Source of the DNA: Allobacillus saliphilus | Lineage (GTDB): Bacteria > Bacillota > Bacilli > Bacillales > Alkalibacillaceae | Assembly: GCF_018138385.1 (NCBI RefSeq) | Contig: NZ_JAGSIE010000007.1 | Location: 1-64,000 of the forward strand | Length of the DNA: 64,000 nt | Direction: 5' to 3' | Shown here: piece after piece, positions 1 through 64,000 of the stretch | Position numbering within the stretch: the stretch's first letter is position 1 | Layout: each line of letters starts with the position of its first letter | Notes under the pieces: model-generated | Seen by the model: the letters and a program-made list of their open reading frames with translations, nothing else | Databases searched by the model: none | What the model was told of the DNA's origin: nothing | Translations under genes and position numbers: made by a program

Positions 1-101
1 CTCTATTATACGGTAGAGCAAAAACTTCACGCCCTTCCGTCGATTAGAAGCACTCTATTATACGGTAGAGCACTAACTTTACGTGCTTCCGTCGATTAGA
101 A
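1..101. repeat. Two tandem copies of a 52-bp repeat
   Basis: The block starting at base 1 (CTCTATTATACGGTAGAG) recurs at base 53 with the same order of sub-motifs: the CTCTA...TAGAG inverted pair, then an ACTT...CTTCCGTCGATTAGAA tail. The second copy ends near 101. The two copies differ at a handful of positions, mainly in the middle. The window edge cuts the left side, so more copies may lie upstream. No ORF with a ribosome binding site runs through it. Function unknown. Confidence 0.75.
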
Positions 102-112
102 AGATACAAAGT

Positions 113-145
113 AGGGATAGAGCTCTAAAATTATGCTCTATCCCT
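113..145 (-). terminator. Perfect 11-bp hairpin downstream of lplA
   Basis: AGGGATAGAGC (113-123) pairs perfectly with GCTCTATCCCT (135-145) around an 11-nt A/T-rich loop. It lies about 30 bp past the lplA stop codon, where a terminator is expected. Neither side has a clean T-run, so termination may be weak or the hairpin may serve 3'-end stability. Confidence 0.45.
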
Positions 146-174
146 GAATTAGATGATCCTAAATGAAATCAAGC

Positions 175-1185
175 TTAGTAAACGAGAGAAAGAAAGTCTT
201 CTTGCTCAATTTTTCCTAAGTAATGCTGTACATCTACATTTTCGACCGCTTTTAAAATGGATTCGCGATCGTATCGGACACCTTTTAATTTTTCTTCAAG
301 CTCATGTACTTCACCGATACCAAAGAAATCTCCGAAGATAGTTACGTCTTCAATAATTCCTTTTTTCACTTCAAGACGGAAGTCATATGAGCCGACGCCT
401 TCAATTCGTTTTGAATGCTGAATATTGAATTTAGGTGATTTTCCATAGTTCCAATCCCATTGTTGGTAACGTTCTTTGGAAATCTCGTTGATTTTTTGCC
501 AGTCCTCATCCGTTAACTCGTAACGAGGAATGTCATCCAAGTTTTCTGTATCGTAAATATACTTCAAAATAACTTCCTTAAATTCTTCAGTCGTCATTTT
601 CTCATCCATAAAATCTTGGATATTCGCTACTCGGCTACGGATTGATTTAATCCCTTTGGAGCGAATTTTTTCTGATTTTACTTTCAACGAACGAACAACA
701 TTTTCTACCTCTGAGTCAAACATCAATGTACCGTGGGAAAACATTTTTCCTTTCGTCGTAAACTGAGCATTCCCAGAAATTTTCTTCCCATCAGCCGTTA
801 AATCATTACGCCCAGTCAATTCTGCTGGAACACCTAATTTATTCAGTGCATCAACAACCGGTTGCGTAAATTTCTTAAAGTTACTGAAGCTATCTCCTTC
901 ATCTTTTGCCAAGAAACTAAAGTTCAAGTTACCTTCATCATTATAGACTGCTCCACCACCAGAGAGTCTGCGGACGACTTGAATATTATTGTCCTCCACA
1001 AACTCTGTGTTTATTTCTTCAATGGTGTTTTGATTCCTTCCAATGATAATAGAAGGCTTATTAATGTAAAACAGTAAATATTGATCTTCACTCGTGATGT
1101 TCAAATGCTTCAGAACATACTCTTCAAAAGCTAAGTTAATACGTGGGTCGTTAATTCCGTCATTTGCATCGATGTAGTACAACAT
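175..1185 (-). CDS. lplJ: Lipoate-protein ligase (LplA/LplJ family)
   Basis: Likely a cytosolic enzyme that adenylates free lipoate and transfers it to lysines of lipoyl domains in E2 and GcvH proteins (family knowledge). Seen in the sequence: RRLSGGGAVY at residues 72-81, GRNDLT at 125-130 followed by GKKISGNA with the conserved lysine near 134-135, and HGTLM at 151-155. At 336 aa it has the length of the two-domain ligases of Bacillus (LplJ), including the C-terminal accessory domain. The start has a GGGAG ribosome binding site about 10 bases upstream. It lies 85 bp behind the yhfI homologue on the same strand; B. subtilis has the same pairing as I recall it. LipM/LipL octanoyltransferases are alternatives, but the second domain favours a ligase. 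Confidence 0.9.
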   Translation of the reverse strand: MLYYIDANDGINDPRINLAFEEYVLKHLNITSEDQYLLFYINKPSIIIGRNQNTIEEINTEFVEDNNIQVVRRLSGGGAVYNDEGNLNFSFLAKDEGDSFSNFKKFTQPVVDALNKLGVPAELTGRNDLTADGKKISGNAQFTTKGKMFSHGTLMFDSEVENVVRSLKVKSEKIRSKGIKSIRSRVANIQDFMDEKMTTEEFKEVILKYIYDTENLDDIPRYELTDEDWQKINEISKERYQQWDWNYGKSPKFNIQHSKRIEGVGSYDFRLEVKKGIIEDVTIFGDFFGIGEVHELEEKLKGVRYDRESILKAVENVDVQHYLGKIEQEDFLSLVY

Positions 1186-1270
1186 TGCTTGATCACTCCC
1201 TTTTTAATATCCATTTTCATTGTAAATAACTATATATAATTATTCAACTTAGTTCGCTGGTTATATAAAT

Positions 1271-2002
1271 TTACGTTGAAAAGCTAAGTCCTTCTTTAGC
1301 TAACCGAACTGTACCTTTAAACTGCTCTTTAGCTTCATTGTATAATTGTTCGTGGTCTCCAAAATGCGGCAAGTGTGTGAGCCACAGTTCTTTTACGTTT
1401 GCCATATTAGCTAATTTACCGACTTCCTCGCTTGTCATATGTCCCGCTTTCTTTCCATCCATTCCCTTGTAAAAACTCGTTTCTGCTACTAGCAAATCAG
1501 CATCTTTTGAGAAATCGATGAGTTCTGGAAAAAATGAAGTATCAGCTGTATAGACGATTGTGTTTTCTCCATTTGTTATTCGCATAGCGTAACACGACTT
1601 AGGATGCTTTGTTTTTAAAAATGAAAAATGAACAGATCCAATAGTCAAATCGTGTCCCTCTTGATACGCTTTTCCGACTGTACCATTGTGTGTTAATCGC
1701 TGAAAGTCTTTCGGGTTATCTTTTGATGCGTAGATTGGTATTTTCTTGTTTGTTTCATTGAGATGTTGTTGAACCAACAAAGCGTATTGCAAAGAACCTA
1801 AATCGGCTATATGGTCATGGTGAAAGTGTGAAAGTACAACACCATCAATATCTTCTATGCTGTAGTACTGAAACAAGCGGGATAGTGCACCACTTCCTAG
1901 GTCGATTACAACTGTGGATCCATTGCTTTCCAATACATAACAAGATGTCGCGCTTTCTTTTTCTGGATACGCTCCCCAGTAACCAATTACAGTAAATTTC
2001 AT
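1271..2002 (-). CDS. yhfI: Metallo-beta-lactamase fold hydrolase, YhfI-like
   Basis: A 243-aa protein of the metallo-beta-lactamase superfamily, close in layout to RNase Z/YhfI-type phosphodiesterases. The dinuclear metal motif HFHHDH is at residues 59-64; further ligands are likely the Asp in YTADTSF and the His residues in LTHLPHF near the C terminus. The open frame extends 32 codons upstream, but I chose the ATG at 2002 because a strong AGGAGG sits just before it and the family starts at the MKFTVIG strand. The substrate is not known from sequence. It is followed by lplJ and divergent from yhfH. Confidence 0.85.
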   Translation of the reverse strand: MKFTVIGYWGAYPEKESATSCYVLESNGSTVVIDLGSGALSRLFQYYSIEDIDGVVLSHFHHDHIADLGSLQYALLVQQHLNETNKKIPIYASKDNPKDFQRLTHNGTVGKAYQEGHDLTIGSVHFSFLKTKHPKSCYAMRITNGENTIVYTADTSFFPELIDFSKDADLLVAETSFYKGMDGKKAGHMTSEEVGKLANMANVKELWLTHLPHFGDHEQLYNEAKEQFKGTVRLAKEGLSFST

Positions 2003-2043
2003 AGTTCTTTCCTCCTGTTTTATTGTTATGATACAGAATATAG

Positions 2044-2072
2044 TTAACATTCTTGTATTAATACAGTATACT
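2044..2072 (+). promoter_or_regulatory. SigA-type promoter of yhfH
   Basis: TTAACA (2044-2049), a 17-bp spacer and TATACT (2067-2072), one base off the -35 consensus and one off the -10. It is placed about 30 bp before the yhfH start codon. Read by eye; not experimentally supported. Confidence 0.6.
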
Positions 2073-2102
2073 ACTAGTAAATAAACATAAGGAGGCATTC
2101 AA

Positions 2103-2231
2103 ATGCTCGAATCACCTGTAAAATTTTTTAAGAACCTACCGAAGAAGCGTTGTACTAGCTGTAAGAAACCGATGGTAGAACAGGCAGATTGCTATACGAA
2201 TAAATGTGAAAAATGTACTCCTGTTATATAG
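2103..2231 (+). CDS. yhfH: YhfH family small zinc-ribbon protein
   Basis: A 42-residue protein. AAGGAGG lies about 8 bases before the ATG and a good SigA promoter lies upstream. The peptide begins MLESPVKFFKNLPKK and has Cys pairs CTSC and CEKC plus one further Cys, the pattern of a small zinc-binding knuckle. B. subtilis YhfH is a similar-sized protein beside yhfI, as I recall. Function unknown; it is transcribed divergently from the yhfI-lplJ pair. Confidence 0.8.
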   Translation: MLESPVKFFKNLPKKRCTSCKKPMVEQADCYTNKCEKCTPVI

Positions 2232-2286
2232 TAGTTTAAGCAACTTGAATTGTTAGCTCGTTCTATTCTTAATCCAATCCTAACCA

Positions 2287-2348
2287 CCTGTTTGATTTTC
2301 CAAACAGGCGTACTTCCGACTCGAAGAAATGCCACCCACATTTCTTCG
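2287..2348. other. Two perfect hairpins between yhfH and hemY
   Basis: CCTGTTTG/CAAACAGG (2287-2308, 8-bp stem, 6-nt loop) and CGAAGAAATG/CATTTCTTCG (2322-2348, 10-bp stem, 7-nt loop) follow each other closely. Neither is followed by a T-run on either strand. They lie in the 3' region between convergent genes and precede the likely terminator at 2365-2413. Confidence 0.55.
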
Positions 2349-2364
2349 GGGTAAAATGTACGAA

Positions 2365-2413
2365 AAGAAGCTGTTCTATCGGTCCGTTGTCAGACTGTTA
2401 GAAGCAGCTTCTT
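2365..2413. terminator. Shared terminator of yhfH and hemY
   Basis: AAGAAGCTG (2365-2373) pairs with CAGCTTCTT (2405-2413), with further pairing inside. T-rich sequence follows on the plus strand, and CTTTTCG follows on the minus strand. It sits just past the hemY stop and about 130 bp past yhfH, so it could serve both convergent genes. Confidence 0.55.
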
Positions 2414-2418
2414 TGTTA

Positions 2419-3810
2419 TTAATAATGATTCGTTTTAATTTGATTGACCGCTTCGATCGCTTGGTCCATACAATCTGGAAGCCCAACACCGCGGTAACTA
2501 TTCCCGGCAACATATACACCAGGTAACTTTTCTTTTAAAGCTTTCTCAAGTGAATTGACTCGTTCAATATGGCCAACAGTATACTGTGGCATAGCATTCT
2601 CCCATCGAGTAACTACTTGAAAATTCGGTTTTTGTTTAATAGTAAACACACGATTTAAATCCTGAATTGCAATATCAATGATTTCGTCATCACTTTTCTG
2701 AAGAATCTCTTCATCACCAGGCTTACCTACATAAGCTCTAAGAAGTAGATGTCCTTCTGGCGTAGTATGTGGCCACTTTTTATGTGTCCATGTACAAGCT
2801 GTAATTCGATAATCACCTTTACGTGACACAACAAATCCTGTTCCTTCAGGCAATTGTTCAATCGCTTCGTGAGGAAAAGCCATTGCTACATTGGCTACGG
2901 ATGTATTTTCTTCTTCTAACACTTGTCCGAACAGTTCAGGCTTATTGAAAACTTTCTTAGATGCTTCAAAGGGAAGTGTAGAAAGGATTTGGTCTACAGC
3001 AATTTGCTTATGATCATCCAACTGAATCTGGTATCTATCCCCATTTTTCTCTACACTTTTTACTTCTGTATCGAGCATGACATCGACTGAAGGTTTAATC
3101 TCATCATGCAGTGCATCAACAAGTGAGCCTAATCCGTCTTTCAATGTCAAAAATTGTCCTTGTTTCGGCTTATTCGATGCTTTGTTTGTTTGTGTTTTTC
3201 GTAAAGCTTCAATCAAACTGCCATATTTCTGTTCCAGTTGATAGTATTGCGGAAATGTCGCCTGCAAACTTAGCCGGTCAATATCTCCTGCATAAATTCC
3301 CGAGATTAGTGGATGGATTAGTTTATCGACCACTTCATCACCTAATCGATAACGGAAAAATTCACCAACGGACAAGTCATCTTTTGGCTCCATTTTTTCC
3401 TTCGTCAACTCTTGCTTGACCAACTCTTTTCCTTCATCGGAAATTAACGTAGTCTCTTCAAACGCATCGAAGTCTGTTGGAATACCCATGACAGCACCTT
3501 TCGGCATGGCATGCAAGTGGTCTTCTGACAGAATATAAGCTTGTCCAGTCGCATTACGAATTAATTCATGCTCTAATCCGAGATCTTCCACTAGTTTCTT
3601 GGCAGTATCTTTTCGTTCCAAAAATGAATCTGGTCCTCTTTCGATTGTGAATCCATCTGATTGGTACGTTCGGATTTTTCCACCTAGTCTTGAATTTTGT
3701 TCAATAAGTACAATATTGACTGGCAGATTTTCTTTCATTAAATAATAAGCAGCAGTCAGCCCTGTAATCCCACCACCTAGGATGGCTACTGTTTGTCGCT
3801 TGCGCTCCAT
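2419..3810 (-). CDS. hemY: Coproporphyrinogen III oxidase HemY (CgoX)
   Basis: FAD-dependent oxidase of the coproporphyrin branch of heme synthesis. In Gram-positives it converts coproporphyrinogen III to coproporphyrin III; older annotation calls it protoporphyrinogen oxidase. Seen: an N-terminal dinucleotide-binding motif GGGITG at about residues 12-17 followed by E-rich FAD contacts, RGPDSFL, and the C-terminal YVAGNSYRGVGLPDC segment that closes the FAD site. The open frame begins with a GTG that overlaps the ribosome binding site; the ATG at 3810 lies 8 bases after AAAGGAG and is preferred, giving 463 aa. It is the last gene of hemE-hemH-hemY. Confidence 0.93.
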   Translation of the reverse strand: MERKRQTVAILGGGITGLTAAYYLMKENLPVNIVLIEQNSRLGGKIRTYQSDGFTIERGPDSFLERKDTAKKLVEDLGLEHELIRNATGQAYILSEDHLHAMPKGAVMGIPTDFDAFEETTLISDEGKELVKQELTKEKMEPKDDLSVGEFFRYRLGDEVVDKLIHPLISGIYAGDIDRLSLQATFPQYYQLEQKYGSLIEALRKTQTNKASNKPKQGQFLTLKDGLGSLVDALHDEIKPSVDVMLDTEVKSVEKNGDRYQIQLDDHKQIAVDQILSTLPFEASKKVFNKPELFGQVLEEENTSVANVAMAFPHEAIEQLPEGTGFVVSRKGDYRITACTWTHKKWPHTTPEGHLLLRAYVGKPGDEEILQKSDDEIIDIAIQDLNRVFTIKQKPNFQVVTRWENAMPQYTVGHIERVNSLEKALKEKLPGVYVAGNSYRGVGLPDCMDQAIEAVNQIKTNHY

Positions 3811-3828
3811 GAATGCCACTCCTTTTGT

Positions 3829-4749
3829 TTACAGTTCTGAAATGACTTTTGCTAATGTTTCAATAAATTTTGGATGTGTGTTTGGCATTTCTGGACGATA
3901 ATAAGATGCCTGCACATCATCACAAACTTGTTTACACTCGACATCATTGTCGTATAAAACTTCTAAGTGATCGGATACAAAGCCCACTGGCGCATAAACG
4001 AATGCTTGATAACCATGTTCTTCAAAAAGGTCTCTCGTCAAATCTTGAACATCCGGTCCTAACCAAGGCTCAGGCGTGTTCCCTTCACTTTGCCAACCAA
4101 CAGCATAGTTTTCAATACCAGCTTGCTCTGTAATCAAGCGCGCTGTTTCATCTAATTGCTCTTTGTACGGGTCGCCTTCTTGAAGTATTTTTTCTGGAAG
4201 ACTATGTGCAGAAATAATTAAGCATGAATTATTTCTTTCTTCCTCCGTCATTTCTCCATACGTTTTATTTATTTGCTCTACCCAATATTCAATAAAACCA
4301 GGTTCGTTATACCAATCAACAACGGACTTCAATTCAATGCCTTGCTTCTCAGCTTCCTCTTGCGCTCTTCCATTGTAAGATTTAATACTAAATGTAGAAT
4401 AGTGAGGTGCTAACACAATACTTACCGCTTCTTTAATCCCATCATCAGCCATTTGCTTAAGGGAGTCTTCGATAAATGGGTCAATATGTTTTAAGCCTAA
4501 ATAATATTTGTACTCTACATCATCGCTTTGTTCGTTCAGTTTCGCTTCGAGTGCTTCTGCTTGCTCTGTTGTAATCCGAGCTAGAGGTGAAATTCCGCCG
4601 ATGGCATCATAACGGCTTCTTAAGTCTTCCACCATTTCATCGGTCGGTTTTCTCCCTTTACGAATGTGCGTATAATAACGCTCTAGATCTTCTTCTTTAT
4701 AGGGTGTGCCATATGCCATAACTAAAAGTCCTACTGTTTTTTTAGACAT
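3829..4749 (-). CDS. hemH: Coproporphyrin III ferrochelatase HemH (CpfC)
   Basis: Inserts ferrous iron into coproporphyrin III to give coproheme in the Gram-positive heme pathway (family knowledge). At 306 aa it is the usual length of soluble Bacillus ferrochelatases. The conserved [10 protein letters not shown] segment carries the catalytic His, and [16 protein letters not shown] carries the conserved Glu. There is no C-terminal membrane or Fe-S extension. GAAGGAG lies 10 bases before the ATG. It starts 19 bp after hemE stops, and hemY follows 18 bp behind it, so the three genes are one operon. Confidence 0.94.
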
Positions 4750-4768
4750 ATTCGTTCAACTCCTTCAC

Positions 4769-5803
4769 TTAGCTTCGTGTATATTCATGAATAAAGCTTG
4801 CCAAACGCTTCAACGTTTCAGGCTTCACCTCAGGGAAAACACCATGTCCAAGGTTAAACACGTATCCGCCGGATTGATTCATTCCTTGGTCTAGAATTTC
4901 TTTTGTGCGTGCTTCAATAATTTCCCAATCTGCTAGTAAAAATGCTGGGTCAAGATTTCCTTGAAGTGTTTTATCAATACCCATTTCTCTTGCTTCCTGG
5001 ATGGATGTACGCCAATCCAGACCAACTGTTGAAATAGGAAGTTCATTAAACTCTTTTAACAGATGACGTGAACCGATTCCAAACAAGATTGTCGGAATGC
5101 CTTCTGCTTTTAACGCTTCAAAAATTCTTTCCATGACAGGACGAATAAATATGCGATAATCTTGCTCATTTACAGTTCCTACCCAAGAATCGAATATTTG
5201 AATCGCTTTCGCTCCTGCATTTACTTGGGCTTTCGTATAATCAATGACCATATCACCCAATTTATCCATCAAAGCAAACCACATCTTCGGATTGCCATAC
5301 ATCATAGCTTTTGTCTTGTTGTATTGTTTCGAAGGGCCACCTTCAATCATATAACTAGCCAATGTAAAAGGAGCACCACTGAAACCGATTAACGGAACAG
5401 ATAATTTCTCTTTCGTCAATATACGGATGGTGTCCATGACATAATGTAAATCTTCTTCTGGATTGATCGGACGTAATGACTCAATATCCTGCATTGTGCG
5501 GATTGGGTCATCAATGACAGGCCCGATGCCTGACTTAATTTCTACGTCTACACCCATTGGCGGTAATGGTGACATAATGTCTTTATACAAAATAGCCGCG
5601 TCAGTATTATAATTTTGTACAGGTAATTCCGTCACATAGGCACATAATTCTGGTTGATGTGTAATTTCAAATAATGAATATTTTTCTTTTAATTTAAGAT
5701 ATTCTGGTTGTGACCTTCCCGCTTGCCGCATAAACCAAAGCGGTGTGTAATCTGTTTTTTCTCCATTGTAAGCTCTCAGTATAGTATCATTAAACGTTGT
5801 CAT
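4769..5803 (-). CDS. hemE: Uroporphyrinogen decarboxylase HemE
   Basis: Decarboxylates the four acetate side chains of uroporphyrinogen III to give coproporphyrinogen III, the substrate of the oxidase encoded downstream. Seen: the [10 protein letters not shown] signature at about residues 21-30 with the substrate-binding Arg, and [16 protein letters not shown] at about 139-154. The 344-aa length is typical and the protein is cytosolic. The ribosome binding site AAGGGTGAT precedes the ATG. It is the first gene of hemEHY; the 168-bp gap upstream, up to pbpF, should hold its promoter, but I could not pick one confidently. Confidence 0.95.
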
Positions 5804-5971
5804 TCTATATCACCCTTCATATACGATCCACTCTCATCCTTCACTATAAAATAAATATAGATGTGTGTATAGGAAAAGAGCGTAAATGTCATGAATTTGA
5901 CGAATATGCAGACACTTGTCCGTCATATCTTCCTTGTTTTCATATCATTTCTGCTTTTGTACTATCGAAAA

Positions 5972-8113
5972 TCAAAAAGCGTTCACTGTATTGGATCGCT
6001 CCCCTTCTTCTTTCGTTTGCGGATTGACCGGTACAACAAAATAAGATGGATTTTGAAAAACGTTGACGCTGTTGACACGGTATGTCCCTTTGCCTGTTAC
6101 TTCGCCAATTTTTTTTGGACCATTACCCGACTCGCGGTAAATATGGTAGACGATTCGCTCGTCTGCTGAAGGTGTCCACGATAATTTCACATGAATGCCG
6201 CTTCGCCAACCAACAGATACATTCGCTTTTAAATCCGTGATTTTCGCCAGACGGACGGGGTTTTCCAACTCTTTCACTCGTTCCGGCTTTTCAAAAGCGA
6301 CGGGAAATGTATGTGTTTCATCCAGTTGCCGGAATATTGATGTCGTTAATTGAGTGGGCGCTTTACTCCCTTGCGTCATATAATGTTCTTCATTACTTTG
6401 ATCGTAACCAATCCATGTCGCAATTGTATAATCCGTATTAAAACCGACAAACCACGCATCTTTGTATGCCCCACTTCGATGGGGATGCTGTGTCGAACCC
6501 GTTTTTCCTGCTAGTGCTTTATTATAATCCACAAAGCTAGCTGTACCTTCAGTGACGACACCTTCAAGCATGCGTGTCAGATACCAAGATGTTTGCTTTG
6601 AAAATAGCCGCTTCACTTCCTCTTGGTCACGTTCCAACACATCTCCATCACGATCTTTTACTTCGACGACCGTTTTCGGTGTAATGAAGCGACCTTCATC
6701 ATAAAACGTTCTGTATAGTGAAGCCATTTGAACCGGAGTTAATCCTTCCTCCATTCCGCCTAATGCAATTGAAAGGCCTTGCTCCTCAAATTGAATCCCA
6801 ACATTTTCAAGATAATCTTTTGCATAATTGACGCCTATTTCATTCAATAAGTCGACGGCTGCCACGTTCTTCGATTGTATTAATGCGTCATACATCGTAA
6901 CCTTGCCTTCATAAACACCATCGTAGTTTTTCGGACTGTAATCACCGTAGCTTTTTTGCACGTCATCGATTAACGTATATGGTTCGTATATACTTTTTTC
7001 CAAAGCCGGACCATAAACAATCACTGGTTTCATTGTTGAACCTGGTTGCCTTCTCACGTAAAGTCGGTTCAGGTCTCCACGGTTATTATTACGCCCACCA
7101 TGCGCAGCCCGAATCAGTCCGTTTTCTTCATCTAAAACAACCATCGCTGCTTGAATGTTATCTTGTGAACCATGAAAATAATCATCTTTTTGAAGTTCAT
7201 GATAGGTCGTTTCTTGGATCGATAAGTCAATCCCTACGGTAATGTCATAACCACCGGTCAGTATTTCGTTCTTCGTCAGATGGTAATCTTTTTCAACCTC
7301 ATCCATAACCATATCAATATACGTATTCAACCACGGAGAATCTTGACGGTCGCTTTGATTAAGCCCAATCGTTTTACCTTGTTCTCGTTTTAATTGTTCC
7401 GCAGTTAAATAATCTTGTTCATACATGTTTGATAACACGAGGTTTCGTCGCTCGATTGCCTTCTCTTCATCTTTTAACGGCGAATACGTATTTGGCGCTT
7501 TCGGTAAAGCAGCCAGCATTGCGCCTTCAGATATCGATAGCTCGTTCACAGATTTGGAGAAGAAATACTGTGACGCTTCCTCAATTCCATAGATGCCATG
7601 GCCGAAATAAATTTCATTTAAATAATACTCTAATATTTCATCTTTCGACTTAATGCGTTCCAAATAGATGGCACCCATCGCCTCTTTTGTTTTCCGAAGC
7701 CAAGACTTCTCATTCGTTAATGATGTATTTTTAACGAGCTGTTGAGTAATCGTACTGGCTCCTTCTTTCTTACTCCACGTAACAAGATCGGTATAAACCG
7801 CACGTGCAATTGAACGGAAGTCCACACCACTATGATCGTAAAATCGTCGGTCTTCAATAGCGACAAAAGCTTCTTTCACATGATCTGGAATCTGATCACT
7901 CGGCACGTATGTTCTGTTCTCGTCATATAACTTCATTACTTGCTCTCCGTCTTCGGTTTCAATGACGGTGGATTCCGAAAAAACAAAATGCTTTTCGTCG
8001 ACAACGAATCTCCCACCTAGTAAAATAAACAAATAACCGAGTACACTTAAAACGAAAAGAGCGAGTATGGCATATAAAGCCCATTTCCACTTTTTCTTGA
8101 TCGTGAATGCCAA
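5972..8113 (-). CDS. pbpF: Class A penicillin-binding protein, PbpF-like
   Basis: Bifunctional peptidoglycan synthase anchored by one N-terminal membrane helix (about residues 11-33). Glycosyltransferase motifs: EDRRFYDHSGVD, GASTITQQLVKN and YYLNEIYFGHGIYGIEEA. Transpeptidase motifs: SxxK as STMK, SxN as SKN, and KTGS. A short fibronectin-like C-terminal domain follows. The open frame starts 8 codons earlier at another TTG, but GAGGTGG lies 8 bases before the TTG at 8113, so I place the start there (713 aa). B. subtilis pbpF (PBP2c, a forespore-linked enzyme) sits next to hemEHY and hmoB in the same way, which supports orthology. Confidence 0.88.
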   Translation of the reverse strand: MAFTIKKKWKWALYAILALFVLSVLGYLFILLGGRFVVDEKHFVFSESTVIETEDGEQVMKLYDENRTYVPSDQIPDHVKEAFVAIEDRRFYDHSGVDFRSIARAVYTDLVTWSKKEGASTITQQLVKNTSLTNEKSWLRKTKEAMGAIYLERIKSKDEILEYYLNEIYFGHGIYGIEEASQYFFSKSVNELSISEGAMLAALPKAPNTYSPLKDEEKAIERRNLVLSNMYEQDYLTAEQLKREQGKTIGLNQSDRQDSPWLNTYIDMVMDEVEKDYHLTKNEILTGGYDITVGIDLSIQETTYHELQKDDYFHGSQDNIQAAMVVLDEENGLIRAAHGGRNNNRGDLNRLYVRRQPGSTMKPVIVYGPALEKSIYEPYTLIDDVQKSYGDYSPKNYDGVYEGKVTMYDALIQSKNVAAVDLLNEIGVNYAKDYLENVGIQFEEQGLSIALGGMEEGLTPVQMASLYRTFYDEGRFITPKTVVEVKDRDGDVLERDQEEVKRLFSKQTSWYLTRMLEGVVTEGTASFVDYNKALAGKTGSTQHPHRSGAYKDAWFVGFNTDYTIATWIGYDQSNEEHYMTQGSKAPTQLTTSIFRQLDETHTFPVAFEKPERVKELENPVRLAKITDLKANVSVGWRSGIHVKLSWTPSADERIVYHIYRESGNGPKKIGEVTGKGTYRVNSVNVFQNPSYFVVPVNPQTKEEGERSNTVNAF

Positions 8114-8212
8114 ATTATCCACCTCAATAATTTCCAATTAAACTCTTTTCATTATATTACAGTCGACGTAATGCGACAAAAATATCACCTTATTGACCAA
8201 GGAGGCATTTAA

Positions 8213-8719
8213 ATGAAGAAATTATGGATGACAAACGGAACCTATGATTACTTAGCTGAATTACAAAAAGAGTCTGATGAAATTATTATTGCCCAGGACG
8301 AAGATCAGTATTTAGCTGTTCTGGAAAACAGTGGTGAAAATCCATTCAGTGAAGCTCGTGAATACGAAGTTATTGGCGAGGCCGGCACCCTGTCATCAAA
8401 GGGATTTTTCGTCATGAATCATATTCCTGTTACGTATGAAGGCCGTCCGCTGTTTGAAAGCCGTTTCAAAGACCGAGCAGGAATGATCGAAAATGAACCC
8501 GGTTTTCAAGCGTTTAAATTACTACGACCACATAATAATCAAACGTACGTCGTATTGACACAATGGGAAAAAGAATCGGATTTTGAGGCGTGGAAAAACT
8601 CTCAATCATTCAAGCAATCACACAAATCTTCTTCAGATAAAAAAGAAGAAAAACCATCTTATTCTGCTGGTCCATCGTATGCGAAGAAATACCAAGTCAT
8701 CCAACCAGAGGACGAATAA
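8213..8719 (+). CDS. hmoB: Heme-degrading monooxygenase HmoB-like
   Basis: A 168-aa cytosolic protein with a C-terminal antibiotic-biosynthesis-monooxygenase (ABM) ferredoxin-like domain, roughly residues 62-150. Visible motifs are NEPGFQAFKLLRP and YVVLTQWEKESDFEAW, typical of IsdG/HmoB-type heme oxygenases, with an added N-terminal domain as in HmoB. The tail is Lys/Ser-rich. AAGGAGG precedes the ATG. It is divergent from pbpF and two genes from hemEHY, as in B. subtilis, so a role in heme turnover or iron recovery is reasonable. Substrate and products are inferred from the family. Confidence 0.85.
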   Translation: MKKLWMTNGTYDYLAELQKESDEIIIAQDEDQYLAVLENSGENPFSEAREYEVIGEAGTLSSKGFFVMNHIPVTYEGRPLFESRFKDRAGMIENEPGFQAFKLLRPHNNQTYVVLTQWEKESDFEAWKNSQSFKQSHKSSSDKKEEKPSYSAGPSYAKKYQVIQPEDE

Positions 8720-8731
8720 GCTTTTAAATGA

Positions 8732-8785
8732 AATAAGCCTTGGCGTTGAGGTTCATTATCCCTTTCGCCAAGGCTTATTAGTTTT
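8732..8785 (+). terminator. Terminator of hmoB
   Basis: A perfect 14-bp stem, AATAAGCCTTGGCG (8732-8745) with CGCCAAGGCTTATT (8766-8779), 20-nt loop, then AGTTTT. It lies 12 bp after the hmoB stop. Confidence 0.85.
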
Positions 8786-8880
8786 AGTAGAGAGCTGTTT
8801 GATGAAGCTATACCTTTTTGGATCTACAAAAGAAGTTTGGAATGATTTAGAACCGTTTTGTTAACCACAACTAATTCTAG

Positions 8881-9075
8881 CTAATCCCTTCCGAAATTCT
8901 TTTTGCTCAGTACAAGAGGATATAACAATAATATTCCCAAAGCTGATATGATCACTCTAACCGTTTTTCCAAACTTACTACCTTTCCACATAAGAATAAA
9001 CCCTACAGGGAAAAATAAAAACAACATGAATACGACAAACCAAGTTTTGTAGTAATAAGGGGAATTCTCCGACAT
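8881..9075 (-). CDS. Small two-helix membrane protein
   Basis: A 64-aa protein with two hydrophobic helices (about residues 11-30 and 39-56) separated by a short basic WKGSKFGKT turn, and a polar C-terminal KKNFGRD. I do not recognise a family. AGGAG lies 8 bases before the ATG and overlaps the stop region of the upstream 54-aa gene, so the two are probably translationally coupled. It is the last gene of the liaFSR-like operon, suggesting an envelope-related role; that is inference only. Confidence 0.6.
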   Translation of the reverse strand: MSENSPYYYKTWFVVFMLFLFFPVGFILMWKGSKFGKTVRVIISALGILLLYPLVLSKKNFGRD

Positions 9076-9088
9076 TGAATAGTCTCCT

Positions 9089-9253
9089 CTATTTTTTGTA
9101 GTACTTACTTGTAAACACTGCTGATAAAATCATAAAAAGAGGTAAAAGACTCCACATGAAAAATCCCCATTGATCTGTTATTAGAGATAATACCAAGAAA
9201 AAGACAAATCCTGTAATCACTATGTAAACAGATCTCTTTTGAGATTTACTCAT
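9089..9253 (-). CDS. Small two-helix membrane protein (54 aa)
   Basis: The frame runs from the ATG at 9253 to the TAG at 9089. AAGGAGG lies 9 bases upstream. The peptide starts MSKSQKRSVYIVITG, has two hydrophobic helices around a TDQWG turn, and ends in a basic SKYYKK. It lies 34 bp behind liaR and 13 bp ahead of the 64-aa membrane gene on the same strand. No known family recognised. The position suggests co-transcription with the two-component system. Confidence 0.65.
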   Translation of the reverse strand: MSKSQKRSVYIVITGFVFFLVLSLITDQWGFFMWSLLPLFMILSAVFTSKYYKK

Positions 9254-9287
9254 CACATACACCCTCCTTAAAAGTAAGTGTTCATCT

Positions 9288-9932
9288 CTACGTTTGTTTT
9301 TTCATCAAACCATTTCGATGCGCATAAACGGCGGCTTGTGTTCGGTCATGTACCTCTAGCTTACTCAAGATATTGCTGACATGTGTTTTGACTGTTTTTA
9401 TGCCAATAAATAATTCTTCACTGATTTCTTGATTGGTCAAACCATTTCCAATACATATTAAAACTTCTCGCTCTCGTTGCGTTAATTCATCATGCGCATC
9501 CTTGTTTGGTGTTCGAAATCTATTCATCATCGCTCCTGCGGCCTTCGGTTCGATAACATTTTCTCCACGTTTCGCTTTGCGAATTGCCGAGACAATTTCT
9601 TCTGCAGCGGATGTTTTGAGCATATAACTAAAAGCCCCCGCTTCCAGTGCTGGAATGACCTGCTCTTCATCATAGAAGCTAGTCAATATAATGATTTTAC
9701 AAGATGGGTTTTCAGCAATGATTTTTTCGGTCGCTTCAATTCCTGTGCCATTTTCCATAATCAAGTCCATCAATACAACGTCGGGATTCAAGTCTAAAAC
9801 GAGCCGAGCCCCTTCGTTGCCGCTTGAAGCTTCACCAACAATTTCAATATCTTCTTCTGTCATCAAATACGTCTTCATGCCTCTCCTGACAACCTCATGA
9901 TCATCCACTAAAACGACTGTGATTGGTTTCAT
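9288..9932 (-). CDS. liaR: NarL-type response regulator, LiaR/VraR-like
   Basis: DNA-binding regulator of a two-component system. The receiver domain (about 1-120) has the acidic pocket D10/D11, the phosphoacceptor D56 in VLMDLIM, T/S in ILTSF, and Lys in MLKTS. The C-terminal LuxR-type helix-turn-helix (about 150-210) reads ELTQREREVL...LTNQEIS...KTVKTHVSNIL. The long open frame begins at a GTG 33 codons earlier, inside the end of liaS; the ATG at 9932 with GGGAGAGG upstream matches the family start and gives 214 aa. It follows liaS by 19 bp. The LiaF-like gene in the operon points to the LiaFSR/VraTSR envelope-stress type rather than another NarL system. Confidence 0.88.
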   Translation of the reverse strand: MKPITVVLVDDHEVVRRGMKTYLMTEEDIEIVGEASSGNEGARLVLDLNPDVVLMDLIMENGTGIEATEKIIAENPSCKIIILTSFYDEEQVIPALEAGAFSYMLKTSAAEEIVSAIRKAKRGENVIEPKAAGAMMNRFRTPNKDAHDELTQREREVLICIGNGLTNQEISEELFIGIKTVKTHVSNILSKLEVHDRTQAAVYAHRNGLMKKQT

Positions 9933-9951
9933 AACAACCTCTCCCGTCTTC

Positions 9952-10992
9952 TTATTTAGGTATACGTACATCAATATATGTTCCTTGACCTTCTTTGGAA
10001 CGAATTCGGAATGTCCCACCAATTTCTTCACTGCGTTCTCTCATTGTTTTTAAGCCATAGGAAGTTTTTGATTGTGATTGTTCTTCAAGGTTGAACCCGA
10101 TGCCGTTATCACTAATATGTATGTGTATGGCGTCGGACTTTTCCTTAATATTCACAGTGATTTTCGTTGCATTTGCATGACGTAATGCGTTGGATAGCGC
10201 TTCTTGAAGTAATCGAAACAAATGGTCTTCTTTTGCTTGAGAAAGTTTTGGCAATTCATCAATGTTCACATCAAATTGTAAATTCGATTTCTGTTTTAAT
10301 TCGTTCGTCAGCTTCTTAATACCTTCTTCTAATGATTCGCCGGATAATTGAATTGGTCGCAAATGCAATAACAAAGCACGCATTTCATTTTGTGCTTGTA
10401 AAGCAATTTCAGAAATTTCCCTTACCTGCTCTATCGCTTCTTCGGGCTTTTTTTCTATCGTTTTGACGGTTGCTTGCGACATCATCGTCAATGCGAATAA
10501 CTGTTGACTGACGGCGTCATGTAAATCTCGGGCTAAACGTTGACGTTCTTCAATCGTAGCGGCCACGTGCGCTTGATTCGCCAAATCTGTTTTCTCATCG
10601 GCTAATTTTTGAAGGGAACGAACTTGGTCCTTTAACTTCTTCGCTAAACCGTTCAATTCGTTTCCAATTAAATCAAGTTCATCATTTTCTTCGAGATTTA
10701 ATAGCTCGGCCTCATACTTTCCTTCCGACAATGTTGATAGAAAGACTGAATAGACATCCAATCGCTTTTTTATGTTCTTGGTAGATTGTAAGGTTAGATA
10801 AATACCGACAGGAGTCATAATAAATACTAGTAAACCTAGGGATAGAAAAATAGCTTGTAAGCTTAACCAAATCGGTTCATAGACGGAATATAAAAAAAAG
10901 AGACATAACGCTAAAATAAACAATGAAAAATAAATGATTTTCAATTCTTTACGAATCATTTGAAATCGTATACTTTTTAACTGTTTAAACAT
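9952..10992 (-). CDS. liaS: Sensor histidine kinase, LiaS/VraS-like
   Basis: Membrane kinase with two N-terminal helices (about 19-37 and 44-66) and almost no extracellular loop, an intramembrane-sensing layout. A HAMP-like linker follows, then a HisKA_3 domain with ERQRLARDLHDAVSQQ, the phosphoacceptor His being about residue 158. The C-terminal ATPase carries N-box ALSNALRHANAT, DNGIGF and GLKTMRER. 346 aa. The start has AGGGGATG upstream. It lies 11 bp after the liaF-like gene and 19 bp before liaR. In the family, LiaS responds to lipid II cycle antibiotics and is held off by LiaF. Confidence 0.88.
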   Translation of the reverse strand: MFKQLKSIRFQMIRKELKIIYFSLFILALCLFFLYSVYEPIWLSLQAIFLSLGLLVFIMTPVGIYLTLQSTKNIKKRLDVYSVFLSTLSEGKYEAELLNLEENDELDLIGNELNGLAKKLKDQVRSLQKLADEKTDLANQAHVAATIEERQRLARDLHDAVSQQLFALTMMSQATVKTIEKKPEEAIEQVREISEIALQAQNEMRALLLHLRPIQLSGESLEEGIKKLTNELKQKSNLQFDVNIDELPKLSQAKEDHLFRLLQEALSNALRHANATKITVNIKEKSDAIHIHISDNGIGFNLEEQSQSKTSYGLKTMRERSEEIGGTFRIRSKEGQGTYIDVRIPK

Positions 10993-11003
10993 ACTTTCAT
11001 CCC

Positions 11004-11837
11004 CTAGACAAAAACGACTTGAATATCTCCGATTTGATAGTTCATCACGATATTTAGCTTCCGTGTGGCCTGATCATAGTCTTCGGTTTTATACGCAATT
11101 GAATTGCTGAATCCAGATTGATCTTCATCGCCAACACGTGTTTCTCCAATCGATATTTTTGAATAAATTTTCACAGGAATCTCTTCAGGTATTTTCATCT
11201 GGATGTCCGCTATATAGCCCTTCAATACAATCTTCGACTCTTGGTCAGGAATATAGGCTTTTGAAAAATCAAAGTAGAGATTTCCAATACCTGTTTTTAA
11301 ACTCATCGATTGGACCTCCCAATTATCCCTATTGAAGCTACGGTCTGCGATTAATTGATTGGATTTTTGAGCATATTTCACTTTTTGCTTTTTTTCTTTC
11401 TCTCTAGAATAATTCAGACTGTCGTCTCGTTGCTGATGAGAGGTAATACTTTCTTTAATCTTCTTATCCTTCTTCGGCACATTCACTTCTACGTGGGCCC
11501 CTTTATTATCAAATAACATCGAAGCACCGATATAAACGATGATCAAAGGCCATAAATGCCAGATATCCCAAAACTTAAAATCGATATAGTTGTAATTTCC
11601 GGCAAAAAGCAAGCCTCCGAATATGATGAGAAAAGAACCAACCTTCCAACTTCCAAATTTATTAGGCTGAAATGAGTGTATGAAGGAAATCAGCCCGAAT
11701 AATACGACGACTAGTGGCCATGCCCCCCAAATTTCGTCGAATATTTCCAGGGAAATAATGTCGAGATTTCGTAGAACTAAAGCTACGCCAATAAATATTA
11801 AAAATAAAGAAAACATCCACTTAAAGAATGTATACAT
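11004..11837 (-). CDS. liaF: LiaF-like membrane regulator (VraT/LiaF family)
   Basis: A 277-aa protein with four hydrophobic segments in the first 110 residues, rich in W/G (GAWPLVVVLFG and WHLWPLIIVYIG), a charged linker of about 50 residues, and a C-terminal beta-rich cell-wall-active domain from about residue 170 (VQSMSLKTGIGNLYFDFSKA). This is the LiaF/VraT layout; LiaF inhibits its cognate kinase in B. subtilis. AGGTGG precedes the ATG. It is the first gene of the operon liaF-liaS-liaR plus two small membrane genes. No liaI, liaH or liaG is visible upstream, where the ferritin-like gene is divergent. Confidence 0.85.
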   Translation of the reverse strand: MYTFFKWMFSLFLIFIGVALVLRNLDIISLEIFDEIWGAWPLVVVLFGLISFIHSFQPNKFGSWKVGSFLIIFGGLLFAGNYNYIDFKFWDIWHLWPLIIVYIGASMLFDNKGAHVEVNVPKKDKKIKESITSHQQRDDSLNYSREKEKKQKVKYAQKSNQLIADRSFNRDNWEVQSMSLKTGIGNLYFDFSKAYIPDQESKIVLKGYIADIQMKIPEEIPVKIYSKISIGETRVGDEDQSGFSNSIAYKTEDYDQATRKLNIVMNYQIGDIQVVFV

Positions 11838-12046
11838 TTTTCCACCTACTTATGATTTGATTATAGACGCTTAATTATTGTTTGAATAGTTACTAATTTA
11901 ATTATCTTCATCTTATAAGAAAATTCATAGCGTGCCTACATGCTTTGGGTTGTTTTCCTCTCCGCCTTGAGACTGATTCATTGTTTAATACAAATTTCAT
12001 AGGGTATATAAGTAATATAGTAATTTTTCTAGAAAGGATGATTTGT

Positions 12047-12481
12047 TTGGACCAAAATGTACAGAAATTAATCGACGGATTGAATGATGATTTAGCGCAC
12101 GAATATGCAGCAGTCATTATGTATACGTATAATGCGGCAGTTGTTTCTGGTATGTACCGACAAGTTTTAAAGCCTTTTTTCCAAGAAGAAAGCACTGATG
12201 AGATCGGACACGCATTATATTTATCTGAAAAAATTAAGACGCTAGGCGGCACACCGACCACCACTCCAGCTAAAGTTAAGCAACTGACTGACGTAAAAGA
12301 AATGCTTGAAGAAGCGTTACAAAATGAAAAAGATACAATTGAACGGTATGAAGAACGTAAGAAGCAAGCAGAGGAACTAGGGTACACGGAATTAGTCGTC
12401 ACGCTGGAAGATTTCATTGCTGATGAAACAGGTCACAAAGAAGAAATGCAACGATTACTGGATGATCCTCGACTTAGTTAA
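12047..12481 (+). CDS. Ferritin-like (bacterioferritin-type) protein
   Basis: A 144-aa four-helix protein. Metal ligand candidates: E19 in LAHEYAAV, E49/E52 and H55 in STDEIGHALYLSEKIKTLGG, and a Glu/His pair in ADETGHKEEM near the C terminus. The EIGHA...LGGTP pattern matches bacterioferritin-related and Dps-like proteins that bind iron. An open frame extends 34 codons upstream, but AAAGGA sits 8 bases before the TTG at 12047, which I take as the start; an ATG three codons earlier lies too close to the ribosome binding site. It is divergent from liaF. Iron storage or oxidative protection is inferred. Confidence 0.75.
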   Translation: MDQNVQKLIDGLNDDLAHEYAAVIMYTYNAAVVSGMYRQVLKPFFQEESTDEIGHALYLSEKIKTLGGTPTTTPAKVKQLTDVKEMLEEALQNEKDTIERYEERKKQAEELGYTELVVTLEDFIADETGHKEEMQRLLDDPRLS

Positions 12482-12505
12482 TTTAATAATAAAATAACTG
12501 TTCAG

Positions 12506-12549
12506 GCCCCCGTGCGTGATAGTCGTAATGACGTACGGGGGCTATCTTT
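12506..12549 (+). terminator. Terminator of the ferritin-like gene
   Basis: GCCCCCGTGCGT (12506-12517) pairs with ACGTACGGGGGC (12531-12542) with one G-T wobble, then TATCTTTG. It is GC-rich, unlike its surroundings. Confidence 0.85.
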
Positions 12550-12604
12550 GTAAATTAGGCAAAATATTCCGCTTTTCTGGTTAGTAAATCATTTTTAGTT
12601 GGTT

Positions 12605-12835
12605 GTTCGTTTTATATTCTTCAAGGTAAATGGAGTTGGTTTCTGCGTTATTTGCATTTTCTCCAGGGTTAAATCAATCTGCTTCAGCGTTATTTGCATT
12701 TTCTTCAGGGTTAAATTAGTCTGCTTCAGTGTTATTTGCACATTCTTCAGTGTTAAATCAGTTTCCTTCAGTGTTATTTGCACATCCTTCAGTGTTAAAT
12801 CAGTTTCCTTCAGTGTTATTTGCATTTTCTCCAAC
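12605..12835. repeat. 21-bp tandem repeat array A (about 11 units)
   Basis: Eleven consecutive 21-bp units run from 12605 to 12835. Two unit types alternate: GTTATTTGCATTTTCTCCAG-like and GTTAAATCAGTTTCCTTCAG-like, giving a 42-bp higher-order period; the first two units are degenerate. Because 21 is divisible by three, frames stay open on both strands: minus reads heptads such as ITLKETD and LTLKDVQ (79 codons from a TTG at 12834), plus reads VKSVSFS-like heptads. The minus frame has only a close, weak GGAG, so I do not call it a gene. It lies between the ferritin-like gene terminator and yhaA. Confidence 0.85.
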
Positions 12836-12970
12836 GCTCTCTTAGCACTGGTACGTCTTCAACTTCGCTCGTTTTCACCAATATTCAGCCATTTAACAAA
12901 TCATTGCTCACGGACTAGTCTATGACAATCACTCTCATTAAAAAATCCTTTCCTAAGTCCTTCTCTCGTC

Positions 12971-12992
12971 TGATATACTATTTATAAATAGT
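12971..12992 (+). promoter_or_regulatory. Extended -10 promoter with overlapping palindrome, yhaA
   Basis: TGATATACT (12971-12979) is an extended -10 element. Overlapping it is a perfect 16-bp palindrome, ACTATTTATAAATAGT (12977-12992), placed to act as an operator. The -35 region is poor, as often with extended -10 promoters. The regulator is unknown. Confidence 0.5.
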
Positions 12993-13010
12993 TTGTGGGG
13001 AGTGATTGAT

Positions 13011-14183
13011 GTGTGGAGTCAGGTTTATGAAAAGATTGATCAGTTAGCAGAACAAATGGTGGAAGATCGTCGGTATTTACATCAACATCCTGAATTATCC
13101 TTTGAAGAAAAAGAAACAGCTGCCTTTATTGCTGATCGTTATGACAAGCTTGGAATTCCTTATCGAAAAAATGTCGGTGGATATGGAATAATCGGAACCA
13201 TTCAAGGTGGGAGACCAGGTAAAAACATCGCTTTGAGAGCAGACTTTGATGCATTACCGATTCAAGAAGAGAATGATGTACCTTACAAATCAAAACGTGA
13301 CGGTGTGATGCACGCTTGTGGCCATGACGGTCATACGGCAACGTTACTTGCAGTTGCAGAAGCTGTTCTTCCTTTTCAAGATGAACTTGCAGGAACATTA
13401 ACTCTTATTCATCAACCTGCTGAAGAGTTGGAACCAGGTGGAGCAAAGCCAATGATTGAAGAGGGTGCACTTGATGGTGTTGATGCTATATTTGGCACAC
13501 ATCTTTGGGCAACAACACCCGTCCACGCAATTGAATCTTCGAAAAGTGTTTTTATGGCAGGAGCTGATCGATTTGAAATTACCATCCAAGGTAGAGGTGG
13601 GCATGGCGCCATGCCACACCAAACGAAAGATGCAATTGTCATGGCTGGCCAAGCGATCGTTGAGTTGCAACAAATCGTCAGCAGGCGAATCGATCCGTTA
13701 AAGCCAGCCGTTCTCACGCTTGGTGAAGTTCATGCAGGTTCGACATTTAATGTCATTGCTGACTCTGCACGTTTAACTGGAACTGTTCGGTATTTAGATG
13801 AAGACGTTCAAACACAGGTCATTGAAGAACTGCACGCCATCTTAAAAGGAATCACATTAAGCTATGGTGCCGATTATGAACTGGATTATGTGAAAGGCTA
13901 TCCTCCTGTCATTAACCATGTGGATGAGGCCAATTATTATATTGAAGATGGAACTGAAATACCTGGTGTTCAAAAAGCATACGAGATTATCCCCGTGATG
14001 GGTGGCGAAGACTTTGCCTATTTCTTACAAGAACGCCCTGGTGCTTACTTTTTTACTGGAGCAAAGATTGAAGGCCGGGAAGCTTACCCACATCATCATC
14101 CAAAATTTGATATTGATGAAAGAGCATTACCTATAGCAGCGAAAGCTTTACTGCACGGTTACCGAAAATCACAAGAGAAATAA
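13011..14183 (+). CDS. yhaA: M20 family amidohydrolase, YhaA-like
   Basis: Zinc-dependent aminoacylase/carboxypeptidase-type hydrolase; the family removes acyl groups from N-acyl amino acids or related amides. Metal motifs: HQHPELSFEE at about 24-33, ADFDALP near 78-84, HACGHDGH at 101-108, and PAEELEPGGA near 134-143; the dimerisation segment contains GRGGHGAMPH, and GGEDFAYF closes the site. Length 390 aa. The frame opens at a TTG six codons earlier, but GGGGAG lies 8 bases before the GTG at 13011. B. subtilis yhaA is in the ecs-hit neighbourhood, as here. The substrate is unknown. Confidence 0.87.
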   Translation: MWSQVYEKIDQLAEQMVEDRRYLHQHPELSFEEKETAAFIADRYDKLGIPYRKNVGGYGIIGTIQGGRPGKNIALRADFDALPIQEENDVPYKSKRDGVMHACGHDGHTATLLAVAEAVLPFQDELAGTLTLIHQPAEELEPGGAKPMIEEGALDGVDAIFGTHLWATTPVHAIESSKSVFMAGADRFEITIQGRGGHGAMPHQTKDAIVMAGQAIVELQQIVSRRIDPLKPAVLTLGEVHAGSTFNVIADSARLTGTVRYLDEDVQTQVIEELHAILKGITLSYGADYELDYVKGYPPVINHVDEANYYIEDGTEIPGVQKAYEIIPVMGGEDFAYFLQERPGAYFFTGAKIEGREAYPHHHPKFDIDERALPIAAKALLHGYRKSQEK

Positions 14184-14200
14184 ATATTATTTAAAAATAG

Positions 14201-14242
14201 ACGCGAACGAAGACTTATAATCTTTGTTCGCGTATATTTTTC
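14201..14242. terminator. Bidirectional terminator yhaA / yitT
   Basis: ACGCGAACGAAGA (14201-14213) pairs with TCTTTGTTCGCGT (14221-14233), one wobble, 7-nt loop. T-rich ATATTTTTC follows on the plus strand, and CTATTTTTAA on the minus strand, so it can end both convergent genes. Confidence 0.82.
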
Positions 14243-14252
14243 TACTTATCCA

Positions 14253-15110
14253 TTATTCAACCTGAAATCCTTGACCTAATACTTCTGATGAATCCATCAC
14301 AATGACAAAAGCTTTTGGGTCGACAGCTTTAATCGTGCGCTTTAACGCAGCAATTTCATTATGATTCACGACACACATTAAAATCGGGCGATGATCCTCT
14401 GTAAAACCACCTTGTGCAGTGATACGTGTCACTCCACGGTCGACACGTGTGTAAATCGCTTCTTGAACATCCAAATATTCATCGGAAATAATGAATGTTG
14501 CTTTCGAACGACTAAAGCCTGTTTGAATGAGATCAATAGATTTACTTGTCAAGTAAAGTCCAATCAATGCATACAAACCGAGTTCAATATCAAACACGAC
14601 CATGGCGGTGATGACAATTAAACCATCAATGATTGCTAGGCTTGCACCAAGTGATAGATTCGTAAATTTGTGAATGAACTGAGCGATCAACGACGTTCCC
14701 CCCGTTGATGCGTCGCCCAAAAATACAATTCCCAAACCGATACCGACACCTAACCCACCGAAAAGGCCTGCTAAAAGTGGATCCGTCGTAAATGGTTCCA
14801 TATTTCTCGACAAAAATACGAAGAAAGGCAATACCAATGAGCCAACGAGTGAACGGAATGTAGCCGCTCTTCCCAATAAAAAATAGGATGTTATGAGAAT
14901 CGGGATATTAATGCCCCAAATGACATAAGCCGGTTCTAAATCAAATAGCGCTTCTGTAATTGTACTAATTCCACTAACGCCACCAGCAGCAATATAGTTT
15001 GGCAGTAAAAATCCGTTATAAGCAAATGAGACAATAAATGATCCTATAATGACGTAAATAATTTGTTCTAAGTAATTTTTTGATGTTGTTCTTCTTTTTC
15101 GCTCTATCAT
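14253..15110 (-). CDS. YitT family membrane protein (DUF161/DUF2179)
   Basis: A 285-aa protein with five to six membrane helices. They begin EQIIYVIIGSFIVSFAYNGF and include the conserved PNYIAAGGVSGIS segment and the GDASTGGTSLIAQ segment, followed by a soluble C-terminal domain of about 80 residues (SDEYLDVQEAIYTRVDRGVT...), the DUF2179 type. Function of the family is unsettled; some members are linked to germination or stress in other Bacilli. GGGAG lies about 10 bases before the ATG. Monocistronic, with its own terminator shared with yhaA. Confidence 0.85.
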   Translation of the reverse strand: MIERKRRTTSKNYLEQIIYVIIGSFIVSFAYNGFLLPNYIAAGGVSGISTITEALFDLEPAYVIWGINIPILITSYFLLGRAATFRSLVGSLVLPFFVFLSRNMEPFTTDPLLAGLFGGLGVGIGLGIVFLGDASTGGTSLIAQFIHKFTNLSLGASLAIIDGLIVITAMVVFDIELGLYALIGLYLTSKSIDLIQTGFSRSKATFIISDEYLDVQEAIYTRVDRGVTRITAQGGFTEDHRPILMCVVNHNEIAALKRTIKAVDPKAFVIVMDSSEVLGQGFQVE

Positions 15111-15215
15111 TTCTATCTAGCTCCCTTTTTACGAAACCTTGACGATTTTATCACTAAACGACCACTTTGTGAACTTCTACGTAAGAACGCATTAAAGGAT
15201 CAAAATAATTCACAC

Positions 15216-15251
15216 AAAAAATGCACACCTACATCGAACGGTAAGTGTGCA
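15216..15251 (-). terminator. Terminator of the Nramp-like gene
   Basis: TGCACAC (15222-15228) pairs with GTGTGCA (15245-15251). On the minus strand it is followed by TTTTTTGTGTG. Confidence 0.8.
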
Positions 15252-15279
15252 AATTCAGATAGTTGATTACTCTTAATCG

Positions 15280-16527
15280 TTAAACAGCATTCATAAATGA
15301 TGATACTGCATCAACCAAACTGTAAATTCCTAGTCCGCTGACGATAAGAACAATCACTCCGCCAATCATATTTAATTTCATGGAATTGACGTGCTTCCCC
15401 ATGACATTTCTATTATTCATCACAATGAGGAGCGATAGTGCGATAATCGGTAAAATTAAACCATTTAGAGCTTGTGCGGTTAAAATTAATTGCATCGGTT
15501 CAAATCCGATTGCTGAAGTGATAATCCCAATACTAATCACTACACAAAATATTGCTTTGAACTGCCAATGATTGAAGCTTGTCCCACACTTCGTCAAGCC
15601 ACCAATAGTATAAGCGGCTCCTAATGGAGAAGCCATTGCTGAAGAGAAACCTGCAGCCAACATGCCAATGCTTATGAACACACTGGCCCAGCTACCGAGA
15701 GACGGCTCTAATGCAGACGCTAATGCTTCAATTCCAGCCTTTTCCGTACCTCGAATGATTGAACCGGCTGTTACCATAATGGCAATCGTAATCAGACCTC
15801 CGATACTAATTGTTAATAAAATGTCCCACCTGGCTTTTCTTAAATCATCAGGACTTCCCCATTTTTCTTTTGCACTAGAAGCATGCATGAAAAGATTATA
15901 TGGCACAACTGTCGTACCAATCAATGCGACAATTACCACAATTGATCCGGAGGGAATTGACGGAACGAATGCCCCTTGGAATACCTCTGACAAATCTGGT
16001 TGGATGACAATCATCGTAGTCAAAAAAGTCACACTCATGATAGCAATCAATGTAAGTAATATTTTTTCAAAGCGCTTATAACTACCTGTCAATCCAAGTA
16101 TCAAAATAGTGATGCCTATTACAGGCGCAATATAATTTTGTGGGATACCAGTAATCATGGAGATTCCTAACGCTCCACCTGTCAAGTCACCAGCTAAATA
16201 TGCAGCACAACCGACACCGACAGAAAATCCAATGACAAGGACTAAACTATATTTTAAAATTGGTCTCTCAAATTGATCCCGAATGGCTTCGCCAAGACCA
16301 CTTCCAGTTACAACACCGAGACGTGCAGCCATTTCTTGTAGGAATATCGTTGTAATAACGGAAAATACAATTGCCCAGATTAATGCATACCCAAATGAGG
16401 CTCCTGCTTCAGTTGCTGTTGAAACAGTCCCAGGACCTATAAAAGATGCTGCAATGAGTGCTCCTGGTCCTATTACTTTCGCTTTTTCTTTCAAGCGCTC
16501 CTTGAAAGATTTTGTTTGTTTGCTCAT
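15280..16527 (-). CDS. Nramp-family transporter lacking canonical metal ligands
   Basis: A membrane protein of 415 aa with about 11 hydrophobic helices and the Nramp fold. The TM1 motif normally DPGN reads GPGT here (residues 31-34, in ASFIGPGTVSTATEAG), and the TM6 motif normally MPHN reads VPYN (about 208-211, VVPYNLFMHASS). So the Asp, Asn and Met that bind Mn/Fe in canonical MntH are all changed. It resembles the YcsG-like branch of the superfamily, whose substrate I do not know. The open frame reaches an ATG at 16623 without a ribosome binding site; I prefer the ATG at 16527, after GGGGG, which begins MSKQTKSFKERLKEK. Confidence 0.8.
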   Translation of the reverse strand: MSKQTKSFKERLKEKAKVIGPGALIAASFIGPGTVSTATEAGASFGYALIWAIVFSVITTIFLQEMAARLGVVTGSGLGEAIRDQFERPILKYSLVLVIGFSVGVGCAAYLAGDLTGGALGISMITGIPQNYIAPVIGITILILGLTGSYKRFEKILLTLIAIMSVTFLTTMIVIQPDLSEVFQGAFVPSIPSGSIVVIVALIGTTVVPYNLFMHASSAKEKWGSPDDLRKARWDILLTISIGGLITIAIMVTAGSIIRGTEKAGIEALASALEPSLGSWASVFISIGMLAAGFSSAMASPLGAAYTIGGLTKCGTSFNHWQFKAIFCVVISIGIITSAIGFEPMQLILTAQALNGLILPIIALSLLIVMNNRNVMGKHVNSMKLNMIGGVIVLIVSGLGIYSLVDAVSSFMNAV

Positions 16528-16682
16528 CCATGAACCCCCAACGAGAAGATTTGCTAAATCTCTAAGTTGTTTAATTGCCTTCCCCAAATCATGGGCGGAC
16601 AAACTGGATAGAGGTTCCATCAATTAAATTTTTTCAAAAAAGAAGATGCATAACAAAAATTAGCACGCATAGGTCAGAAATC

Positions 16683-16720
16683 AAAAAACCACAAACGGCC
16701 ATCCTCTGACGACACGTTTG
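16683..16720 (-). terminator. Terminator of ecsB
   Basis: CAAACG (16692-16697) pairs with CGTTTG (16715-16720); on the minus strand it is followed by TGGTTTTTTGA. It lies about 10 bp past the ecsB stop. Confidence 0.7.
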
Positions 16721-16729
16721 CAGTTTCGT

Positions 16730-17956
16730 TTAAGAATCACTCATTCGATTCATTCGATTTTTTAAATAAAACGTTTCAAACAAAATTGTTAATACAATGG
16801 CTAAACTCGTAAAAATTAATGCATTGCCAATATTTCCAAACCAAATATAGACAGGGAATATCACTAAAATTTGAATGATCATTAACAATAAGATTATTTG
16901 ATGGATTGCTTTTTTCCGTACGGATTCAGACACTGGATACAATCGAATCCAATCCAACCCTTTATGATGATGATAAATCGTGATGAACTGAAATCCACTG
17001 ACGAATAACAATAAAAGGCTAAAGAAAATCTTTCCCCAGAATAATGGTATCCAGTACACAAAAAAGATTGATAAAAGAATTAAACGAAAGTACATACCAA
17101 AATAGTCACGGCTTCTTAAAAAGGTAATGCTGTACAAATAGAAAAAACTTTGCTCTTGGTTGAAAGATAGTGTACTTGTGACTAGACGAACGAGCCAATG
17201 GCGCTTCTTCGGCTTTTGTTTTAAATTCGGTACATCCGTTGAGAGATTAGCCATCCGATAGAAAAATTGAAGCTTTTCTTCCTCTCTCTCAATCAATAAG
17301 TCCCAAGGGAAGCTATTTCTCACATTGACTTGTGTATAGTGAACGAACATAATCCCTATAAACACAATTGCCGCCATGGCCGCTAACGTCCAAACCTCAG
17401 ATACAACAAAAAACACAAACAATGTATTGACCACCAAACGTACGCCGTAATCAACGTAGTGATAAGAGTTATCCCGCGTTTTTTGGGCAAACCAGGTTGC
17501 TAGTAAGTTGCCTATCTTTAAAACGACAAGAAATGCAAATAATCCTAGCACATGGCCAATTGATATATCTTCCTTGACTGTCATCATTAGTGGCGTTAAG
17601 GCAAATAAAAAGAGAGCTAACCAATAACCTTGGATGATCAAACTATAAATAAAAGCATTTCTCATATATGGTTTCATCGCATCTTCAATTGGCAATAAAA
17701 ACACTTCATCTGCTTGTCTCAAAAACGTACGGACGGAACTAAATGTAACGAGGAAACCAAATATAATGGCCGCCATCCATTCGACAGGAAAGTTTGGTGG
17801 AACCGTTTGTAACCATTGTTGATAAAAGTAAGCAAACGCGGCGACAAAGAAAATTAGCGCAAAAGCTAAATGGTCATTGAACATGAGCTTCAGGTAACGG
17901 CTAAGCATTTTTATATGTTGATTAAATCGATCCTTCCATAACTGATTGGTGTTCAT
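16730..17956 (-). CDS. ecsB: ABC transporter permease EcsB
   Basis: The membrane subunit partnering EcsA. 408 aa with about eight to nine helices in clusters and a cytosolic loop near residues 215-255 (LLIEREEEKLQFFYRMANL). The N terminus begins with a basic amphipathic segment before the first helix (LAFALIFFVAAFAYFYQQWL). In B. subtilis EcsAB affects protein secretion, competence and regulated intramembrane proteolysis; its transported substrate is uncertain. It follows ecsA by 1 bp, so expression is coupled. There is no ecsC homologue after it; the next gene is the Nramp-like transporter. Confidence 0.92.
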   Translation of the reverse strand: MNTNQLWKDRFNQHIKMLSRYLKLMFNDHLAFALIFFVAAFAYFYQQWLQTVPPNFPVEWMAAIIFGFLVTFSSVRTFLRQADEVFLLPIEDAMKPYMRNAFIYSLIIQGYWLALFLFALTPLMMTVKEDISIGHVLGLFAFLVVLKIGNLLATWFAQKTRDNSYHYVDYGVRLVVNTLFVFFVVSEVWTLAAMAAIVFIGIMFVHYTQVNVRNSFPWDLLIEREEEKLQFFYRMANLSTDVPNLKQKPKKRHWLVRLVTSTLSFNQEQSFFYLYSITFLRSRDYFGMYFRLILLSIFFVYWIPLFWGKIFFSLLLLFVSGFQFITIYHHHKGLDWIRLYPVSESVRKKAIHQIILLLMIIQILVIFPVYIWFGNIGNALIFTSLAIVLTILFETFYLKNRMNRMSDS

Positions 17957-17957
17957 C

Positions 17958-18695
17958 TTATCCCTCGTCTCTCGTTAAACGTACATAGAGATCGTCCAAA
18001 CTAGCACCTGGCATCTTAAACTCATCTTGCAGTTCTCGTAGCGTTCCTTTTGCACGGATTTTCCCATCGTGCAAGATAATGAACCGGTCGCAATAACGTT
18101 CAGCGGTTGCCAATATATGCGTCGACATCAAGACACCCGCTCCCTGCTCCTTCATTTCATTCATCGTATCTAAGTAAGATTGAATTCCTAAAGGATCCAA
18201 GCCGACAAACGGCTCGTCCACAATATAAAGTGAAGGTTTAACTAAAAAAGCACACATGATCATCACTTTTTGACGCATCCCTTTCGAAAAGTGCACTGGA
18301 AACCAATTCCGTTTAGACTCTAAGCGGAATTCCTTCAATAAAAAGCCAACGCGTTCATCATATGTCTTTTTATCTAAACCGTAAGCCATCCCTGTTAAAT
18401 GCAAGTGCTCATCCAATGTCAATTCTTCGTACAGCATAGGCATCTCAGGTATGTAGGCAAACTCTCGTCGATACGTCTCCAAATCATCATGGATGGTTTG
18501 TCCATTTATTTCGACGCTACCTTGTTTAGGTGTCATCAACCCGATAATATGTTTGATGGTTGTACTTTTACCTGCACCATTCAAGCCGATTAATCCAACA
18601 ACTTCGCCTTTTTTCACATGAAAGGTCAGACCATGTAACACATGATCTCTCGTGTATCCGCCGACCAAATTTTCAATTCGCAATAAATCTTCCAA
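17958..18695 (-). CDS. ecsA: ABC transporter ATP-binding protein EcsA
   Basis: Cytosolic ATPase of the EcsAB transporter, 245 aa. Walker A GLNGAGKSTT at about 37-46, signature FSKGMRQKV near 140, Walker B LYIVDEPF near 161, and the switch His in MSTHIL. Start is a TTG with AGGGA five bases upstream; there is no other candidate before the stop in that frame. It is divergent from hit, as in B. subtilis, and directly followed by ecsB. Confidence 0.93.
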   Translation of the reverse strand: MEDLLRIENLVGGYTRDHVLHGLTFHVKKGEVVGLIGLNGAGKSTTIKHIIGLMTPKQGSVEINGQTIHDDLETYRREFAYIPEMPMLYEELTLDEHLHLTGMAYGLDKKTYDERVGFLLKEFRLESKRNWFPVHFSKGMRQKVMIMCAFLVKPSLYIVDEPFVGLDPLGIQSYLDTMNEMKEQGAGVLMSTHILATAERYCDRFIILHDGKIRAKGTLRELQDEFKMPGASLDDLYVRLTRDEG

Positions 18696-18839
18696 CTAGA
18701 TCCCTCACTTCTTCGCAAAAGCTATCTTTTACTATCATAACAAAAAATAAAACGCTTTTGATAAATATGTGTTTTTCTCCTGTCATTCGACATTGAGTTA
18801 CGCTACAATTGAATTAGATGATTAATAAGGAGGAGTTTC

Positions 18840-19259
18840 ATGTCTGACTGTATTTTTTGTAAAATTATTGATGGCGAACTACCATCAGCAAAAGTTTATG
18901 AAGATGAAAACGTTTATGCTTTCATGGATATCGGACAGGTTACGGAAGGCCATGTCTTATTAATTCCAAAAAAGCATTATGAAAACATTTATGAGATGGA
19001 TGAAAAAACAGCCTCCGATTTATTTAAAGTTGCACCAAAAATTGCGAATGGCATTAAGGAAGCATTTAATCCAAAAGGTATGAATTTAGTAAATAATAAC
19101 GGTTCTTTCGCTGATCAAAGCGTCTTCCATTTTCACCTACACTTCTTACCTCGTTTTGACGAAAACGACGGTTTAAAGGTAAGCTGGGAACAACATAGTG
19201 ATGAATATACACCAGATAAACTCAAACAGCTTGCAGAGAAGATTTCATCAGCATTATAA
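18840..19259 (+). CDS. hit: HIT family nucleotide-binding protein Hit
   Basis: A 139-aa histidine-triad protein, likely a purine nucleoside phosphoramidase or dinucleotide hydrolase as in the HINT/Fhit families. It has an N-terminal zinc-type CIFC at residues 4-7 and the catalytic triad HFHLHF near 97-102, followed by LPRF. AAGGAGG lies just upstream of the ATG. Divergent from ecsAB and followed by its own strong terminator; B. subtilis hit has the same position. Confidence 0.92.
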   Translation: MSDCIFCKIIDGELPSAKVYEDENVYAFMDIGQVTEGHVLLIPKKHYENIYEMDEKTASDLFKVAPKIANGIKEAFNPKGMNLVNNNGSFADQSVFHFHLHFLPRFDENDGLKVSWEQHSDEYTPDKLKQLAEKISSAL

Positions 19260-19282
19260 ATTACAAAAGGTATACAAAATGA

Positions 19283-19317
19283 CTACCAAGTTGGTTTCAA
19301 CTTGGTAGCCATTTTTT
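19283..19317 (+). terminator. Terminator of hit
   Basis: A perfect 11-bp stem, CTACCAAGTTG (19283-19293) with CAACTTGGTAG (19298-19308), 4-nt loop, then CCATTTTTT. Confidence 0.92.
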
Positions 19318-19395
19318 AGTCACAGGAAAAACAGTGCTTTTAAGATACGATTACTGAAAAACTTGAGGATTATTTCCATTCAACATCGGGAAAAA

Positions 19396-19404
19396 TGATA
19401 TAAT
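19396..19404 (+). promoter_or_regulatory. Extended -10 element for yhaH
   Basis: TGATATAAT (19396-19404) matches the extended -10 consensus exactly. No convincing -35 lies 17 bp upstream. It is about 30 bp before the yhaH start. Confidence 0.5.
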
Positions 19405-19434
19405 GACAATGAGAAAAGAAAGGGGTTAGGTAAT

Positions 19435-19812
19435 ATGGTAAATGGAAAATCACTTGTATTAGGTGTCGTCGTCGGTAGTGTTGTTGGTGCGTCGATCTCA
19501 TTATTAACTGCTCCGAATTCTGGCGAAGAATTTCGAGGAAAAGTGAAAGATCAAAGTAGCCGACTAAAAGATTTAGCAAATCAATTACAAGAAGACGGCA
19601 TGAGATTGAAAGAACAAATTACAAAGACTTCCCGCGAAGGCGCTGCATTGATGAAAGACCTTTCTCAAGATATAAAAGTCTCTGTGGAAAGTTGGAAAGA
19701 CACCATCGAACCCCATCAAGAAAGTTTACAAAATCATTTAATGCAAATTGAAGATAGTATCAAAGAGTTGGAAGAAAAAATGAACAGTTCTTCAAATCAG
19801 ACGAAAGGATAA
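19435..19812 (+). CDS. yhaH: YtxH family protein, YhaH-like
   Basis: A 125-aa protein with one N-terminal glycine-rich membrane helix (residues 4-25, LVLGVVVGSVVGASISLLTA) followed by the YtxH hallmark P-x-SGEEFRGKV and then a long charged helix predicted to form coiled coil. The family is linked to general stress in Bacillus; molecular function is unknown. GAAAGGGG precedes the ATG. It follows hit on the same strand but has its own promoter element and terminator. Confidence 0.87.
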   Translation: MVNGKSLVLGVVVGSVVGASISLLTAPNSGEEFRGKVKDQSSRLKDLANQLQEDGMRLKEQITKTSREGAALMKDLSQDIKVSVESWKDTIEPHQESLQNHLMQIEDSIKELEEKMNSSSNQTKG

Positions 19813-19899
19813 GTGAAACACGAAAAAAACATTGAACGACTCTCACCTAAAATGTCTTTTGCATTTTTGAGGAAGGAGTCTTCTACCTATAAAAATTAA

Positions 19900-19942
19900 A
19901 ACCTCGTCCTTCGTTAAATACGGAGGTCGAGGTTATTTTTGT
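19900..19942 (+). terminator. Terminator of yhaH
   Basis: AACCTCG (19900-19906) pairs with CGAGGTT (19928-19934), with further partly matched pairs inside, then ATTTTTG. Confidence 0.75.
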
Positions 19943-20025
19943 GCTAAGCTACTATAAGAATGATATTAAATCGTCAACGATTCACCTTATAATCGAACAT
20001 TCTGATGGACCAAAAACAAAATCCC

Positions 20026-20069
20026 GTAAAAAAAACACATATACCAGCATTTCTGCCGGTATATGTGTT
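20026..20069 (-). terminator. Terminator of the opuA operon
   Basis: A perfect 12-bp stem, AACACATATACC (20034-20045) with GGTATATGTGTT (20058-20069). On the minus strand it runs into a run of T from the A-rich block at 20027-20035. Confidence 0.87.
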
Positions 20070-20086
20070 TTATGTCAAACAGTCGA

Positions 20087-21007
20087 TTACTCGACGTCTG
20101 CAGTCCACTCATCAACAAGATCTTGATTTTCTTCTACAAAGGTTGCAGCAGCTTCTTCAGGATCTGTGCCATTATGAATTTCAAGCATTACGTTATTGAA
20201 TTTCTCTTCGCCCCAAGAGAAGTTCTCCAAAACTTTGTAAGCGTTTGGAAGGTCTTCTTCAAGTCCTTGACGTGCCATTGTTTTAATTTCTTCAGCACCA
20301 CCATATACTTCTTTTGGATCTTCAAGATATTTCAAGTCGTATTCAGCAAATTTCCAGTGTGGAGACCAGCCAGTAACAGCAATTGGTTCTTCATTGTCAA
20401 TAGCTTCACCTAAAGCTGTTGCCATCGCACCACTAGAAGAAGTTTGTACTTCCCATCCGTCTAGACCATATTCCTCTACGGAGTTTTCTGATGCTTTTAC
20501 TACACCAGCACCTGGTTCAATACCAGTAATTGTCTGACCCAATTCATCTGCAACTTCTGGTAGGTCTTCAATACTGTCGATGTCCATATAAGAAGGTACT
20601 ACCATACCAATTTTCGCACCATCAAAGTTAGCACCTAAATCAACAACTTGATCTTTGTACTCTTCATATAGATCTCCGTGAGTAGCTGGTAGCCAAGCTG
20701 CGACCATAGCATCTGACTCACCATTAGCAACAGATTGCCACATAACGGCGTTATCGAGTGGAGTAAGTGTTACATCATAACCTAAATCCTCTAACACTTT
20801 ACCTACAACATGTGTAGAAGCGATTTCTGTGTCCCACTCAACATAAACAAGTTCGATCGATTTACCGTCGCCTACATTTGAACCGCTAGAATCTCCGTTA
20901 TCTCCGGCTGATTCACTATCACCATCTGAGCCGCCACACGCTGCAACGATAAGTGTTAATGCTAAAACAGCGATAAACGCAAAACGTTTTCCAACGTTTT
21001 TAAACAT
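20087..21007 (-). CDS. opuAC: Glycine betaine-binding lipoprotein OpuAC
   Basis: Substrate-binding lipoprotein of the OpuA osmoprotectant importer, 306 aa. Signal peptide with lipobox LIVAAC, Cys24 being lipidated; a Gly/Ser/Asp-rich linker (about 25-48) tethers the OpuAC domain. The domain has aromatic residues typical of the betaine cage (YVEWDTE, AVMWQSV, AAWLPATHG, GWSPHWKF). It is very acidic, as expected for an exported protein of a salt-adapted organism. Last gene of opuAA-AB-AC, separated from opuAB by 100 bp with a small hairpin. Confidence 0.93.
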   Translation of the reverse strand: MFKNVGKRFAFIAVLALTLIVAACGGSDGDSESAGDNGDSSGSNVGDGKSIELVYVEWDTEIASTHVVGKVLEDLGYDVTLTPLDNAVMWQSVANGESDAMVAAWLPATHGDLYEEYKDQVVDLGANFDGAKIGMVVPSYMDIDSIEDLPEVADELGQTITGIEPGAGVVKASENSVEEYGLDGWEVQTSSSGAMATALGEAIDNEEPIAVTGWSPHWKFAEYDLKYLEDPKEVYGGAEEIKTMARQGLEEDLPNAYKVLENFSWGEEKFNNVMLEIHNGTDPEEAAATFVEENQDLVDEWTADVE

Positions 21008-21045
21008 ATAAATACTCCCCTTTTCTAATAATAAATATATTGGAT

Positions 21046-21064
21046 CTTTCTCAATAGGAGAAAG
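21046..21064 (-). other. Hairpin between opuAB and opuAC
   Basis: CTTTCTC (21046-21052) pairs perfectly with GAGAAAG (21058-21064) around a 5-nt loop. No T-run follows on the minus strand, so it is unlikely to terminate; it may set mRNA processing or stability and so a higher yield of the binding protein. Function inferred. Confidence 0.4.
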
Positions 21065-21107
21065 TAAATCCCTTCATTAAAATAAAGTTTACTAAAAATC
21101 ATGTTCA

Positions 21108-21950
21108 TTACTGATTCGGTTTATTCAAGTTTTGTGTTAACCGGTCAATAATAATCGCTAAAATAACGATCGCAAAACCGGCTACGAAACCAGCACCTGC
21201 TTCCGCACGTTGAAGTGCAGATAGTACGTTTCTTCCTAGTCCGGAAGCACCGATCATTGATGCGATGACGACCATTGACAAGGAAAGCATAATTGTTTGG
21301 TTGACACCTGCCATAATGGTAGGTTTTGCCATAGGTAGTTCCACCTTAAACAGCTTTTGTTGACCTGTTGCACCAAAAGCATCAGACGCCTCTACCAACT
21401 CTGTTGAAACTTGGCGGATCCCCAAGTTGGTAAAACGGACAACTGGTGGTGTTGCGAAAATAAACGAAGCAAAAACACCAGGTACCATTCCGATTCCAAA
21501 GAAAGCTACTGCTGGAATCAAGTAAACGAATGCAGGCATCGTCTGCATAAAGTCCAAAACTGGCTTAATAATACTTTCAGCTGTATTACTTTTAGACATC
21601 AGTATTCCAACTGGGATACCAATAACAACAGCTAGCAAACTGGAATATAACACTAATGTGAATGTATACATTAGTTCGCTCCACAGTTCTTGGTTTTCAA
21701 TAAATAGCAACCCAATGATTGAAAATACTGCCAACCCAAACTTTTTCCCACTCATAAAGAATGCCAGTACAGCAACTAAGAGTATAATAACTACAGGTGG
21801 AATCATCGATAAATATTCTGCTGTTGTATCCAATAACCACCCAAAATTATCTTTGACAGGATCAAAAAAGAATTCAAATGTATTGGTCACCCATTTAACA
21901 GCTTCATCTACCCATGATGCAATCGGAAGACTTGGTATAAAATCAAGCAT
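21108..21950 (-). CDS. opuAB: Glycine betaine ABC transporter permease OpuAB
   Basis: Membrane subunit of OpuA, 280 aa from the chosen start. An N-terminal amphipathic segment ([20 protein letters not shown]) precedes about seven helices; the coupling motif [20 protein letters not shown] binds the ATPase. The open frame begins at an ATG at 21971 without a ribosome binding site; GGGGTGG lies about 6 bases before the ATG at 21950, which matches OpuAB starts (MLDFIPSLP). It then overlaps the end of opuAA by 8 bp, so translation is coupled. Confidence 0.9.
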
Positions 21951-23145
21951 TGTCTTCCACCCCATTTCCATTCACATTTGCCAAGGCGGCAATTAATGTT
22001 CCACGTACGATAATTCCTCGTAACTTGCCTTCTTCTGTCACCGCAACAGGTACAGGTGAATCATGAATAATATCAAAAATTTCCTGAACTGGGGTTTCCT
22101 TTTCAACCGTTGGCATATCATTCTTAATAATCTCTTTTAGACTTGTCACTTGATTGTTTCTAGCTTCCAATACATCATCCGCATTGACGTACCCTTTTAA
22201 TTGGCGAGTTCGGTCAATGACATATATGCTGGAAAGTCCTTGCTCACGCATTCTTTCTAACGCTACGCGAGGTCCATGCTTATCAAAATCAACTGTTTCT
22301 GGGCGCATCATAATATTTTCTGCCGTCAGTACTTTCGAACGGTCAACATCTTCAACGAATTTTTCTACGTAATCATTCGCTGGATTCATCAAGATTTCTT
22401 CCGGCGTTCCGATCTGAACAATGGAACCGTCTTTCATTAATGCAATTCGGTCACCAATACGCAATGCTTCATCTAAATCATGCGTGATAAAGATAATCGT
22501 CTTCTGCATTTTTTCTTGCAGGTCCATTAGCTCATCTTGCATATCTTTACGAATCAATGGGTCCAAAGCGGAAAAAGCTTCGTCCATAAGCAAAATCTCT
22601 GGATCATTCGCTAAAGCTCTAGCTAGACCAACACGTTGTTGCATACCACCTGATAGCTGGCTTGGATACTGATGGATGAAACTTCCCAGTCCAACAAGCT
22701 CAAGTGCTTCTGTCGCTTTCTTTTCACGTTCTTCTTTATCCATCCCTTGAACTTCCATACCGAATACTGTGTTTTCAAGTACAGTACGGAATGGGAACAG
22801 TCCAAATTTTTGGAATACCATACTCATTTTTTCACGACGCACCCGACGCAATTGTTCTTTATTCATTGTTGATAGGTTATCGTCATGAACATATACATCT
22901 CCGGCAGTTGGATTAATCAATCGGTTCAATAAACGAACGAGCGTTGATTTACCACTTCCTGAGAGTCCCATAATAACAAATACTTCTCCAGCTTCTACCT
23001 GGAATTTCGCACGGTTTACACCTACCGTACAGCCTGTTTTCTTTAAAATTTCTTCTTTGGAAAGGCCTTCATCTAACAGAGATAAAGCTTCTTTAGATCT
23101 CTTCCCAAATATTTTCGATAAATTATCTACTTCAATAACAGGCAA
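21943..23145 (-). CDS. opuAA: Glycine betaine ABC transporter ATPase OpuAA
   Basis: ATPase of the OpuA importer, about 400 aa. Walker [11 protein letters not shown]-loop QKFGLFPF, signature LSGGMQQRV, Walker [13 protein letters not shown], and switch His in ITHDLDEA. Two CBS domains at the C terminus (from about residue 275) sense ionic strength or a nucleotide in related OpuA proteins. The open frame begins at a GTG (23154) inside the ribosome binding site; GAGAGGTGA is better spaced for the TTG at 23145, which gives [14 protein letters not shown]. First gene of the operon, divergent from the GbsR-type gene. Confidence 0.92.
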
Positions 23146-23236
23146 TTCTCTCACCTCTCTTATTTTCTCTTTTTCAAATTTAAATGTATTACTTATGGAC
23201 TAATTTGTAACCGATCTGTAATACAACACTCTTTAT

Positions 23237-23265
23237 ACTATAGAGGTAAACATTTGAAAGTTCAA
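23237..23265 (-). promoter_or_regulatory. SigA-type promoter of opuAA-AB-AC
   Basis: On the minus strand, TTGAAC (23265-23260), a 17-bp spacer, and TATAGT (23242-23237). It lies about 90 bp before opuAA, leaving a leader of roughly 85 nt. Confidence 0.65.
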
Positions 23266-23299
23266 CGTCTAAATACAGTCGTATCAGTCCATTATTTCT

Positions 23300-23317
23300 G
23301 TACAGTTTAAACTGTAC
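23300..23317. promoter_or_regulatory. Perfect 18-bp palindrome, candidate GbsR operator
   Basis: GTACAGTTTAAACTGTAC reads the same on both strands. It lies in the intergenic region between opuAA (minus) and the GbsR-type gene (plus), 35 bp upstream of the opu -35 box. An operator for the adjacent regulator is the simplest reading, but this is inference. Confidence 0.6.
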
Positions 23318-23442
23318 GAACTTACCAAAGGAAATACTTTAAAATACGTTACATAACTCTTTTTTACTCCCAACATTGCTGTTTTTAATTTTTGTAATAA
23401 TTTAGTATGGTGAATATTAGCAGAGCCAGGAGGTCATTAACT

Positions 23443-23940
23443 ATGACGATGGAAAACTATACTGAACAACTTACTGACATTCATAATGAAGTCATATCGG
23501 AATTCTCTAAAACATTAGAAATGTTTGCTTTGAACCCCTCTGAATCACAATTATTTGTCACTCTGTACTTAAGTGATCGTCCAATGAACTTAGATGAAAT
23601 GAAAGAAGCTTTAGGTAAAAGCAAAACAGCAATGAGCAATGCAACTCGAACATTACTCGATTTTAATTTGATTGAGAGAGTCTGGAAAAAAGGCGAGCGA
23701 AAAGATTTATATAAAGCTAAAAAAGATCTTTACTATAAATTCATGAAAGCATATGTGCGTAGATGGCTTGATGCGATTGAACAACAAAAAAACAATCTGA
23801 ATTTTATTGAAAACAAACTGCAGGATTTAAGTAATTCTGAGGAGCGGGCTTTTATTGAAGAAAAAATCCATGAGGCCATTTTATTTCACAAGTCACTCGA
23901 AGAAGTATTTAAACAATTAAATCAGCACAAGACTGAATGA
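23443..23940 (+). CDS. GbsR-type transcriptional repressor
   Basis: A 165-aa winged-helix regulator of the GbsR/OpcR (MarR-related) family, which controls osmoprotectant uptake and choline metabolism in Bacillus. The helix-turn-helix lies around residues 40-75 (MKEALGKSKTAMSNATRTLLDFNLIERVW), with the wing KKGERKDLYKA. A long charged C-terminal helical region likely dimerises. The open frame has an earlier ATG at 23407; AGGAGGT is 8 bases from the ATG at 23443, chosen here. Divergent position to opuA suggests it represses that operon. Confidence 0.85.
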   Translation: MTMENYTEQLTDIHNEVISEFSKTLEMFALNPSESQLFVTLYLSDRPMNLDEMKEALGKSKTAMSNATRTLLDFNLIERVWKKGERKDLYKAKKDLYYKFMKAYVRRWLDAIEQQKNNLNFIENKLQDLSNSEERAFIEEKIHEAILFHKSLEEVFKQLNQHKTE

Positions 23941-23971
23941 CTATTCTACAACGACTAGGATAGTCTTTTTG
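23939..23971 (+). terminator. Terminator of the GbsR-type gene
   Basis: GACTATTCT (23939-23947) pairs with AGGATAGTC (23957-23965), one wobble, then TTTTTG. The stem begins inside the stop codon. Confidence 0.8.
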
Positions 23972-24213
23972 CTACATGAAGACCCTAGTTTCATTCCTTT
24001 GTATATAACATATTAAAAAATCTTCATCTTAACAATACCCGAAAATTTCTTACTATAAACCTCTTTTACACAACCATTCTTATACAATGCTTATTTATAG
24101 TATGTTACTATATTGAAAGAAGTAGTCACTTACGGTTTTACTCGATAAAGCTGTCTTTGTTCCCCATTTGCTGAGATTTTATCATTCATTTATTTTTCGA
24201 AGGAGTAGTCAGC

Positions 24214-24735
24214 GTGAAAAATGAATCCTATTCTTTACAAGAATCTTTAATTTACGCCCATAAAATGGCGCAATTGACGAAAGCAATTTGGAAGCGTGTT
24301 GAGAAAGATTGGCAAGAGTGGATCAAGCCGTACAATTTGAACATCAATGAGCATCATATTTTGCTAATCGCTTATCATTTGGATGGTGTTTCAATTTCTG
24401 AAGTTTCAAAACTAGGTATTATGCATGTTTCAACGGCTTTTAACTTCTCAAAAAAGTTGGAGACTAGAGGGTTAGTCAGATTATCAAAAAAAGTGAATGA
24501 TAAAAGAAGCACATACGTTGAATTGACCGATGAAGGACGAGAATTATTTATCGAAACAATGCAAGAGATGGATCCCGAAAAAAATTCAATTGTTTCTGCC
24601 TCTCTTTCTCTACGATCTGAAGGCGGAAATTTCCCGGAATTTGAAGAACTCGAGACAATTGTTGAAGAGCTCTATGGTGCGGATTACATCGATATTTTAA
24701 ACCGTTCCTTATCGCGTGTAAAAAGAAAATATTAA
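24214..24735 (+). CDS. hpr: Transition-state regulator Hpr (ScoC)
   Basis: MarR-family DNA-binding protein of 173 aa, the repressor of extracellular proteases, sporulation and some peptide transporters in B. subtilis. Winged helix: NEHHILLIAYHLDGVSISEVSK with recognition helix HVSTAFNFSKKLETRGLV (about 80-97) and wing KKVNDKRSTYVELTDEG. The N-terminal SLQESLIYAHKMAQLTKAIWK and the C-terminal SRVKRKY are characteristic of Hpr. GAAGGAG precedes a GTG start. It lies between yhaH/opuA and prsA, comparable to B. subtilis. Confidence 0.92.
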   Translation: MKNESYSLQESLIYAHKMAQLTKAIWKRVEKDWQEWIKPYNLNINEHHILLIAYHLDGVSISEVSKLGIMHVSTAFNFSKKLETRGLVRLSKKVNDKRSTYVELTDEGRELFIETMQEMDPEKNSIVSASLSLRSEGGNFPEFEELETIVEELYGADYIDILNRSLSRVKRKY

Positions 24736-24849
24736 ATTTATGAAATTAGGCTTGAATTTTCTTTCTATAGGGCGTATTATTCGAGAGGTAAATGCATATT
24801 GCATATAAAAGGAATCTATTATTCTTTTCTCTTGAATGGGGGTTTTAAC

Positions 24850-25389
24850 ATGACTTGCTGGAAAACAGTGAACGTTACGAAAGAAATCGGTCAGAACAGA
24901 TTACTACTATTATCAATCCTAACAGCCATTTTAGCCTTTATCGTTTTATATATGCCGTTTTCTATTGTATTTCAACACATTCAATTGACTGAACCTCCTT
25001 TTGCGTCTGTCGTGATTAGCTTATTTTTGTTGCCAATTATGCATAAATTAATGCATGTGGCTCCTATATTATTTACGAATAAAACAATCCACCTTAAATG
25101 GAAAGTAAAGTATAAAGTCATTGTTTCATTGAGAGCACAAATGGAATCAACGTTATCTAAGAAAACGTCTATTCTATCAATTATTGCACCAACTTTGATT
25201 ATTACACTACCTTTAATTATACTTGCTTACTATATTCCGACTTATCACCCAATATTATTGTTCATGGCAGCCATCCACATTGGCATGTCTTTACACGATT
25301 GGTTGACGTTGTTTTCAATACTTCGGGCTCCAAAAAAATCTGTTATTGAGAAATCGCAAAATGAGTTTGATATACTAGTACGAGACTAA
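24850..25389 (+). CDS. DUF3267-like membrane protein, altered zincin motif
   Basis: A 179-aa protein with about four hydrophobic helices (roughly 17-42, 52-64, 119-143 and 147-160). The segment LLPIMHKLMHVAPI carries HKLMH (H65, H69), where DUF3267 putative metallopeptidases usually have HExxH; the catalytic Glu is Lys here. A later SLHDWLTL could supply a third ligand. GGGGG lies about 7 bases before the ATG at 24850; the longer frame from 24799 lacks a ribosome binding site. Assignment to DUF3267 is by motif and layout only. It follows hpr and precedes a small membrane gene on the same strand. Confidence 0.6.
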   Translation: MTCWKTVNVTKEIGQNRLLLLSILTAILAFIVLYMPFSIVFQHIQLTEPPFASVVISLFLLPIMHKLMHVAPILFTNKTIHLKWKVKYKVIVSLRAQMESTLSKKTSILSIIAPTLIITLPLIILAYYIPTYHPILLFMAAIHIGMSLHDWLTLFSILRAPKKSVIEKSQNEFDILVRD

Positions 25390-25421
25390 ATTGTTTAGAC
25401 CGAAGTTGGGAGGTACAAGAA

Positions 25422-25604
25422 ATGTTTTATTTTTATATCGGATTTGCGTTGTTTATCTTCTATTCATTTAATTCGTTGACGCACAAATTTTGTACCAAAT
25501 CAGAAATGTCAGCAGAGAAAAGTAGTAAAGTATACCGGACGATTAATGTCTCAATGCTTATTCTATTATTCTCTTCCTATTATGAAGTATTTCATCTCTA
25601 CTAA
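25422..25604 (+). CDS. Small two-helix membrane protein
   Basis: A 60-aa protein with hydrophobic helices at about 2-18 and 44-57 and a polar centre (KFCTKSEMSAEKSSKVYRT). GGGAGG sits 7 bases before the ATG. It lies 32 bp behind the DUF3267-like gene and ends at a terminator, so the two are probably one unit. No family recognised; by position it corresponds to the small unknown genes between hpr and prsA in relatives. Confidence 0.6.
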   Translation: MFYFYIGFALFIFYSFNSLTHKFCTKSEMSAEKSSKVYRTINVSMLILLFSSYYEVFHLY

Positions 25605-25615
25605 AATTTAATGTG

Positions 25616-25649
25616 AAAGACGTGTCGGTGAACGGCTCGTCTTTTTTTA
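25616..25649 (+). terminator. Terminator after the 60-aa membrane gene
   Basis: AAAGACG (25616-25622) pairs with CGTCTTT (25638-25644), followed by TTTTATTG. Confidence 0.8.
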
Positions 25650-25768
25650 TTGTCAAATTGCTTAGCTTAAACCATCAATTTAATTACGCGGCTGTTGAGC
25701 GCCGTCAAAATACGCACACGAACCAGTACACATTCGTCATGCAAACTATCGATTAAGTTTTACTATGT

Positions 25769-25801
25769 AAAAACTGACCTTGGAAAGCCTCCAAGGTCAG
25801 T
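25769..25801 (-). terminator. Terminator of the YjcZ-type gene
   Basis: A perfect 12-bp stem, ACTGACCTTGGA (25773-25784) with TCCAAGGTCAGT (25790-25801), 5-nt loop. On the minus strand it runs into TTTTTACATAG. The stretch 25650-25768 holds nothing else I can recognise. Confidence 0.78.
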
Positions 25802-25824
25802 CTCTTTCGTCTACGTTCTCCTCT

Positions 25825-25917
25825 TTAGAACCAAGCGGCACCGACAATGATTAATAAAATAAACAATACGACGATCAACGCAAAGCCACCGCCGTAGTAT
25901 CCTCCTTTGCCTGACAT
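25825..25917 (-). CDS. YjcZ/SscA-type small sporulation peptide
   Basis: A 30-residue peptide. It starts MSGKGGYYGGGFALIVV and continues as one hydrophobic helix ending IIVGAAWF. This is the YjcZ family pattern (Gly/Tyr-rich head, FALIVVLFILLIIVGA helix), members of which are small spore coat assembly proteins such as SscA. AAGGAGG lies about 8 bases upstream, a SigK-like -10 lies before it and its own terminator follows. It is antisense-oriented between hpr-side genes and prsA. Confidence 0.85.
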   Translation of the reverse strand: MSGKGGYYGGGFALIVVLFILLIIVGAAWF

Positions 25918-25947
25918 AACTTCACCTCCTTGGTTGCTTAACTACCC

Positions 25948-25956
25948 TATACTATG
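25948..25956 (-). promoter_or_regulatory. Candidate SigK -10 for the YjcZ-type gene
   Basis: On the minus strand CATAGTATA matches the SigK -10 pattern CATANNNTA, and an AC dinucleotide lies 15 bases upstream. It is about 30 bp before the gene. Fits mother-cell expression of a coat peptide; by-eye match only. Confidence 0.4.
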
Positions 25957-26115
25957 TAAGAAATTAAATGAGTGATTAGGCAATTAACGGAATTTAACTC
26001 ATGTTCAGAAAAAGATTTTTATGGTATATTTATCTTTGTGACTAGGTATGATTTTCTGTCGTTTATTGACAATCATTAACGACCTAAGAATCAATACATA
26101 CAGGGAGTGTTTATT

Positions 26116-27075
26116 TTGGTAAAAAAATTATTTCAAGGACTAGCTATTGGTGGATTTGCGATGTTTTTGACAGCTTGTCAGTCAGATGACACTGACACAG
26201 TGGTCGAAACGGAGTATGGATCCATTACAAAAGAAGAATTCCATGCAGAGTTAGAAGAAAAATACGGTGAAGAAACGCTACAAAACATGACGAAGAAGCT
26301 CGTGTTAGAGGGACAATTTGATATTGACCAAGAGGAATTTGAACAAGAAGTTGAGGAGTTCAAAACACAGTTGGGACCCCAGTTCACTCAGTTCATTAAT
26401 CAGCAAGGATACAGAAATGAGGAAGAATTCCGTTCCGCTCTTTATATCAGTAAATTAGAATTCGAAGCAGCTACTGCTGACATTGAAGTAACCGATGAAG
26501 AAGTCCAAACACATTATGAGCGTATGCAAGAAGAACGTAAAGCGAGACATATTTTAGTCGATGAAAAAGAAACAGCTGAAGAAATCATCAAAAAATATAA
26601 CGATGGTGAGTCTTTCGAAGATTTAGCCAAAGAATATTCAAAAGACGGTTCTGCAGCGAACGGCGGAGATTTAGGCTATACGACAGCTGGGCAAATGGTC
26701 AAGCCTTTCGAAGATGCTATGTACGGACTTGAGGAAAATGTAATCAGTGAACCTGTTGAATCCAAGTTTGGCTGGCATGTCATCCTTGTAGAAGACATTC
26801 GTGAATCAGAAACAGAAGTTCAGCCATTTGATGAAATGAAAGACCAACTACGCGAACAACTATTAGCGAGCAAAGTTGACCCTGAGAGCTATAACTCCAA
26901 AGTCAAAGAAGCGATGGACAAAGGAAAAATTGACGTCTCTGATGATCAATATGAAGGCTTATTTGGATCCAATAAATCTGAATCAGAAGATTCTGAAGAC
27001 GAATCATCCGACGAAGATAACGAAAAGAAGGATTCTGAAGAAGAGAAAGACGACTCGGAATCCAATGATGAATAA
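26116..27075 (+). CDS. prsA: Peptidyl-prolyl isomerase lipoprotein PrsA
   Basis: Extracytoplasmic foldase that assists secreted proteins after translocation. Signal peptide with lipobox FLTAC, Cys21. N-terminal SurA-like helices, then a parvulin domain from about residue 140 (RKARHILVDEKETAEEI, FEDLAKEYSKDGSAANGGDLGY, FGWHVILVED). The last 35 residues are almost only Asp, Glu, Ser and Lys, an unusual acidic tail. The longest frame starts at a GTG within GGGAGTG; spacing favours the TTG at 26116 (319 aa). A TTGACA at 26066 may be its -35, but the -10 is unclear. Confidence 0.92.
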   Translation: MVKKLFQGLAIGGFAMFLTACQSDDTDTVVETEYGSITKEEFHAELEEKYGEETLQNMTKKLVLEGQFDIDQEEFEQEVEEFKTQLGPQFTQFINQQGYRNEEEFRSALYISKLEFEAATADIEVTDEEVQTHYERMQEERKARHILVDEKETAEEIIKKYNDGESFEDLAKEYSKDGSAANGGDLGYTTAGQMVKPFEDAMYGLEENVISEPVESKFGWHVILVEDIRESETEVQPFDEMKDQLREQLLASKVDPESYNSKVKEAMDKGKIDVSDDQYEGLFGSNKSESEDSEDESSDEDNEKKDSEEEKDDSESNDE

Positions 27076-27083
27076 AGATGAAC

Positions 27084-27125
27084 AAACTGACTTAGAGAGT
27101 ATATTCTCTAAGTCAGTTTTTGTTT
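27084..27125. terminator. Bidirectional terminator prsA / DUF4129 gene
   Basis: A perfect 15-bp stem, AAACTGACTTAGAGA (27084-27098) with TCTCTAAGTCAGTTT (27105-27119), 6-nt loop, then TTGTTT. The stop codon and last codons of the convergent minus-strand gene lie inside the stem. Confidence 0.85.
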
Positions 27126-28328
27126 AAGCGTATTCTTTAATTCAATTAATTGGTCAGTGTATTGTCTTTTTTCATCTTCGGTTAAATGTTGTTCTCCATA
27201 ACGGACAGTTTGATAGAAGTTTATGACATCTGCATACCTATTTGTATCCAATTGAAGCCGGTGTAACCACTGTTCGACAGTCTCGTCATCATATCGCCCG
27301 AGCTTACGTTTTGCTGCCCATCTCTCGAGCTCAAAGAAAGCTTTTCGAATCTCGCTTTTAGGTGCTTTCCTTTTTAAGTTCTCTTTTAAATCACTAAACC
27401 GGAATGATAGCTTTTCCGTTTCCATCTTCATTTTTTCTTCATCGGCTGTTTTTGATTTCCTTCGAATAAGAAGGTTCCGATGTCGATAATAAATGCCAAT
27501 CGCGATGATGAAGCATATGAAAATGATGATATACATAATTGTTTCAGCACTAATTGTCTCTGTTTGTTCACGAGCTTGTTCCAAAACATTTTGTTCTTCT
27601 TGTGAGATGTTTTCTTGCTCACCATTTGGAGTCGTTTCTATTTCTGCTTGTTGTCGATTGAACCACTCAAATAACGGTGTTGCACCGAGTCCTATTTGAT
27701 ACGCAATCCAACTAAATAGTGAATAAAAACCTTTGATCGTGAAAGGCGTAAACCAAAATAAGCCAGCGGTAATCAATAAAATGCCGCTTGGAACACCAAA
27801 TATATAGCTTAGTTGCTTAGCTTTCCCAGAGTGATTGTGTTCTTCGACATTCATCATACGAGTAGAAATCTTTCCACCGATTAGTATTGTAAATTGTACA
27901 AGAATAAAATATAGACCTGTATGAGCATCAGGATTTTCTAGAAAGATTGCAGGCAAATAAAGAAAAAAACCAAGCAGCACGCTTGTGATTAATATTCCTT
28001 TTTCTTGATTTGTGTCTGGCTTGAAATAATAGAGCGCCATCCGCCACGTAAGAAAAATGGCAATGATCGTTGCATGAAACAACAACAAGCCTAGCCATGC
28101 ATACATCATGAACGAAATAACACCGATTAAAACAAAGTGAAATAATAACATACGCCCATTCAACAACTGCTTTAAAACAAAATATATGAAAGCAAGAAAG
28201 ATCGTTGAAATAACTAATGATGCCACATTGATTTCTCTGCCGGCGTCAACGTTTAAGAAATAAATGACCATCATGATGAGACAAGCATCAATTAAAAAAC
28301 GGTAGACCGCATTTATACCTGTATTCAT
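27108..28328 (-). CDS. Membrane protein with C-terminal DUF4129-like domain
   Basis: A 406-aa membrane protein with about seven N-terminal helices, an acidic external loop near 225-255, another helix (TIMYIIIFICFIIAIGIYY), and a cytosolic C terminus (KSEIRKAFFELERWAAKRKLGRYDDETVEQWLHRL) of the DUF4129 type. In relatives this domain is fused behind a transglutaminase-like core; I see no Cys-His-Asp core here. It is the third gene of a MoxR-DUF58-DUF4129 operon, overlapping DUF58 by 4 bp. Function unknown. Confidence 0.75.
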   Translation of the reverse strand: MNTGINAVYRFLIDACLIMMVIYFLNVDAGREINVASLVISTIFLAFIYFVLKQLLNGRMLLFHFVLIGVISFMMYAWLGLLLFHATIIAIFLTWRMALYYFKPDTNQEKGILITSVLLGFFLYLPAIFLENPDAHTGLYFILVQFTILIGGKISTRMMNVEEHNHSGKAKQLSYIFGVPSGILLITAGLFWFTPFTIKGFYSLFSWIAYQIGLGATPLFEWFNRQQAEIETTPNGEQENISQEEQNVLEQAREQTETISAETIMYIIIFICFIIAIGIYYRHRNLLIRRKSKTADEEKMKMETEKLSFRFSDLKENLKRKAPKSEIRKAFFELERWAAKRKLGRYDDETVEQWLHRLQLDTNRYADVINFYQTVRYGEQHLTEDEKRQYTDQLIELKNTLKQKLT

Positions 28329-29536
28329 TTGGCCACCTCCTGATGGCTCTTAAACGATTCAAACCATGTTGTTTGAAACCTTTCATGCATTACGTATACA
28401 GAAGTACCTGTATTCTCCATTTCTTGATAACTAGCTAAAAAACTTTGCTCAACTTCACCTATATGAAACACATAAGGATGAGATCGGCCAATTGACTTTC
28501 CGAACGCTAAACAACTATTAAAAGAGGCCGTAAGCCCTTGTGTATTCACACGTGCTAACACTTCCAATGAATGTGCGTAATGGTCCCTTCCATATCCATT
28601 AGACACATGATAAAACGGTACATTACCTCGCTTAGGCACATTAATGAGTAACTCGTATGGAATACCTTTCATTGTGGCATATCGACTAAGGTATGCAACA
28701 GTACTAATCAAATTTTCAATCCGATCCGTAAACGCTGGACTATCCATAGTCCGTACGTTTAATAGAATCAACCAAGAACGCTGGTTGACACGTTCCACGA
28801 CTTTCGATTGAAACACTTGTTTTTTGGCAGTTGATTTCCAATGAATTCGATTTAGTGGATCTCCTGGTGCATAATCTCGTGTTCCATAACTCGTTATAGG
28901 GTCTTCAAAAATAGAGAAGTTCGTTTGATACTCTCCCATTTTTTGATGTTTGCTTCTATGATTTAGATGAACTTTTTTTATTTCAGGGTACACAAGAATC
29001 TCTGCTTTCACTAATTCTTTTAGTGTCAACGTTATTTTTCCATATCCGAAAAGTGAGGGGATTTCAATACGTAGCGACCGTACTCTTGCTATTCCTCGCT
29101 TTGTCGCCGTGAAAGGAATAGAGATTTTCCTTGATTCCCTGCCAAATAAGTTCAACCGTTTTTCAACTGTAGATATATTCATTGATTCATATTTTGATTG
29201 ATTACCCATCTGTATATTCGAATCAAATGTCATCACTAGCCGGGCACCGAACATAGGTAACCAGCCATTTTGGCGTAAATGAAATTCCAATTGACCTGTT
29301 TCACCAGGATACAATCGAATCGATTGTCGTAAATTAATGAATGCTAACTTGCGATCGATGTTTTTTTCATACAGATGATTAATGAAGTAAATGACATAGA
29401 GAAATATACCGATGAGCATTAACGAAGAATAGATGCCAAAGATACCGAAAAAGCTGAAAAAGATAAAAAAGGAAGCTATAATCGCTAGCCCGTGATAAAA
29501 CCGGTCATTTCTAATGTCTTTATGAAACTGTTTCAT
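28325..29536 (-). CDS. DUF58 domain protein
   Basis: A 403-aa protein with one or two N-terminal membrane helices (about 15-47), an external-type beta region, and the DUF58 signature around DYAPGDPLNRIHWKSTAKK, followed by a von Willebrand-like segment (WLILLNVRT). DUF58 proteins pair with MoxR ATPases across bacteria; their role is thought to be chaperone- or assembly-like, unproven here. It overlaps both neighbours by 4 bp (ATGA type), a tight operon. Confidence 0.85.
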   Translation of the reverse strand: MKQFHKDIRNDRFYHGLAIIASFFIFFSFFGIFGIYSSLMLIGIFLYVIYFINHLYEKNIDRKLAFINLRQSIRLYPGETGQLEFHLRQNGWLPMFGARLVMTFDSNIQMGNQSKYESMNISTVEKRLNLFGRESRKISIPFTATKRGIARVRSLRIEIPSLFGYGKITLTLKELVKAEILVYPEIKKVHLNHRSKHQKMGEYQTNFSIFEDPITSYGTRDYAPGDPLNRIHWKSTAKKQVFQSKVVERVNQRSWLILLNVRTMDSPAFTDRIENLISTVAYLSRYATMKGIPYELLINVPKRGNVPFYHVSNGYGRDHYAHSLEVLARVNTQGLTASFNSCLAFGKSIGRSHPYVFHIGEVEQSFLASYQEMENTGTSVYVMHERFQTTWFESFKSHQEVAK

Positions 29537-30483
29537 CGTTCGACGCTATGTTCAACAGGTACATTTACCTGTTGCAACACCTCTCCCATAATCTCTTTTT
29601 GATTATGTTTGGTCGCCCCTTCCAACGTCAACACCATTCGGTGAGATAAAACGAGCGGTGCCATCTTCTTCACATCGCTCGGTGTAACATAAGAACGATT
29701 ACGCATCGCTGCTTCAGTTTGCACACTTTTCATTAAAGCAATTGTACCTCTTGGGCTGGCACCCACCTCAATATACGGGTGTTCTCGAGTAGTTCTGACG
29801 ATATCAAGGATATAATTTTCAACAGCTTCGGATATATGTACTTGTCGAACTTTCTCGCTTAGCTCTTTCAAAACTTCCTTTGTAAATATCGGATTTGGTA
29901 TAGGCCTTTCAGTATCCATCCGATGCGCTTGCATAATTTGTCGCTCTTCTTCGATCTTTGGATAAGGCATTTTCAATTTCATAAAGAAACGATCCAATTG
30001 GGCTTCGGGTAAATCAAATGTTCCTTGTTGCGATTCAATCGGATTCTGCGTCGCCAACACGATAAATGGTGGCTCAATTTTTACGGTCTCCCGATCGATT
30101 GTGACCTGTTTTTCTTCCATGACCTCCAGTAAACTTGATTGTGTTCTCGGTGTCGCACGGTTGATTTCATCAGCAAGCAAAACGTTTGTCACAACAGGAC
30201 CGACCCTTAGTTCAAATTGTTGCTCTTTCGGATTAAAAAAATGAATACCTGTTACATCTGAAGGTAGAACATCCGGTGTAAACTGAATACGGTTGAAATC
30301 GCCATCGATCGTCCTTGCTATACTTTTTGCTAAAGTGGTTTTTCCAGTTCCAGGCACACTTTCGAGAAGTACATGACCTTCATTAATTAGTGCATTTAAT
30401 ATCCATTCAACAGTATCTTCGTTTCCGATAATTACTTTTCCGATCTCGGCTTTTACGTCTTTTACAAATTGGTGTGTTTCCAT
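29533..30483 (-). CDS. MoxR family AAA+ ATPase
   Basis: A 316-aa cytosolic AAA+ protein. Walker A SVPGTGKTT at about 41-49, Walker B VLLADEINRATP near 108-119, sensor 1 LATQNPIE near 150, and the Arg of ASPRGTIAL at sensor 2. MoxR ATPases act as remodelling chaperones with DUF58/VWA partners, encoded here directly downstream. GGAGG lies before the ATG. First gene of the three-gene operon. Confidence 0.9.
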   Translation of the reverse strand: METHQFVKDVKAEIGKVIIGNEDTVEWILNALINEGHVLLESVPGTGKTTLAKSIARTIDGDFNRIQFTPDVLPSDVTGIHFFNPKEQQFELRVGPVVTNVLLADEINRATPRTQSSLLEVMEEKQVTIDRETVKIEPPFIVLATQNPIESQQGTFDLPEAQLDRFFMKLKMPYPKIEEERQIMQAHRMDTERPIPNPIFTKEVLKELSEKVRQVHISEAVENYILDIVRTTREHPYIEVGASPRGTIALMKSVQTEAAMRNRSYVTPSDVKKMAPLVLSHRMVLTLEGATKHNQKEIMGEVLQQVNVPVEHSVER

Positions 30484-30534
30484 TACATCTCCTCCATTAA
30501 TTATGTTCTTAATTTTCTAACATCATTCAGTAAA

Positions 30535-30558
30535 GAAAAAGACTCGTCAATTGACGAG
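30535..30558 (-). terminator. Terminator downstream of yhaM
   Basis: The palindrome CTCGTCAATTGACGAG (30543-30558) is followed on the minus strand by TCTTTTTC. It lies about 95 bp after the yhaM stop and before the MoxR gene, so it likely separates the two units. Confidence 0.72.
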
Positions 30559-30653
30559 CCTTCAAAGGCAAGCTCAAAATCAATATTTCTAAATACAAAA
30601 GATTTATATAAGCAGTTATACGTTTAAACACTGAAGTTCGTTTCACTTCGAAA

Positions 30654-31601
30654 TTAATTTTCCTCGAAAGTCGGTCGGTAAAACGAACGATTTTCAAGTG
30701 GAAATATTCTAGGTGTAAACTCACCTGGCTTTGTTTGTTTCAATGCCCGATTCATCATATTCATTTTTGCATCGATCAAGTCAATCATATGAAGTAATTC
30801 TGCTTCACGAATAAGTGGAGGCTTTGGAGAACCCCATTCGGATTTTCCATGATGACTTAACACCATATGCTGAAGCATTAACACTTCTTCTCCTTCGATC
30901 CCTAATTCGCTAGCTGTCGCAGTAATTTCATCAACCATAATCGTGATATGGCCAAGAAGTTTTCCTTCAAGCGTATACGATGGTGAGATTGGATTCGATA
31001 ACTCTTTGACTTTACCGATATCGTGCAATATAATCCCTGCGTACAACAAGTCTAGATTAATTTCTGGGTATAACTGTTTTAATTGCTTAGCTACTTTTAA
31101 CATTGAAACAATATGATGAGCTAAACCAGATGTGTATTCGTGATGGTTTTTTGTAGCTGCAGGAAACACGAATAATTGGTCTTGATACTTTTTGACAATT
31201 TGCCTAACAATACGTTGGATCTTAGGATTACTCATCTCAAAAATGGTTTGCGTAAGATATGACTTTAGTTCATCGACCTCAACAGGTGCTTTTTCAAGAA
31301 AATCTTCGAGACGAACTTGATCTGTATCATTCGTCAAGCGAATTTGACGAATATTTAATTGAGATTTCCCGCGGAATTGACGAATCTCCCCTTGCAGATG
31401 AACGATTGATTCAGGTATATACATTTGCTCGTCTTCGTTGGTGATATCCCAAAGTTTCGCATCCATTTCACCTGATTGGTCTCTAAAGATAATCGTTAAA
31501 AAAGGTTTTCCGCCTGAAGTAACCCCACGGTCTACCGTTTTAATTAGTAGATAACCTTCAAATAGTTCCCCGACATCAAATTCAATAATCCCTCGTTTCA
31601 A
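30654..31601 (-). CDS. yhaM: 3'-5' exoribonuclease YhaM
   Basis: Metal-dependent 3'-5' exoribonuclease of Gram-positives. An N-terminal OB-fold (about 1-90; GKPFLTIIFRDQSGEMDAKLWD) binds nucleic acid; an HD domain carries HHEYTSGLAHH and LHDIGK, then HMVLSHHGK. Length 315 aa from the TTG at 31601, which is 8 bases behind GGGGG and gives MKRGIIEFDVGE, the family-type start; the frame itself extends 8 codons further to 31625. It lies directly after the GbsR-like gene and is the last of the yhaO-yhaN cluster. Confidence 0.92.
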   Translation of the reverse strand: MKRGIIEFDVGELFEGYLLIKTVDRGVTSGGKPFLTIIFRDQSGEMDAKLWDITNEDEQMYIPESIVHLQGEIRQFRGKSQLNIRQIRLTNDTDQVRLEDFLEKAPVEVDELKSYLTQTIFEMSNPKIQRIVRQIVKKYQDQLFVFPAATKNHHEYTSGLAHHIVSMLKVAKQLKQLYPEINLDLLYAGIILHDIGKVKELSNPISPSYTLEGKLLGHITIMVDEITATASELGIEGEEVLMLQHMVLSHHGKSEWGSPKPPLIREAELLHMIDLIDAKMNMMNRALKQTKPGEFTPRIFPLENRSFYRPTFEEN

Positions 31602-31625
31602 GTATTCATCCCCCTTTTGCATCAC

Positions 31626-32183
31626 TTACTTTCTCGGTTTTCTAGGCACATAGTCAAAAATTTCGCCTGTTTCCACGACACGGACTAAGCGAATGAGCCA
31701 CTCATAGTATTCATACGAGTACTCCAACTTTTGGATGTCTGACTGAATCTTTTCTTTTAATGTTGGGTCAGTCGTTTCTTCTTGAAGCTTTTCCAATTGT
31801 CGAATCGTTTCTTCTGCTTCTTCAAGGTTATTTTCAGTTTGCCTACGCCATTTTGTCGTAAATAAGGAAGTAAATGATTTATACCAATCTTTTTCAGTCT
31901 GATAGAGATCTTTTCGAATGCCTTTACGAAAAGTCGGCGTGACCATTTTCATATCAGCCAATGCCTTCACACCGGTTGACATGCTTGTTTTACTCATTAA
32001 TAGAGCATCTCTCATTTGATCAAGCGTCATCGGTTCTTCAGCAAAATACAAGGTCCCATACAATCGCCCGACAGACGGAGTAATTCCATATAAATTCATG
32101 TTTTTAGCAATAACTTGGATATATCGTTCAATGAGCTCTTCATAATTGTTCCAATCTTGATTGGTTTGGCGATCATCTGTCAA
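31626..32183 (-). CDS. Second GbsR-like regulator
   Basis: A 185-aa winged-helix protein of the same family as the regulator at 23443: LYGTLYFAEEPMTLDQMRDALLMSKTSMSTGVKAL forms the helix-turn-helix (about 43-77), followed by the wing FRKGIRKDLYQTEKDWYKSF. The long C-terminal helices are again charged. Start TTG with GGGAGG 7 bases upstream. It sits between yhaN and yhaM in the same direction, an unexpected place for an osmoregulator. Target unknown; it may act on this operon or on distant osmoprotectant genes. Confidence 0.82.
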   Translation of the reverse strand: MTDDRQTNQDWNNYEELIERYIQVIAKNMNLYGITPSVGRLYGTLYFAEEPMTLDQMRDALLMSKTSMSTGVKALADMKMVTPTFRKGIRKDLYQTEKDWYKSFTSLFTTKWRRQTENNLEEAEETIRQLEKLQEETTDPTLKEKIQSDIQKLEYSYEYYEWLIRLVRVVETGEIFDYVPRKPRK

Positions 32184-32214
32184 CGTACACCCTCCCGACC
32201 TTCACTTCTAGACC

Positions 32215-35202
32215 TTATGTGAGCAATTCTACTTGCCCATTCTGACTTCGTTCTTGAGCTGTCAACTCAATACGGTTCGCTTCAACTTTATCATTAGAAT
32301 CATTCGCTTCACATGTAAAGTAAATGATTTGATGTTCTGATGATTGTTTTTCCAGGAGAGAAAACATATGTTGTTTTCTTTGTTGGTCAAAATTCACGAA
32401 GGCATCATCCAATAAGAAAGGCAAAGCGGTTGATGCATGTAATGCTTTACTTAATGCAAGTCGTAAAGCAATATATAACTGATCTGCCGTGCCTTCAGAT
32501 AGTTGACCTACTTGAAACCATTCACCATTGCGGTCACAAACATTAATCGTTTCTGACTCTGATGAGAACTGCACTTCTACATACTTGTTTCCAGTGAGTA
32601 CAGAGAAGTTATCACTCGTATCTTTCATGATACCTGGAAAATAAACATTTTGATAACGATCTTTTGTTTCTTTTAAATAACTGTAAGCCAACCGATACGT
32701 AGCCCATTCTTTCGACCGTCTTCTGATTTCTTCCACAAGCATAGATTTTTGATGGATTAAATCAGACAACTCACCATCTTCTTCTAATTGCTTGATTTGC
32801 GCTGTCAATTCAGCTCGTCGATTTAATAACTCGTTGATTGTATCACGGATTTCTTCCAAGCGCATTGATTCAATTCGTAAATCTTCCTCAATTTTATCCC
32901 ATGTATGGTCGGTTCGTAAAATCTTATCCGTTTGTTCTGAAAAAGTTTGATAAACAAATTCATAAGCTTCTTCTCTTTTTTTCAGTTTGTTCATATATTC
33001 TTGATGTTGTGTGATGTTGTGAACGAATGTAGCCTCATCTGCTGAGTTTGTCCGTGCTAATAAGGTTTTCCACTCATCAGCATGTGGCTCAAAACGTGCA
33101 TGCAAGTCCTTTAATTCCTGTTGCAACTCTAAGAGATCGTTATGAATTCGCTGAAGTGTTTTTCCGTTATCTTTTTCACGTGTAAGATGATTTTGCACCT
33201 GTTCCCAGATGGAACGCTCATCTGCGTTTGAATCATAAAGGGCAAGAATGGATTGAGCAACTCGATAATTTTCATCTAATTGAGCTTGCTGTTCTCGCTT
33301 CTTTTCCTCTAAATTTTTTATTGATTCTGCTATTGCTTTTGCTTGACTGATGGTTTGGTAAAGACTTGGCCAGAAAGAAATATTTGTCGCTGATAAAAAC
33401 GGAAAACGATTTATTTCCTCATCACGTTTTTTCTCTAATTGTTCCATTCGATGGTTTAAGTAATCTTGTTCAACGACCAATTCCTTTACATTATTCTTAG
33501 CGTATTCCAATTTCGTTTCTAATTGGTTCGCCTTTTTAGAGAGTTCATCTTGTTCAATCAGAGTAAGCTCAATATTTTTCAATTGTTCTGGATCCGTTTG
33601 ATTCAACGCTTCACTTTGGTCTTCTTGTAGTTGCATTAATTTAGTAGTCGTTTTCTTCGACTGGTTAAAACCGACTAAACCACCCACTACACCGACACTA
33701 AACACTACAGCAACAATAAACCAGTCACTGTTATTACCTTCAAATAAAAATACTAAGAAGAGCGCGAGCAATATTCCTGTTACAACTGGAAATCCCCAAG
33801 TCATTTTCGTAAACAATTGCTTGCTTGCTTCCAACTCACTTGCTTGCTTTTTCTTTTCTTCTTCGAGCTGTTTTTTCCATTCACTTGCAGATTGGTTTGC
33901 TTTCAGTGCATCTCGTTGTTGCTCTAAATCAATTTTTTCATCTCGTGGTAATTGTTTTTTCGTAGTGCTATTTAAAAGCCCTTCTAATTCTGTCACTTCT
34001 TCTTCATATGTTCGCTTCTTCAGCTGTTGATCCGCTAGTTTCTCGGTTAATTCTTCTTCTTCTTTAGCTAAGTCTTTCCACATTTCGCCGGTGTAATCAT
34101 TACTATCTATACGGATTACTTCATCTGGACTATAAGATAATCCTGCTTGATTCATATATCGATTGAACTGCTCGTATTCTTTACGTAAATTTTCATCGAG
34201 CTCTGTTAAGGAATGTTCAAGCTGCTTTGATTCACCAACTAACTTCTCAATTGAATCAATCGATAAAGGATATTCAACTTGTTTGGATTGATTTTGAAGC
34301 GTTTCTTTTTCTGACTGCAATCGCTCAATACGAGCCAAATGCATATTTTTTTGTTCCTTAAACTTTAACTCTTCGGATTTATATTGATCATACTTACTTT
34401 TCGCATCTGGCGGAAAACCTTCAATCCATGACTCATTTTTCAAGTCCTCCGATAAGCGTTGGTGACTTAAAATTTGTGTTTTTAACGAATGGAGTTTCTC
34501 ATGATGACGTATAGATTCCTGTAATGTTTTTTGCTCTTGTTCATACGTCGAAAGCTCCTCTTCAGTATGCCTCAATGTTTCTTTGAGCGATTGATGAGCT
34601 TCTTCATCTGCCTTTACTTCATCAATTTTTTTAAGTATTTCTTTTAACTCGCTAATTTTTACATTCAATAAAGGTTTGCGGCCTGACTTTTTAAATAGTT
34701 CTCCCGCTTTTTTATCTAAACTATTTTCTAAAGTGACGATACGATCTGAACCTGTTAGTCCTAAATTAAACAACACTTTCCCGACTTCATCTGCTTTCTT
34801 CTCTCGGATTGCCTGCAAATCGCGTGCTTGAAAGGAAAATATGGATGCAAATAAATTACTGTCCATTCCTTGATAAAATTGTTTCGCTTCATCTTCTGTC
34901 ACACGTTCTCCACCTCGATAAAGAACAGCTTGGCCACGATGACGGTGTAAAAAACGTTCAACAGTCCATTCTTCTCTATTGTGAGTAAGGTGGATTCTTC
35001 CCCCAAGTTGTCCGTCTAATTTCGAAATGAATCGTTCACGCAACTCTTTCTCAAGGCCAAACAATATATACGTAACGAACATACGGACCGACGTCTTCCC
35101 TGATTCATTTGGTCCACAAATAATATTCATCCCTTTATGAAGGTGAATGGTTTTACGATTCCATTTCCCAAAAGAAACGAGTTCCAATTTGTTCATTTGC
35201 AT
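32215..35202 (-). CDS. yhaN: YhaN, SbcC/Rad50-like ATPase
   Basis: A 995-aa ABC-type ATPase. Walker A GPNESGKTS at about 30-38; long coiled coils from about 170 to 860, interrupted near 450-500 by two hydrophobic helices (FPVVTGILLALFLVFLFEG and WFIVAVVFSVGVVGGLVGF), a hallmark of the YhaN branch; the C-terminal lobe has signature LSEGTADQLYIAL and Walker B LPFLLDDAF. It likely partners the YhaO nuclease in DNA-end processing or repair, possibly at the membrane. The start codon shares a base with the yhaO stop (TAATG). Confidence 0.88.
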   Translation of the reverse strand: MQMNKLELVSFGKWNRKTIHLHKGMNIICGPNESGKTSVRMFVTYILFGLEKELRERFISKLDGQLGGRIHLTHNREEWTVERFLHRHRGQAVLYRGGERVTEDEAKQFYQGMDSNLFASIFSFQARDLQAIREKKADEVGKVLFNLGLTGSDRIVTLENSLDKKAGELFKKSGRKPLLNVKISELKEILKKIDEVKADEEAHQSLKETLRHTEEELSTYEQEQKTLQESIRHHEKLHSLKTQILSHQRLSEDLKNESWIEGFPPDAKSKYDQYKSEELKFKEQKNMHLARIERLQSEKETLQNQSKQVEYPLSIDSIEKLVGESKQLEHSLTELDENLRKEYEQFNRYMNQAGLSYSPDEVIRIDSNDYTGEMWKDLAKEEEELTEKLADQQLKKRTYEEEVTELEGLLNSTTKKQLPRDEKIDLEQQRDALKANQSASEWKKQLEEEKKKQASELEASKQLFTKMTWGFPVVTGILLALFLVFLFEGNNSDWFIVAVVFSVGVVGGLVGFNQSKKTTTKLMQLQEDQSEALNQTDPEQLKNIELTLIEQDELSKKANQLETKLEYAKNNVKELVVEQDYLNHRMEQLEKKRDEEINRFPFLSATNISFWPSLYQTISQAKAIAESIKNLEEKKREQQAQLDENYRVAQSILALYDSNADERSIWEQVQNHLTREKDNGKTLQRIHNDLLELQQELKDLHARFEPHADEWKTLLARTNSADEATFVHNITQHQEYMNKLKKREEAYEFVYQTFSEQTDKILRTDHTWDKIEEDLRIESMRLEEIRDTINELLNRRAELTAQIKQLEEDGELSDLIHQKSMLVEEIRRRSKEWATYRLAYSYLKETKDRYQNVYFPGIMKDTSDNFSVLTGNKYVEVQFSSESETINVCDRNGEWFQVGQLSEGTADQLYIALRLALSKALHASTALPFLLDDAFVNFDQQRKQHMFSLLEKQSSEHQIIYFTCEANDSNDKVEANRIELTAQERSQNGQVELLT

Positions 35203-36437
35203 TAGGATTCACCATCTTTAATGAGTTCTTTAACAATCATTTGCTCTGCCTCTGCTTTCATTTCATCCAATGTCTCTTTCGTAAATGGCTCTACATGTTT
35301 TTTGACAACACGATTGTTTGCTAAAATTTCTAAATGTCTTATAGGGTCTTCATCATCATCTATTGCTTGCAATACTTCACCAATAAATTGACTAGACGCT
35401 TTCATTTCATCTCGATCATAATTCCAATCAACTGACCAATAAATGGCTTGGATCCAAACCCAATCCCTTTCCGTATCTTCTTGTTCATTCAGTAGCTCAA
35501 GCAATTCATCAATTTGCGGATGCTCAACGGTGGATGCAAATGTTTCAGGTAACTGTAAGTGTAGCCGAATAATATATTTATGAGAAGTGTTTCTCCAACT
35601 TTCCTTTATCCGAAAGAGCTCTTCCGTTAGTTCTTCTATGTTGTTTGCTTCGGAATCATTTATTGTTCGTTGTTCAAAAATAATCTCTTGTAACGAGTGA
35701 AATTCAACTTCAGTTTGATGTGGAGTCATGTCGACTACATAACAACCTTTTTCGCCAGGTTCATTAATATGGCGACCTTGAATATTACCTGGATAGATGA
35801 TAAACGGGTTTTCCGAAAGAATTTCACGCTTATGAATATGGCCTAGCGCCCAATAATCGGCTTGATGTTTTTCAAAGTCTTCTAATTGGAACGGTGCGTA
35901 AACATCGTGATCCGTATTGGATTGAATGCTGCCGTGTAACGTTCCAATCTGATAAACATCCGGCCGATCGAAGTTAAACTCACGAATCATTTTCTTTTTG
36001 ACCGCTCGTTTTTCGTAGCTGAAACCGTGAATTTGTGCGACTTCTTCGCCATTCTTGTTATATGGAAAACATTGAATCTCTTCTGACTGAAAAACGTATG
36101 TATTATCAGGAAATGTCAAATCAACCTTATCGCCCATACCGAAGTCGTGATTTCCATAACTAATATACGCAAAAATTCCATGTTCCTTCAGTTTCTCTAG
36201 GCCTCTTTTTAAGGTAATGACAGATTTAATCGAAGTCGATTGCTGATCAAATAAATCTCCGACAAATAAAACAAAATCGACTCTTTTTTCTATAGCTAGC
36301 TCGATTAATCGGTTATATGCCAACAATGTACTTTCTTTGACGTCTTTAAAAATGGATTCAGGCAAGTTTTGCATACCGACATAAGGGCTGTCTAGATGCA
36401 AGTCCGCTGCATGAATAAAACGGATGGTTGTTTTCAT
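35202..36437 (-). CDS. yhaO: YhaO, SbcD/Mre11-like phosphoesterase
   Basis: A 411-aa metallophosphoesterase. Motifs: HAADLHLDSP at 9-18, VGDLFDQQ near 60, YGNHDFG near 95, HGS near 170, and GHIHKRE near 200, the full set of binuclear metal ligands of SbcD/Mre11 nucleases. A C-terminal capping region follows. GAGGAGG precedes the ATG. Together with YhaN it forms an SbcCD-like pair; B. subtilis has the same yhaM-yhaN-yhaO order but, as I recall, without the regulator gene seen here. Confidence 0.9.
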   Translation of the reverse strand: MKTTIRFIHAADLHLDSPYVGMQNLPESIFKDVKESTLLAYNRLIELAIEKRVDFVLFVGDLFDQQSTSIKSVITLKRGLEKLKEHGIFAYISYGNHDFGMGDKVDLTFPDNTYVFQSEEIQCFPYNKNGEEVAQIHGFSYEKRAVKKKMIREFNFDRPDVYQIGTLHGSIQSNTDHDVYAPFQLEDFEKHQADYWALGHIHKREILSENPFIIYPGNIQGRHINEPGEKGCYVVDMTPHQTEVEFHSLQEIIFEQRTINDSEANNIEELTEELFRIKESWRNTSHKYIIRLHLQLPETFASTVEHPQIDELLELLNEQEDTERDWVWIQAIYWSVDWNYDRDEMKASSQFIGEVLQAIDDDEDPIRHLEILANNRVVKKHVEPFTKETLDEMKAEAEQMIVKELIKDGES

Positions 36438-36524
36438 CAGATAACCTCCTCATTTTCTTGTTTCCATTTTACCAGAAATAGCACACGAATGCACGTTCGG
36501 TCATTAATGAATAAGTATTCACTA

Positions 36525-36553
36525 TTTACAAAATGGCCAAGATTCCATATAGT
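36525..36553 (+). promoter_or_regulatory. SigA-type promoter of the YhzD-like gene
   Basis: TTTACA (36525-36530), 17-bp spacer, TATAGT (36548-36553); about 40 bp before the start codon. Confidence 0.65.
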
Positions 36554-36590
36554 TAAAAGTAAATGGGTACACAAGTGGAGGGAAGATGAC

Positions 36591-36776
36591 ATGCAAACAT
36601 ACTTTTTGACCGTCTATTCGCAAACAGGTGAAGCACTATTAAACGAATCGTTTGAAGCAGAAAATGATGAAGCGGCAACGAGCTTGGGGAAAGAAAAATT
36701 AAACGAAAACGGACATGCAGATATTACCCATCGTCTCGTATCGCCTGACGGACGACTATTGTTATTTCATCGTTAA
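36591..36776 (+). CDS. YhzD-like small protein
   Basis: A 61-aa soluble protein beginning MQTYFLTVYSQTGEALL and ending THRLVSPDGRLLLFHR. It has the look of the YhzD family found upstream of yhaO in Bacillus; function unknown. GGAGGG lies 9 bases before the ATG at 36591. A much longer frame from 36396 crosses the promoter and is not the gene. It is divergent from yhaO, with a SigA promoter and a terminator on either side. Confidence 0.75.
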   Translation: MQTYFLTVYSQTGEALLNESFEAENDEAATSLGKEKLNENGHADITHRLVSPDGRLLLFHR

Positions 36777-36794
36777 TAGAACGCAACTTCATCA

Positions 36795-36838
36795 TAAAAA
36801 AGACCTCAAACGTTTTTCATATCGCTTGGGGTCTTTTT
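36795..36838. terminator. Bidirectional terminator YhzD-like gene / yheA
   Basis: GACCTCAAACG (36802-36812) pairs with CGCTTGGGGTC (36823-36833), one wobble and one mismatch; T-runs follow on both strands. Confidence 0.78.
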
Positions 36839-36841
36839 CGT

Positions 36842-37201
36842 TTACTGAACATCATTATTGTCTGAACCGTAAAGCTCTTCTAATGGTTTTGTAATAATTT
36901 GGCTAATGTCAGAAATAACTGTGTTCAAACGCTGTTCTTCTTCCATCAATTTGTTAATATCTTCGTTTTGCTGAACAAGTTCAACAACTTGTCTCGCTTT
37001 TTCAACTTCTTCTTCAGAAATTTCTTCGCCCTGCATTTGCTTCTGCTGCAAATTCAATTGGGTTTCACGGAAATTATCAAACATTTGCTTAGCGGATGGA
37101 TCGTTCATTACTTTATCATACGCTTCTTTCAATTGTTGAAATTCCTGGCTGTTTCGCAATCCCTTTTCTAAGTCATAAGCTAAATCATAAATATTTGCCA
37201 C
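36842..37201 (-). CDS. yheA: YlbF/YmcA family protein YheA
   Basis: A 119-aa all-helical protein: an N-terminal ANIYDLAYDLEKGLRNSQEF and a central Lys/Glu/Gln-rich helix (NFRETQLNLQQKQMQGEEI). It belongs to the YlbF/YmcA fold group; YmcA and YlbF are part of the Ric complex acting on RNase Y, but YheA's own role is unknown. The ribosome binding site AAGGAGG is upstream. It precedes nothing else on the strand and follows yheB by 79 bp, the pairing known from B. subtilis. Confidence 0.87.
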   Translation of the reverse strand: MANIYDLAYDLEKGLRNSQEFQQLKEAYDKVMNDPSAKQMFDNFRETQLNLQQKQMQGEEISEEEVEKARQVVELVQQNEDINKLMEEEQRLNTVISDISQIITKPLEELYGSDNNDVQ

Positions 37202-37280
37202 AATGATTCCTCCTTAATTTTCATGCCATTTGACTCTTTTAACTGTAACAAAAATCATCTTCACTGTATAGGAATAGTCA

Positions 37281-38417
37281 TCATCCAATGATTGATACGA
37301 GAATGGCTTGAAAGAAACCGATCGCACCTCCTAATAATGCGCCGAGATACGTAATCATCTTTAACTCTCTTTTTGTAATTTCAATTAACATACCTTCAAG
37401 CTTTTTGATTTCAAAATTTTTCACTTCATTTTCCACAAGACCAGCCAAATTCAGGTGTTTCATCATACTTGGTAATCGAGTCGCTAAAAAACCAATCGTT
37501 TGCTGTGCAATTTGAGGAATAACTGTTTTTTCAATTCGGTCCGCATAAGGATCAAGGATGTCCGAAAGTGGACGATTAATCTGTTTATTCACATCAATGG
37601 CTTCGACGACCTTTTGTGCGATCTGTTTTTCATCAAATCCCGGGAACACCTTTTCTTGAATTGCTTCAATATCATATTTCTTTATTTGTTGCCATTCTTT
37701 TGTCAGTAACCGATCTACTGTTTCCTCCAGTTCACCCGACTGAAGAACTTGCAAGATGGAAGGTAACAGTTTTTCACTAATTCGTTTCTCCCCCAAGTAT
37801 TGAACGACCATCCTTCCTAAAAATCCTTTTTCACGTAAAAACCGATCAGCAAATTGAGATAGTTGATGCTTTCCATCTGTACTTTGGATATATTGTTCAA
37901 TATTTTTCAATAAACGCATTCGGATTTGTGGAATCAATTGAACGGCCTGCTCATCAAAATCTTTACTGATATACTGTTCAATTTGGTTATTTTTATTTCG
38001 TTGGTATAGTGTCGTCAGTCGCTTTTCCAATGACCGTTCTAGCGATTGTGCAATTTGGTCCTCAGTTAAGGAAAATCCAGTTTTATTTATGAACTGGTGT
38101 AAAGTCAGCTTTTGTTCATTCATTTCATCCCAATTTCGACGCAAGAATTTTTCCAGTTGTTCTTGATAAATGGGATCTCTTAATTTTGACTGAATGGATG
38201 CTGTCGTCACCAAATAATTAGTCACTAACCGCCCGAGTTGATTAGCTAATTCATTTTGACGCTTCGGAATTAAACCAGGCGTAAACGGTACTTTCCATTT
38301 CCCAAAATATTTCGCAGTATATGGGCGAAAAAGCATTCGAATTGCTAATAAATTTGTCACGCCACCAATCAATGCCCCAATGATGATCATGATGAGAGAT
38401 AAGATCAAAAAATTCAT
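37281..38417 (-). CDS. yheB: DUF445 membrane protein YheB
   Basis: A 378-aa protein with an N-terminal helix (MNFLILSLIMIIIGALIGGVTNLLAI), the family motif RMLFRPYTAKYFGKWKVPFTPGLIP with conserved Pro/Gly, a long amphipathic helical centre, and a C-terminal helix (MITYLGALLGGAIGFFQAILVSIIG). The layout is a hairpin of two membrane anchors around a soluble helical domain. Function unknown; often seen in spore formers. Upstream of yheA on the same strand. Confidence 0.88.
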   Translation of the reverse strand: MNFLILSLIMIIIGALIGGVTNLLAIRMLFRPYTAKYFGKWKVPFTPGLIPKRQNELANQLGRLVTNYLVTTASIQSKLRDPIYQEQLEKFLRRNWDEMNEQKLTLHQFINKTGFSLTEDQIAQSLERSLEKRLTTLYQRNKNNQIEQYISKDFDEQAVQLIPQIRMRLLKNIEQYIQSTDGKHQLSQFADRFLREKGFLGRMVVQYLGEKRISEKLLPSILQVLQSGELEETVDRLLTKEWQQIKKYDIEAIQEKVFPGFDEKQIAQKVVEAIDVNKQINRPLSDILDPYADRIEKTVIPQIAQQTIGFLATRLPSMMKHLNLAGLVENEVKNFEIKKLEGMLIEITKRELKMITYLGALLGGAIGFFQAILVSIIG

Positions 38418-38626
38418 GATTCAAGACTCCTTATTAAGATTGATGATTTTTATATATAAAATATTTCATTTAAAGCTTTTATGAACGTTAGTTGGCACAT
38501 ACCTTTCATATTACTACATTCCCTTTCAGTACCTGTTTAAGCACAAACTTCATACTGTTTTTCCAGTAAGCTTGCGGTATGTTCTGTCCGTTAAATCAAA
38601 AGATAATGGATGAGGAGGGATGATTC

Positions 38627-38983
38627 ATGTCAAAAAAACAACGAAAAAAATTGACGATACGAAAAGCTCACGATTTAAATTTAGACGGTGTCACTAAGAG
38701 CGAACAAAGTGAAGATGGAATCACCGCAAGCGAAATACCAGATGAAGTTCCAGCGTATAATCAGGAGATTGCTGCCGACAGCTCGATTGATGCGGATCAG
38801 TACACGCTCGATTTGGAAAATGAAGGTCGAAATGCTTATGACCTCGATGTTGATCGGATGATTAATGAAGGGATGGCCGGTGGCTATATTCGGGGGGAAA
38901 GGAATCAAATTAGCGAAGCTCATCCGATTCTCGAAAATGATGCGCCTTTCCCAACTCCTGGAGAAGAAAGTGAATCTGAATAA
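38627..38983 (+). CDS. Acidic protein of unknown function
   Basis: A 118-aa protein with a basic head (MSKKQRKKLTIRKAHDL) and a very acidic, probably disordered body. The most ordered-looking piece is NAYDLDVDRMINEGMAGGYI near residues 75-94. GAGGAGGG lies about 7 bases before the ATG and a clear hairpin follows the stop, so it is a real gene. I do not recognise the family. It is divergent from yheB and convergent with the SASP gene; a spore or stress role would be a guess. Confidence 0.7.
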   Translation: MSKKQRKKLTIRKAHDLNLDGVTKSEQSEDGITASEIPDEVPAYNQEIAADSSIDADQYTLDLENEGRNAYDLDVDRMINEGMAGGYIRGERNQISEAHPILENDAPFPTPGEESESE

Positions 38984-39000
38984 GCAATATGTATAAATGA

Positions 39001-39026
39001 AGAGGGTCATGTATTCATGACCCTCT
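39001..39026. terminator. Terminator between acidic gene and SASP gene
   Basis: A perfect 11-bp stem, AGAGGGTCATG (39001-39011) with CATGACCCTCT (39016-39026), 4-nt loop; the following plus-strand sequence ATTGTTTG is only moderately T-rich. Confidence 0.65.
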
Positions 39027-39039
39027 ATTGTTTGTGTGA

Positions 39040-39249
39040 TTATTTAGATCCTCCACCTAGTTGTTGTTCAGCCATTTGAACTAGGCGCTTAGTGATTTCA
39101 CCACCAACAGAACCGTTGGAACGTGAAGTGGAGTCAGGACCAAGCTGTACACCAAATTCTTGGGCAATCTCTACCTTCATTTGGTCTAAAGCTTGGGCAA
39201 CACCAGGTACGACTAATTGGTTAGAATTATTTCCTTGGTTAGAAGCCAT
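39040..39249 (-). CDS. Alpha/beta-type small acid-soluble spore protein
   Basis: A 69-aa DNA-binding protein that coats forespore DNA and protects it from UV and heat. Signature features: [22 protein letters not shown] followed by EFGV and [22 protein letters not shown], with the germination protease site EFGV at the usual place. Two ATGs are near the ribosome binding site AGGAGG; the second (39249) has normal spacing (9) and is chosen. Most similar in position to sspB of the yhe region. A SigG-like promoter lies upstream. Confidence 0.93.
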
Positions 39250-39295
39250 TGTCATTCACCTCCTGTGTATCTCTAGTTTCTTCAGGAGGGCAAAA

Positions 39296-39326
39296 TAATA
39301 TGAGTAAAAATAAACGGTAAATATTG
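39296..39326 (-). promoter_or_regulatory. Candidate SigG promoter of the SASP gene
   Basis: On the minus strand, CAATA (39326-39322), a 19-bp spacer, and CATATTA (39302-39296). The -10 matches the SigG pattern; the -35 is one base off GHATA and the spacer is slightly long. Confidence 0.4.
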
Positions 39327-39331
39327 TTAGC

Positions 39332-40723
39332 TTATTTAACGTTTGGCTTCGTCATTTCTTCCGGTTTAACTAAGCGTTCAAAGTCTTCTTCGGAAAGAAT
39401 GCCAGTCTCAACGGCAGACTCTTTTAAGGTTAATCCTTTTTCGTGTGCGTTCTTTGCAATTTTTGCAGCATTTTCATAACCGATATGTGGATTCAATGCT
39501 GTAACAAGCATTAATGAGTCATTCAGGAACTGTTCAATTTTGGCATGATCCGGCTCAAGACCTGCTAAGCAACGCTCATCGAATGAGATCATACTATCAG
39601 CTAAAAGCTGACAAGATTGCAAGAAGTTATAAGCAATGACAGGCTTGTACACATTCAATTCAAAGTTTCCTTGACTCGCAGCAATGCCGATTGCTGTGTC
39701 ATTTCCCATCACTTGAACGGTTACCATTGTTAACGCTTCAGCCTGAGTTGGATTGACTTTTCCTGGCATGATGGAACTTCCAGGCTCATTTGCTGGGATT
39801 GTAATCTCACCAATACCAGAACGCGGTCCACTGGCTAGCCAACGGACATCATTGGCAATTTTCATTAAGTCAGCCGCAAGTCCTTTTAATGCGCCGTGTG
39901 TATGAACTAATTCATCATGACTTGTCAACGCATGGAATTTGTTTTTCGCTGAAACGAACTGACCATTCGTTTCTTCATTGATTTTTTGAGCAACGACATC
40001 TGCAAAATCAGCATGCGCGTTAATTCCTGTACCGACTGCTGTACCACCAAGTGCGATTTCACGAACGTATTTTAACGAATCAACGATCATCGATTCCGTT
40101 TTTTCGAGCATGCGGAACCAGCCACTGATCTCCTGACCTAGTGTGATTGGTGTTGCATCTTGTAAGTGTGTACGTCCAATTTTTACGAGGTCCATATATT
40201 CTTCTGACTTTTGCTTCGTCGTTTTCTTAATTTGCTGAAGTGCAGGCAGAACATGCTCTTCGACTTTTTTTACTGCCGCAATGTGTAACGCTGTTGGATA
40301 CGTGTCATTAGAGCTTTGTGACTTGTTGACGTCGTCATTCGGATGAAGTCGAACTTCTTTTCCTTGCTCTTCAAGCCACTCATTTCCGACATATGCAATG
40401 ACTTCGTTGACGTTCATATTTGACTGGGTTCCACTACCTGTCTGCCAAACAACTAACGGAAAATGCTCGGTCAATTCTCCGCTTAAAATTCGATCTGCAG
40501 CGTGTGCAATAGCATCAGCTTTTACAGGGTCAAGCAATCCTAGCTGTGCGTTGGCACGAGCAGCACTTTTTTTCAAAATTGCAAAGCCGTTGATAATCTC
40601 AACAGGCATCTTTTCATCTCCGATAGGAAAGTTTTGAAAACTACGCTGTGTTTGTGCTCCCCAATACTTATCACTCGGGACTTTCATTTCCCCTATTGTA
40701 TCTCGTTCAATACGGTAATCCAT
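39332..40723 (-). CDS. fumC: Class II fumarate hydratase FumC
   Basis: Interconverts fumarate and malate in the TCA cycle as a cytosolic homotetramer. 463 aa, the standard length. Signatures: [13 protein letters not shown] at about 98-110, [13 protein letters not shown] near 134-146, [10 protein letters not shown] near 185, and the fumarase/aspartase signature [11 protein letters not shown] near 315. The ribosome binding site GAGGAGG is about 8 bases before the ATG. Aspartase has a related fold, but the THLQDA and SSNDTYPTA forms favour fumarase. Monocistronic; a repeat array lies in its upstream region. Confidence 0.95.
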
Positions 40724-40770
40724 TCAAGTATCCTCCTCATTAATCTGCAAATTTTTCATTCCTACCTCTT

Positions 40771-40799
40771 ATTATAATGCGAATTGCGATTTTTTTAAA
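40771..40799 (-). promoter_or_regulatory. Candidate promoter of fumC
   Basis: On the minus strand TTTAAA (40799-40794), 17-bp spacer, TATAAT (40776-40771). Perfect -10, weak -35. The upstream end is about 75 bp from the repeat array. Confidence 0.5.
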
Positions 40800-40874
40800 T
40801 GAATTGTGACAGAATAGATGATAATTCGAGAAATTAACCGTCTTCATATAGGTATTCTCGTGAATCCTATGTGG

Positions 40875-41063
40875 CTGTCGGGCGGCTTGGTGCATTTGTC
40901 GAGCGGTTACACGCGTTTGTCGAGCGGCTTGAAACGCTTATCGAGCGGTTGGAGCACTTTGTCGAGCGGTTCCATCCTTTTATCGAGCGGTTACACGCGT
41001 TTGTTGAGCGGTTCGGCGCGTTTGTCGAACGGTTACACGCATTTATCGTGCGGTTCGACGACA
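40875..41063. repeat. 21-bp tandem repeat array B (9 units)
   Basis: Nine 21-bp units from 40875 to 41063, consensus TTGTCGAGCGGTTACACGCGT; TCGAGCGG is the best conserved core. Units differ mostly in the last six bases. All frames on both strands are largely open: plus reads VERLHAF or SSGYTRL heptads, minus reads NRSTNAC heptads. Several overlapping ORFs result (up to 83 codons), none with a good ribosome binding site, so I call no gene. GC content is clearly above the surroundings. It lies between fumC (upstream region) and the vanY terminator. Confidence 0.88.
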
Positions 41064-41093
41064 AACTGAAGTGTTGATGAAAAGCCAATCAAA

Positions 41094-41128
41094 CAGAAAA
41101 ACCCGAACGAATATAATCGTTCGGGTTT
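41094..41128 (-). terminator. Terminator of the VanY-type gene
   Basis: A perfect 12-bp stem, AAACCCGAACGA (41099-41110) with TCGTTCGGGTTT (41117-41128), 6-nt loop; T-run on the minus strand. Confidence 0.88.
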
Positions 41129-41133
41129 ATGGC

Positions 41134-41925
41134 TTATTCAACTATTCCAAAAAACTTTTCAATCGTCACGTTTTGTTCGTGGATGCTTGTCGCGATTTCC
41201 GGACCAACATAACGTAAGTGCCAAGGCTCATAATTGTATCCGGTAATATCACTCTTCCCTTTTGGATAACGGATTACGAAGCCGAATTCATGAGCGTTTT
41301 CAGCAACCCATTGTCCTTCAGGAGTTTCTTCAAATGCTTCAACTAAATCAAATGCAACAGACGCTGCAGAGACATCCATTGCGAGTCCTGTTTGATGTTC
41401 ACTATGTCCTGGTTTTGCAGAATATTGATCTGCATATTCTTTTCCTTTAACTTCCACATTGCGATTATATAGATATACTTGTGTTTCGTATCTGCGGTAT
41501 CCTGAGACGGCTACTAATTCAATCCCATCCTCTTCAGCAGCTTTGAATAATTTTTCCAATGCTAATGCAGCCGGTTTCCGTAAATGCTTACGCTCTTGAT
41601 TGACTGCTTGAAACGCCACATCAGGTATCATCAAATCCGGCGGTTCATAGCCATCAGGGAGCTTGCGGTCCTTATTCACGATGACTTGTTCCGAATCTGG
41701 TTCGCCAACGACAGTAACACCATCTGAATTCACTTCACCAGAAACGGCTTCTGCCAAGACCTCTTGTCCAATATTCGCCCTACCATTGGTTATAATCTTT
41801 TCTTTCTCTGATTGCTCTGTTTGTATATTATTTAACGAATTTACAGTTTTCGCTTCACCATTCACTGAACAACCTGCAAATAGTGCTAGTAGAGATATAA
41901 CAAGTATTGTGTATGCAAATCTCAT
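41134..41925 (-). CDS. VanY-type D-Ala-D-Ala carboxypeptidase lipoprotein
   Basis: A 263-aa zinc DD-carboxypeptidase (peptidase M15B) that trims the terminal D-Ala of peptidoglycan stems. Signal peptide with lipobox ALFAGC, Cys19; a Thr/Glu/Asn-rich linker to about residue 85; then the catalytic domain with SGYRRYETQ (141-149), SEHQTGLAMD (175-184; ligands H177 and D184) and EPWHLRYV (233-240; catalytic Glu and ligand His). Monocistronic. There is no vanRS-like or vanHAX gene nearby, so it is a housekeeping wall enzyme rather than part of a resistance cluster. Confidence 0.9.
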   Translation of the reverse strand: MRFAYTILVISLLALFAGCSVNGEAKTVNSLNNIQTEQSEKEKIITNGRANIGQEVLAEAVSGEVNSDGVTVVGEPDSEQVIVNKDRKLPDGYEPPDLMIPDVAFQAVNQERKHLRKPAALALEKLFKAAEEDGIELVAVSGYRRYETQVYLYNRNVEVKGKEYADQYSAKPGHSEHQTGLAMDVSAASVAFDLVEAFEETPEGQWVAENAHEFGFVIRYPKGKSDITGYNYEPWHLRYVGPEIATSIHEQNVTIEKFFGIVE

Positions 41926-41972
41926 GTTGTACCCTCTTTACTAATCAAATTTAATTCATTGTTTATTGTAAC

Positions 41973-42001
41973 AAAAAAAGCTACCCGAAAGTAGCTTTTT
42001 T
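41973..42001. terminator. Terminator of the IDEAL gene
   Basis: AAAAAGCTAC pairs with GTAGCTTTTT (41991-42000) around a 6-nt CCGAAA loop; the stem itself supplies A/T runs on both sides, so it can work in both directions. Confidence 0.82.
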
Positions 42002-42010
42002 CGTAATTCC

Positions 42011-42262
42011 TTATTCATGAATAATATAGTGTGCATATTGTTTACTTAATCGATGAAATTCTTTTTCATTTTGATTGTCAATCGCTGTATCAATTTTAGA
42101 TTCCAAATTTCGTTTATTCCACTGGTAAATTGCTTCATCTAAGATTAACCTTGCTGCAAGTTTAATTTCATAGTTCATTTCTTTCCGTGCCTTTAACGGT
42201 AAGTGTCCATTGGAAAAGTGTAAGCGTGATAGTTTATAGGAGCTGAATTGCTTCTTCATCAT
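42011..42262 (-). CDS. IDEAL domain protein
   Basis: An 83-aa protein. The IDEAL-type motif is in the centre: LAARLILDEAIYQWNKRNLE, then SKIDTAIDNQNEKEFHRLSK. This short helical domain is found in several small Bacillus proteins; function unknown. Two adjacent ATGs follow an AAGGGGG ribosome binding site; I keep the first. Flanked by strong terminators on both sides, so monocistronic. Confidence 0.8.
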   Translation of the reverse strand: MMKKQFSSYKLSRLHFSNGHLPLKARKEMNYEIKLAARLILDEAIYQWNKRNLESKIDTAIDNQNEKEFHRLSKQYAHYIIHE

Positions 42263-42344
42263 TGTAATGCCCCCTTATCTCCTTTTTAATAGTTTACCCC
42301 AAATACCCCTTAAATTGCAATAATTTTCTGACTATATAAAGTTT

Positions 42345-42378
42345 GAAAAAATCCCTGGCATTACTATGCTGCCAGGGA
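42345..42378 (-). terminator. Terminator of wrbA
   Basis: TCCCTGGC (42352-42359) pairs with GCCAGGGA (42371-42378), 11-nt loop; on the minus strand TTTTTTCAAAC follows. It is 117 bp after the wrbA stop. Confidence 0.78.
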
Positions 42379-42495
42379 AAGTCCTCTGTTGGGAGAGAGG
42401 TGTATAATGAACTTCGCTTCTGCGAAAGGTTCATCTAAGCTGTATATTATATTCATTAGGATGATCTTCCCTGTTTGTGGGGGTAATTAAAAACA
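42379..42495 (-). other. Structured 3' region of wrbA
   Basis: Between the wrbA stop and its terminator lie two further hairpins: CCTCT/AGAGG (42383-42400) and TGAACTTCGC/GCGAA-AG-GTTCA (42408-42433). With the terminator they form three consecutive stem-loops. This may be an ordinary 3' UTR or a small RNA; I see no clear promoter for an independent transcript. Confidence 0.4.
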
Positions 42496-43092
42496 TTATG
42501 AATGAATTTGTTTTGTTATAGTATACGCTCTTTTCGCTTGATGTTTCACAGCTTTTTCAACATCATCTTGAAGATTTCCTTCACCATCTACTGTAGAGCT
42601 TGTTCCATAAGGGTTTCCACCTGCTGCAAAAATTTCTTCAGCAGAGTAGCCTGGCGTTACAACGATTGCTCCCCAATGGAACATCGATGTGTAAAGTGCT
42701 GTTAATGTCTGCTCCTGTCCACCATGTGGATTTTGTGCAGATGTCATTGCAGTAACGACTTTATTCACCAATTTTCCTTGTGCCCATAAACCTCCTGCCT
42801 CATCAAGTAATTGTTTTACTTGAGCAGGCACATTACCGAAGCGCGTCGGAACACTGAAAACAAATCCGTCTGCCCAATCAAGGTCTTCAGTACTTGCTTC
42901 AGGAACATCCTTCGTTTCTTCATAGTGTTTTTTCCAATTTGGATTACTTTCAATTGCTTCCATCGGTGCTGTTTCGCGAACTTTTAATAATTTTACTTCC
43001 GCACCAGCTTCTTTTAAAGCTTCTTCAGCCCACTGTGCCAGTTGATAGTTAGCACCCGTGGAACTGTAATAAATGACTGCGATTTTAGCCAT
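42496..43092 (-). CDS. wrbA: NAD(P)H:quinone oxidoreductase WrbA
   Basis: A 198-aa flavodoxin-fold protein that reduces quinones by two electrons with FMN. The FMN phosphate loop YYSSTGANYQLA is at about 8-19; VPTRFGNVPAQVKQLLDEAGGLW (about 80-102) and TSAQNPHGGQEQTL (about 117-130) are WrbA signatures, as is GGNPYGTSS. The ribosome binding site AAAGGAG precedes the ATG. Monocistronic with an unusual structured 3' end. Confidence 0.92.
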   Translation of the reverse strand: MAKIAVIYYSSTGANYQLAQWAEEALKEAGAEVKLLKVRETAPMEAIESNPNWKKHYEETKDVPEASTEDLDWADGFVFSVPTRFGNVPAQVKQLLDEAGGLWAQGKLVNKVVTAMTSAQNPHGGQEQTLTALYTSMFHWGAIVVTPGYSAEEIFAAGGNPYGTSSTVDGEGNLQDDVEKAVKHQAKRAYTITKQIHS

Positions 43093-43198
43093 CTAAACAA
43101 AACTCCTTTCAGCGATAACTGTTCTCAAATAAAGCGTTCCCTAGATTTCAAGTAATTAAACGAATTTAATCGGAACTTGTTTTTAGCACTGAAAAGTA

Positions 43199-43492
43199 TT
43201 ACATGGTTAATAAAAACACGGTCAAAATCGCACCGATTACAGAAAAAATGACATTCACATTTAATAGCGCAATCGCTGCTGCTACAAGACCACCTATAAT
43301 TCCTACCCAAGGTGCTTCTTCTATGACAGACATAATCCCCGGAAAAATTAATGCACCTAAAGCAGCAAAAGGGATTGCATTTAACCATTTATTGACCCAT
43401 GGCTTTAACGCAAGTCGATCCATAATAAATGCAGGAATGAAGCGTGGCACCATCGTAACAATCGCCATACCGAGTATCGTTAACATCGTCAC
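43199..43492 (-). CDS. azlD: AzlD-type branched-chain amino acid export subunit
   Basis: A 97-aa membrane protein with four short helices, beginning TMLTILGMAIVTMVPRFIPAF, with the family PRF motif near 16-18 and the NAIPFAALGALIFPG stretch. AzlD is the small partner of AzlC in branched-chain amino acid export. The GTG start overlaps the azlC stop (GTGA), with GGAGG 10 bases before, so the two are translationally coupled. Confidence 0.87.
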   Translation of the reverse strand: MTMLTILGMAIVTMVPRFIPAFIMDRLALKPWVNKWLNAIPFAALGALIFPGIMSVIEEAPWVGIIGGLVAAAIALLNVNVIFSVIGAILTVFLLTM

Positions 43493-44205
43493 GATGCATC
43501 ATCCTCCTTCATCATTGGAATGGCCATTAAACTACCTACGACTGTAGCCAGAACAATCGCCCACCCTGTGTCTAATCCGACGAACTCACTGAAAATAAAA
43601 TTAAGCAACATGCTGATGACTGCTACTACTCCAATGCGCCATTCTTTTTTGACTGAAGGAGTCAATAAGCCAATAAACATGGCGTATAATGCAATGCCCA
43701 TGCTGTCACTTAGTTGCGACGGAATGATTTCACCTAAGAGTGCCCCTGCAAAACTACCCACAATCCAAGAAAAATAGGCCGTCAGAATTAGGGCTAAATA
43801 AAAAAACATACTATTTTCTTTATTCGTCTCTTTTTTATGTAATGCGGAAACAGCAAAGGTTTCATCCGTTAATCCGAGCGATAGGCCGAATTTCCACGGT
43901 AGAGAATAATTCTTCAGTTGGTTCATAAATGACATACTCATAATGAAATGTCTAAAATTCAAAACGAATGTGGCTACGACAATCTGTAAAAACAACGCTC
44001 CTTGAGCCATCATATTCGCAGCCATAAACTGCGCTGCGCCTGCAAAAACTAATACACTCATCATCGTTGTTTCAAAAATTGTCAAACCAGACTGGCTCGC
44101 TAGTACACCATAAGCGATAGCAATTGGCATATAACCTAGAAAAATAGGCATTCCTGCAAGCGATCCTTGCTTAAACGCCGATCCGATTGATTGCTCTGTT
44201 TCCAT
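43489..44205 (-). CDS. azlC: AzlC-type branched-chain amino acid permease
   Basis: A membrane protein with about seven to eight helices; family motif GSLAGMPIFLGYMPIAIAYG near the N terminus and GAAQFMAA in the second segment, then LGLTDETFAV. AzlCD exports branched-chain amino acids or analogues such as azaleucine. The start is uncertain: ATG at 44205 (AGAGG, spacing 8) is given; a GTG at 44223 behind GGGGGGAG, or an ATG at 44238, are alternatives. The gene follows a cobalamin-binding-like gene by some 45 bp on the same strand. Confidence 0.85.
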   Translation of the reverse strand: METEQSIGSAFKQGSLAGMPIFLGYMPIAIAYGVLASQSGLTIFETTMMSVLVFAGAAQFMAANMMAQGALFLQIVVATFVLNFRHFIMSMSFMNQLKNYSLPWKFGLSLGLTDETFAVSALHKKETNKENSMFFYLALILTAYFSWIVGSFAGALLGEIIPSQLSDSMGIALYAMFIGLLTPSVKKEWRIGVVAVISMLLNFIFSEFVGLDTGWAIVLATVVGSLMAIPMMKEDDAS

Positions 44206-44251
44206 GACTACTTCCTCTTTCACTTCATCTCCCCCCATTTTTCAGGCCACT

Positions 44252-45037
44252 TTATTTTCTATTAAAAATATCTGGATGTAGTATCGGGGCAAGCTTCTTC
44301 AATCCTTCCAATAATCGTGGAGATGGGCGGCAATACAAGTGTTCTTCAAGAACGTGAATGCGGTCTTGCTGTACTGCTTGAAGCTGATCTGCACCTTCTC
44401 TTTTTTTAATAATTTTTGGATTCATTTTTGCTTCTTGTACACCTACCCATACCATGCAAATATCATCCGGGTCTTTTTCTAACACTTCCTCCCATTCAAC
44501 TTGGATGCTGGCATCAGCATATGTTGAAAATACATTCTCCGCACCTGCCAATTCGCTAATATAACTTAACCAATTTTTACGACCTGGTGTAAAAATTGGC
44601 TTTGGCCACCATTCCCAATAAATTCTTTTTTTCACTGGCACTTCAAGTGATTTTTCTCTATAATAATTAATTGTTTCGTGATATTCATTGTATACGCGAT
44701 TCGCACGATCTTCATAACCTGTCAACTTCCCAACCGTCAGAATATCCTCTCCAATCTCATCCAACGAGTTTGGATTTAAAATAACATAAGGAAGATTGCG
44801 CTCTTTTAATCCTTCAATATTCTTTTCCATACCTGGAACACTTAAAGAAGCCAATACCAAGTCTGGCTGTAATTGTTCTACTGCATCCATATCAACACTT
44901 AAGTCGCGACCTACTTTCGGCAGATCATTTACCGCTTCTGGCCAATCAGAATCGTCGTCTACACCAACTACTAAATTCATTAAATCCAAATAGGCCATAA
45001 TTTCGGTATTGCTCGGACAAATAGAAACAATCCGCAT
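44252..45037 (-). CDS. Cobalamin/iron-type binding protein without signal peptide
   Basis: A 261-aa protein of the BtuF-like periplasmic-binding-protein family: it starts MRIVSICPSNTEIMAYLDL and has VVGVDDDSDWPEAVNDLPKVGRDLSVDMDAVEQLQPDLVLA, with the usual second lobe. Unlike exported members it has no signal peptide or lipobox, and no ABC permease or ATPase gene is next to it. Similar cytosolic proteins occur in Bacilli; ligand unknown. The segment YWEWWPKPIFTPG is aromatic-rich. Followed by azlCD. Confidence 0.78.
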   Translation of the reverse strand: MRIVSICPSNTEIMAYLDLMNLVVGVDDDSDWPEAVNDLPKVGRDLSVDMDAVEQLQPDLVLASLSVPGMEKNIEGLKERNLPYVILNPNSLDEIGEDILTVGKLTGYEDRANRVYNEYHETINYYREKSLEVPVKKRIYWEWWPKPIFTPGRKNWLSYISELAGAENVFSTYADASIQVEWEEVLEKDPDDICMVWVGVQEAKMNPKIIKKREGADQLQAVQQDRIHVLEEHLYCRPSPRLLEGLKKLAPILHPDIFNRK

Positions 45038-45060
45038 GTCTCATCCCTCCAGTAAATAAA

Positions 45061-45087
45061 AAGAAAAGACTGCTCAACACAGTCTTT
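45061..45087 (-). terminator. Hairpin between BtuF-like gene and MCP gene
   Basis: AAAGACTG (45065-45072) pairs with CAGTCTTT (45080-45087), 7-nt loop; on the minus strand it is followed by CTTTTT. Sits 15 bp upstream of the BtuF-like start and after the chemoreceptor stop, so it ends the chemoreceptor transcript. Confidence 0.72.
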
Positions 45088-45102
45088 AAATGTTTTCATC
45101 TA

Positions 45103-46854
45103 TTATAAACGAAATTTTTCAACTTTTCTATTTAATTCTCCTGCCAACTGATTTAAGTCATTGGCAACCTTCGAAATCCCATCCATCGAATGGCTCGCTT
45201 GCTCAACAGAGGCCGCCGTTTCTTCAATTCCTGCTGCTGATTCCTCTGAAATGGATGCAATTTCTTCTACGGATCCACTCATATTCACACTTTCATTCAA
45301 AACATCTTGTAAATTGAAAGTAATCTCTTGAATTTGTTGGCTCATCTGCGCAATTGCTTCATCGATTCCTTCAAACGTTTCTTGTGTAGAGTGAATTTGT
45401 TTCGTACCTACCGTCACCTCTTCATATCCTGCCTGAAGCGTTTCTGAGACGATGTTTGATTCATTTTGAATGTTAGAAACGATTGATGTAATATCACTGA
45501 CTGAATTTCCTACTTGTTCTGCAAGCTTTCTCACTTCGTCCGCAACGACAGCAAACCCTTTACCATGTTCTCCAGCGCGTGCAGCTTCGATTGCAGCGTT
45601 TAATGCTAATAAGTTCGTTTGATCAGCAATATCTTTAATCACTTCAACTAACTGAGAAATCTCACCGGATTGTTTAGCTAGGTCCTTCACTTTAGCAACC
45701 GAATCTTCAACAATCATATGAATCCGACTCATTTGAGTTACGGAGTCTGCCATTTTTTCTCGGCCCGAAGCAGATAAGTTCATTACTTTTTCCGAAGTAG
45801 ATGAAATTTGTTCACTATTTTCAACCGAAAGATTCATTCGACCGACCAGTTTCTCTGTTAGCTCAGATATTTGTGAAGCACTTTCCGCTTGCGTTTCCGA
45901 ACCAGAAGATAATTCCTCCATTGTTGAGGCAATTTGCTCACTACCCTCTTTTAATGACTCAGCAGCATGCTTCAGTTCATCTGATTGATTTGTAATGGAT
46001 TGATTCGAAAAATTAACGTCATGAATGATTCCGTGCAAACTTGCTTTCATGGAATTAATTGATTGTGCCAGATCTGCAATTTCATCTTTCCCTTTTACAG
46101 GAACATCGGTCACACTAAGGTTACCTTTTGCCACCTCATTGGCGACATCTTGTACAGCATGGATGTTTTTACGAATTCGACGATTGACGACAACCAATAA
46201 CAGAACTGCCATAAGGACGGCTAATACGATACCCAGCATTAACGCGAGCTGCATCTGTTTGAATGAAGAACTCATCTCATTTTTGGATTGTTCAAATTCA
46301 GCTTGTACAGATTCTGTTAATTGAGTAAGTAGTCCAACAGCATCCCGGCTTATAATGGTTGCTTTCATCCGGCTTGCAATAGCATCCCCTTCGTTCCGAT
46401 CCTGAACATTAGGGATAATTTCTTCCTCAACAATCGTATTGATTTCCTCATTGATTGTAACCACTTGGTTTAATAGGGTTCTCTGCTCTTTATCCAAGTG
46501 TTGGCGCACATTTTCTTCGATGTTTTGAAAGGATTGATTTAACTCCTCGTATTGACTGGCATAGTCATTTGTTTTAAACGTAATATAATCTCCTAGCAAT
46601 CCATTCTTGGCCCGAAATGCTGATTCCATATTGCCGATATCAATAGCAACACTTGTCTTCGTCTCTTGTTCATTCAGTTTCGCTTCAGACTGAGAAGAGA
46701 GTATGTAAACAATGCCTGATGCAATAACAAAGAAAAGCATAATTGTTATGACAATCCAAGCATATTTGGCACCGAGTGACATCCTCCTTCTTTTGATTGG
46801 TATGTTTTTTGCCTTTTTTGTCTTTCGTTCCTTTTTCTTTTTGTATTTTTTCAC
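45103..46854 (-). CDS. Methyl-accepting chemotaxis protein
   Basis: A 583-aa chemoreceptor. A very basic head of about 25 residues precedes TM1 (about 31-53); a helical sensor region of about 150 residues follows, then TM2 (about 204-224), HAMP (about 225-275) and the cytoplasmic signalling domain, whose hairpin tip reads [20 protein letters not shown]. The sensor has no recognisable Cache fold; it looks like a four-helix bundle. The frame starts at a TTG (46857), but the next codon GTG has better spacing to GGGGGAG. The ligand is unknown. Confidence 0.9.
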
Positions 46855-46870
46855 CAATCTCCCCCACTTT

Positions 46871-47884
46871 CTAAATCATTCTCTTTGGTTTGATAAAAAC
46901 TTTCTCACCCCAAATAGTTTGTAAATATAAACGTAGTTGTTGAAAATAAGCGCTGTTATGTATGTCTCTTACGTGATAATAGATCGTTAGTTCCCCTGTT
47001 TTTTCCGTTTTTGCCCGATCTACCTTTAATATCGGATAAAGATCGAGATTTGATAAGTGTATTAAAAATTTTTTTACTATTTCATAATCGGTGAGGTGTT
47101 TTTCTTTCGTAAAAATTACAGAAATATTTTCATGTTGATGGACAGTCTTCGTATATGCGCGTTGTATTAAGTCTGCATCGTTAAATGATTCAATGGCTTG
47201 AATGATTTCCGCTTCAGACAATTGCTGCAAAAGAGTTTTTCCTAATTCATGCAGGCGAATACCTATAGGTCGACTTCTCATTCGACTAAATAATAATGCC
47301 GATTCAATCGCTTCTTGTTTGGACAACACATTTGATATGATGTCCATTTGTTTTAAACTCGCCCATCCCTCACGTAATAATGAAGTTGAGTGGACGATGG
47401 ATTGCTGATGAAGTCGAAGTCCAATTTCTTGTCCCAACTTTTTTTGCCATGGAAGCAGTTTGGATTTCGTTCCCACTATGTAATCGTATAAATTACTAAG
47501 GCTTTGCAAACTAGAAAACGCCGTTGCTTCAAACGCTTCATTCAATCGATTAACTTCATTTGTTCCATATTTCTCTCGATAGGATTGAAGATCCAGCTTA
47601 GGATGAGATCGCCCCAGATGTTTCACTCGTTGATTTCTTCTATAAAAATCAGCATAAACCATTCCCCGAATGATCGCCAACTTTTTTTCGCTATTTTTTA
47701 AAAATTTAGATACTATCAATGTTAATTGACCATTGGTACCAAGTGTTATTGCACTAGGCAATTGATTTTTACCATATAAAGAAGCATAGGTAAGTGGAAG
47801 GTCATTCACATAGGTTATGTCAATCTGATCTGCATATAGACCTAGTTGTGTACTTACCGATTGAATTTGTAAAAAATCATTCAT
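46871..47884 (-). CDS. Short, divergent SpoVR-like protein
   Basis: A 337-aa protein. Several pieces line up, by eye, with SpoVR family proteins in the right order: VYADFYRRN (76-84) with the HADFFKNN region, REGWASLKQ (171-179) with the EGWATYWH region, [14 protein letters not shown] (205-218) with NPYALGF...[14 protein letters not shown] (233-245) with the SFL..YLT segment, and LTIYYHVRD...[15 protein letters not shown] (299-331) with the C-terminal LWG..V strand. Usual SpoVR proteins are about 460-510 aa, so the N-terminal part is shortened, and the conserved WxH is not kept. AAAGGAGG precedes the ATG. Confidence 0.6.
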
Positions 47885-47963
47885 TGGATATAGCCTCCTT
47901 TTTACTTATATATATGAAAGGCTATATCCTTTAAAGTCAATCCACTTTCATTTTCTATACAAC

Positions 47964-47994
47964 AAAAAAGAAACCAGCATATAAAGCTGATTTC
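47964..47994 (-). terminator. Terminator of the YhcN-type gene
   Basis: GAAACCAGC (47970-47978) pairs with GCTGATTTC (47986-47994), one mismatch; T-run on the minus strand. Confidence 0.72.
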
Positions 47995-48005
47995 TTTCTG
48001 TTGGA

Positions 48006-48629
48006 TTAGCGATTATTGTTTTCACGTCGATCTGGAAAAACTCGTTGAATCATATCATTCATTTCTTCGAATAAGCCTTCAACAGGTTCGCCATTTTCAA
48101 TACTATCTGCATAATCATTTAACGACCCAGCAAAGTCCGGATTTGCTGTAATATACACGTCGTCAATTTGATTACTCGATGTTTGAACGACGTCAGAAAT
48201 TTGATCGTTTAGTTGTTGACCGATTTCATTTTCGTTTCCATTTGTGTCACGATTCTTATCTAACTCAACTGCAACATAAGCGTTTTGACCATCCGTCATG
48301 ACGTTTGCATCCTCAACGCCATCGACATTGTTGACAATTCGTCGAGCAATTCCTTCGGCCATCTCAAAGTTATTCTGTTGATTCCCAATACCATATTGAT
48401 CGTCATCGAGGTTGTTCCGTCGATTGATTCTGTCTTGTACCCCGTTCCCATTTCGTCCATTATTCATCTGGAAACCTTGACCTCGATTATCTTGATTAGC
48501 TGTATCATTATACCCTGTTTGTTCATAATTTGTTTGGCCGTCATCGTTGCCCATTCCTGTATCGTCTGTTTGACAAGCTGCAAGCATCATAATGGTGGCG
48601 AAAAATGCTGCCATCAAATATTTACGCAT
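48006..48629 (-). CDS. YhcN/YlaJ family spore lipoprotein
   Basis: A 207-aa lipoprotein; lipobox MLAAC, Cys19. A long Asn/Gly/Gln/Asp-rich linker follows (about 20-85), then the YhcN/YlaJ domain (AEGIARRIVNNVDGVEDANVMTDGQNAYVAVEL). Members are found in the inner spore membrane and affect germination. The frame extends 23 codons further, but AAAGGAGG directly precedes the ATG at 48629. A good SigG promoter lies about 30 bp upstream, matching forespore expression. Confidence 0.88.
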   Translation of the reverse strand: MRKYLMAAFFATIMMLAACQTDDTGMGNDDGQTNYEQTGYNDTANQDNRGQGFQMNNGRNGNGVQDRINRRNNLDDDQYGIGNQQNNFEMAEGIARRIVNNVDGVEDANVMTDGQNAYVAVELDKNRDTNGNENEIGQQLNDQISDVVQTSSNQIDDVYITANPDFAGSLNDYADSIENGEPVEGLFEEMNDMIQRVFPDRRENNNR

Positions 48630-48659
48630 AAAAATTCCTCCTTTCACGATATTACTCGT

Positions 48660-48688
48660 TAGTATGGAGTGAAAAGGAGGAAATATGC
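48660..48688 (-). promoter_or_regulatory. SigG promoter of the YhcN-type gene
   Basis: On the minus strand GCATA (48688-48684), a 17-bp spacer and CATACTA (48666-48660), an exact match to the SigG pattern as I know it. Confidence 0.65.
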
Positions 48689-48734
48689 TTCTTATCATAT
48701 TACCAATATTTTCTAGAAAACATGTACCTAACCT

Positions 48735-49436
48735 TTATGACCGGTGAAATGAGATCATTTTATGAAGAGCAGTTGACGTGTTTGGCAATTCAAGACGATT
48801 GTGAACAACTTCATCAACTGTTGTTTCTTGCAGTAAATTTCCGCTTTCCATCAACCACATTTTATCGGCTAATTGATGGATGACTTGCCAATCATGTGTT
48901 ACGAAAACGATAGTAACTCCCCTTTTGTTCAGTTGATTTAGCCAATTAAGCATATCGTGTTTCGCCGCTAAATCCACACCTACAAAAGGCTCGTCTAAAA
49001 AAACAATTTCCGGTTGCTGAATCATACCGACAGTGAGATTTACTTTACGTTTCATTCCACCACTAAGTTCATCAATCTGCTTATTCCAGAAGTTTTTTAA
49101 TTGTAGCGTTTCAATCATTTCATTTATAAAATTTTCCGTATTGTTACCTGCCATTTTTCGGTAGAAACGAAGATGCTCTTTCACCGTTAAATTATTAAAT
49201 AACGCTAATTGTTGTGGGACGTAGCCAATTGCGTTTTTAGCTTTTAACAAATCATTAGAAGTAATTGTTCCACCAGTCGGTTCAATTATACCGGCCATGA
49301 GCCGCATGAGGGTCGACTTCCCCGCTCCGTTTGGCCCAAAGATTGTCAGTCGATCCCCTGCGTGGACAGACGCTGAGACACTATTGACTAAATCACTTTT
49401 ACTCTTTCGGTAGGATACATTATTCAGCTGCAGCAT
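48735..49436 (-). CDS. ABC transporter ATP-binding protein
   Basis: A 233-aa ATPase: Walker A GPNGAGKST at about 34-42, Q-loop YVPQQLALF near 73, signature LSGGMKRKV near 126, Walker B IVFLDEPFVGVD near 147, and switch His VTHDW. Belongs to the DrrA-like exporter group. GAGGTGAGG precedes the ATG. It is the last of a three-gene unit with two ABC-2 permeases; exported substrate unknown, drug or lipid export being common in this group. Confidence 0.88.
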   Translation of the reverse strand: MLQLNNVSYRKSKSDLVNSVSASVHAGDRLTIFGPNGAGKSTLMRLMAGIIEPTGGTITSNDLLKAKNAIGYVPQQLALFNNLTVKEHLRFYRKMAGNNTENFINEMIETLQLKNFWNKQIDELSGGMKRKVNLTVGMIQQPEIVFLDEPFVGVDLAAKHDMLNWLNQLNKRGVTIVFVTHDWQVIHQLADKMWLMESGNLLQETTVDEVVHNRLELPNTSTALHKMISFHRS

Positions 49437-49459
49437 AACCTCACCTCTCTTTCACATAT

Positions 49460-50437
49460 TTATCCGAGCAACCATGTTGGTATAAATAAATACATCCATT
49501 CACTTTCTATGATTTGCCAATCAGCCAATAAAAAAATAATAAAGGAAGCTACACTATAGCTAATTAACCAAGCATACATCGACCATTTCTTTTTCACGAG
49601 AATGAAAAATAGAAAACAGATCAATACAGTACCGAATGGAATGAAATACGCCCAATTGTTCAACGGCACTTCGATCAGTTGGATTGCCACGAATGAAAAC
49701 GAATAAGTAATTGCGAGCACACCAATGAACCAAGACCAATAATAGTACTGAGTTTGCTGAAGTAACTTCAGCCGTTCCAGAATTCCATCAGTTCGCCATT
49801 CATATAAAATTTTTGTGAAATAGCCAATAAGCATCGATAAATATAACCACATGATGATAAACAGTAATTGGTTTCCCGAATCAATTGATGAGGTGTTTTG
49901 AGCACTATGAATATGTTCGAATTTCATTTCAAAAATCGGACGTGGATCAAAATATTTTAATCCATATTTAAAAACTTCATCCCATTCCGTTTCTGGTCGA
50001 TAATGGGAAACAATCGATGCCGCTTCTGCTCTGACCACCCGACTCATAATCGCCGACGCGAGCTTCTCTTTGAATAAGCCGTCCACATAGCTATTTTCAG
50101 TCCGATACCACGTAACAATCTTATCTGTATTTCCGGATAAAATATTTGCTTCCAATTCGTCATTGAAAACAAAAATAGCTTCTGCCTCACCTGTTGATAA
50201 TAAACGAAGGTCCAATGATTCCGTTTTGGTGACTTGAAAAGGTGAATCTTCAATTTCTTTTAATAATTCTTCTGTAATTGCCTGGTCTGTTTGATCGACG
50301 ACTGTAATTGGCACAGATACTTGACTCACCGTATCCTTAATCATCGGATAAATAATGATTCCTAATACGATTGGAATTAGTACCATTAGCACCCAAGTCG
50401 TTATTCTTTTGAAAATTGACTTCCAAATGATAAGCAT
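49460..50437 (-). CDS. ABC-2 type permease
   Basis: A 325-aa membrane protein: one N-terminal helix (about 11-30), an external domain of some 145 residues, then five to six helices from about residue 180, ending TWLLG. This is the ABC-2/YhgE-like exporter layout. It begins within the stop region of the other permease (1-bp overlap) and is followed by the ATPase, so the two permeases probably form a heterodimer. Substrate unknown. Confidence 0.82.
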   Translation of the reverse strand: MLIIWKSIFKRITTWVLMVLIPIVLGIIIYPMIKDTVSQVSVPITVVDQTDQAITEELLKEIEDSPFQVTKTESLDLRLLSTGEAEAIFVFNDELEANILSGNTDKIVTWYRTENSYVDGLFKEKLASAIMSRVVRAEAASIVSHYRPETEWDEVFKYGLKYFDPRPIFEMKFEHIHSAQNTSSIDSGNQLLFIIMWLYLSMLIGYFTKILYEWRTDGILERLKLLQQTQYYYWSWFIGVLAITYSFSFVAIQLIEVPLNNWAYFIPFGTVLICFLFFILVKKKWSMYAWLISYSVASFIIFLLADWQIIESEWMYLFIPTWLLG

Positions 50438-51627
50438 CAGCGTTGCACCTTCTTTCTAGGCAAGCTGTTTAGCAAGAGAGTAATTCCTGTACCGATTAGT
50501 ATGAAAATCCATTCAACCCATGGCCATTGATTGTGCGTCAATATAGAAGAATATCCTATATATAAGCTACGTACTGGTGCTAACCAGGCAGCTTGTAAAT
50601 ACTCTGGTAAGTAAGCAGGTGGAATAATGAATCCATTGATTAACAGTAAAGCAATTGAAGCCAGAATGAACACAAACCATTTGCTTGCTCGTTCATTAAT
50701 CAAACGATCGGTGACCATAAACAATCCGGCTAGAATCATAGCGATACCAAACCATTGGAATACGTATGGCCAGCTAAATGGTAAGTACGTCTCAAACTGC
50801 TTGGATATCATCCATACCAATACAAATAAATAAATCCAACTAAACGAAATATGAAATAGGAACGTTGCCAGTCGTTGCTTAGCCTTTGTCACACCAATCA
50901 GTCGTAGACGTTCCTGAATGGCTTGGTTTTCTTTTGGTTGAAAGAGGCTCACTAATAATATGTACGTCAGAAAATAAATAAGTAAAATACCAGTTAAAAC
51001 AGCTTGGTCATTCCAGCTAAGCAAACCACTAGCAACTCCTTCGTGCATCTCGAAAAGATCATTCCTTCCTAAAGCCAAAAACGTAAAATGAATGGTGTTT
51101 TTCTGCAATACATCCTTACGTTCTTTACCTTCCAATTCACTGCTATAAAAATGGTGAACTGTATTTACACCCGCTTGAGCTGAAGTGATATAAGATTGTC
51201 CACTTTCTAAAAACAACTGAGCCAGCTGGGAACTAAAAGGTATTTGGTCATTCAAGAAAACCGTAATGCTTTCATTTTTCCCCGAACGAAGTTGTTCTGT
51301 AAAACCTTCAGGAATTTGAATAATTGCTGCTGCCTCTTTTGGGTTACGTAAATGTTTTTGAAGATCGGCTCCACCGTTAATAAAATCAATTTGTTCTGCT
51401 AACGTTCGGTCGCCGGCCAACTGTTTGATAAGCGCTTTCGTCTCAAACGTTTCATCTTCATCGATTATAATCATTTCAACTTCATCTAGCTCTTCTTGAA
51501 CAGTTGAATATACAACAAAGCCAACAACTATAAATAACGCAATCGGTAATAATAACGTGAATAACAAAAGGGTTGGTGATTTCAAAAGTCTTTTCCACTC
51601 ATTTACCCACAAATGATATAACAACAA
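50437..51627 (-). CDS. ABC-2 type permease
   Basis: A 396-aa membrane protein with the same plan as its partner: N-terminal helix (about 19-40), external domain of about 160 residues (IIDEDETFETKALIKQL...), then six helices to the C terminus. The C-terminal GTGITLLLNSLPRKK is basic. First gene of the exporter operon; the next gene upstream, rsgI, is separated by a terminator at 51721-51766. Confidence 0.82.
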   Translation of the reverse strand: MLLYHLWVNEWKRLLKSPTLLLFTLLLPIALFIVVGFVVYSTVQEELDEVEMIIIDEDETFETKALIKQLAGDRTLAEQIDFINGGADLQKHLRNPKEAAAIIQIPEGFTEQLRSGKNESITVFLNDQIPFSSQLAQLFLESGQSYITSAQAGVNTVHHFYSSELEGKERKDVLQKNTIHFTFLALGRNDLFEMHEGVASGLLSWNDQAVLTGILLIYFLTYILLVSLFQPKENQAIQERLRLIGVTKAKQRLATFLFHISFSWIYLFVLVWMISKQFETYLPFSWPYVFQWFGIAMILAGLFMVTDRLINERASKWFVFILASIALLLINGFIIPPAYLPEYLQAAWLAPVRSLYIGYSSILTHNQWPWVEWIFILIGTGITLLLNSLPRKKVQR

Positions 51628-51720
51628 TTCACCGCCCCTTTCTTTTTCAATATGAAACCATTATAGTATATTTTCCATTTCTCGTTAACTTGTGTTGAAT
51701 TTATATTTGATGAAAATACG

Positions 51721-51766
51721 AAAAAACCCGCACAACGATTAAAAACCTTTTCATCATTGCACGGGT
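51721..51766 (-). terminator. Terminator of sigI-rsgI
   Basis: ACCCG (51726-51730) with CGGGT (51762-51766), a small internal loop, then CAA with TTG; on the minus strand TTTTTTCG follows. Confidence 0.65.
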
Positions 51767-51807
51767 GTGTTCTATCATTATAGTCTTAATCTCAAATTGT
51801 CAATTCA

Positions 51808-53124
51808 TCATTCTTTATCCGAATGTTTTCCGCGATTTGATGGATGATCATCATCCTTATTCGATGGATGATCTTGTCCTTTGTTTGAAGGATGATCATC
51901 ATCTTTATCAGAAGGGTGGTCCCCTGAATGCTCAGGTGGACCGTGACCATTTGAATGAGAAGGATGGTCATCCTCTTTTTCTGAAGGATGACCTTCTTCT
52001 TTGTCTGAGTGATTTTTCTTGTTAGTCGAAGGGGGGTCAGCTTTTTTGTTTGATGGGTGACCATTGCCTTTATTGGAAGGATGGTCTTCTCCCTTATTTG
52101 ACGGATGTTCTTTTCCCTTATGGGATGGATGGTCTTTTTCTTTATCCGAAGGGTGACGATCTCGTTCGGTCTCATTTTCCTCTACATCTTCTTGTGATTC
52201 TGTTGAGGAGTTGTCTTGTTTATTCTCTTTCTTTTTCAATCCAGGCGGAAGTGATTGATCTTCATGTATTTTCTTCATTAACCCAGGCGGCAAGGAATCG
52301 GCATTCGAACGCTTAAGGAATCGTTTCATAATCTCAACTTTTTGTTTTTGATTATGAGTACTTGAGTGGCTGTTCGTCTTCTCCTCTTTACTCTCTTGAT
52401 TAGCATCATCTTCTTTTGAATCGTTTGTGTCATTGGAATCATTGTTTTCTTGCTCTTCATAGTACGTTGTCAATGTTTCGCTCGCATAAGTTAAATTCAT
52501 GGATTGATTTTTATGTTGTGCTTGCTTTCTAACGTGTTCTGGAATAGTGAACATAGCTACTTTAATACGATCATTATAGTCATTTATTTTTTCGGACATT
52601 TGACCAAGCAAGTCGGATTCTTCTTCATCATTCAAATAACTGATTCCAAGCATCACTTCATGGTCTTTTTGGAGATAACCTAATTCGTCACTCTTATGAA
52701 TGATCGCCTCAGCCAAGTCGACAACAAGTTCATCCTGCCATTTTAGTTCATTGATTAGTAGGGTGCCATCTTTGTTTAAACCTGTTATATCGATTACTTC
52801 ATCGTTTTTATTGACTGTCAATTCAATACTCGGGTTGATATCAATGCTGACGTATGCTTCAGCTTTGTTCGACTGACCGACCCAAGAATATATTGGAAAA
52901 ATAAGTATCATAATAAGTGCTAAAGCGGTACTAATGCGTATGGAAGGATGTTTGAATAGGTTACTGAAAACGGATACAAAAGACTGGCGAACTTTAATGG
53001 GTGGTACCATTGCTTCTTCACCAATTTCGACATCAGTTACAGGACCCGTCTTCCGAAAGTCACCATCCTCAGTCAAAACGATGGCATATGATTTTCTTTT
53101 TTCAATCAAAACGCCTTTAATCAT
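51808..53124 (-). CDS. rsgI: Anti-sigma-I factor RsgI with repeat tail
   Basis: A 438-aa single-pass membrane protein that binds and inhibits SigI. The N-terminal RsgI domain (1-58; MIKGVLIEKRKSYAIVLTED) is cytosolic, one helix spans about 64-82, then a conserved external domain (AYVSIDINPSIELTVNKNDEVI, to about 205). From about 215 the protein is low complexity, and the last about 115 residues are a His/Pro/Ser/Asp/Lys array of HPSNKGxD-type octamers. Such a tail is not in the B. subtilis protein as I recall it. AAAGGAGGTG precedes the ATG; sigI lies 6 bp upstream. Confidence 0.9.
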   Translation of the reverse strand: MIKGVLIEKRKSYAIVLTEDGDFRKTGPVTDVEIGEEAMVPPIKVRQSFVSVFSNLFKHPSIRISTALALIMILIFPIYSWVGQSNKAEAYVSIDINPSIELTVNKNDEVIDITGLNKDGTLLINELKWQDELVVDLAEAIIHKSDELGYLQKDHEVMLGISYLNDEEESDLLGQMSEKINDYNDRIKVAMFTIPEHVRKQAQHKNQSMNLTYASETLTTYYEEQENNDSNDTNDSKEDDANQESKEEKTNSHSSTHNQKQKVEIMKRFLKRSNADSLPPGLMKKIHEDQSLPPGLKKKENKQDNSSTESQEDVEENETERDRHPSDKEKDHPSHKGKEHPSNKGEDHPSNKGNGHPSNKKADPPSTNKKNHSDKEEGHPSEKEDDHPSHSNGHGPPEHSGDHPSDKDDDHPSNKGQDHPSNKDDDHPSNRGKHSDKE

Positions 53125-53130
53125 ACTGAG

Positions 53131-53862
53131 TTACACCTCCTTTACGTACTCTTTCAGATAAATAAAATCTTCATTGAGTAATATAAATACAGCAAGAATA
53201 TACTTGCGATTTCGCTCAATTGTTTTTTTGCTGACGTTAACAAGGGGTAAAATTTTTTTAATCGGCAACCGCTTTTTTTCCATAACATATTGGCGTATTT
53301 CTGGTTGCTCGTATATAATCTTCGCAATCTTTTGAGCCTGTCGTTTCGCATCTTGGTGCTTCGGTGAAAATTTCACCAATTCTGCAAAAGATAGATTGTA
53401 TTTACGTAATTGTTCGTTATATTCTTCGATTTCAATTTGTCTGTTCCAGGCGTGTTCGTTTTCGATAAATTGATTCTTTGAAAGCTCAGAAACACTTTTT
53501 TCATCGGTATACGTCTCATTCGTATCATCTGAATATTCAAGAGGAATCATTCGACGATGATGCTTTTGTTGACGAATGTAATCAATTACTTTTCTTGAAA
53601 TCACCAGTCGGGCAAACGTAAAAAACGAACTACCCTTACCTGCTTGAAAAGAATCAATTGCTTCGTTAAAAGCAATTAAACCAATACTGAATTCATCGTC
53701 TTGCTTTTGATCGATATACCTTTTACAGACTTTCGACACACTGGTCGCGATGAAAGGCTGGTAGTCTTCAATAAGACGCTGACGAAGCTTTTCGTCTCCT
53801 GCTTGCACTTGGAGAACTTGTTGCTCGAGGGTTGTGTCATTTTTCTTCTGTCGGCTGAACAC
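53131..53862 (-). CDS. sigI: RNA polymerase sigma factor SigI
   Basis: A 243-aa sigma-70 family factor of the SigI type. In B. subtilis it serves heat stress and wall-related genes and is held by RsgI. Region 2 features QDDEFSIGLIAFNEAIDSF and FFTFARLVISRKVIDYIR; the SigI-specific C-terminal domain has FAELVKFSPKHQDAKRQA and a helix-turn-helix VSKKTIERNRKYI. The start codon is GTG at 53862 with GGGAG 9 bases upstream. Forms an operon with rsgI (6-bp gap). Confidence 0.93.
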   Translation of the reverse strand: MFSRQKKNDTTLEQQVLQVQAGDEKLRQRLIEDYQPFIATSVSKVCKRYIDQKQDDEFSIGLIAFNEAIDSFQAGKGSSFFTFARLVISRKVIDYIRQQKHHRRMIPLEYSDDTNETYTDEKSVSELSKNQFIENEHAWNRQIEIEEYNEQLRKYNLSFAELVKFSPKHQDAKRQAQKIAKIIYEQPEIRQYVMEKKRLPIKKILPLVNVSKKTIERNRKYILAVFILLNEDFIYLKEYVKEV

Positions 53863-53910
53863 CCCTCATCACTCCCAACTCAATTATAGTTTTCGAATCT
53901 TTTATTCGCG

Positions 53911-54840
53911 TTAAGGCTGTTCTTTAGAAGATTTATCATTCGACTTCGGTAAAATGGTATCACCTGTTTGTTCAAGTAATGCTTCAATTGGAATAGCCAA
54001 CCCGATTCGCCCATGCTCCGGGTCATCTTTTGTTGCATAAATAACACCGATAACCTGCCCATCCTCGGTCATGACAGGACTACCACTATTCCCTTTATAA
54101 ACAGGTGCATCGAGCATGTACGCATCTTCTTCAATGGATACAGCATCTGTTTTTCCAATTATTTTTCCCTCGTTGGCTATTCCGCTAAACCGTAACGGGT
54201 TCCCGATAAAATAGATTGATTGTCCAGTTAAATCTCCTGGTTCTTCGTTGACTTCAAGATAAGGAAACTGACTTCCTTCTAAGTCCAAAACAGCTAAATC
54301 AATTTCTTCATATGTATGGATGACTTCAGCAGAATATGGGCCCTTCTCGTTCATATACACCCATAGTTGTTCTCTGTCCTCAATCACATGATGATTGGTA
54401 ATGACATATCCTTCCGGGTGAACAGAAAATCCTGTACCCTTACTCGATCCTGTATCCACTAATGCAATGGATTGCTTGTGCGCTTGCATATCTTCATCCA
54501 TGAATAACGTTACAGACGTTTGCAGAAAATCAATTGCAGGAATCGAAAATATTCTTGGTAAAGCTGCTCCTAAATTAATGACCATAAAAACAGCTATAAG
54601 CCAAAAAACCCATTTTGGAAACGGGGGGCCTTTTGGCTTGCTGTTATTAACTGTTTGTTTATGCATTCCTTTTTGTTCATGAATGATTTCACGAATTTCT
54701 TCTTCCGTAAGATTTTCATACAAATCGTGTTCATCCACAGTTTCAGGTGGAGATTGTTCGTTCAGAGAACGATCTTCCTGTGAATCGGAATTTACATCTC
54801 CGTGATTTGGCCTATGCTCATTTTGGTCTCTGTCACTCAT
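53911..54840 (-). CDS. Membrane-anchored trypsin-like serine protease
   Basis: A 309-aa S1C-type protease without a PDZ domain. A hydrophilic acidic head of about 75 residues, one membrane helix (about 80-100), then the protease domain with triad His in VITNHHVI, Asp in EEIDLAVLDL, and Ser in YKGNSGSPV. It should act outside the membrane. The frame begins at a TTG (54861); GAGGGA before the ATG at 54840 decides the start. It is 48 bp upstream of sigI and 26 bp behind bmrD on the same strand; a functional link to SigI is possible but unproven. Confidence 0.87.
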   Translation of the reverse strand: MSDRDQNEHRPNHGDVNSDSQEDRSLNEQSPPETVDEHDLYENLTEEEIREIIHEQKGMHKQTVNNSKPKGPPFPKWVFWLIAVFMVINLGAALPRIFSIPAIDFLQTSVTLFMDEDMQAHKQSIALVDTGSSKGTGFSVHPEGYVITNHHVIEDREQLWVYMNEKGPYSAEVIHTYEEIDLAVLDLEGSQFPYLEVNEEPGDLTGQSIYFIGNPLRFSGIANEGKIIGKTDAVSIEEDAYMLDAPVYKGNSGSPVMTEDGQVIGVIYATKDDPEHGRIGLAIPIEALLEQTGDTILPKSNDKSSKEQP

Positions 54841-54866
54841 CGTTCTTCCCTCATTTACCAAACGTC

Positions 54867-56882
54867 TTAGGAAACGCTTTCTGGCTGCCTGCCATGTTGC
54901 ATTTCATACATCTTAAAGTATTCACCTTTTTCTTTCAACAAGGAATGGTGTTTCCCTTCTTCTATTATCTTACCATGTTTCAAGACAAAAATTTGATCAG
55001 CTTGCTGAATGGTTGATAGACGATGAGCAATGACTAATGTCGTTCGGCCTGATTTTAAAACATCCAACGCTTTCTGGATCATCGTTTCCGTTTCTGTATC
55101 AATGTTTGCCGTTGCTTCATCCAGAATAAGTATTGCCGGATCAAAAGCCAATGCTCTGGCAAACGATAGTAATTGACGCTGCCCCGTTGAAAATTCATTC
55201 CCTTTCTCTTTGACTGGTTCATCATATTGTAGAGGGAGCTGCTCGATAAACGTATCTGCTCCGACAGCTTTTAACGCTTGAATCGCATCCTCTCGTGAAA
55301 TTGACGGATCATTCATCGTAATATTTGAAAGGATTGTTCCTGTGAATATAAACGGATCCTGAAGGACAATGCCAATATGTTGTCGCGCTTCCTGTCTCGA
55401 CCCAACGGTGATATCCTTCCCGTCAATTCGAATTACGCCATGTGTCGGATCATAAAAACGGAATAACAAGTTCATTATCGTACTTTTACCAGAGCCTGTA
55501 TGTCCGACAAACGCTGCAGTATCTCCAGGTTTTATGGTAAACGTAATATTTTTAAGCACATATTGATCCTTTTCATAAGCAAATGAAACTTGATCAAATG
55601 CAACCTTTCCATCATAGCGTTTTGAAGGTTTTTCTTTGACCGCCTCACCTGGTACATTCAATAATTCAAAAACCCGACTACCAGAAACGCGTGCTTGTTC
55701 TAATTGAGGGAGTTGACTAATAATACGCTCCACTGGCTCAAACAACCGGGTTAAATAATCGACGAATGCATATAGCACACCTGCTGTCACGATACTTGTC
55801 GCATTTAGTGATGCTCCACCGAAGTAAAGAATAAATACAACGAAAGCTAGATTTCTAAACAAATCGACGAGATTAAATGATGAGTAAGAAGTAAATGTGT
55901 TCATTCGTGTTTGGAAATCTCTTTTCTTTTCGTTTAACGCTTCAAATTCATCCTTCATTCGTTCTGTCTGATTGAAAGCTTGAATAATTGGCATACCTTG
56001 AATCGATTCATTAATATTCGCATTAATTTGGCTATTCGTTTCCCGGATGACACGGTTATACTTCCCACCGACTTTTTTATAGACCTTCATCCAAACGTAT
56101 AAGATCGGTAAAAGTACAAGACAAATAGCCGCCAATTTTGCGTTCAATAAGAAGAGTGCGATAAATATGCCGGTGATATAAATAAATCCAGATGCGAAAA
56201 CCTCTAACACTCGCTCATATAACTCTTTAATCGCTTCCGTGTCATTTGTCACTCTCGATAATATAGTTCCAGCTGGCTGATCGACAAAATATGAAACAGG
56301 CAATCGTTGCACATGTTCAAATGCGTCACCGCGCATTTCCTGAACAATCCGATTGGACACATATTGAAGCAAATACGTTTTGTAGTATAAAAAGACAGAT
56401 GCAATGAGAATGAGACCCATATATAAGGCAAGAAGCCATAGAATCGGTTCTATTTCTCTTTTAAAGAATAGAAAGACTTCATTAGCTGCTAGCTTTTCAC
56501 CAGTTGTCTGTATCGAACGTTCTTGATATTCGAACTGAAATTGTCCATTACTATTGTCAATTAGCTTCGCATCTAAAGGTACTCGATCATTTAAGAAGTA
56601 AAAGGATAACCCATCTTGAAATAGTGTAAAAACTTGATTTTGGTTCTCTCCTTGAAGTCTTTCTAATTGAATGCCATTAAAAGTGATTGCCGACTCATCT
56701 TCTGTTTCCACATAATGATTAGCAACAGCGACAATATGGTCGTCAATTAACTTTTTGGCAATGAATGGACCTGTGAGTTCCAGAGCAACCGCAATAATTA
56801 AACAAAATAGTCCAATAAAAATCGTTTTCTTAAATTGCATTGCATAATTAAATAAACGTTTTTCTGTTGATGGATTATTCAT
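54867..56882 (-). CDS. bmrD: Heterodimeric ABC exporter subunit BmrD (YheH)
   Basis: A 671-aa half-transporter: an N-terminal helix, an external insertion of about 90 residues between TM1 and TM2 (about 48-145) as known for BmrD, the remaining helices to about 400, then the ATPase domain. Walker A GHTGSGKST, signature STGQRQLLSFARAL, and Walker B AILILDEATANID with the catalytic Glu. With BmrC it forms a multidrug exporter. It starts 8 bp inside the end of bmrC. The 671-aa length fits YheH of B. subtilis. Confidence 0.9.
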   Translation of the reverse strand: MNNPSTEKRLFNYAMQFKKTIFIGLFCLIIAVALELTGPFIAKKLIDDHIVAVANHYVETEDESAITFNGIQLERLQGENQNQVFTLFQDGLSFYFLNDRVPLDAKLIDNSNGQFQFEYQERSIQTTGEKLAANEVFLFFKREIEPILWLLALYMGLILIASVFLYYKTYLLQYVSNRIVQEMRGDAFEHVQRLPVSYFVDQPAGTILSRVTNDTEAIKELYERVLEVFASGFIYITGIFIALFLLNAKLAAICLVLLPILYVWMKVYKKVGGKYNRVIRETNSQINANINESIQGMPIIQAFNQTERMKDEFEALNEKKRDFQTRMNTFTSYSSFNLVDLFRNLAFVVFILYFGGASLNATSIVTAGVLYAFVDYLTRLFEPVERIISQLPQLEQARVSGSRVFELLNVPGEAVKEKPSKRYDGKVAFDQVSFAYEKDQYVLKNITFTIKPGDTAAFVGHTGSGKSTIMNLLFRFYDPTHGVIRIDGKDITVGSRQEARQHIGIVLQDPFIFTGTILSNITMNDPSISREDAIQALKAVGADTFIEQLPLQYDEPVKEKGNEFSTGQRQLLSFARALAFDPAILILDEATANIDTETETMIQKALDVLKSGRTTLVIAHRLSTIQQADQIFVLKHGKIIEEGKHHSLLKEKGEYFKMYEMQHGRQPESVS

Positions 56883-58626
56883 GCTGGCTCCCTCCTTCCA
56901 TTTGTTGTTTTTTATATTGAGAATAATACCAGTTTTTATTGCGCATTAATTCATGATGACAGCCACGTTCAGTGATTTCCCCATCCTTGAGCACGATAAT
57001 TTCATTAGCATGTTTCACCGCTGATAATCGGTGTGCAGCGATCAACGTTGTTTTACCTTTTCGTTCTTGCTTCAAATGTTCAATGATTTTTGCTTCGGTT
57101 TGACCGTCGACTGCCGATAACGAGTCATCTAGAATCAAAATCTCGGGATTTTTAATAAGTGCTCGCGCAAGTGATACCCGTTGTTTTTGTCCACCGGATA
57201 GTGTTACGCCACTTTCACCGACAAGTGTGCCGAGTCCCTCCGGCAATTCCTCAATATCCTTTTTTAAAGAAGCCATCTCTAAAATTCGGTAAATCTCCGC
57301 ATCAGTTGCGTTTTCTTTTCCGAATAAAATATTTTCTCGAACCGTTTTGGAGAATAAAATATGGTCTTGTGGTACATAACCAATCCACTCACGCGTTTGT
57401 TCTAACGCATAGTCTTGAATTGGATGGTCATTGATGAAAACACTTCCCTCATCACATGGTGGATATTCCCGTAATAGTTGGCGAAACAAAGTCGTTTTAC
57501 CTGCACCTGTTTTCCCAACAATTCCAACCGTTCCTCCTTTATCGATACGTAGTGAAACATCATTTAAGCTAGAGTCAGACGCATTTGGATAACGAAATGT
57601 AACATCGTCAAATATAATTTTTTCAACCCGCTCTACATGAATCGGATTCTTTGGATCGGATACATCCGCTTTTTGGGATAACAATTCTCCAGTACGATCA
57701 AGTGAAGCATTTCCCCGTTGCATGACATTAATCAATTCGCCAACTGCGAACATTGGCCAAATCAACATGCCCAAAAAAATGTTAAACGTAACCAGCTCGC
57801 CGATAGTTATGACACTCTGCATGACAAAAAAAGCTCCATAACCAATCCCAATCGTATAAGAAAGACCGACCAATACTTTGATGGTTGGTTCAAAAAGTGC
57901 ATCCAACTTCGCAACTAAAATATTTCGTTGGAATACATCCTCTGCTTGCTCTTTAAACCTTTCCGTATCCCGGTTTTCTTGCACGAATGCTCGGATGACC
58001 CTTACACCTTGAATCGATTCGAGTGTATTATTATTCAAATCACTAAAGGCCGACTGTGCGTCCATAAAGCGCTCATGAATTTTTTTGCCGTATTGTTGCA
58101 TAATGATTGCCATAATCGGCAAAGGAATAAGCGCAGCAAGAGTCAGTTTCCAATTGATCACAACCGCCATGACACCGATGATCAGAGCCATAAAGATAGT
58201 TGCATCGACTAACGTTAATATGCCGAAGCCTGCGGTGATGTTGAGCGCCCGTAGATCATTCGTACTACGAGCCATCAAATCACCCGTCCGGAAACGACTG
58301 TAGAAAGCCGCTGTCATACGCATAAAATGGTCCATTAGTTTTGAGCGCATTTTTTTCTCTAATAAAATCGCCCTTCCGAATAATGTGTAATCCCAATAAA
58401 TAGACAGCAAATAGCTGACTGTCAATATAGAGATAAACAGAACAACATATTGCGTGAAGTTTTCCTGTGTAAGTCGGTTGTATTGAATTAAATCAATGAC
58501 CTGACCGACCAGTATAGGTGGAATAACGCCTAAAATATTTACAATAATCAGTGCGGAAATCGCTAACGTATACCTTAGCCATTGCTCCTTAAAATACCAT
58601 GATAATTTTCTAAATACGGAAATCAT
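56875..58626 (-). CDS. bmrC: Heterodimeric ABC exporter subunit BmrC (YheI)
   Basis: A 583-aa half-transporter with six helices in the first 310 residues and an ATPase domain. Walker A GKTGAGKTT, signature LSGGQKQRVSLARAL, and Walker B ILILDDSLSAVD with Asp in place of the catalytic Glu, the degenerate site expected for BmrC. The frame continues 12 codons further, but AAAGGAGGG directly precedes the ATG at 58626. In B. subtilis bmrCD is induced by ribosome-targeting antibiotics through a leader ORF (bmrB) and attenuator; an analogous leader and terminator lie upstream here. Confidence 0.9.
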   Translation of the reverse strand: MISVFRKLSWYFKEQWLRYTLAISALIIVNILGVIPPILVGQVIDLIQYNRLTQENFTQYVVLFISILTVSYLLSIYWDYTLFGRAILLEKKMRSKLMDHFMRMTAAFYSRFRTGDLMARSTNDLRALNITAGFGILTLVDATIFMALIIGVMAVVINWKLTLAALIPLPIMAIIMQQYGKKIHERFMDAQSAFSDLNNNTLESIQGVRVIRAFVQENRDTERFKEQAEDVFQRNILVAKLDALFEPTIKVLVGLSYTIGIGYGAFFVMQSVITIGELVTFNIFLGMLIWPMFAVGELINVMQRGNASLDRTGELLSQKADVSDPKNPIHVERVEKIIFDDVTFRYPNASDSSLNDVSLRIDKGGTVGIVGKTGAGKTTLFRQLLREYPPCDEGSVFINDHPIQDYALEQTREWIGYVPQDHILFSKTVRENILFGKENATDAEIYRILEMASLKKDIEELPEGLGTLVGESGVTLSGGQKQRVSLARALIKNPEILILDDSLSAVDGQTEAKIIEHLKQERKGKTTLIAAHRLSAVKHANEIIVLKDGEITERGCHHELMRNKNWYYSQYKKQQMEGGSQHE

Positions 58627-58736
58627 TTGATTCCCTCCTTTTAAACCTGTTCTCAATGACATAGATTGTTTTCGACTTGCTGTATTCGATTTTTAAAACA
58701 TGCGCATAAGTGCACTCAGTAACCTGATTTTAGACA

Positions 58737-58769
58737 CAAAAATGCCGTGGGTGATATAGCCCACGGCAT
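58737..58769 (-). terminator. Terminator/attenuator upstream of bmrCD
   Basis: A perfect 10-bp stem, ATGCCGTGGG (58742-58751) with CCCACGGCAT (58760-58769), 8-nt loop; on the minus strand TTTTTGTGTC follows. It lies between the 27-codon leader ORF and bmrC, about 110 bp before bmrC, so transcription of bmrCD from the leader promoter must read through it. Confidence 0.78.
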
Positions 58770-58863
58770 GCGCATTCGATGAAAAGATTAAATCAACAAT
58801 TCATTATTCATTCATCTTATAAGCATCTTAATAAATTGAACTTACAAAATGGATATGAACTGC

Positions 58864-58947
58864 TTAATCACGATCGACTCCAGCAAGGTCACGGACTTTT
58901 CGTGTACTATGCAATTTTACTTTGTTCATTTGTTTACTATTCAACAT
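58864..58947 (-). CDS. 27-aa leader peptide (BmrB-like position)
   Basis: An ORF of 27 codons with a very strong ribosome binding site (AAAGGAGG, 8-9 bases before the ATG at 58947) and a SigA promoter 36 bp upstream. The peptide is MLNSKQMNKVKLHSTRKVRD followed by LAGVDRD, and is basic. Downstream comes a terminator, then bmrC. Position and layout match a leader peptide for translation-dependent attenuation, as reported for bmrB in B. subtilis; I do not know whether the sequence is related. An independent small protein is the alternative. Confidence 0.65.
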   Translation of the reverse strand: MLNSKQMNKVKLHSTRKVRDLAGVDRD

Positions 58948-58982
58948 TTCCCTGACCTCCTTTAAATTGATTTGCTGTTAAG

Positions 58983-59010
58983 AGTATACCATTAAAAGTT
59001 AAGAATTCAA
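58983..59010 (-). promoter_or_regulatory. SigA-type promoter of the bmrCD leader
   Basis: On the minus strand TTGAAT (59010-59005), a 16-bp spacer and TATACT (58988-58983). The transcript would start near 58976 with a leader of about 30 nt before the small ORF. Confidence 0.65.
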
Positions 59011-59062
59011 CCACTTTTTTAAAAAATCTAATAAATAAAAGATAATCTTAAGACATCTGCTT

Positions 59063-59091
59063 ACATAAATCCTCATTCAACTCACATACTA
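59063..59091 (+). promoter_or_regulatory. Candidate SigG promoter of gerABC
   Basis: ACATA (59063-59067), a 17-bp spacer and CATACTA (59085-59091). The -10 fits SigG exactly and the -35 misses only the first base. About 30 bp before gerA, which is forespore-expressed in relatives. Confidence 0.55.
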
Positions 59092-59121
59092 CTTGAAAAG
59101 GATAATCAAGGGAGATTCTGT

Positions 59122-60648
59122 ATGAAACGAAAATCAACGAAGAAAAAACAACAAAGTCTTTTTCCTTCTTCATTGGAAGTAGTGGAAGAAGATTTAAATG
59201 AAAAAGCGTTGAATAGTAGTCCAGATTTCACGATGAAAATAATTGAAACGGAAAGCGGGCAGCGGATTGGATTCTATTTTTTATATTCAATTATTAAACC
59301 GCAAGTATTGTACGAACAAATTATTTCGCCAGTACAAAAAGCGAAAAAAACATTAGATATCCAATCGATTGATAATATGATTGCGTTGCCGAATTCAAAA
59401 GAAGAAAATAAATTAGACGAGATTGGCAAGAAACTTCTTCAAGGTGCCGTATGTATTTATATCGAAAACGACCAAACATGTCTCATGCACTCTGCCCCAC
59501 TGCAAGAGCATCGGTCGATTGATCGAGCAGAAACAGAATCACTCATTTTTGGTCCGCAAATGGCTTTTACTGGGTCAATCGAAACAAATCTAAATATGGT
59601 TCGTAACATGATCGACACACCTCAGCTAAAGATTGAACGATTTATTCTAGGGAATAAAATTCCGAATGAAATTCAAATGATGTACATGGATGACATTGCA
59701 AACGAAGAAAACATTAACGAGTTAAGAAATCGACTTACTTCCTTGCAGAGTGAAGATATAATGAATGCTTCTGTTCTGAGTCAAAAAATAGAAGATAATC
59801 CGTATTCCTTTTTCCCTCAGTATATTGTTACGGAATTGCCTGACCGTTTTACGTACAGTATCAAAGAAGGGAAAATTGGTATCCTCGTTGATAATAGTTC
59901 AGCAGGAATTATCGCTCCGATTACATTTTCGAGCTTTTTTGAATCAACAGACGATATTTATGGTCGATGGATTATCGGTTCATTTACACGTTTAATGCGC
60001 ATGTTTGCCATGATTCTATCGATTACGTTAACACCTTTATATGTCGCTGCATTAACCTTTCATTATGAAGTCATTCCAGAAGCGCTGTTACTGTCACTCG
60101 GTGAATCACGTAACCGGGTACCATTTCCTCCGTTAATGGAAACGATAATCTTAGAAACCATGATGGAATTCATTCGGGAAGCAGGTGCTCGCTTACCGAC
60201 AAAAGTAGGACAAACAATGGGTATTGTCGGCGGTATTGTTATCGGACAGGCGGTTGTTCAAGCCGGATTTACGAGTAATATATTGATTATTTTAGTCGCA
60301 TTAAGCGCACTTGCTTCCTTTACGACACCTGATTACGTCATGGGGACGTCTTTACGCATATTACGGTTCCCTATTATTTTACTTGCGGGAACATTTGGTT
60401 TCGTCGGGATCTTTTTCACGGTAGCTTTTATCATAATTCATTTACTGCGGCTTCGTTCGTTGCATCGTCCATATACAGCACCGATTTATCCATTTAGATT
60501 CTTCGACTTTGACCAGTCCCAAGTTCGCGTTCCATTTGTTTTGAACAAGCGACGTGCCGCATCGCATCTTCCGAAAAAAACGAAACGGAAAAAGAAGACG
60601 TATGGTCATTCGCTATTTAAGACAAAAGGAAAAGACATCGATGAATAG
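59122..60648 (+). CDS. Spore germination receptor subunit A (GerA family)
   Basis: A 508-aa protein of the inner spore membrane. The soluble N-terminal domain (about 1-260) contains DFTMKIIETESGQRIG-like and IYIENDQTCL strands; five to six helices follow, with the family stretch SFTRLMRMFAMILSITLTPLYVAALTFHYEVIP and PFPPLMETIILETMMEFIREAGARLP. The C-terminal tail is very basic (KKTKRKKKTYGH). With GerB and GerC subunits it forms a receptor for nutrient germinants; which nutrient cannot be told. First gene of the operon; ribosome binding site GGGAG. Confidence 0.92.
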   Translation: MKRKSTKKKQQSLFPSSLEVVEEDLNEKALNSSPDFTMKIIETESGQRIGFYFLYSIIKPQVLYEQIISPVQKAKKTLDIQSIDNMIALPNSKEENKLDEIGKKLLQGAVCIYIENDQTCLMHSAPLQEHRSIDRAETESLIFGPQMAFTGSIETNLNMVRNMIDTPQLKIERFILGNKIPNEIQMMYMDDIANEENINELRNRLTSLQSEDIMNASVLSQKIEDNPYSFFPQYIVTELPDRFTYSIKEGKIGILVDNSSAGIIAPITFSSFFESTDDIYGRWIIGSFTRLMRMFAMILSITLTPLYVAALTFHYEVIPEALLLSLGESRNRVPFPPLMETIILETMMEFIREAGARLPTKVGQTMGIVGGIVIGQAVVQAGFTSNILIILVALSALASFTTPDYVMGTSLRILRFPIILLAGTFGFVGIFFTVAFIIIHLLRLRSLHRPYTAPIYPFRFFDFDQSQVRVPFVLNKRRAASHLPKKTKRKKKTYGHSLFKTKGKDIDE

Positions 60649-60656
60649 GTGATTAA

Positions 60657-61757
60657 ATGAAGAATCCAGTTAATATCCCTACACACTTAAAATTTCGTGC
60701 TAGTTATTTGTTCTTTATTATATTTAATATATTGATTGGTGTAGGGATCGTTGCATATCCGAGTAGAGTTTTTCAGTATGCCAAGCAAGATAGTTGGCTG
60801 GTGCTAATTTTAGTAGCAATCATTGTTCATTTAATTTTGGCTATCATCATCTTTATTTTGAGAACTTATCAAGATACCGACCTATATGGAATTTTACAAG
60901 AGACATTCGGTAACTGGTTTGCTAAGTTAATTTGCTACTTGTTCATCATTTATTTCTTTACTGTATACTTAAGCGCACTTGCAAAGTATACCGAGTTTAT
61001 TGTCGTTTTCATTTTTCCTCAACTTTCAAAGTTCATTATCGGATTCTTTATTACAATTTTAATAGCTTACAGCATTTATGGCGGAATACGCGTGATTGTC
61101 GGAGTTTCTTTCATCTTTTTCTTTCTGACTTTCTTTGTCTTTGCGTTATTGGTTGTCCCTGCTAGCATGATCGATATTAATAATTATTTCCCATTATTCG
61201 AAGTCAGTCGAAAAGAAGTGTTTGAAGGAATGCTTCTTTCAACATATTCTTTTATAGGAATTGAAGTTTTATGGTATTTGTATCCTTATATTCGAAACAA
61301 AGAGAAAACGATGCTTTATAGTCAATTAGGTCTCTTTGCGGCTACAATTTTACTTTTAATAAATGTAATTATTTCCATCGGATTTTTTGCACCAAAGCAA
61401 CTAGAGTCACTGATTTGGCCTGTATTAGGCATGTATAAAATAATTTCTTTTTCCATCTTTGAAAGACTTGATATTTTCGCTGTTTCTTATTGGATCTTTA
61501 TTATCTTGCCAAACTTAATTTTGTATGCTTGGTTAATCACACGTAGTCTCAAAAGAATACACCAAATTAAGCAGAAGCATTCAATCTGGGCAATTATTAT
61601 TTTATCGGCAATAGGTTTATACTTCATTCAATCTTCAATAAAATTAGAAGCTCTTTTGGATGTTGCTGACATTTCCAGTATATTCTTTGTGTTTTTATTT
61701 CCGATACTTTTATTTCCTTTTGCAATCATCAAAAGAATTAGGGGTACTAAAAAATGA
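60657..61757 (+). CDS. Spore germination receptor subunit B (GerB family)
   Basis: A 366-aa membrane protein with about ten helices, related to the amino acid-polyamine-organocation transporter fold. First helix FFIIFNILIGVGIVAYPSRVF; the family motif ..GIGVVAYPS is readable in it. GerB subunits are thought to bind the germinant. It starts 8 bp after gerA and its last codons overlap gerC by 4 bp (ATGA), so the three genes are tightly coupled. Confidence 0.9.
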   Translation: MKNPVNIPTHLKFRASYLFFIIFNILIGVGIVAYPSRVFQYAKQDSWLVLILVAIIVHLILAIIIFILRTYQDTDLYGILQETFGNWFAKLICYLFIIYFFTVYLSALAKYTEFIVVFIFPQLSKFIIGFFITILIAYSIYGGIRVIVGVSFIFFFLTFFVFALLVVPASMIDINNYFPLFEVSRKEVFEGMLLSTYSFIGIEVLWYLYPYIRNKEKTMLYSQLGLFAATILLLINVIISIGFFAPKQLESLIWPVLGMYKIISFSIFERLDIFAVSYWIFIILPNLILYAWLITRSLKRIHQIKQKHSIWAIIILSAIGLYFIQSSIKLEALLDVADISSIFFVFLFPILLFPFAIIKRIRGTKK

Positions 61758-62902
61758 AAATGAAAATTAAAAAATTTTTTCTAATCTTAAGTATCGTGGT
61801 GTTATTAACTGGATGTGCAGAAGAACGAGTACTAGAAGATTTAGGAATTATTACTACTGCCGGATTTGATAAAGGTGAAGACGGTCCAGAAGTATTTGGT
61901 ACATTTATAACTTATAAGTTTAGTCAACAATTAAGCAATGTGAATTCTCCAATACACTCATCTGGTCGAACAGCTCAAGATGCTTTTCATCTTGCCTTTG
62001 CAAAAACAGCAAAAAAATTAGTTACCGGACAACTAAGGGCTGTCGTCTATGGACCTGATCTCGCTAAAGAAGGCATTTGGCCTCACTTAGACACATTGCA
62101 ACGAAACCAATTCGTTTCTGATTTAGTATATATAACCGTTTCGGAAATGCCATCAAGAGAAGTGCTCAATGCTCAAGTGTTTGAAGAAGCGCCTAATGTT
62201 GGTATTTATATTTATCGGTTACTGGATCAGGTGATTGGGAAGGAAGAGATTGTTGATAGTAGCTTACATGAATTTATTAAAAATTATTTAAAGGTTGGAG
62301 TCGATCCAATCACTCCAGTCTTATCAATAGAAGAAGATCGGGTGATTGTTACAGGACTTGGTTTATTCCAGGATGACCGATTTATCGATACGATTGATTT
62401 ACATGAAGCCTTTTATGTCCGATTGATTCTTGATGAATTTAAAGCTGGAGAGTTACAAATTGAGTTACCCACAGAGAACTATCGTCAATTCATGGAAGAT
62501 TTTGAGCCTTCTCCTGAAGAAGAAACATTTGAAATTACAATGCAGCAAATCAAGAGTGCTTCTCAGATCTCACCAAAAGACTCAGGAAAATATCACTTTA
62601 GTATAAAGATAAGATTTGAAGGTGATATTAGAGAGCTTACTAAAGAATTGGATTTGGAAAGCAAAGAAGTCATCCATATGCTTGAAAAAGATATGGCAAA
62701 AAAAATTGAGGAAAATATAAGTAAACTGTTAGAAAAAACACAAGAATTGAATGTAGATTCTTTAGGTTTCGGGACTTTTTGGAACGCTAAATTTAAAGGA
62801 GATAAAAAATTAACGGAGGAGGAATGGAGAAAAGAATATCCAAACTTTCAATTTGATATCGATGTCACAACAGAAATACTTCGTAATGGAATCACACAGT
62901 AA
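61754..62902 (+). CDS. Spore germination lipoprotein subunit C (Ger(x)C family)
   Basis: A 382-aa lipoprotein; lipobox LLTGC, Cys21. The Ger(x)C pattern continues with AEERVLEDLGIITTAGFD, followed by the usual three-domain body and a C-terminal KAKFKGDKKLTEEEWRKEYPNF stretch with WNAKF. It is anchored on the outer face of the inner spore membrane. Last gene of gerABC; a bidirectional terminator follows. Confidence 0.92.
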   Translation: MKMKIKKFFLILSIVVLLTGCAEERVLEDLGIITTAGFDKGEDGPEVFGTFITYKFSQQLSNVNSPIHSSGRTAQDAFHLAFAKTAKKLVTGQLRAVVYGPDLAKEGIWPHLDTLQRNQFVSDLVYITVSEMPSREVLNAQVFEEAPNVGIYIYRLLDQVIGKEEIVDSSLHEFIKNYLKVGVDPITPVLSIEEDRVIVTGLGLFQDDRFIDTIDLHEAFYVRLILDEFKAGELQIELPTENYRQFMEDFEPSPEEETFEITMQQIKSASQISPKDSGKYHFSIKIRFEGDIRELTKELDLESKEVIHMLEKDMAKKIEENISKLLEKTQELNVDSLGFGTFWNAKFKGDKKLTEEEWRKEYPNFQFDIDVTTEILRNGITQ

Positions 62903-62951
62903 CCGGTAATTATCGTAATGATGTGAGCATTTCGATTTCTTAAAAATAGAA

Positions 62952-62998
62952 ACCCGAATGATGCAACTAAATGCACATTCGGGTCTTAGTTATTTTTT
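62952..62998. terminator. Bidirectional terminator gerC / murG-like gene
   Basis: ACCCGAATG (62952-62960) pairs with CATTCGGGT (62976-62984), extended by TGCA/TGCA after a bulge; plus strand continues CTTAGTTATTTTTT, minus strand TTCTATTTTTA. Confidence 0.82.
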
Positions 62999-64000
62999 CA
63001 TCGTTTCTTTAATTAATTGAATAACTTCATCTTTTGTTTTTCTCGGTTCATATTTTGCCATATAGTCTTTATAACGGAACCGCTCATTATATAACTCATT
63101 CACATGATCGACTAGTCGGTCTCCGTCAAGTTCTTCCTCTTGTAACACCGAAGCGAATCCTTGTTTTTCAAAGGACTCTGCGTTTAGTAGTTGATCTCCA
63201 CGGCTTGCTTGTAAAGATAACGGAATCAATAGCATTGGCTTACGCAAAGCTAAAAACTCAAAAATGGAGTTAGCACCAGCTCTAGAAATGACAATATCGC
63301 TAATTGCCAGCAAGTCCTTTAATTCATCTGTGACATATTCATATTGAACGTAGCTTTCTTGTTGGATAGACGAATCAATATTCCCTTTGCCGCATAAGTG
63401 GATTATCTGAAATTTTTCAGTTAGCGTTTGCAGTTTATTTCTAATTGCTTCATTCATTTTGACAGATCCAACACTTCCGCCCATCACTAAGAGAACAGGT
63501 TTCTTCTGTGTAAATCCAGTAAATGAATATGCCTGCTCACGATTGCCTTGAAATAGTTCTTCACGAATAATTGCGCCGACATACTTCGCCTTCTCTTCCG
63601 GTAAATACTTCACCGTTTCCGGGAAGTTCGTCAAAATATACCGTGCAAACTTTGAAGCGACTTTATTCGCTAGACCTGGTGTAATATCTGATTCATGGAT
63701 TATGGCCGGTACGTTTTTAAATTTCGATGCGATGACAACGGGTACTGATACAAACCCACCTTTGGAAAAGACGATCGAAGGCTTTATTTTTTTTATTAAC
63801 CGATTGGATTGATAGACGCCTTTCATCACTTTAAATGGGTCTTTTATATTTTCTTTTGACAAATATCTCCGAAGCTTTCCAGTTGAAATTGCGTGATAAG
63901 TCACCCCAGATAATCCTTCGATTAGCTCACGTTCAATACCTTCATAAGAACCGACATAATGAACATCATATCCCTCTTCCACAAACTCGGGAATTAGTGC
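62990..64000 (-). CDS. MurG-type glycosyltransferase (5' end cut by window)
   Basis: The coding frame runs open to the right edge (upstream residues ALIPEFVEEGYDV are readable), so about 336 residues are visible and the N-terminal glycine-rich loop is missing. Motifs: VFSKGGFVSVPVVIAS, IIHESDITPGLANK, LLVMGGSVGS, and the UDP-GlcNAc site SRAGANSIFEFLALRKPMLLIPL. MurG adds GlcNAc to lipid I to form lipid II at the cytosolic face of the membrane. It is not in a division-wall cluster, so it may be a second, accessory murG copy, as some Bacilli have. Confidence 0.88.
   Translation of the reverse strand, partial: ALIPEFVEEGYDVHYVGSYEGIERELIEGLSGVTYHAISTGKLRRYLSKENIKDPFKVMKGVYQSNRLIKKIKPSIVFSKGGFVSVPVVIASKFKNVPAIIHESDITPGLANKVASKFARYILTNFPETVKYLPEEKAKYVGAIIREELFQGNREQAYSFTGFTQKKPVLLVMGGSVGSVKMNEAIRNKLQTLTEKFQIIHLCGKGNIDSSIQQESYVQYEYVTDELKDLLAISDIVISRAGANSIFEFLALRKPMLLIPLSLQASRGDQLLNAESFEKQGFASVLQEEELDGDRLVDHVNELYNERFRYKDYMAKYEPRKTKDEVIQLIKETMKK

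Follow-up and report, generated by a model that had tools for sequence, protein, structure and literature searches.

The closest described counterparts of the leader analysed here precede bmrCD and vmlR in Bacillus subtilis and lmo1652 in Listeria, the last of these genes presumably being a bmrC homologue. For the B. subtilis bmrCD leader, attenuation with lincomycin was shown experimentally, and translation as well as the terminator were required (Reilman et al. 2014, PMC4191407). The leader ORF, bmrB, is 162 bp long and encodes 53 aa from a GTG start; 119 bp separate its end from bmrC, and its positions 136 and 140 are Cs of the terminator. Erythromycin also induces the system, and kanamycin and gentamycin do not switch on bmrCD, for a reason that the paper leaves open (PMC4191407). 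The vmlR leader resembles the model proposed below in that a ribosome stalling as it initiates on a uORF decides between an anti-antiterminator, an antiterminator and a terminator, with lincomycin as an inducer (PMC9226507). It differs in having a three-codon uORF in the bulge of a hairpin, with a single-stranded Shine–Dalgarno (SD) sequence before it, whereas our leader has 27 codons and an SD that is itself a pairing strand; an ABCF gene lies downstream, and vmlR has an additional SD-sequestering hairpin (PMC9226507; likened by description). In Listeria, the leader RNA Rli59 likewise has a small ORF and precedes a gene for an ABC transporter, lmo1652, the likeness again being one of description, and its termination is reduced by lincomycin, erythromycin and chloramphenicol (Dar et al. 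2016, as cited in the review PMC8079631).

The window, i.e. the whole stretch of 64,000 nt of Allobacillus saliphilus DNA that was analysed, shares with the B. subtilis locus the transporter genes, a leader ORF and intrinsic terminator in corresponding position and a translation-dependent antitermination model (PMC4191407). In B. subtilis the terminator is inside the 53-aa, GTG-initiated BmrB, whereas the window has only one leader ORF (ORF1) and a terminator that begins 94 nt after its stop. The first-pass annotation had read a SigA-like promoter, a 27-codon ORF with a near-perfect SD, a 10-bp terminator and bmrCD from the minus strand, and all of these were confirmed in place. The features are as follows (G001 is the one other genome of the genus that was compared).

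58983..59010, minus: sigma-A type promoter TTGAAT-16-TATACT (TTGAAT at 59010-59005, TATACT at 58988-58983)
58950..58958, minus: strand 1, AGGTCAGGG, the ORF1 SD with the bases that follow; forms the 5′ half of the anti-antiterminator (1:2 duplex)
58864..58947, minus: ORF1, 27-codon leader ORF, MLNSKQMNKVKLHSTRKVRDLAGVDRD then stop; frame and length conserved in G001
58873..58897, minus: strand 2, AGTCCGTGACCTTGCTGGAGTCGAT, 3′ end of ORF1; the 39-nt block around it is unchanged in G001
58758..58780, minus: strand 3, ATCGAATGCGCATGCCGTGGGCT, terminator 5′ arm and preceding bases; unchanged in G001
58742..58769, minus: intrinsic terminator, perfect 10-bp stem ATGCCGTGGG/CCCACGGCAT then TTTT, −18.3 kcal/mol
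58742..58751, minus: strand 4, CCCACGGCAT, terminator 3′ arm
58700..58707, minus: second copy of ATGCGCAT, downstream of the terminator (from the whole-leader fold)
58633..58641, minus: bmrC SD, AAAGGAGGG, invariant in G001
56875..58626, minus: bmrC, yheI-like ABC half-transporter (Pfam ABC_membrane and ABC_tran)
54867..56882, minus: bmrD, yheH-like ABC half-transporter (Pfam ABC_membrane and ABC_tran)

The promoter has an extended −10 element, with TG one base before TATACT (TGG before TATACT), and in G001 its hexamers are identical and its spacer is longer by one base. The ORF1 SD, AAAGGAGGT, is near-perfect, and strand 2 has two possible partners, strand 1 (core CCGTGACCT) and strand 3. The genes bmrC and bmrD overlap, and both are directly downstream of the leader; the best solved relative of BmrC in the PDB is YheI/BmrC (E 4e-223), and BmrD matches SmdB/tet46B-type ABC exporters with scores below the curated cut-offs. 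Neither promoter-like sites (7 versus 5.7 in shuffles) nor terminators (2 versus 1.1, by count) are commoner in the window than expected by chance, so conservation must carry the case for the leader. Close after bmrD, at 53700-54861 on the minus strand, we noticed by eye what looks like a gene for a membrane-anchored trypsin-like protease and then another gene, which we take to resemble that of the sigma factor SigI; no terminator was found on the minus strand at 54700-55100, and read-through from bmrCD could reach both genes.

In G001 the layout is identical to that of the window and BmrC is 92% identical. Alignment of related bmrC leaders, which the first-pass annotation had proposed as a check, shows the SD, the ORF1 frame and the terminator kept in this genome. 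Strands 1–4 differ at 1 of 97 positions versus 52 of 260 in the rest of the leader (window versus G001, Fisher p 4e-7, with strand limits that were partly drawn on that very alignment). The first 17 codons of ORF1 are changed at 10 of 51 positions, with no indels, while its C-terminus, KVRDLAGVDRD, is identical. Since the N-terminal part changes with frame and length kept, the peptide sequence is apparently not what is conserved.

Two palindromes ATGCGCAT, proposed at first to flank the terminator and form alternative structures, are indeed present at 58775-58768 and 58707-58700, and they do not make such a structure; the alternative helices come instead from the ORF1 SD, the ORF1 end and the terminator 5′ arm. 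The second copy, disrupted in G001 (TTGCGCAT), could pair with 58768-58775 only if transcription reads through. Located 3′ of the terminator T-run, it cannot influence the termination decision, and judging by its position and its loss of integrity in G001 it is probably not part of the switch.

To follow the pairing strands beyond the genus we used a set of 110 leaders (the window, 29 loci of relatives and 80 named loci), 109 of them usable after exclusion of one (L028) in which the match begins at residue 87. The bmrC leaders of relatives show a three-helix attenuator, with pairing 1:2, 2:3 or 3:4 (the terminator). In many of them the ORF1 SD reads GGAGGTCACG, which is complementary to a CGTGACC close to where ORF1 ends; the terminator often has GGTCACG again on its 5′ side, with CGTGACC on its 3′ side. 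In other groups both partners have changed in concert: B. inaquosorum (L031) has GGGTTTGC/GCAAACCC, L019 has pairing of the GGAGGAACC/GGnnnTTCCTCC type and Metabacillus kandeliae (L057) has GGGCTG/CAGCCC, and none of 100 shuffles reaches any of the three.

The 1:2 duplex of the window (−17.1 kcal/mol) is reached by none of 500 shuffles, and that of G001 by 6 of 500. An ORF1 was picked in 93 of the 109 loci, the filter giving none in 16; among the 93, 57 have a 1:2 duplex that at most 5 of 100 shuffles reach, and the duplex of the other 36 does not exceed that level. Matched strands also pair better than strands swapped between loci: −17.5 versus −13.2 kcal/mol for 1:2 (53 non-redundant loci) and −15.7 versus −12.5 kcal/mol for 2:3 (n=52), with 0 of 2000 permutations reaching the difference in either case and kinship among loci ignored in these statistics. 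The swap test also demanded GAGG before the start, which gave 65 loci and, after removal of near-duplicates, 53; ten picked ORFs were removed by hand as mis-picked, both here and in the masked folding below. The 2:3 duplex of the window is rich in G-U pairs and bulges, and its energy is no better than that of shuffles (202 of 500; 68 of 500 for G001). The sequences, then, show which parts are present, that these are conserved and that the pairing strands co-vary across loci.

Folding with and without a ribosome, also proposed in the first-pass annotation, was done on leaders cut at the terminator loop, with the ribosome footprint forced unpaired, for the 82 loci in which a terminator follows ORF1 within 220 nt. 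The mean sequestration of the terminator 5′ arm was 0.26 without a ribosome, 0.55 with the start codon masked and 0.21 with the stop codon masked. Masking of the start codon raised it by >0.2 in 42 of the 82 loci and lowered it in one, as against a rise in 41 of 328 controls shuffled from start codon to terminator. Thus, start-codon masking favours the antiterminator across relatives. In G001, sequestration rises from 0.04 to 0.71 (reached by 2 of 250 shuffles), and strand 3 is paired with strand 2 in the masked fold. The effect is weak in the window, from 0.04 to 0.33 (13 of 250 shuffles; 0.33-0.38 over codons 1-3), and this partial switch depends on the assumed start of transcription, the value being 0.07 if the RNA is three bases longer. 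The competing antiterminator helix is therefore supported over the set of relatives, clear in G001 and weak in the window. In both genomes of the genus a ribosome at codons 1-3 is effective and one at codons 6-10 is not. A ribosome at codons 15-25 sequesters the terminator arm of the window too (0.56-0.64), via strand 1, which leaves doubt about the active stall site. With the full leader of the window at equilibrium, the terminator forms at a probability of at least 0.99 in every ribosome state; thus the model needs kinetic competition.

We consider it likely that the bmrCD leader is a transcription attenuator that senses ribosome position. Anatomically, the leader ORF and terminator fit the translation-coupled attenuator suggested in the first pass, and this anatomy is conserved in relatives. 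For the species of the window we infer translation of ORF1, stalling at codons 1-3, a response to drugs and use of the 2:3 helix. An undisturbed ribosome would traverse ORF1 and depart; helix 1:2 would then form, strand 3 would be left free, the terminator 3:4 would fold and bmrCD would stay off. The outcome would be the same if no ribosome loaded. With a 50S inhibitor, the ribosome would be halted within the first few codons of ORF1 and cover strand 1; strand 2, now free, would pair with the emerging strand 3, the terminator would be blocked and transcription would enter bmrCD. Because the N-terminal sequence of ORF1 is unconserved, the position at which the ribosome stops would be decisive, rather than the peptide. 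Under macrolides, ribosomes usually get past the first codons, and erythromycin is not known to stall ribosomes at codons 1-3. The induction of the B. subtilis system by erythromycin is thus a poor fit with a stall confined to these codons.

The alternative that survives best, and that we still regard as unlikely, is a fixed terminator: the hairpin would only end a short transcript or shield bmrC, ORF1 would be incidental and the switch would have decayed in the genus. It would agree with the shuffle-level energy of the 2:3 duplex in the window and with the fact that both genomes of the genus have one terminator and lack a second mini-ORF (ORF2, described below) that the other 15 loci examined in the family carry. 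Yet the four strands are nearly frozen between the two genomes while the loop, the spacer and the N-terminus of ORF1 drift, the ORF1 frame is kept and G001 has a clear predicted switch. Somewhat less probable still is a sequence-specific arrest, in which ORF1 would encode an arrest peptide (C-terminus KVRDLAGVDRD) that stalls the ribosome late, whereupon strand 1 would pair with strand 3. The identity of this C-terminus in G001 and the effect of a ribosome at codons 15-25 in the window are what one would expect from it; against it, most relatives read strand 2 in another frame (VTLP etc.), so that the RNA seems to be what is kept, and 39 nt without any change, synonymous or other, point to a constraint on RNA. 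A ligand-binding riboswitch or a protein-bound leader, which the structured, conserved leader with alternative helices might suggest, is very improbable given that Rfam at gathering scores gave no family for the whole window or for 10 related loci (sub-threshold matches numbered just four, with E 1.4-4.9), that a good SD lies within strand 1 and that the B. subtilis counterpart needs translation, its induction being abolished by ErmC methylation (PMC4191407).

If the leader is a ribosome-position-sensing attenuator, the question arises which ORF is the sensor in the B. subtilis type. No 53-aa BmrB-like ORF with an internal terminator was found in the window, and the small peptide had been suggested as a possible solution different from BmrB. 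This is probably not so. B. subtilis itself is outside the locus set, and B. inaquosorum (L031) was used as a close relative; here a frame with exactly the published properties of bmrB starts 16 nt inside ORF1 (MPRNLRVYQTVSYWRGKPYVLFN), out of frame with it, so that ORF1 is the shared element. Across the 14 close relatives L031-L044, the frame equivalent to BmrB stays open as far as the terminator in five and stops before it in nine; among L031-L037, those with an MP[RK]N ORF1, it stops early in four of seven. For this count, homology of the site 16 nt downstream of the ORF1 start was assumed rather than aligned; the assumption is safe for L031-L037 and less safe for L038-L044. By comparison, an ORF1 passing the SD filter was found in all 14. 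With the BmrB frame often closed and ORF1 always present, these sequences suggest that ORF1 is likely the sensor and that annotated BmrB probably is not; a 53-aa BmrB frame with the terminator inside is then probably not a true defining feature of the B. subtilis type of attenuator. The fluorescence of BmrB-GFP, in frame and expressed from a xylose-driven plasmid, speaks against this; a chromosomal fusion gave no fluorescence, and the construct lacking the bmrB start also altered alternative starts or ribosome binding sites upstream (PMC4191407). As the fluorescence was plasmid-borne and the start deletion touched upstream starts or ribosome binding sites, the GFP data do not separate ORF1 from BmrB.

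In relatives, a second mini-ORF, ORF2, lies between the terminators and bmrC. We defined it as an ORF ending in [DE][GSDN]G-stop within the last 80 nt before bmrC, and found it in 66 of 109 loci. The motif is present in 66 of 114 ORFs of this zone versus 2 of 398 ORFs farther upstream, both of the latter being additional copies farther upstream, one in L011 and one in L013. These two leaders have two ORF2-type peptides each (RLEGG and RTEGG ends), and in L011 a 57-aa ORF lies between them. The ORF2 end is commonly [D/E]-[G/S/D]-Gly-stop, the final Gly in 66 of 66 following from the motif definition. Stops are UAG (45), UGA (12) and UAA (9); the length is often 18-20 codons (18 or 19 in 31 of 66), and the last Gly is encoded by GGC (33), GGT (21), GGA (10) or GGG (2). 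Given such synonymous variation, the peptide seems to be selected. Of all 109 loci, 40 have two or more terminators according to a finder that misses some hairpins (e.g. that of L030 and the first one of L003-L005), and 34 of these 40 belong to the 66 with ORF2.

ORF2 is present in the B. subtilis-group loci L031-L037 and absent from the window (L001) and from L002; the second terminator is absent from the window as well. In the family of the window ORF2 was found in 15 of 17 loci examined, the exceptions being the window and G001, and by this comparison the leader of the window looks like a reduced form of a wider two-ORF module. The 43 loci without the motif include Paenibacillus and Saccharibacillus, and near variants of it occur (DPASG in L079, EINSG in L078). 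Paenibacillus, Fontibacillus and Saccharibacillus loci among L081-L110 have a different leader ORF before bmrC, with no ORF2 motif found; in several Paenibacillus it reads MFNxxxxx..QLNTG..PKSLFRS, possibly a third architecture. In some genomes of the family a repeat of ∼200 bp, possibly mobile, precedes ORF2; in L004 and L006 it has inverted ends GTTGTTGTTATGGTGA ... TCACCATACAACAAC, and in L028 only the end of this repeat is visible in the stretch upstream of bmrC.

Coupling through unmasking of the bmrC SD was considered as a role for ORF2 and found no support, the unpaired probability of this SD being 0.665 in native leaders and 0.67 with upstream sequence shuffled (n=66). Lying after the terminators, ORF2 is unlikely to act on them. 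Our best guess, held with low confidence, is that ORF2 acts on translation of bmrC in a way linked to termination. A literature search that mostly did not cover subscription papers gave no published account of ORF2 or of the MFS-gene module described below, and ORF2 appears to be undescribed so far.

The ORF2 DNA pattern with UAG was found in 97 of 397 genomes of the order, and the reversed pattern in 12. We fetched 90 loci with the pattern, which are not every place on the match list and in which L139 and L226 are the same place. An in-frame ORF2 directly precedes bmrC in 63 of them and four more have an out-of-frame match before bmrC; in L220 the match is in frame and bmrC is further off. 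Out-of-frame matches before other genes make up 19 of the 90, and the remaining in-frame matches precede two MFS genes, in G051 (L225) and G093 (L139/L226). The best solved relative of the MFS protein is LmrP (E 1e-24), and both leaders carry the whole module: ORF1, terminators and ORF2. In L226 a frameshift splits the MFS gene after the module, indicating a pseudogene or a sequencing error. The module also precedes a 63%-identical MFS gene in L231 (G044) and L232 (G087), where ORF2, seen by eye, ends in ...MDSG-UAG; G044 has, in addition, a bmrC with its own module (L022, ...LEGG). LmrP-like genes are not owners of the module in general: it was found in at least four of 30 upstream regions (L228, L230, L231 and L232; L228 and L225 are from G051, L226 and L230 from G093), the scan having missed the ORF2 of L231 and L232 and seven of the 30 regions having been inspected by eye, so that more are possible.

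A sequence marker for ORF1, AAGGAGGTCACG..ATG, was rejected as a general one. It occurs at 27 places in 25 of 150 genomes, and 12 of the 27 are leaders with a short ORF1: bmrC leaders by place (L113, L114, L116, L117 and L136) or by tblastn (L118 and L130-L133), and leaders of an MFS gene (L111 and L112). At L115, L122, L127 and L137 tblastn with BmrC and BmrD gave no match; the other 11 places were judged by the ORF that follows, which is a long frame in ten and 48 aa in one.

Taken together with the ORF2 data, a portable two-ORF resistance module is a tentative possibility that we would not yet favour. ORF1 would set transcription by ribosome position, and ORF2 would be a second, termination-stage sensor acting on translation of the pump, for example if release of the peptide, close before the pump SD, were slow or sensitive to drugs. 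The module would serve both BmrCD and an LmrP-like MFS pump, exporters unrelated to each other, and would be reduced to ORF1 in the genus of the window.

Most likely, then, ribosomes jammed by antibiotics turn on a multidrug pump through a short leader ORF and an RNA off-switch. Attenuators of this kind are already known and the window has a reduced variant of one; what is added is ORF1 as the likely sensor and the apparently undescribed ORF2 in the relatives. The model gives a structural account of why drugs that hold ribosomes early in the ORF could induce bmrCD and kanamycin and gentamycin would not, erythromycin being an awkward case. Since annotated BmrB is probably not the sensor, ORF1 is indicated as the ORF to mutate in B. 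subtilis. Beyond this locus, a conserved mini-peptide, ORF2, adjoins multidrug pumps in many Bacillaceae genomes.
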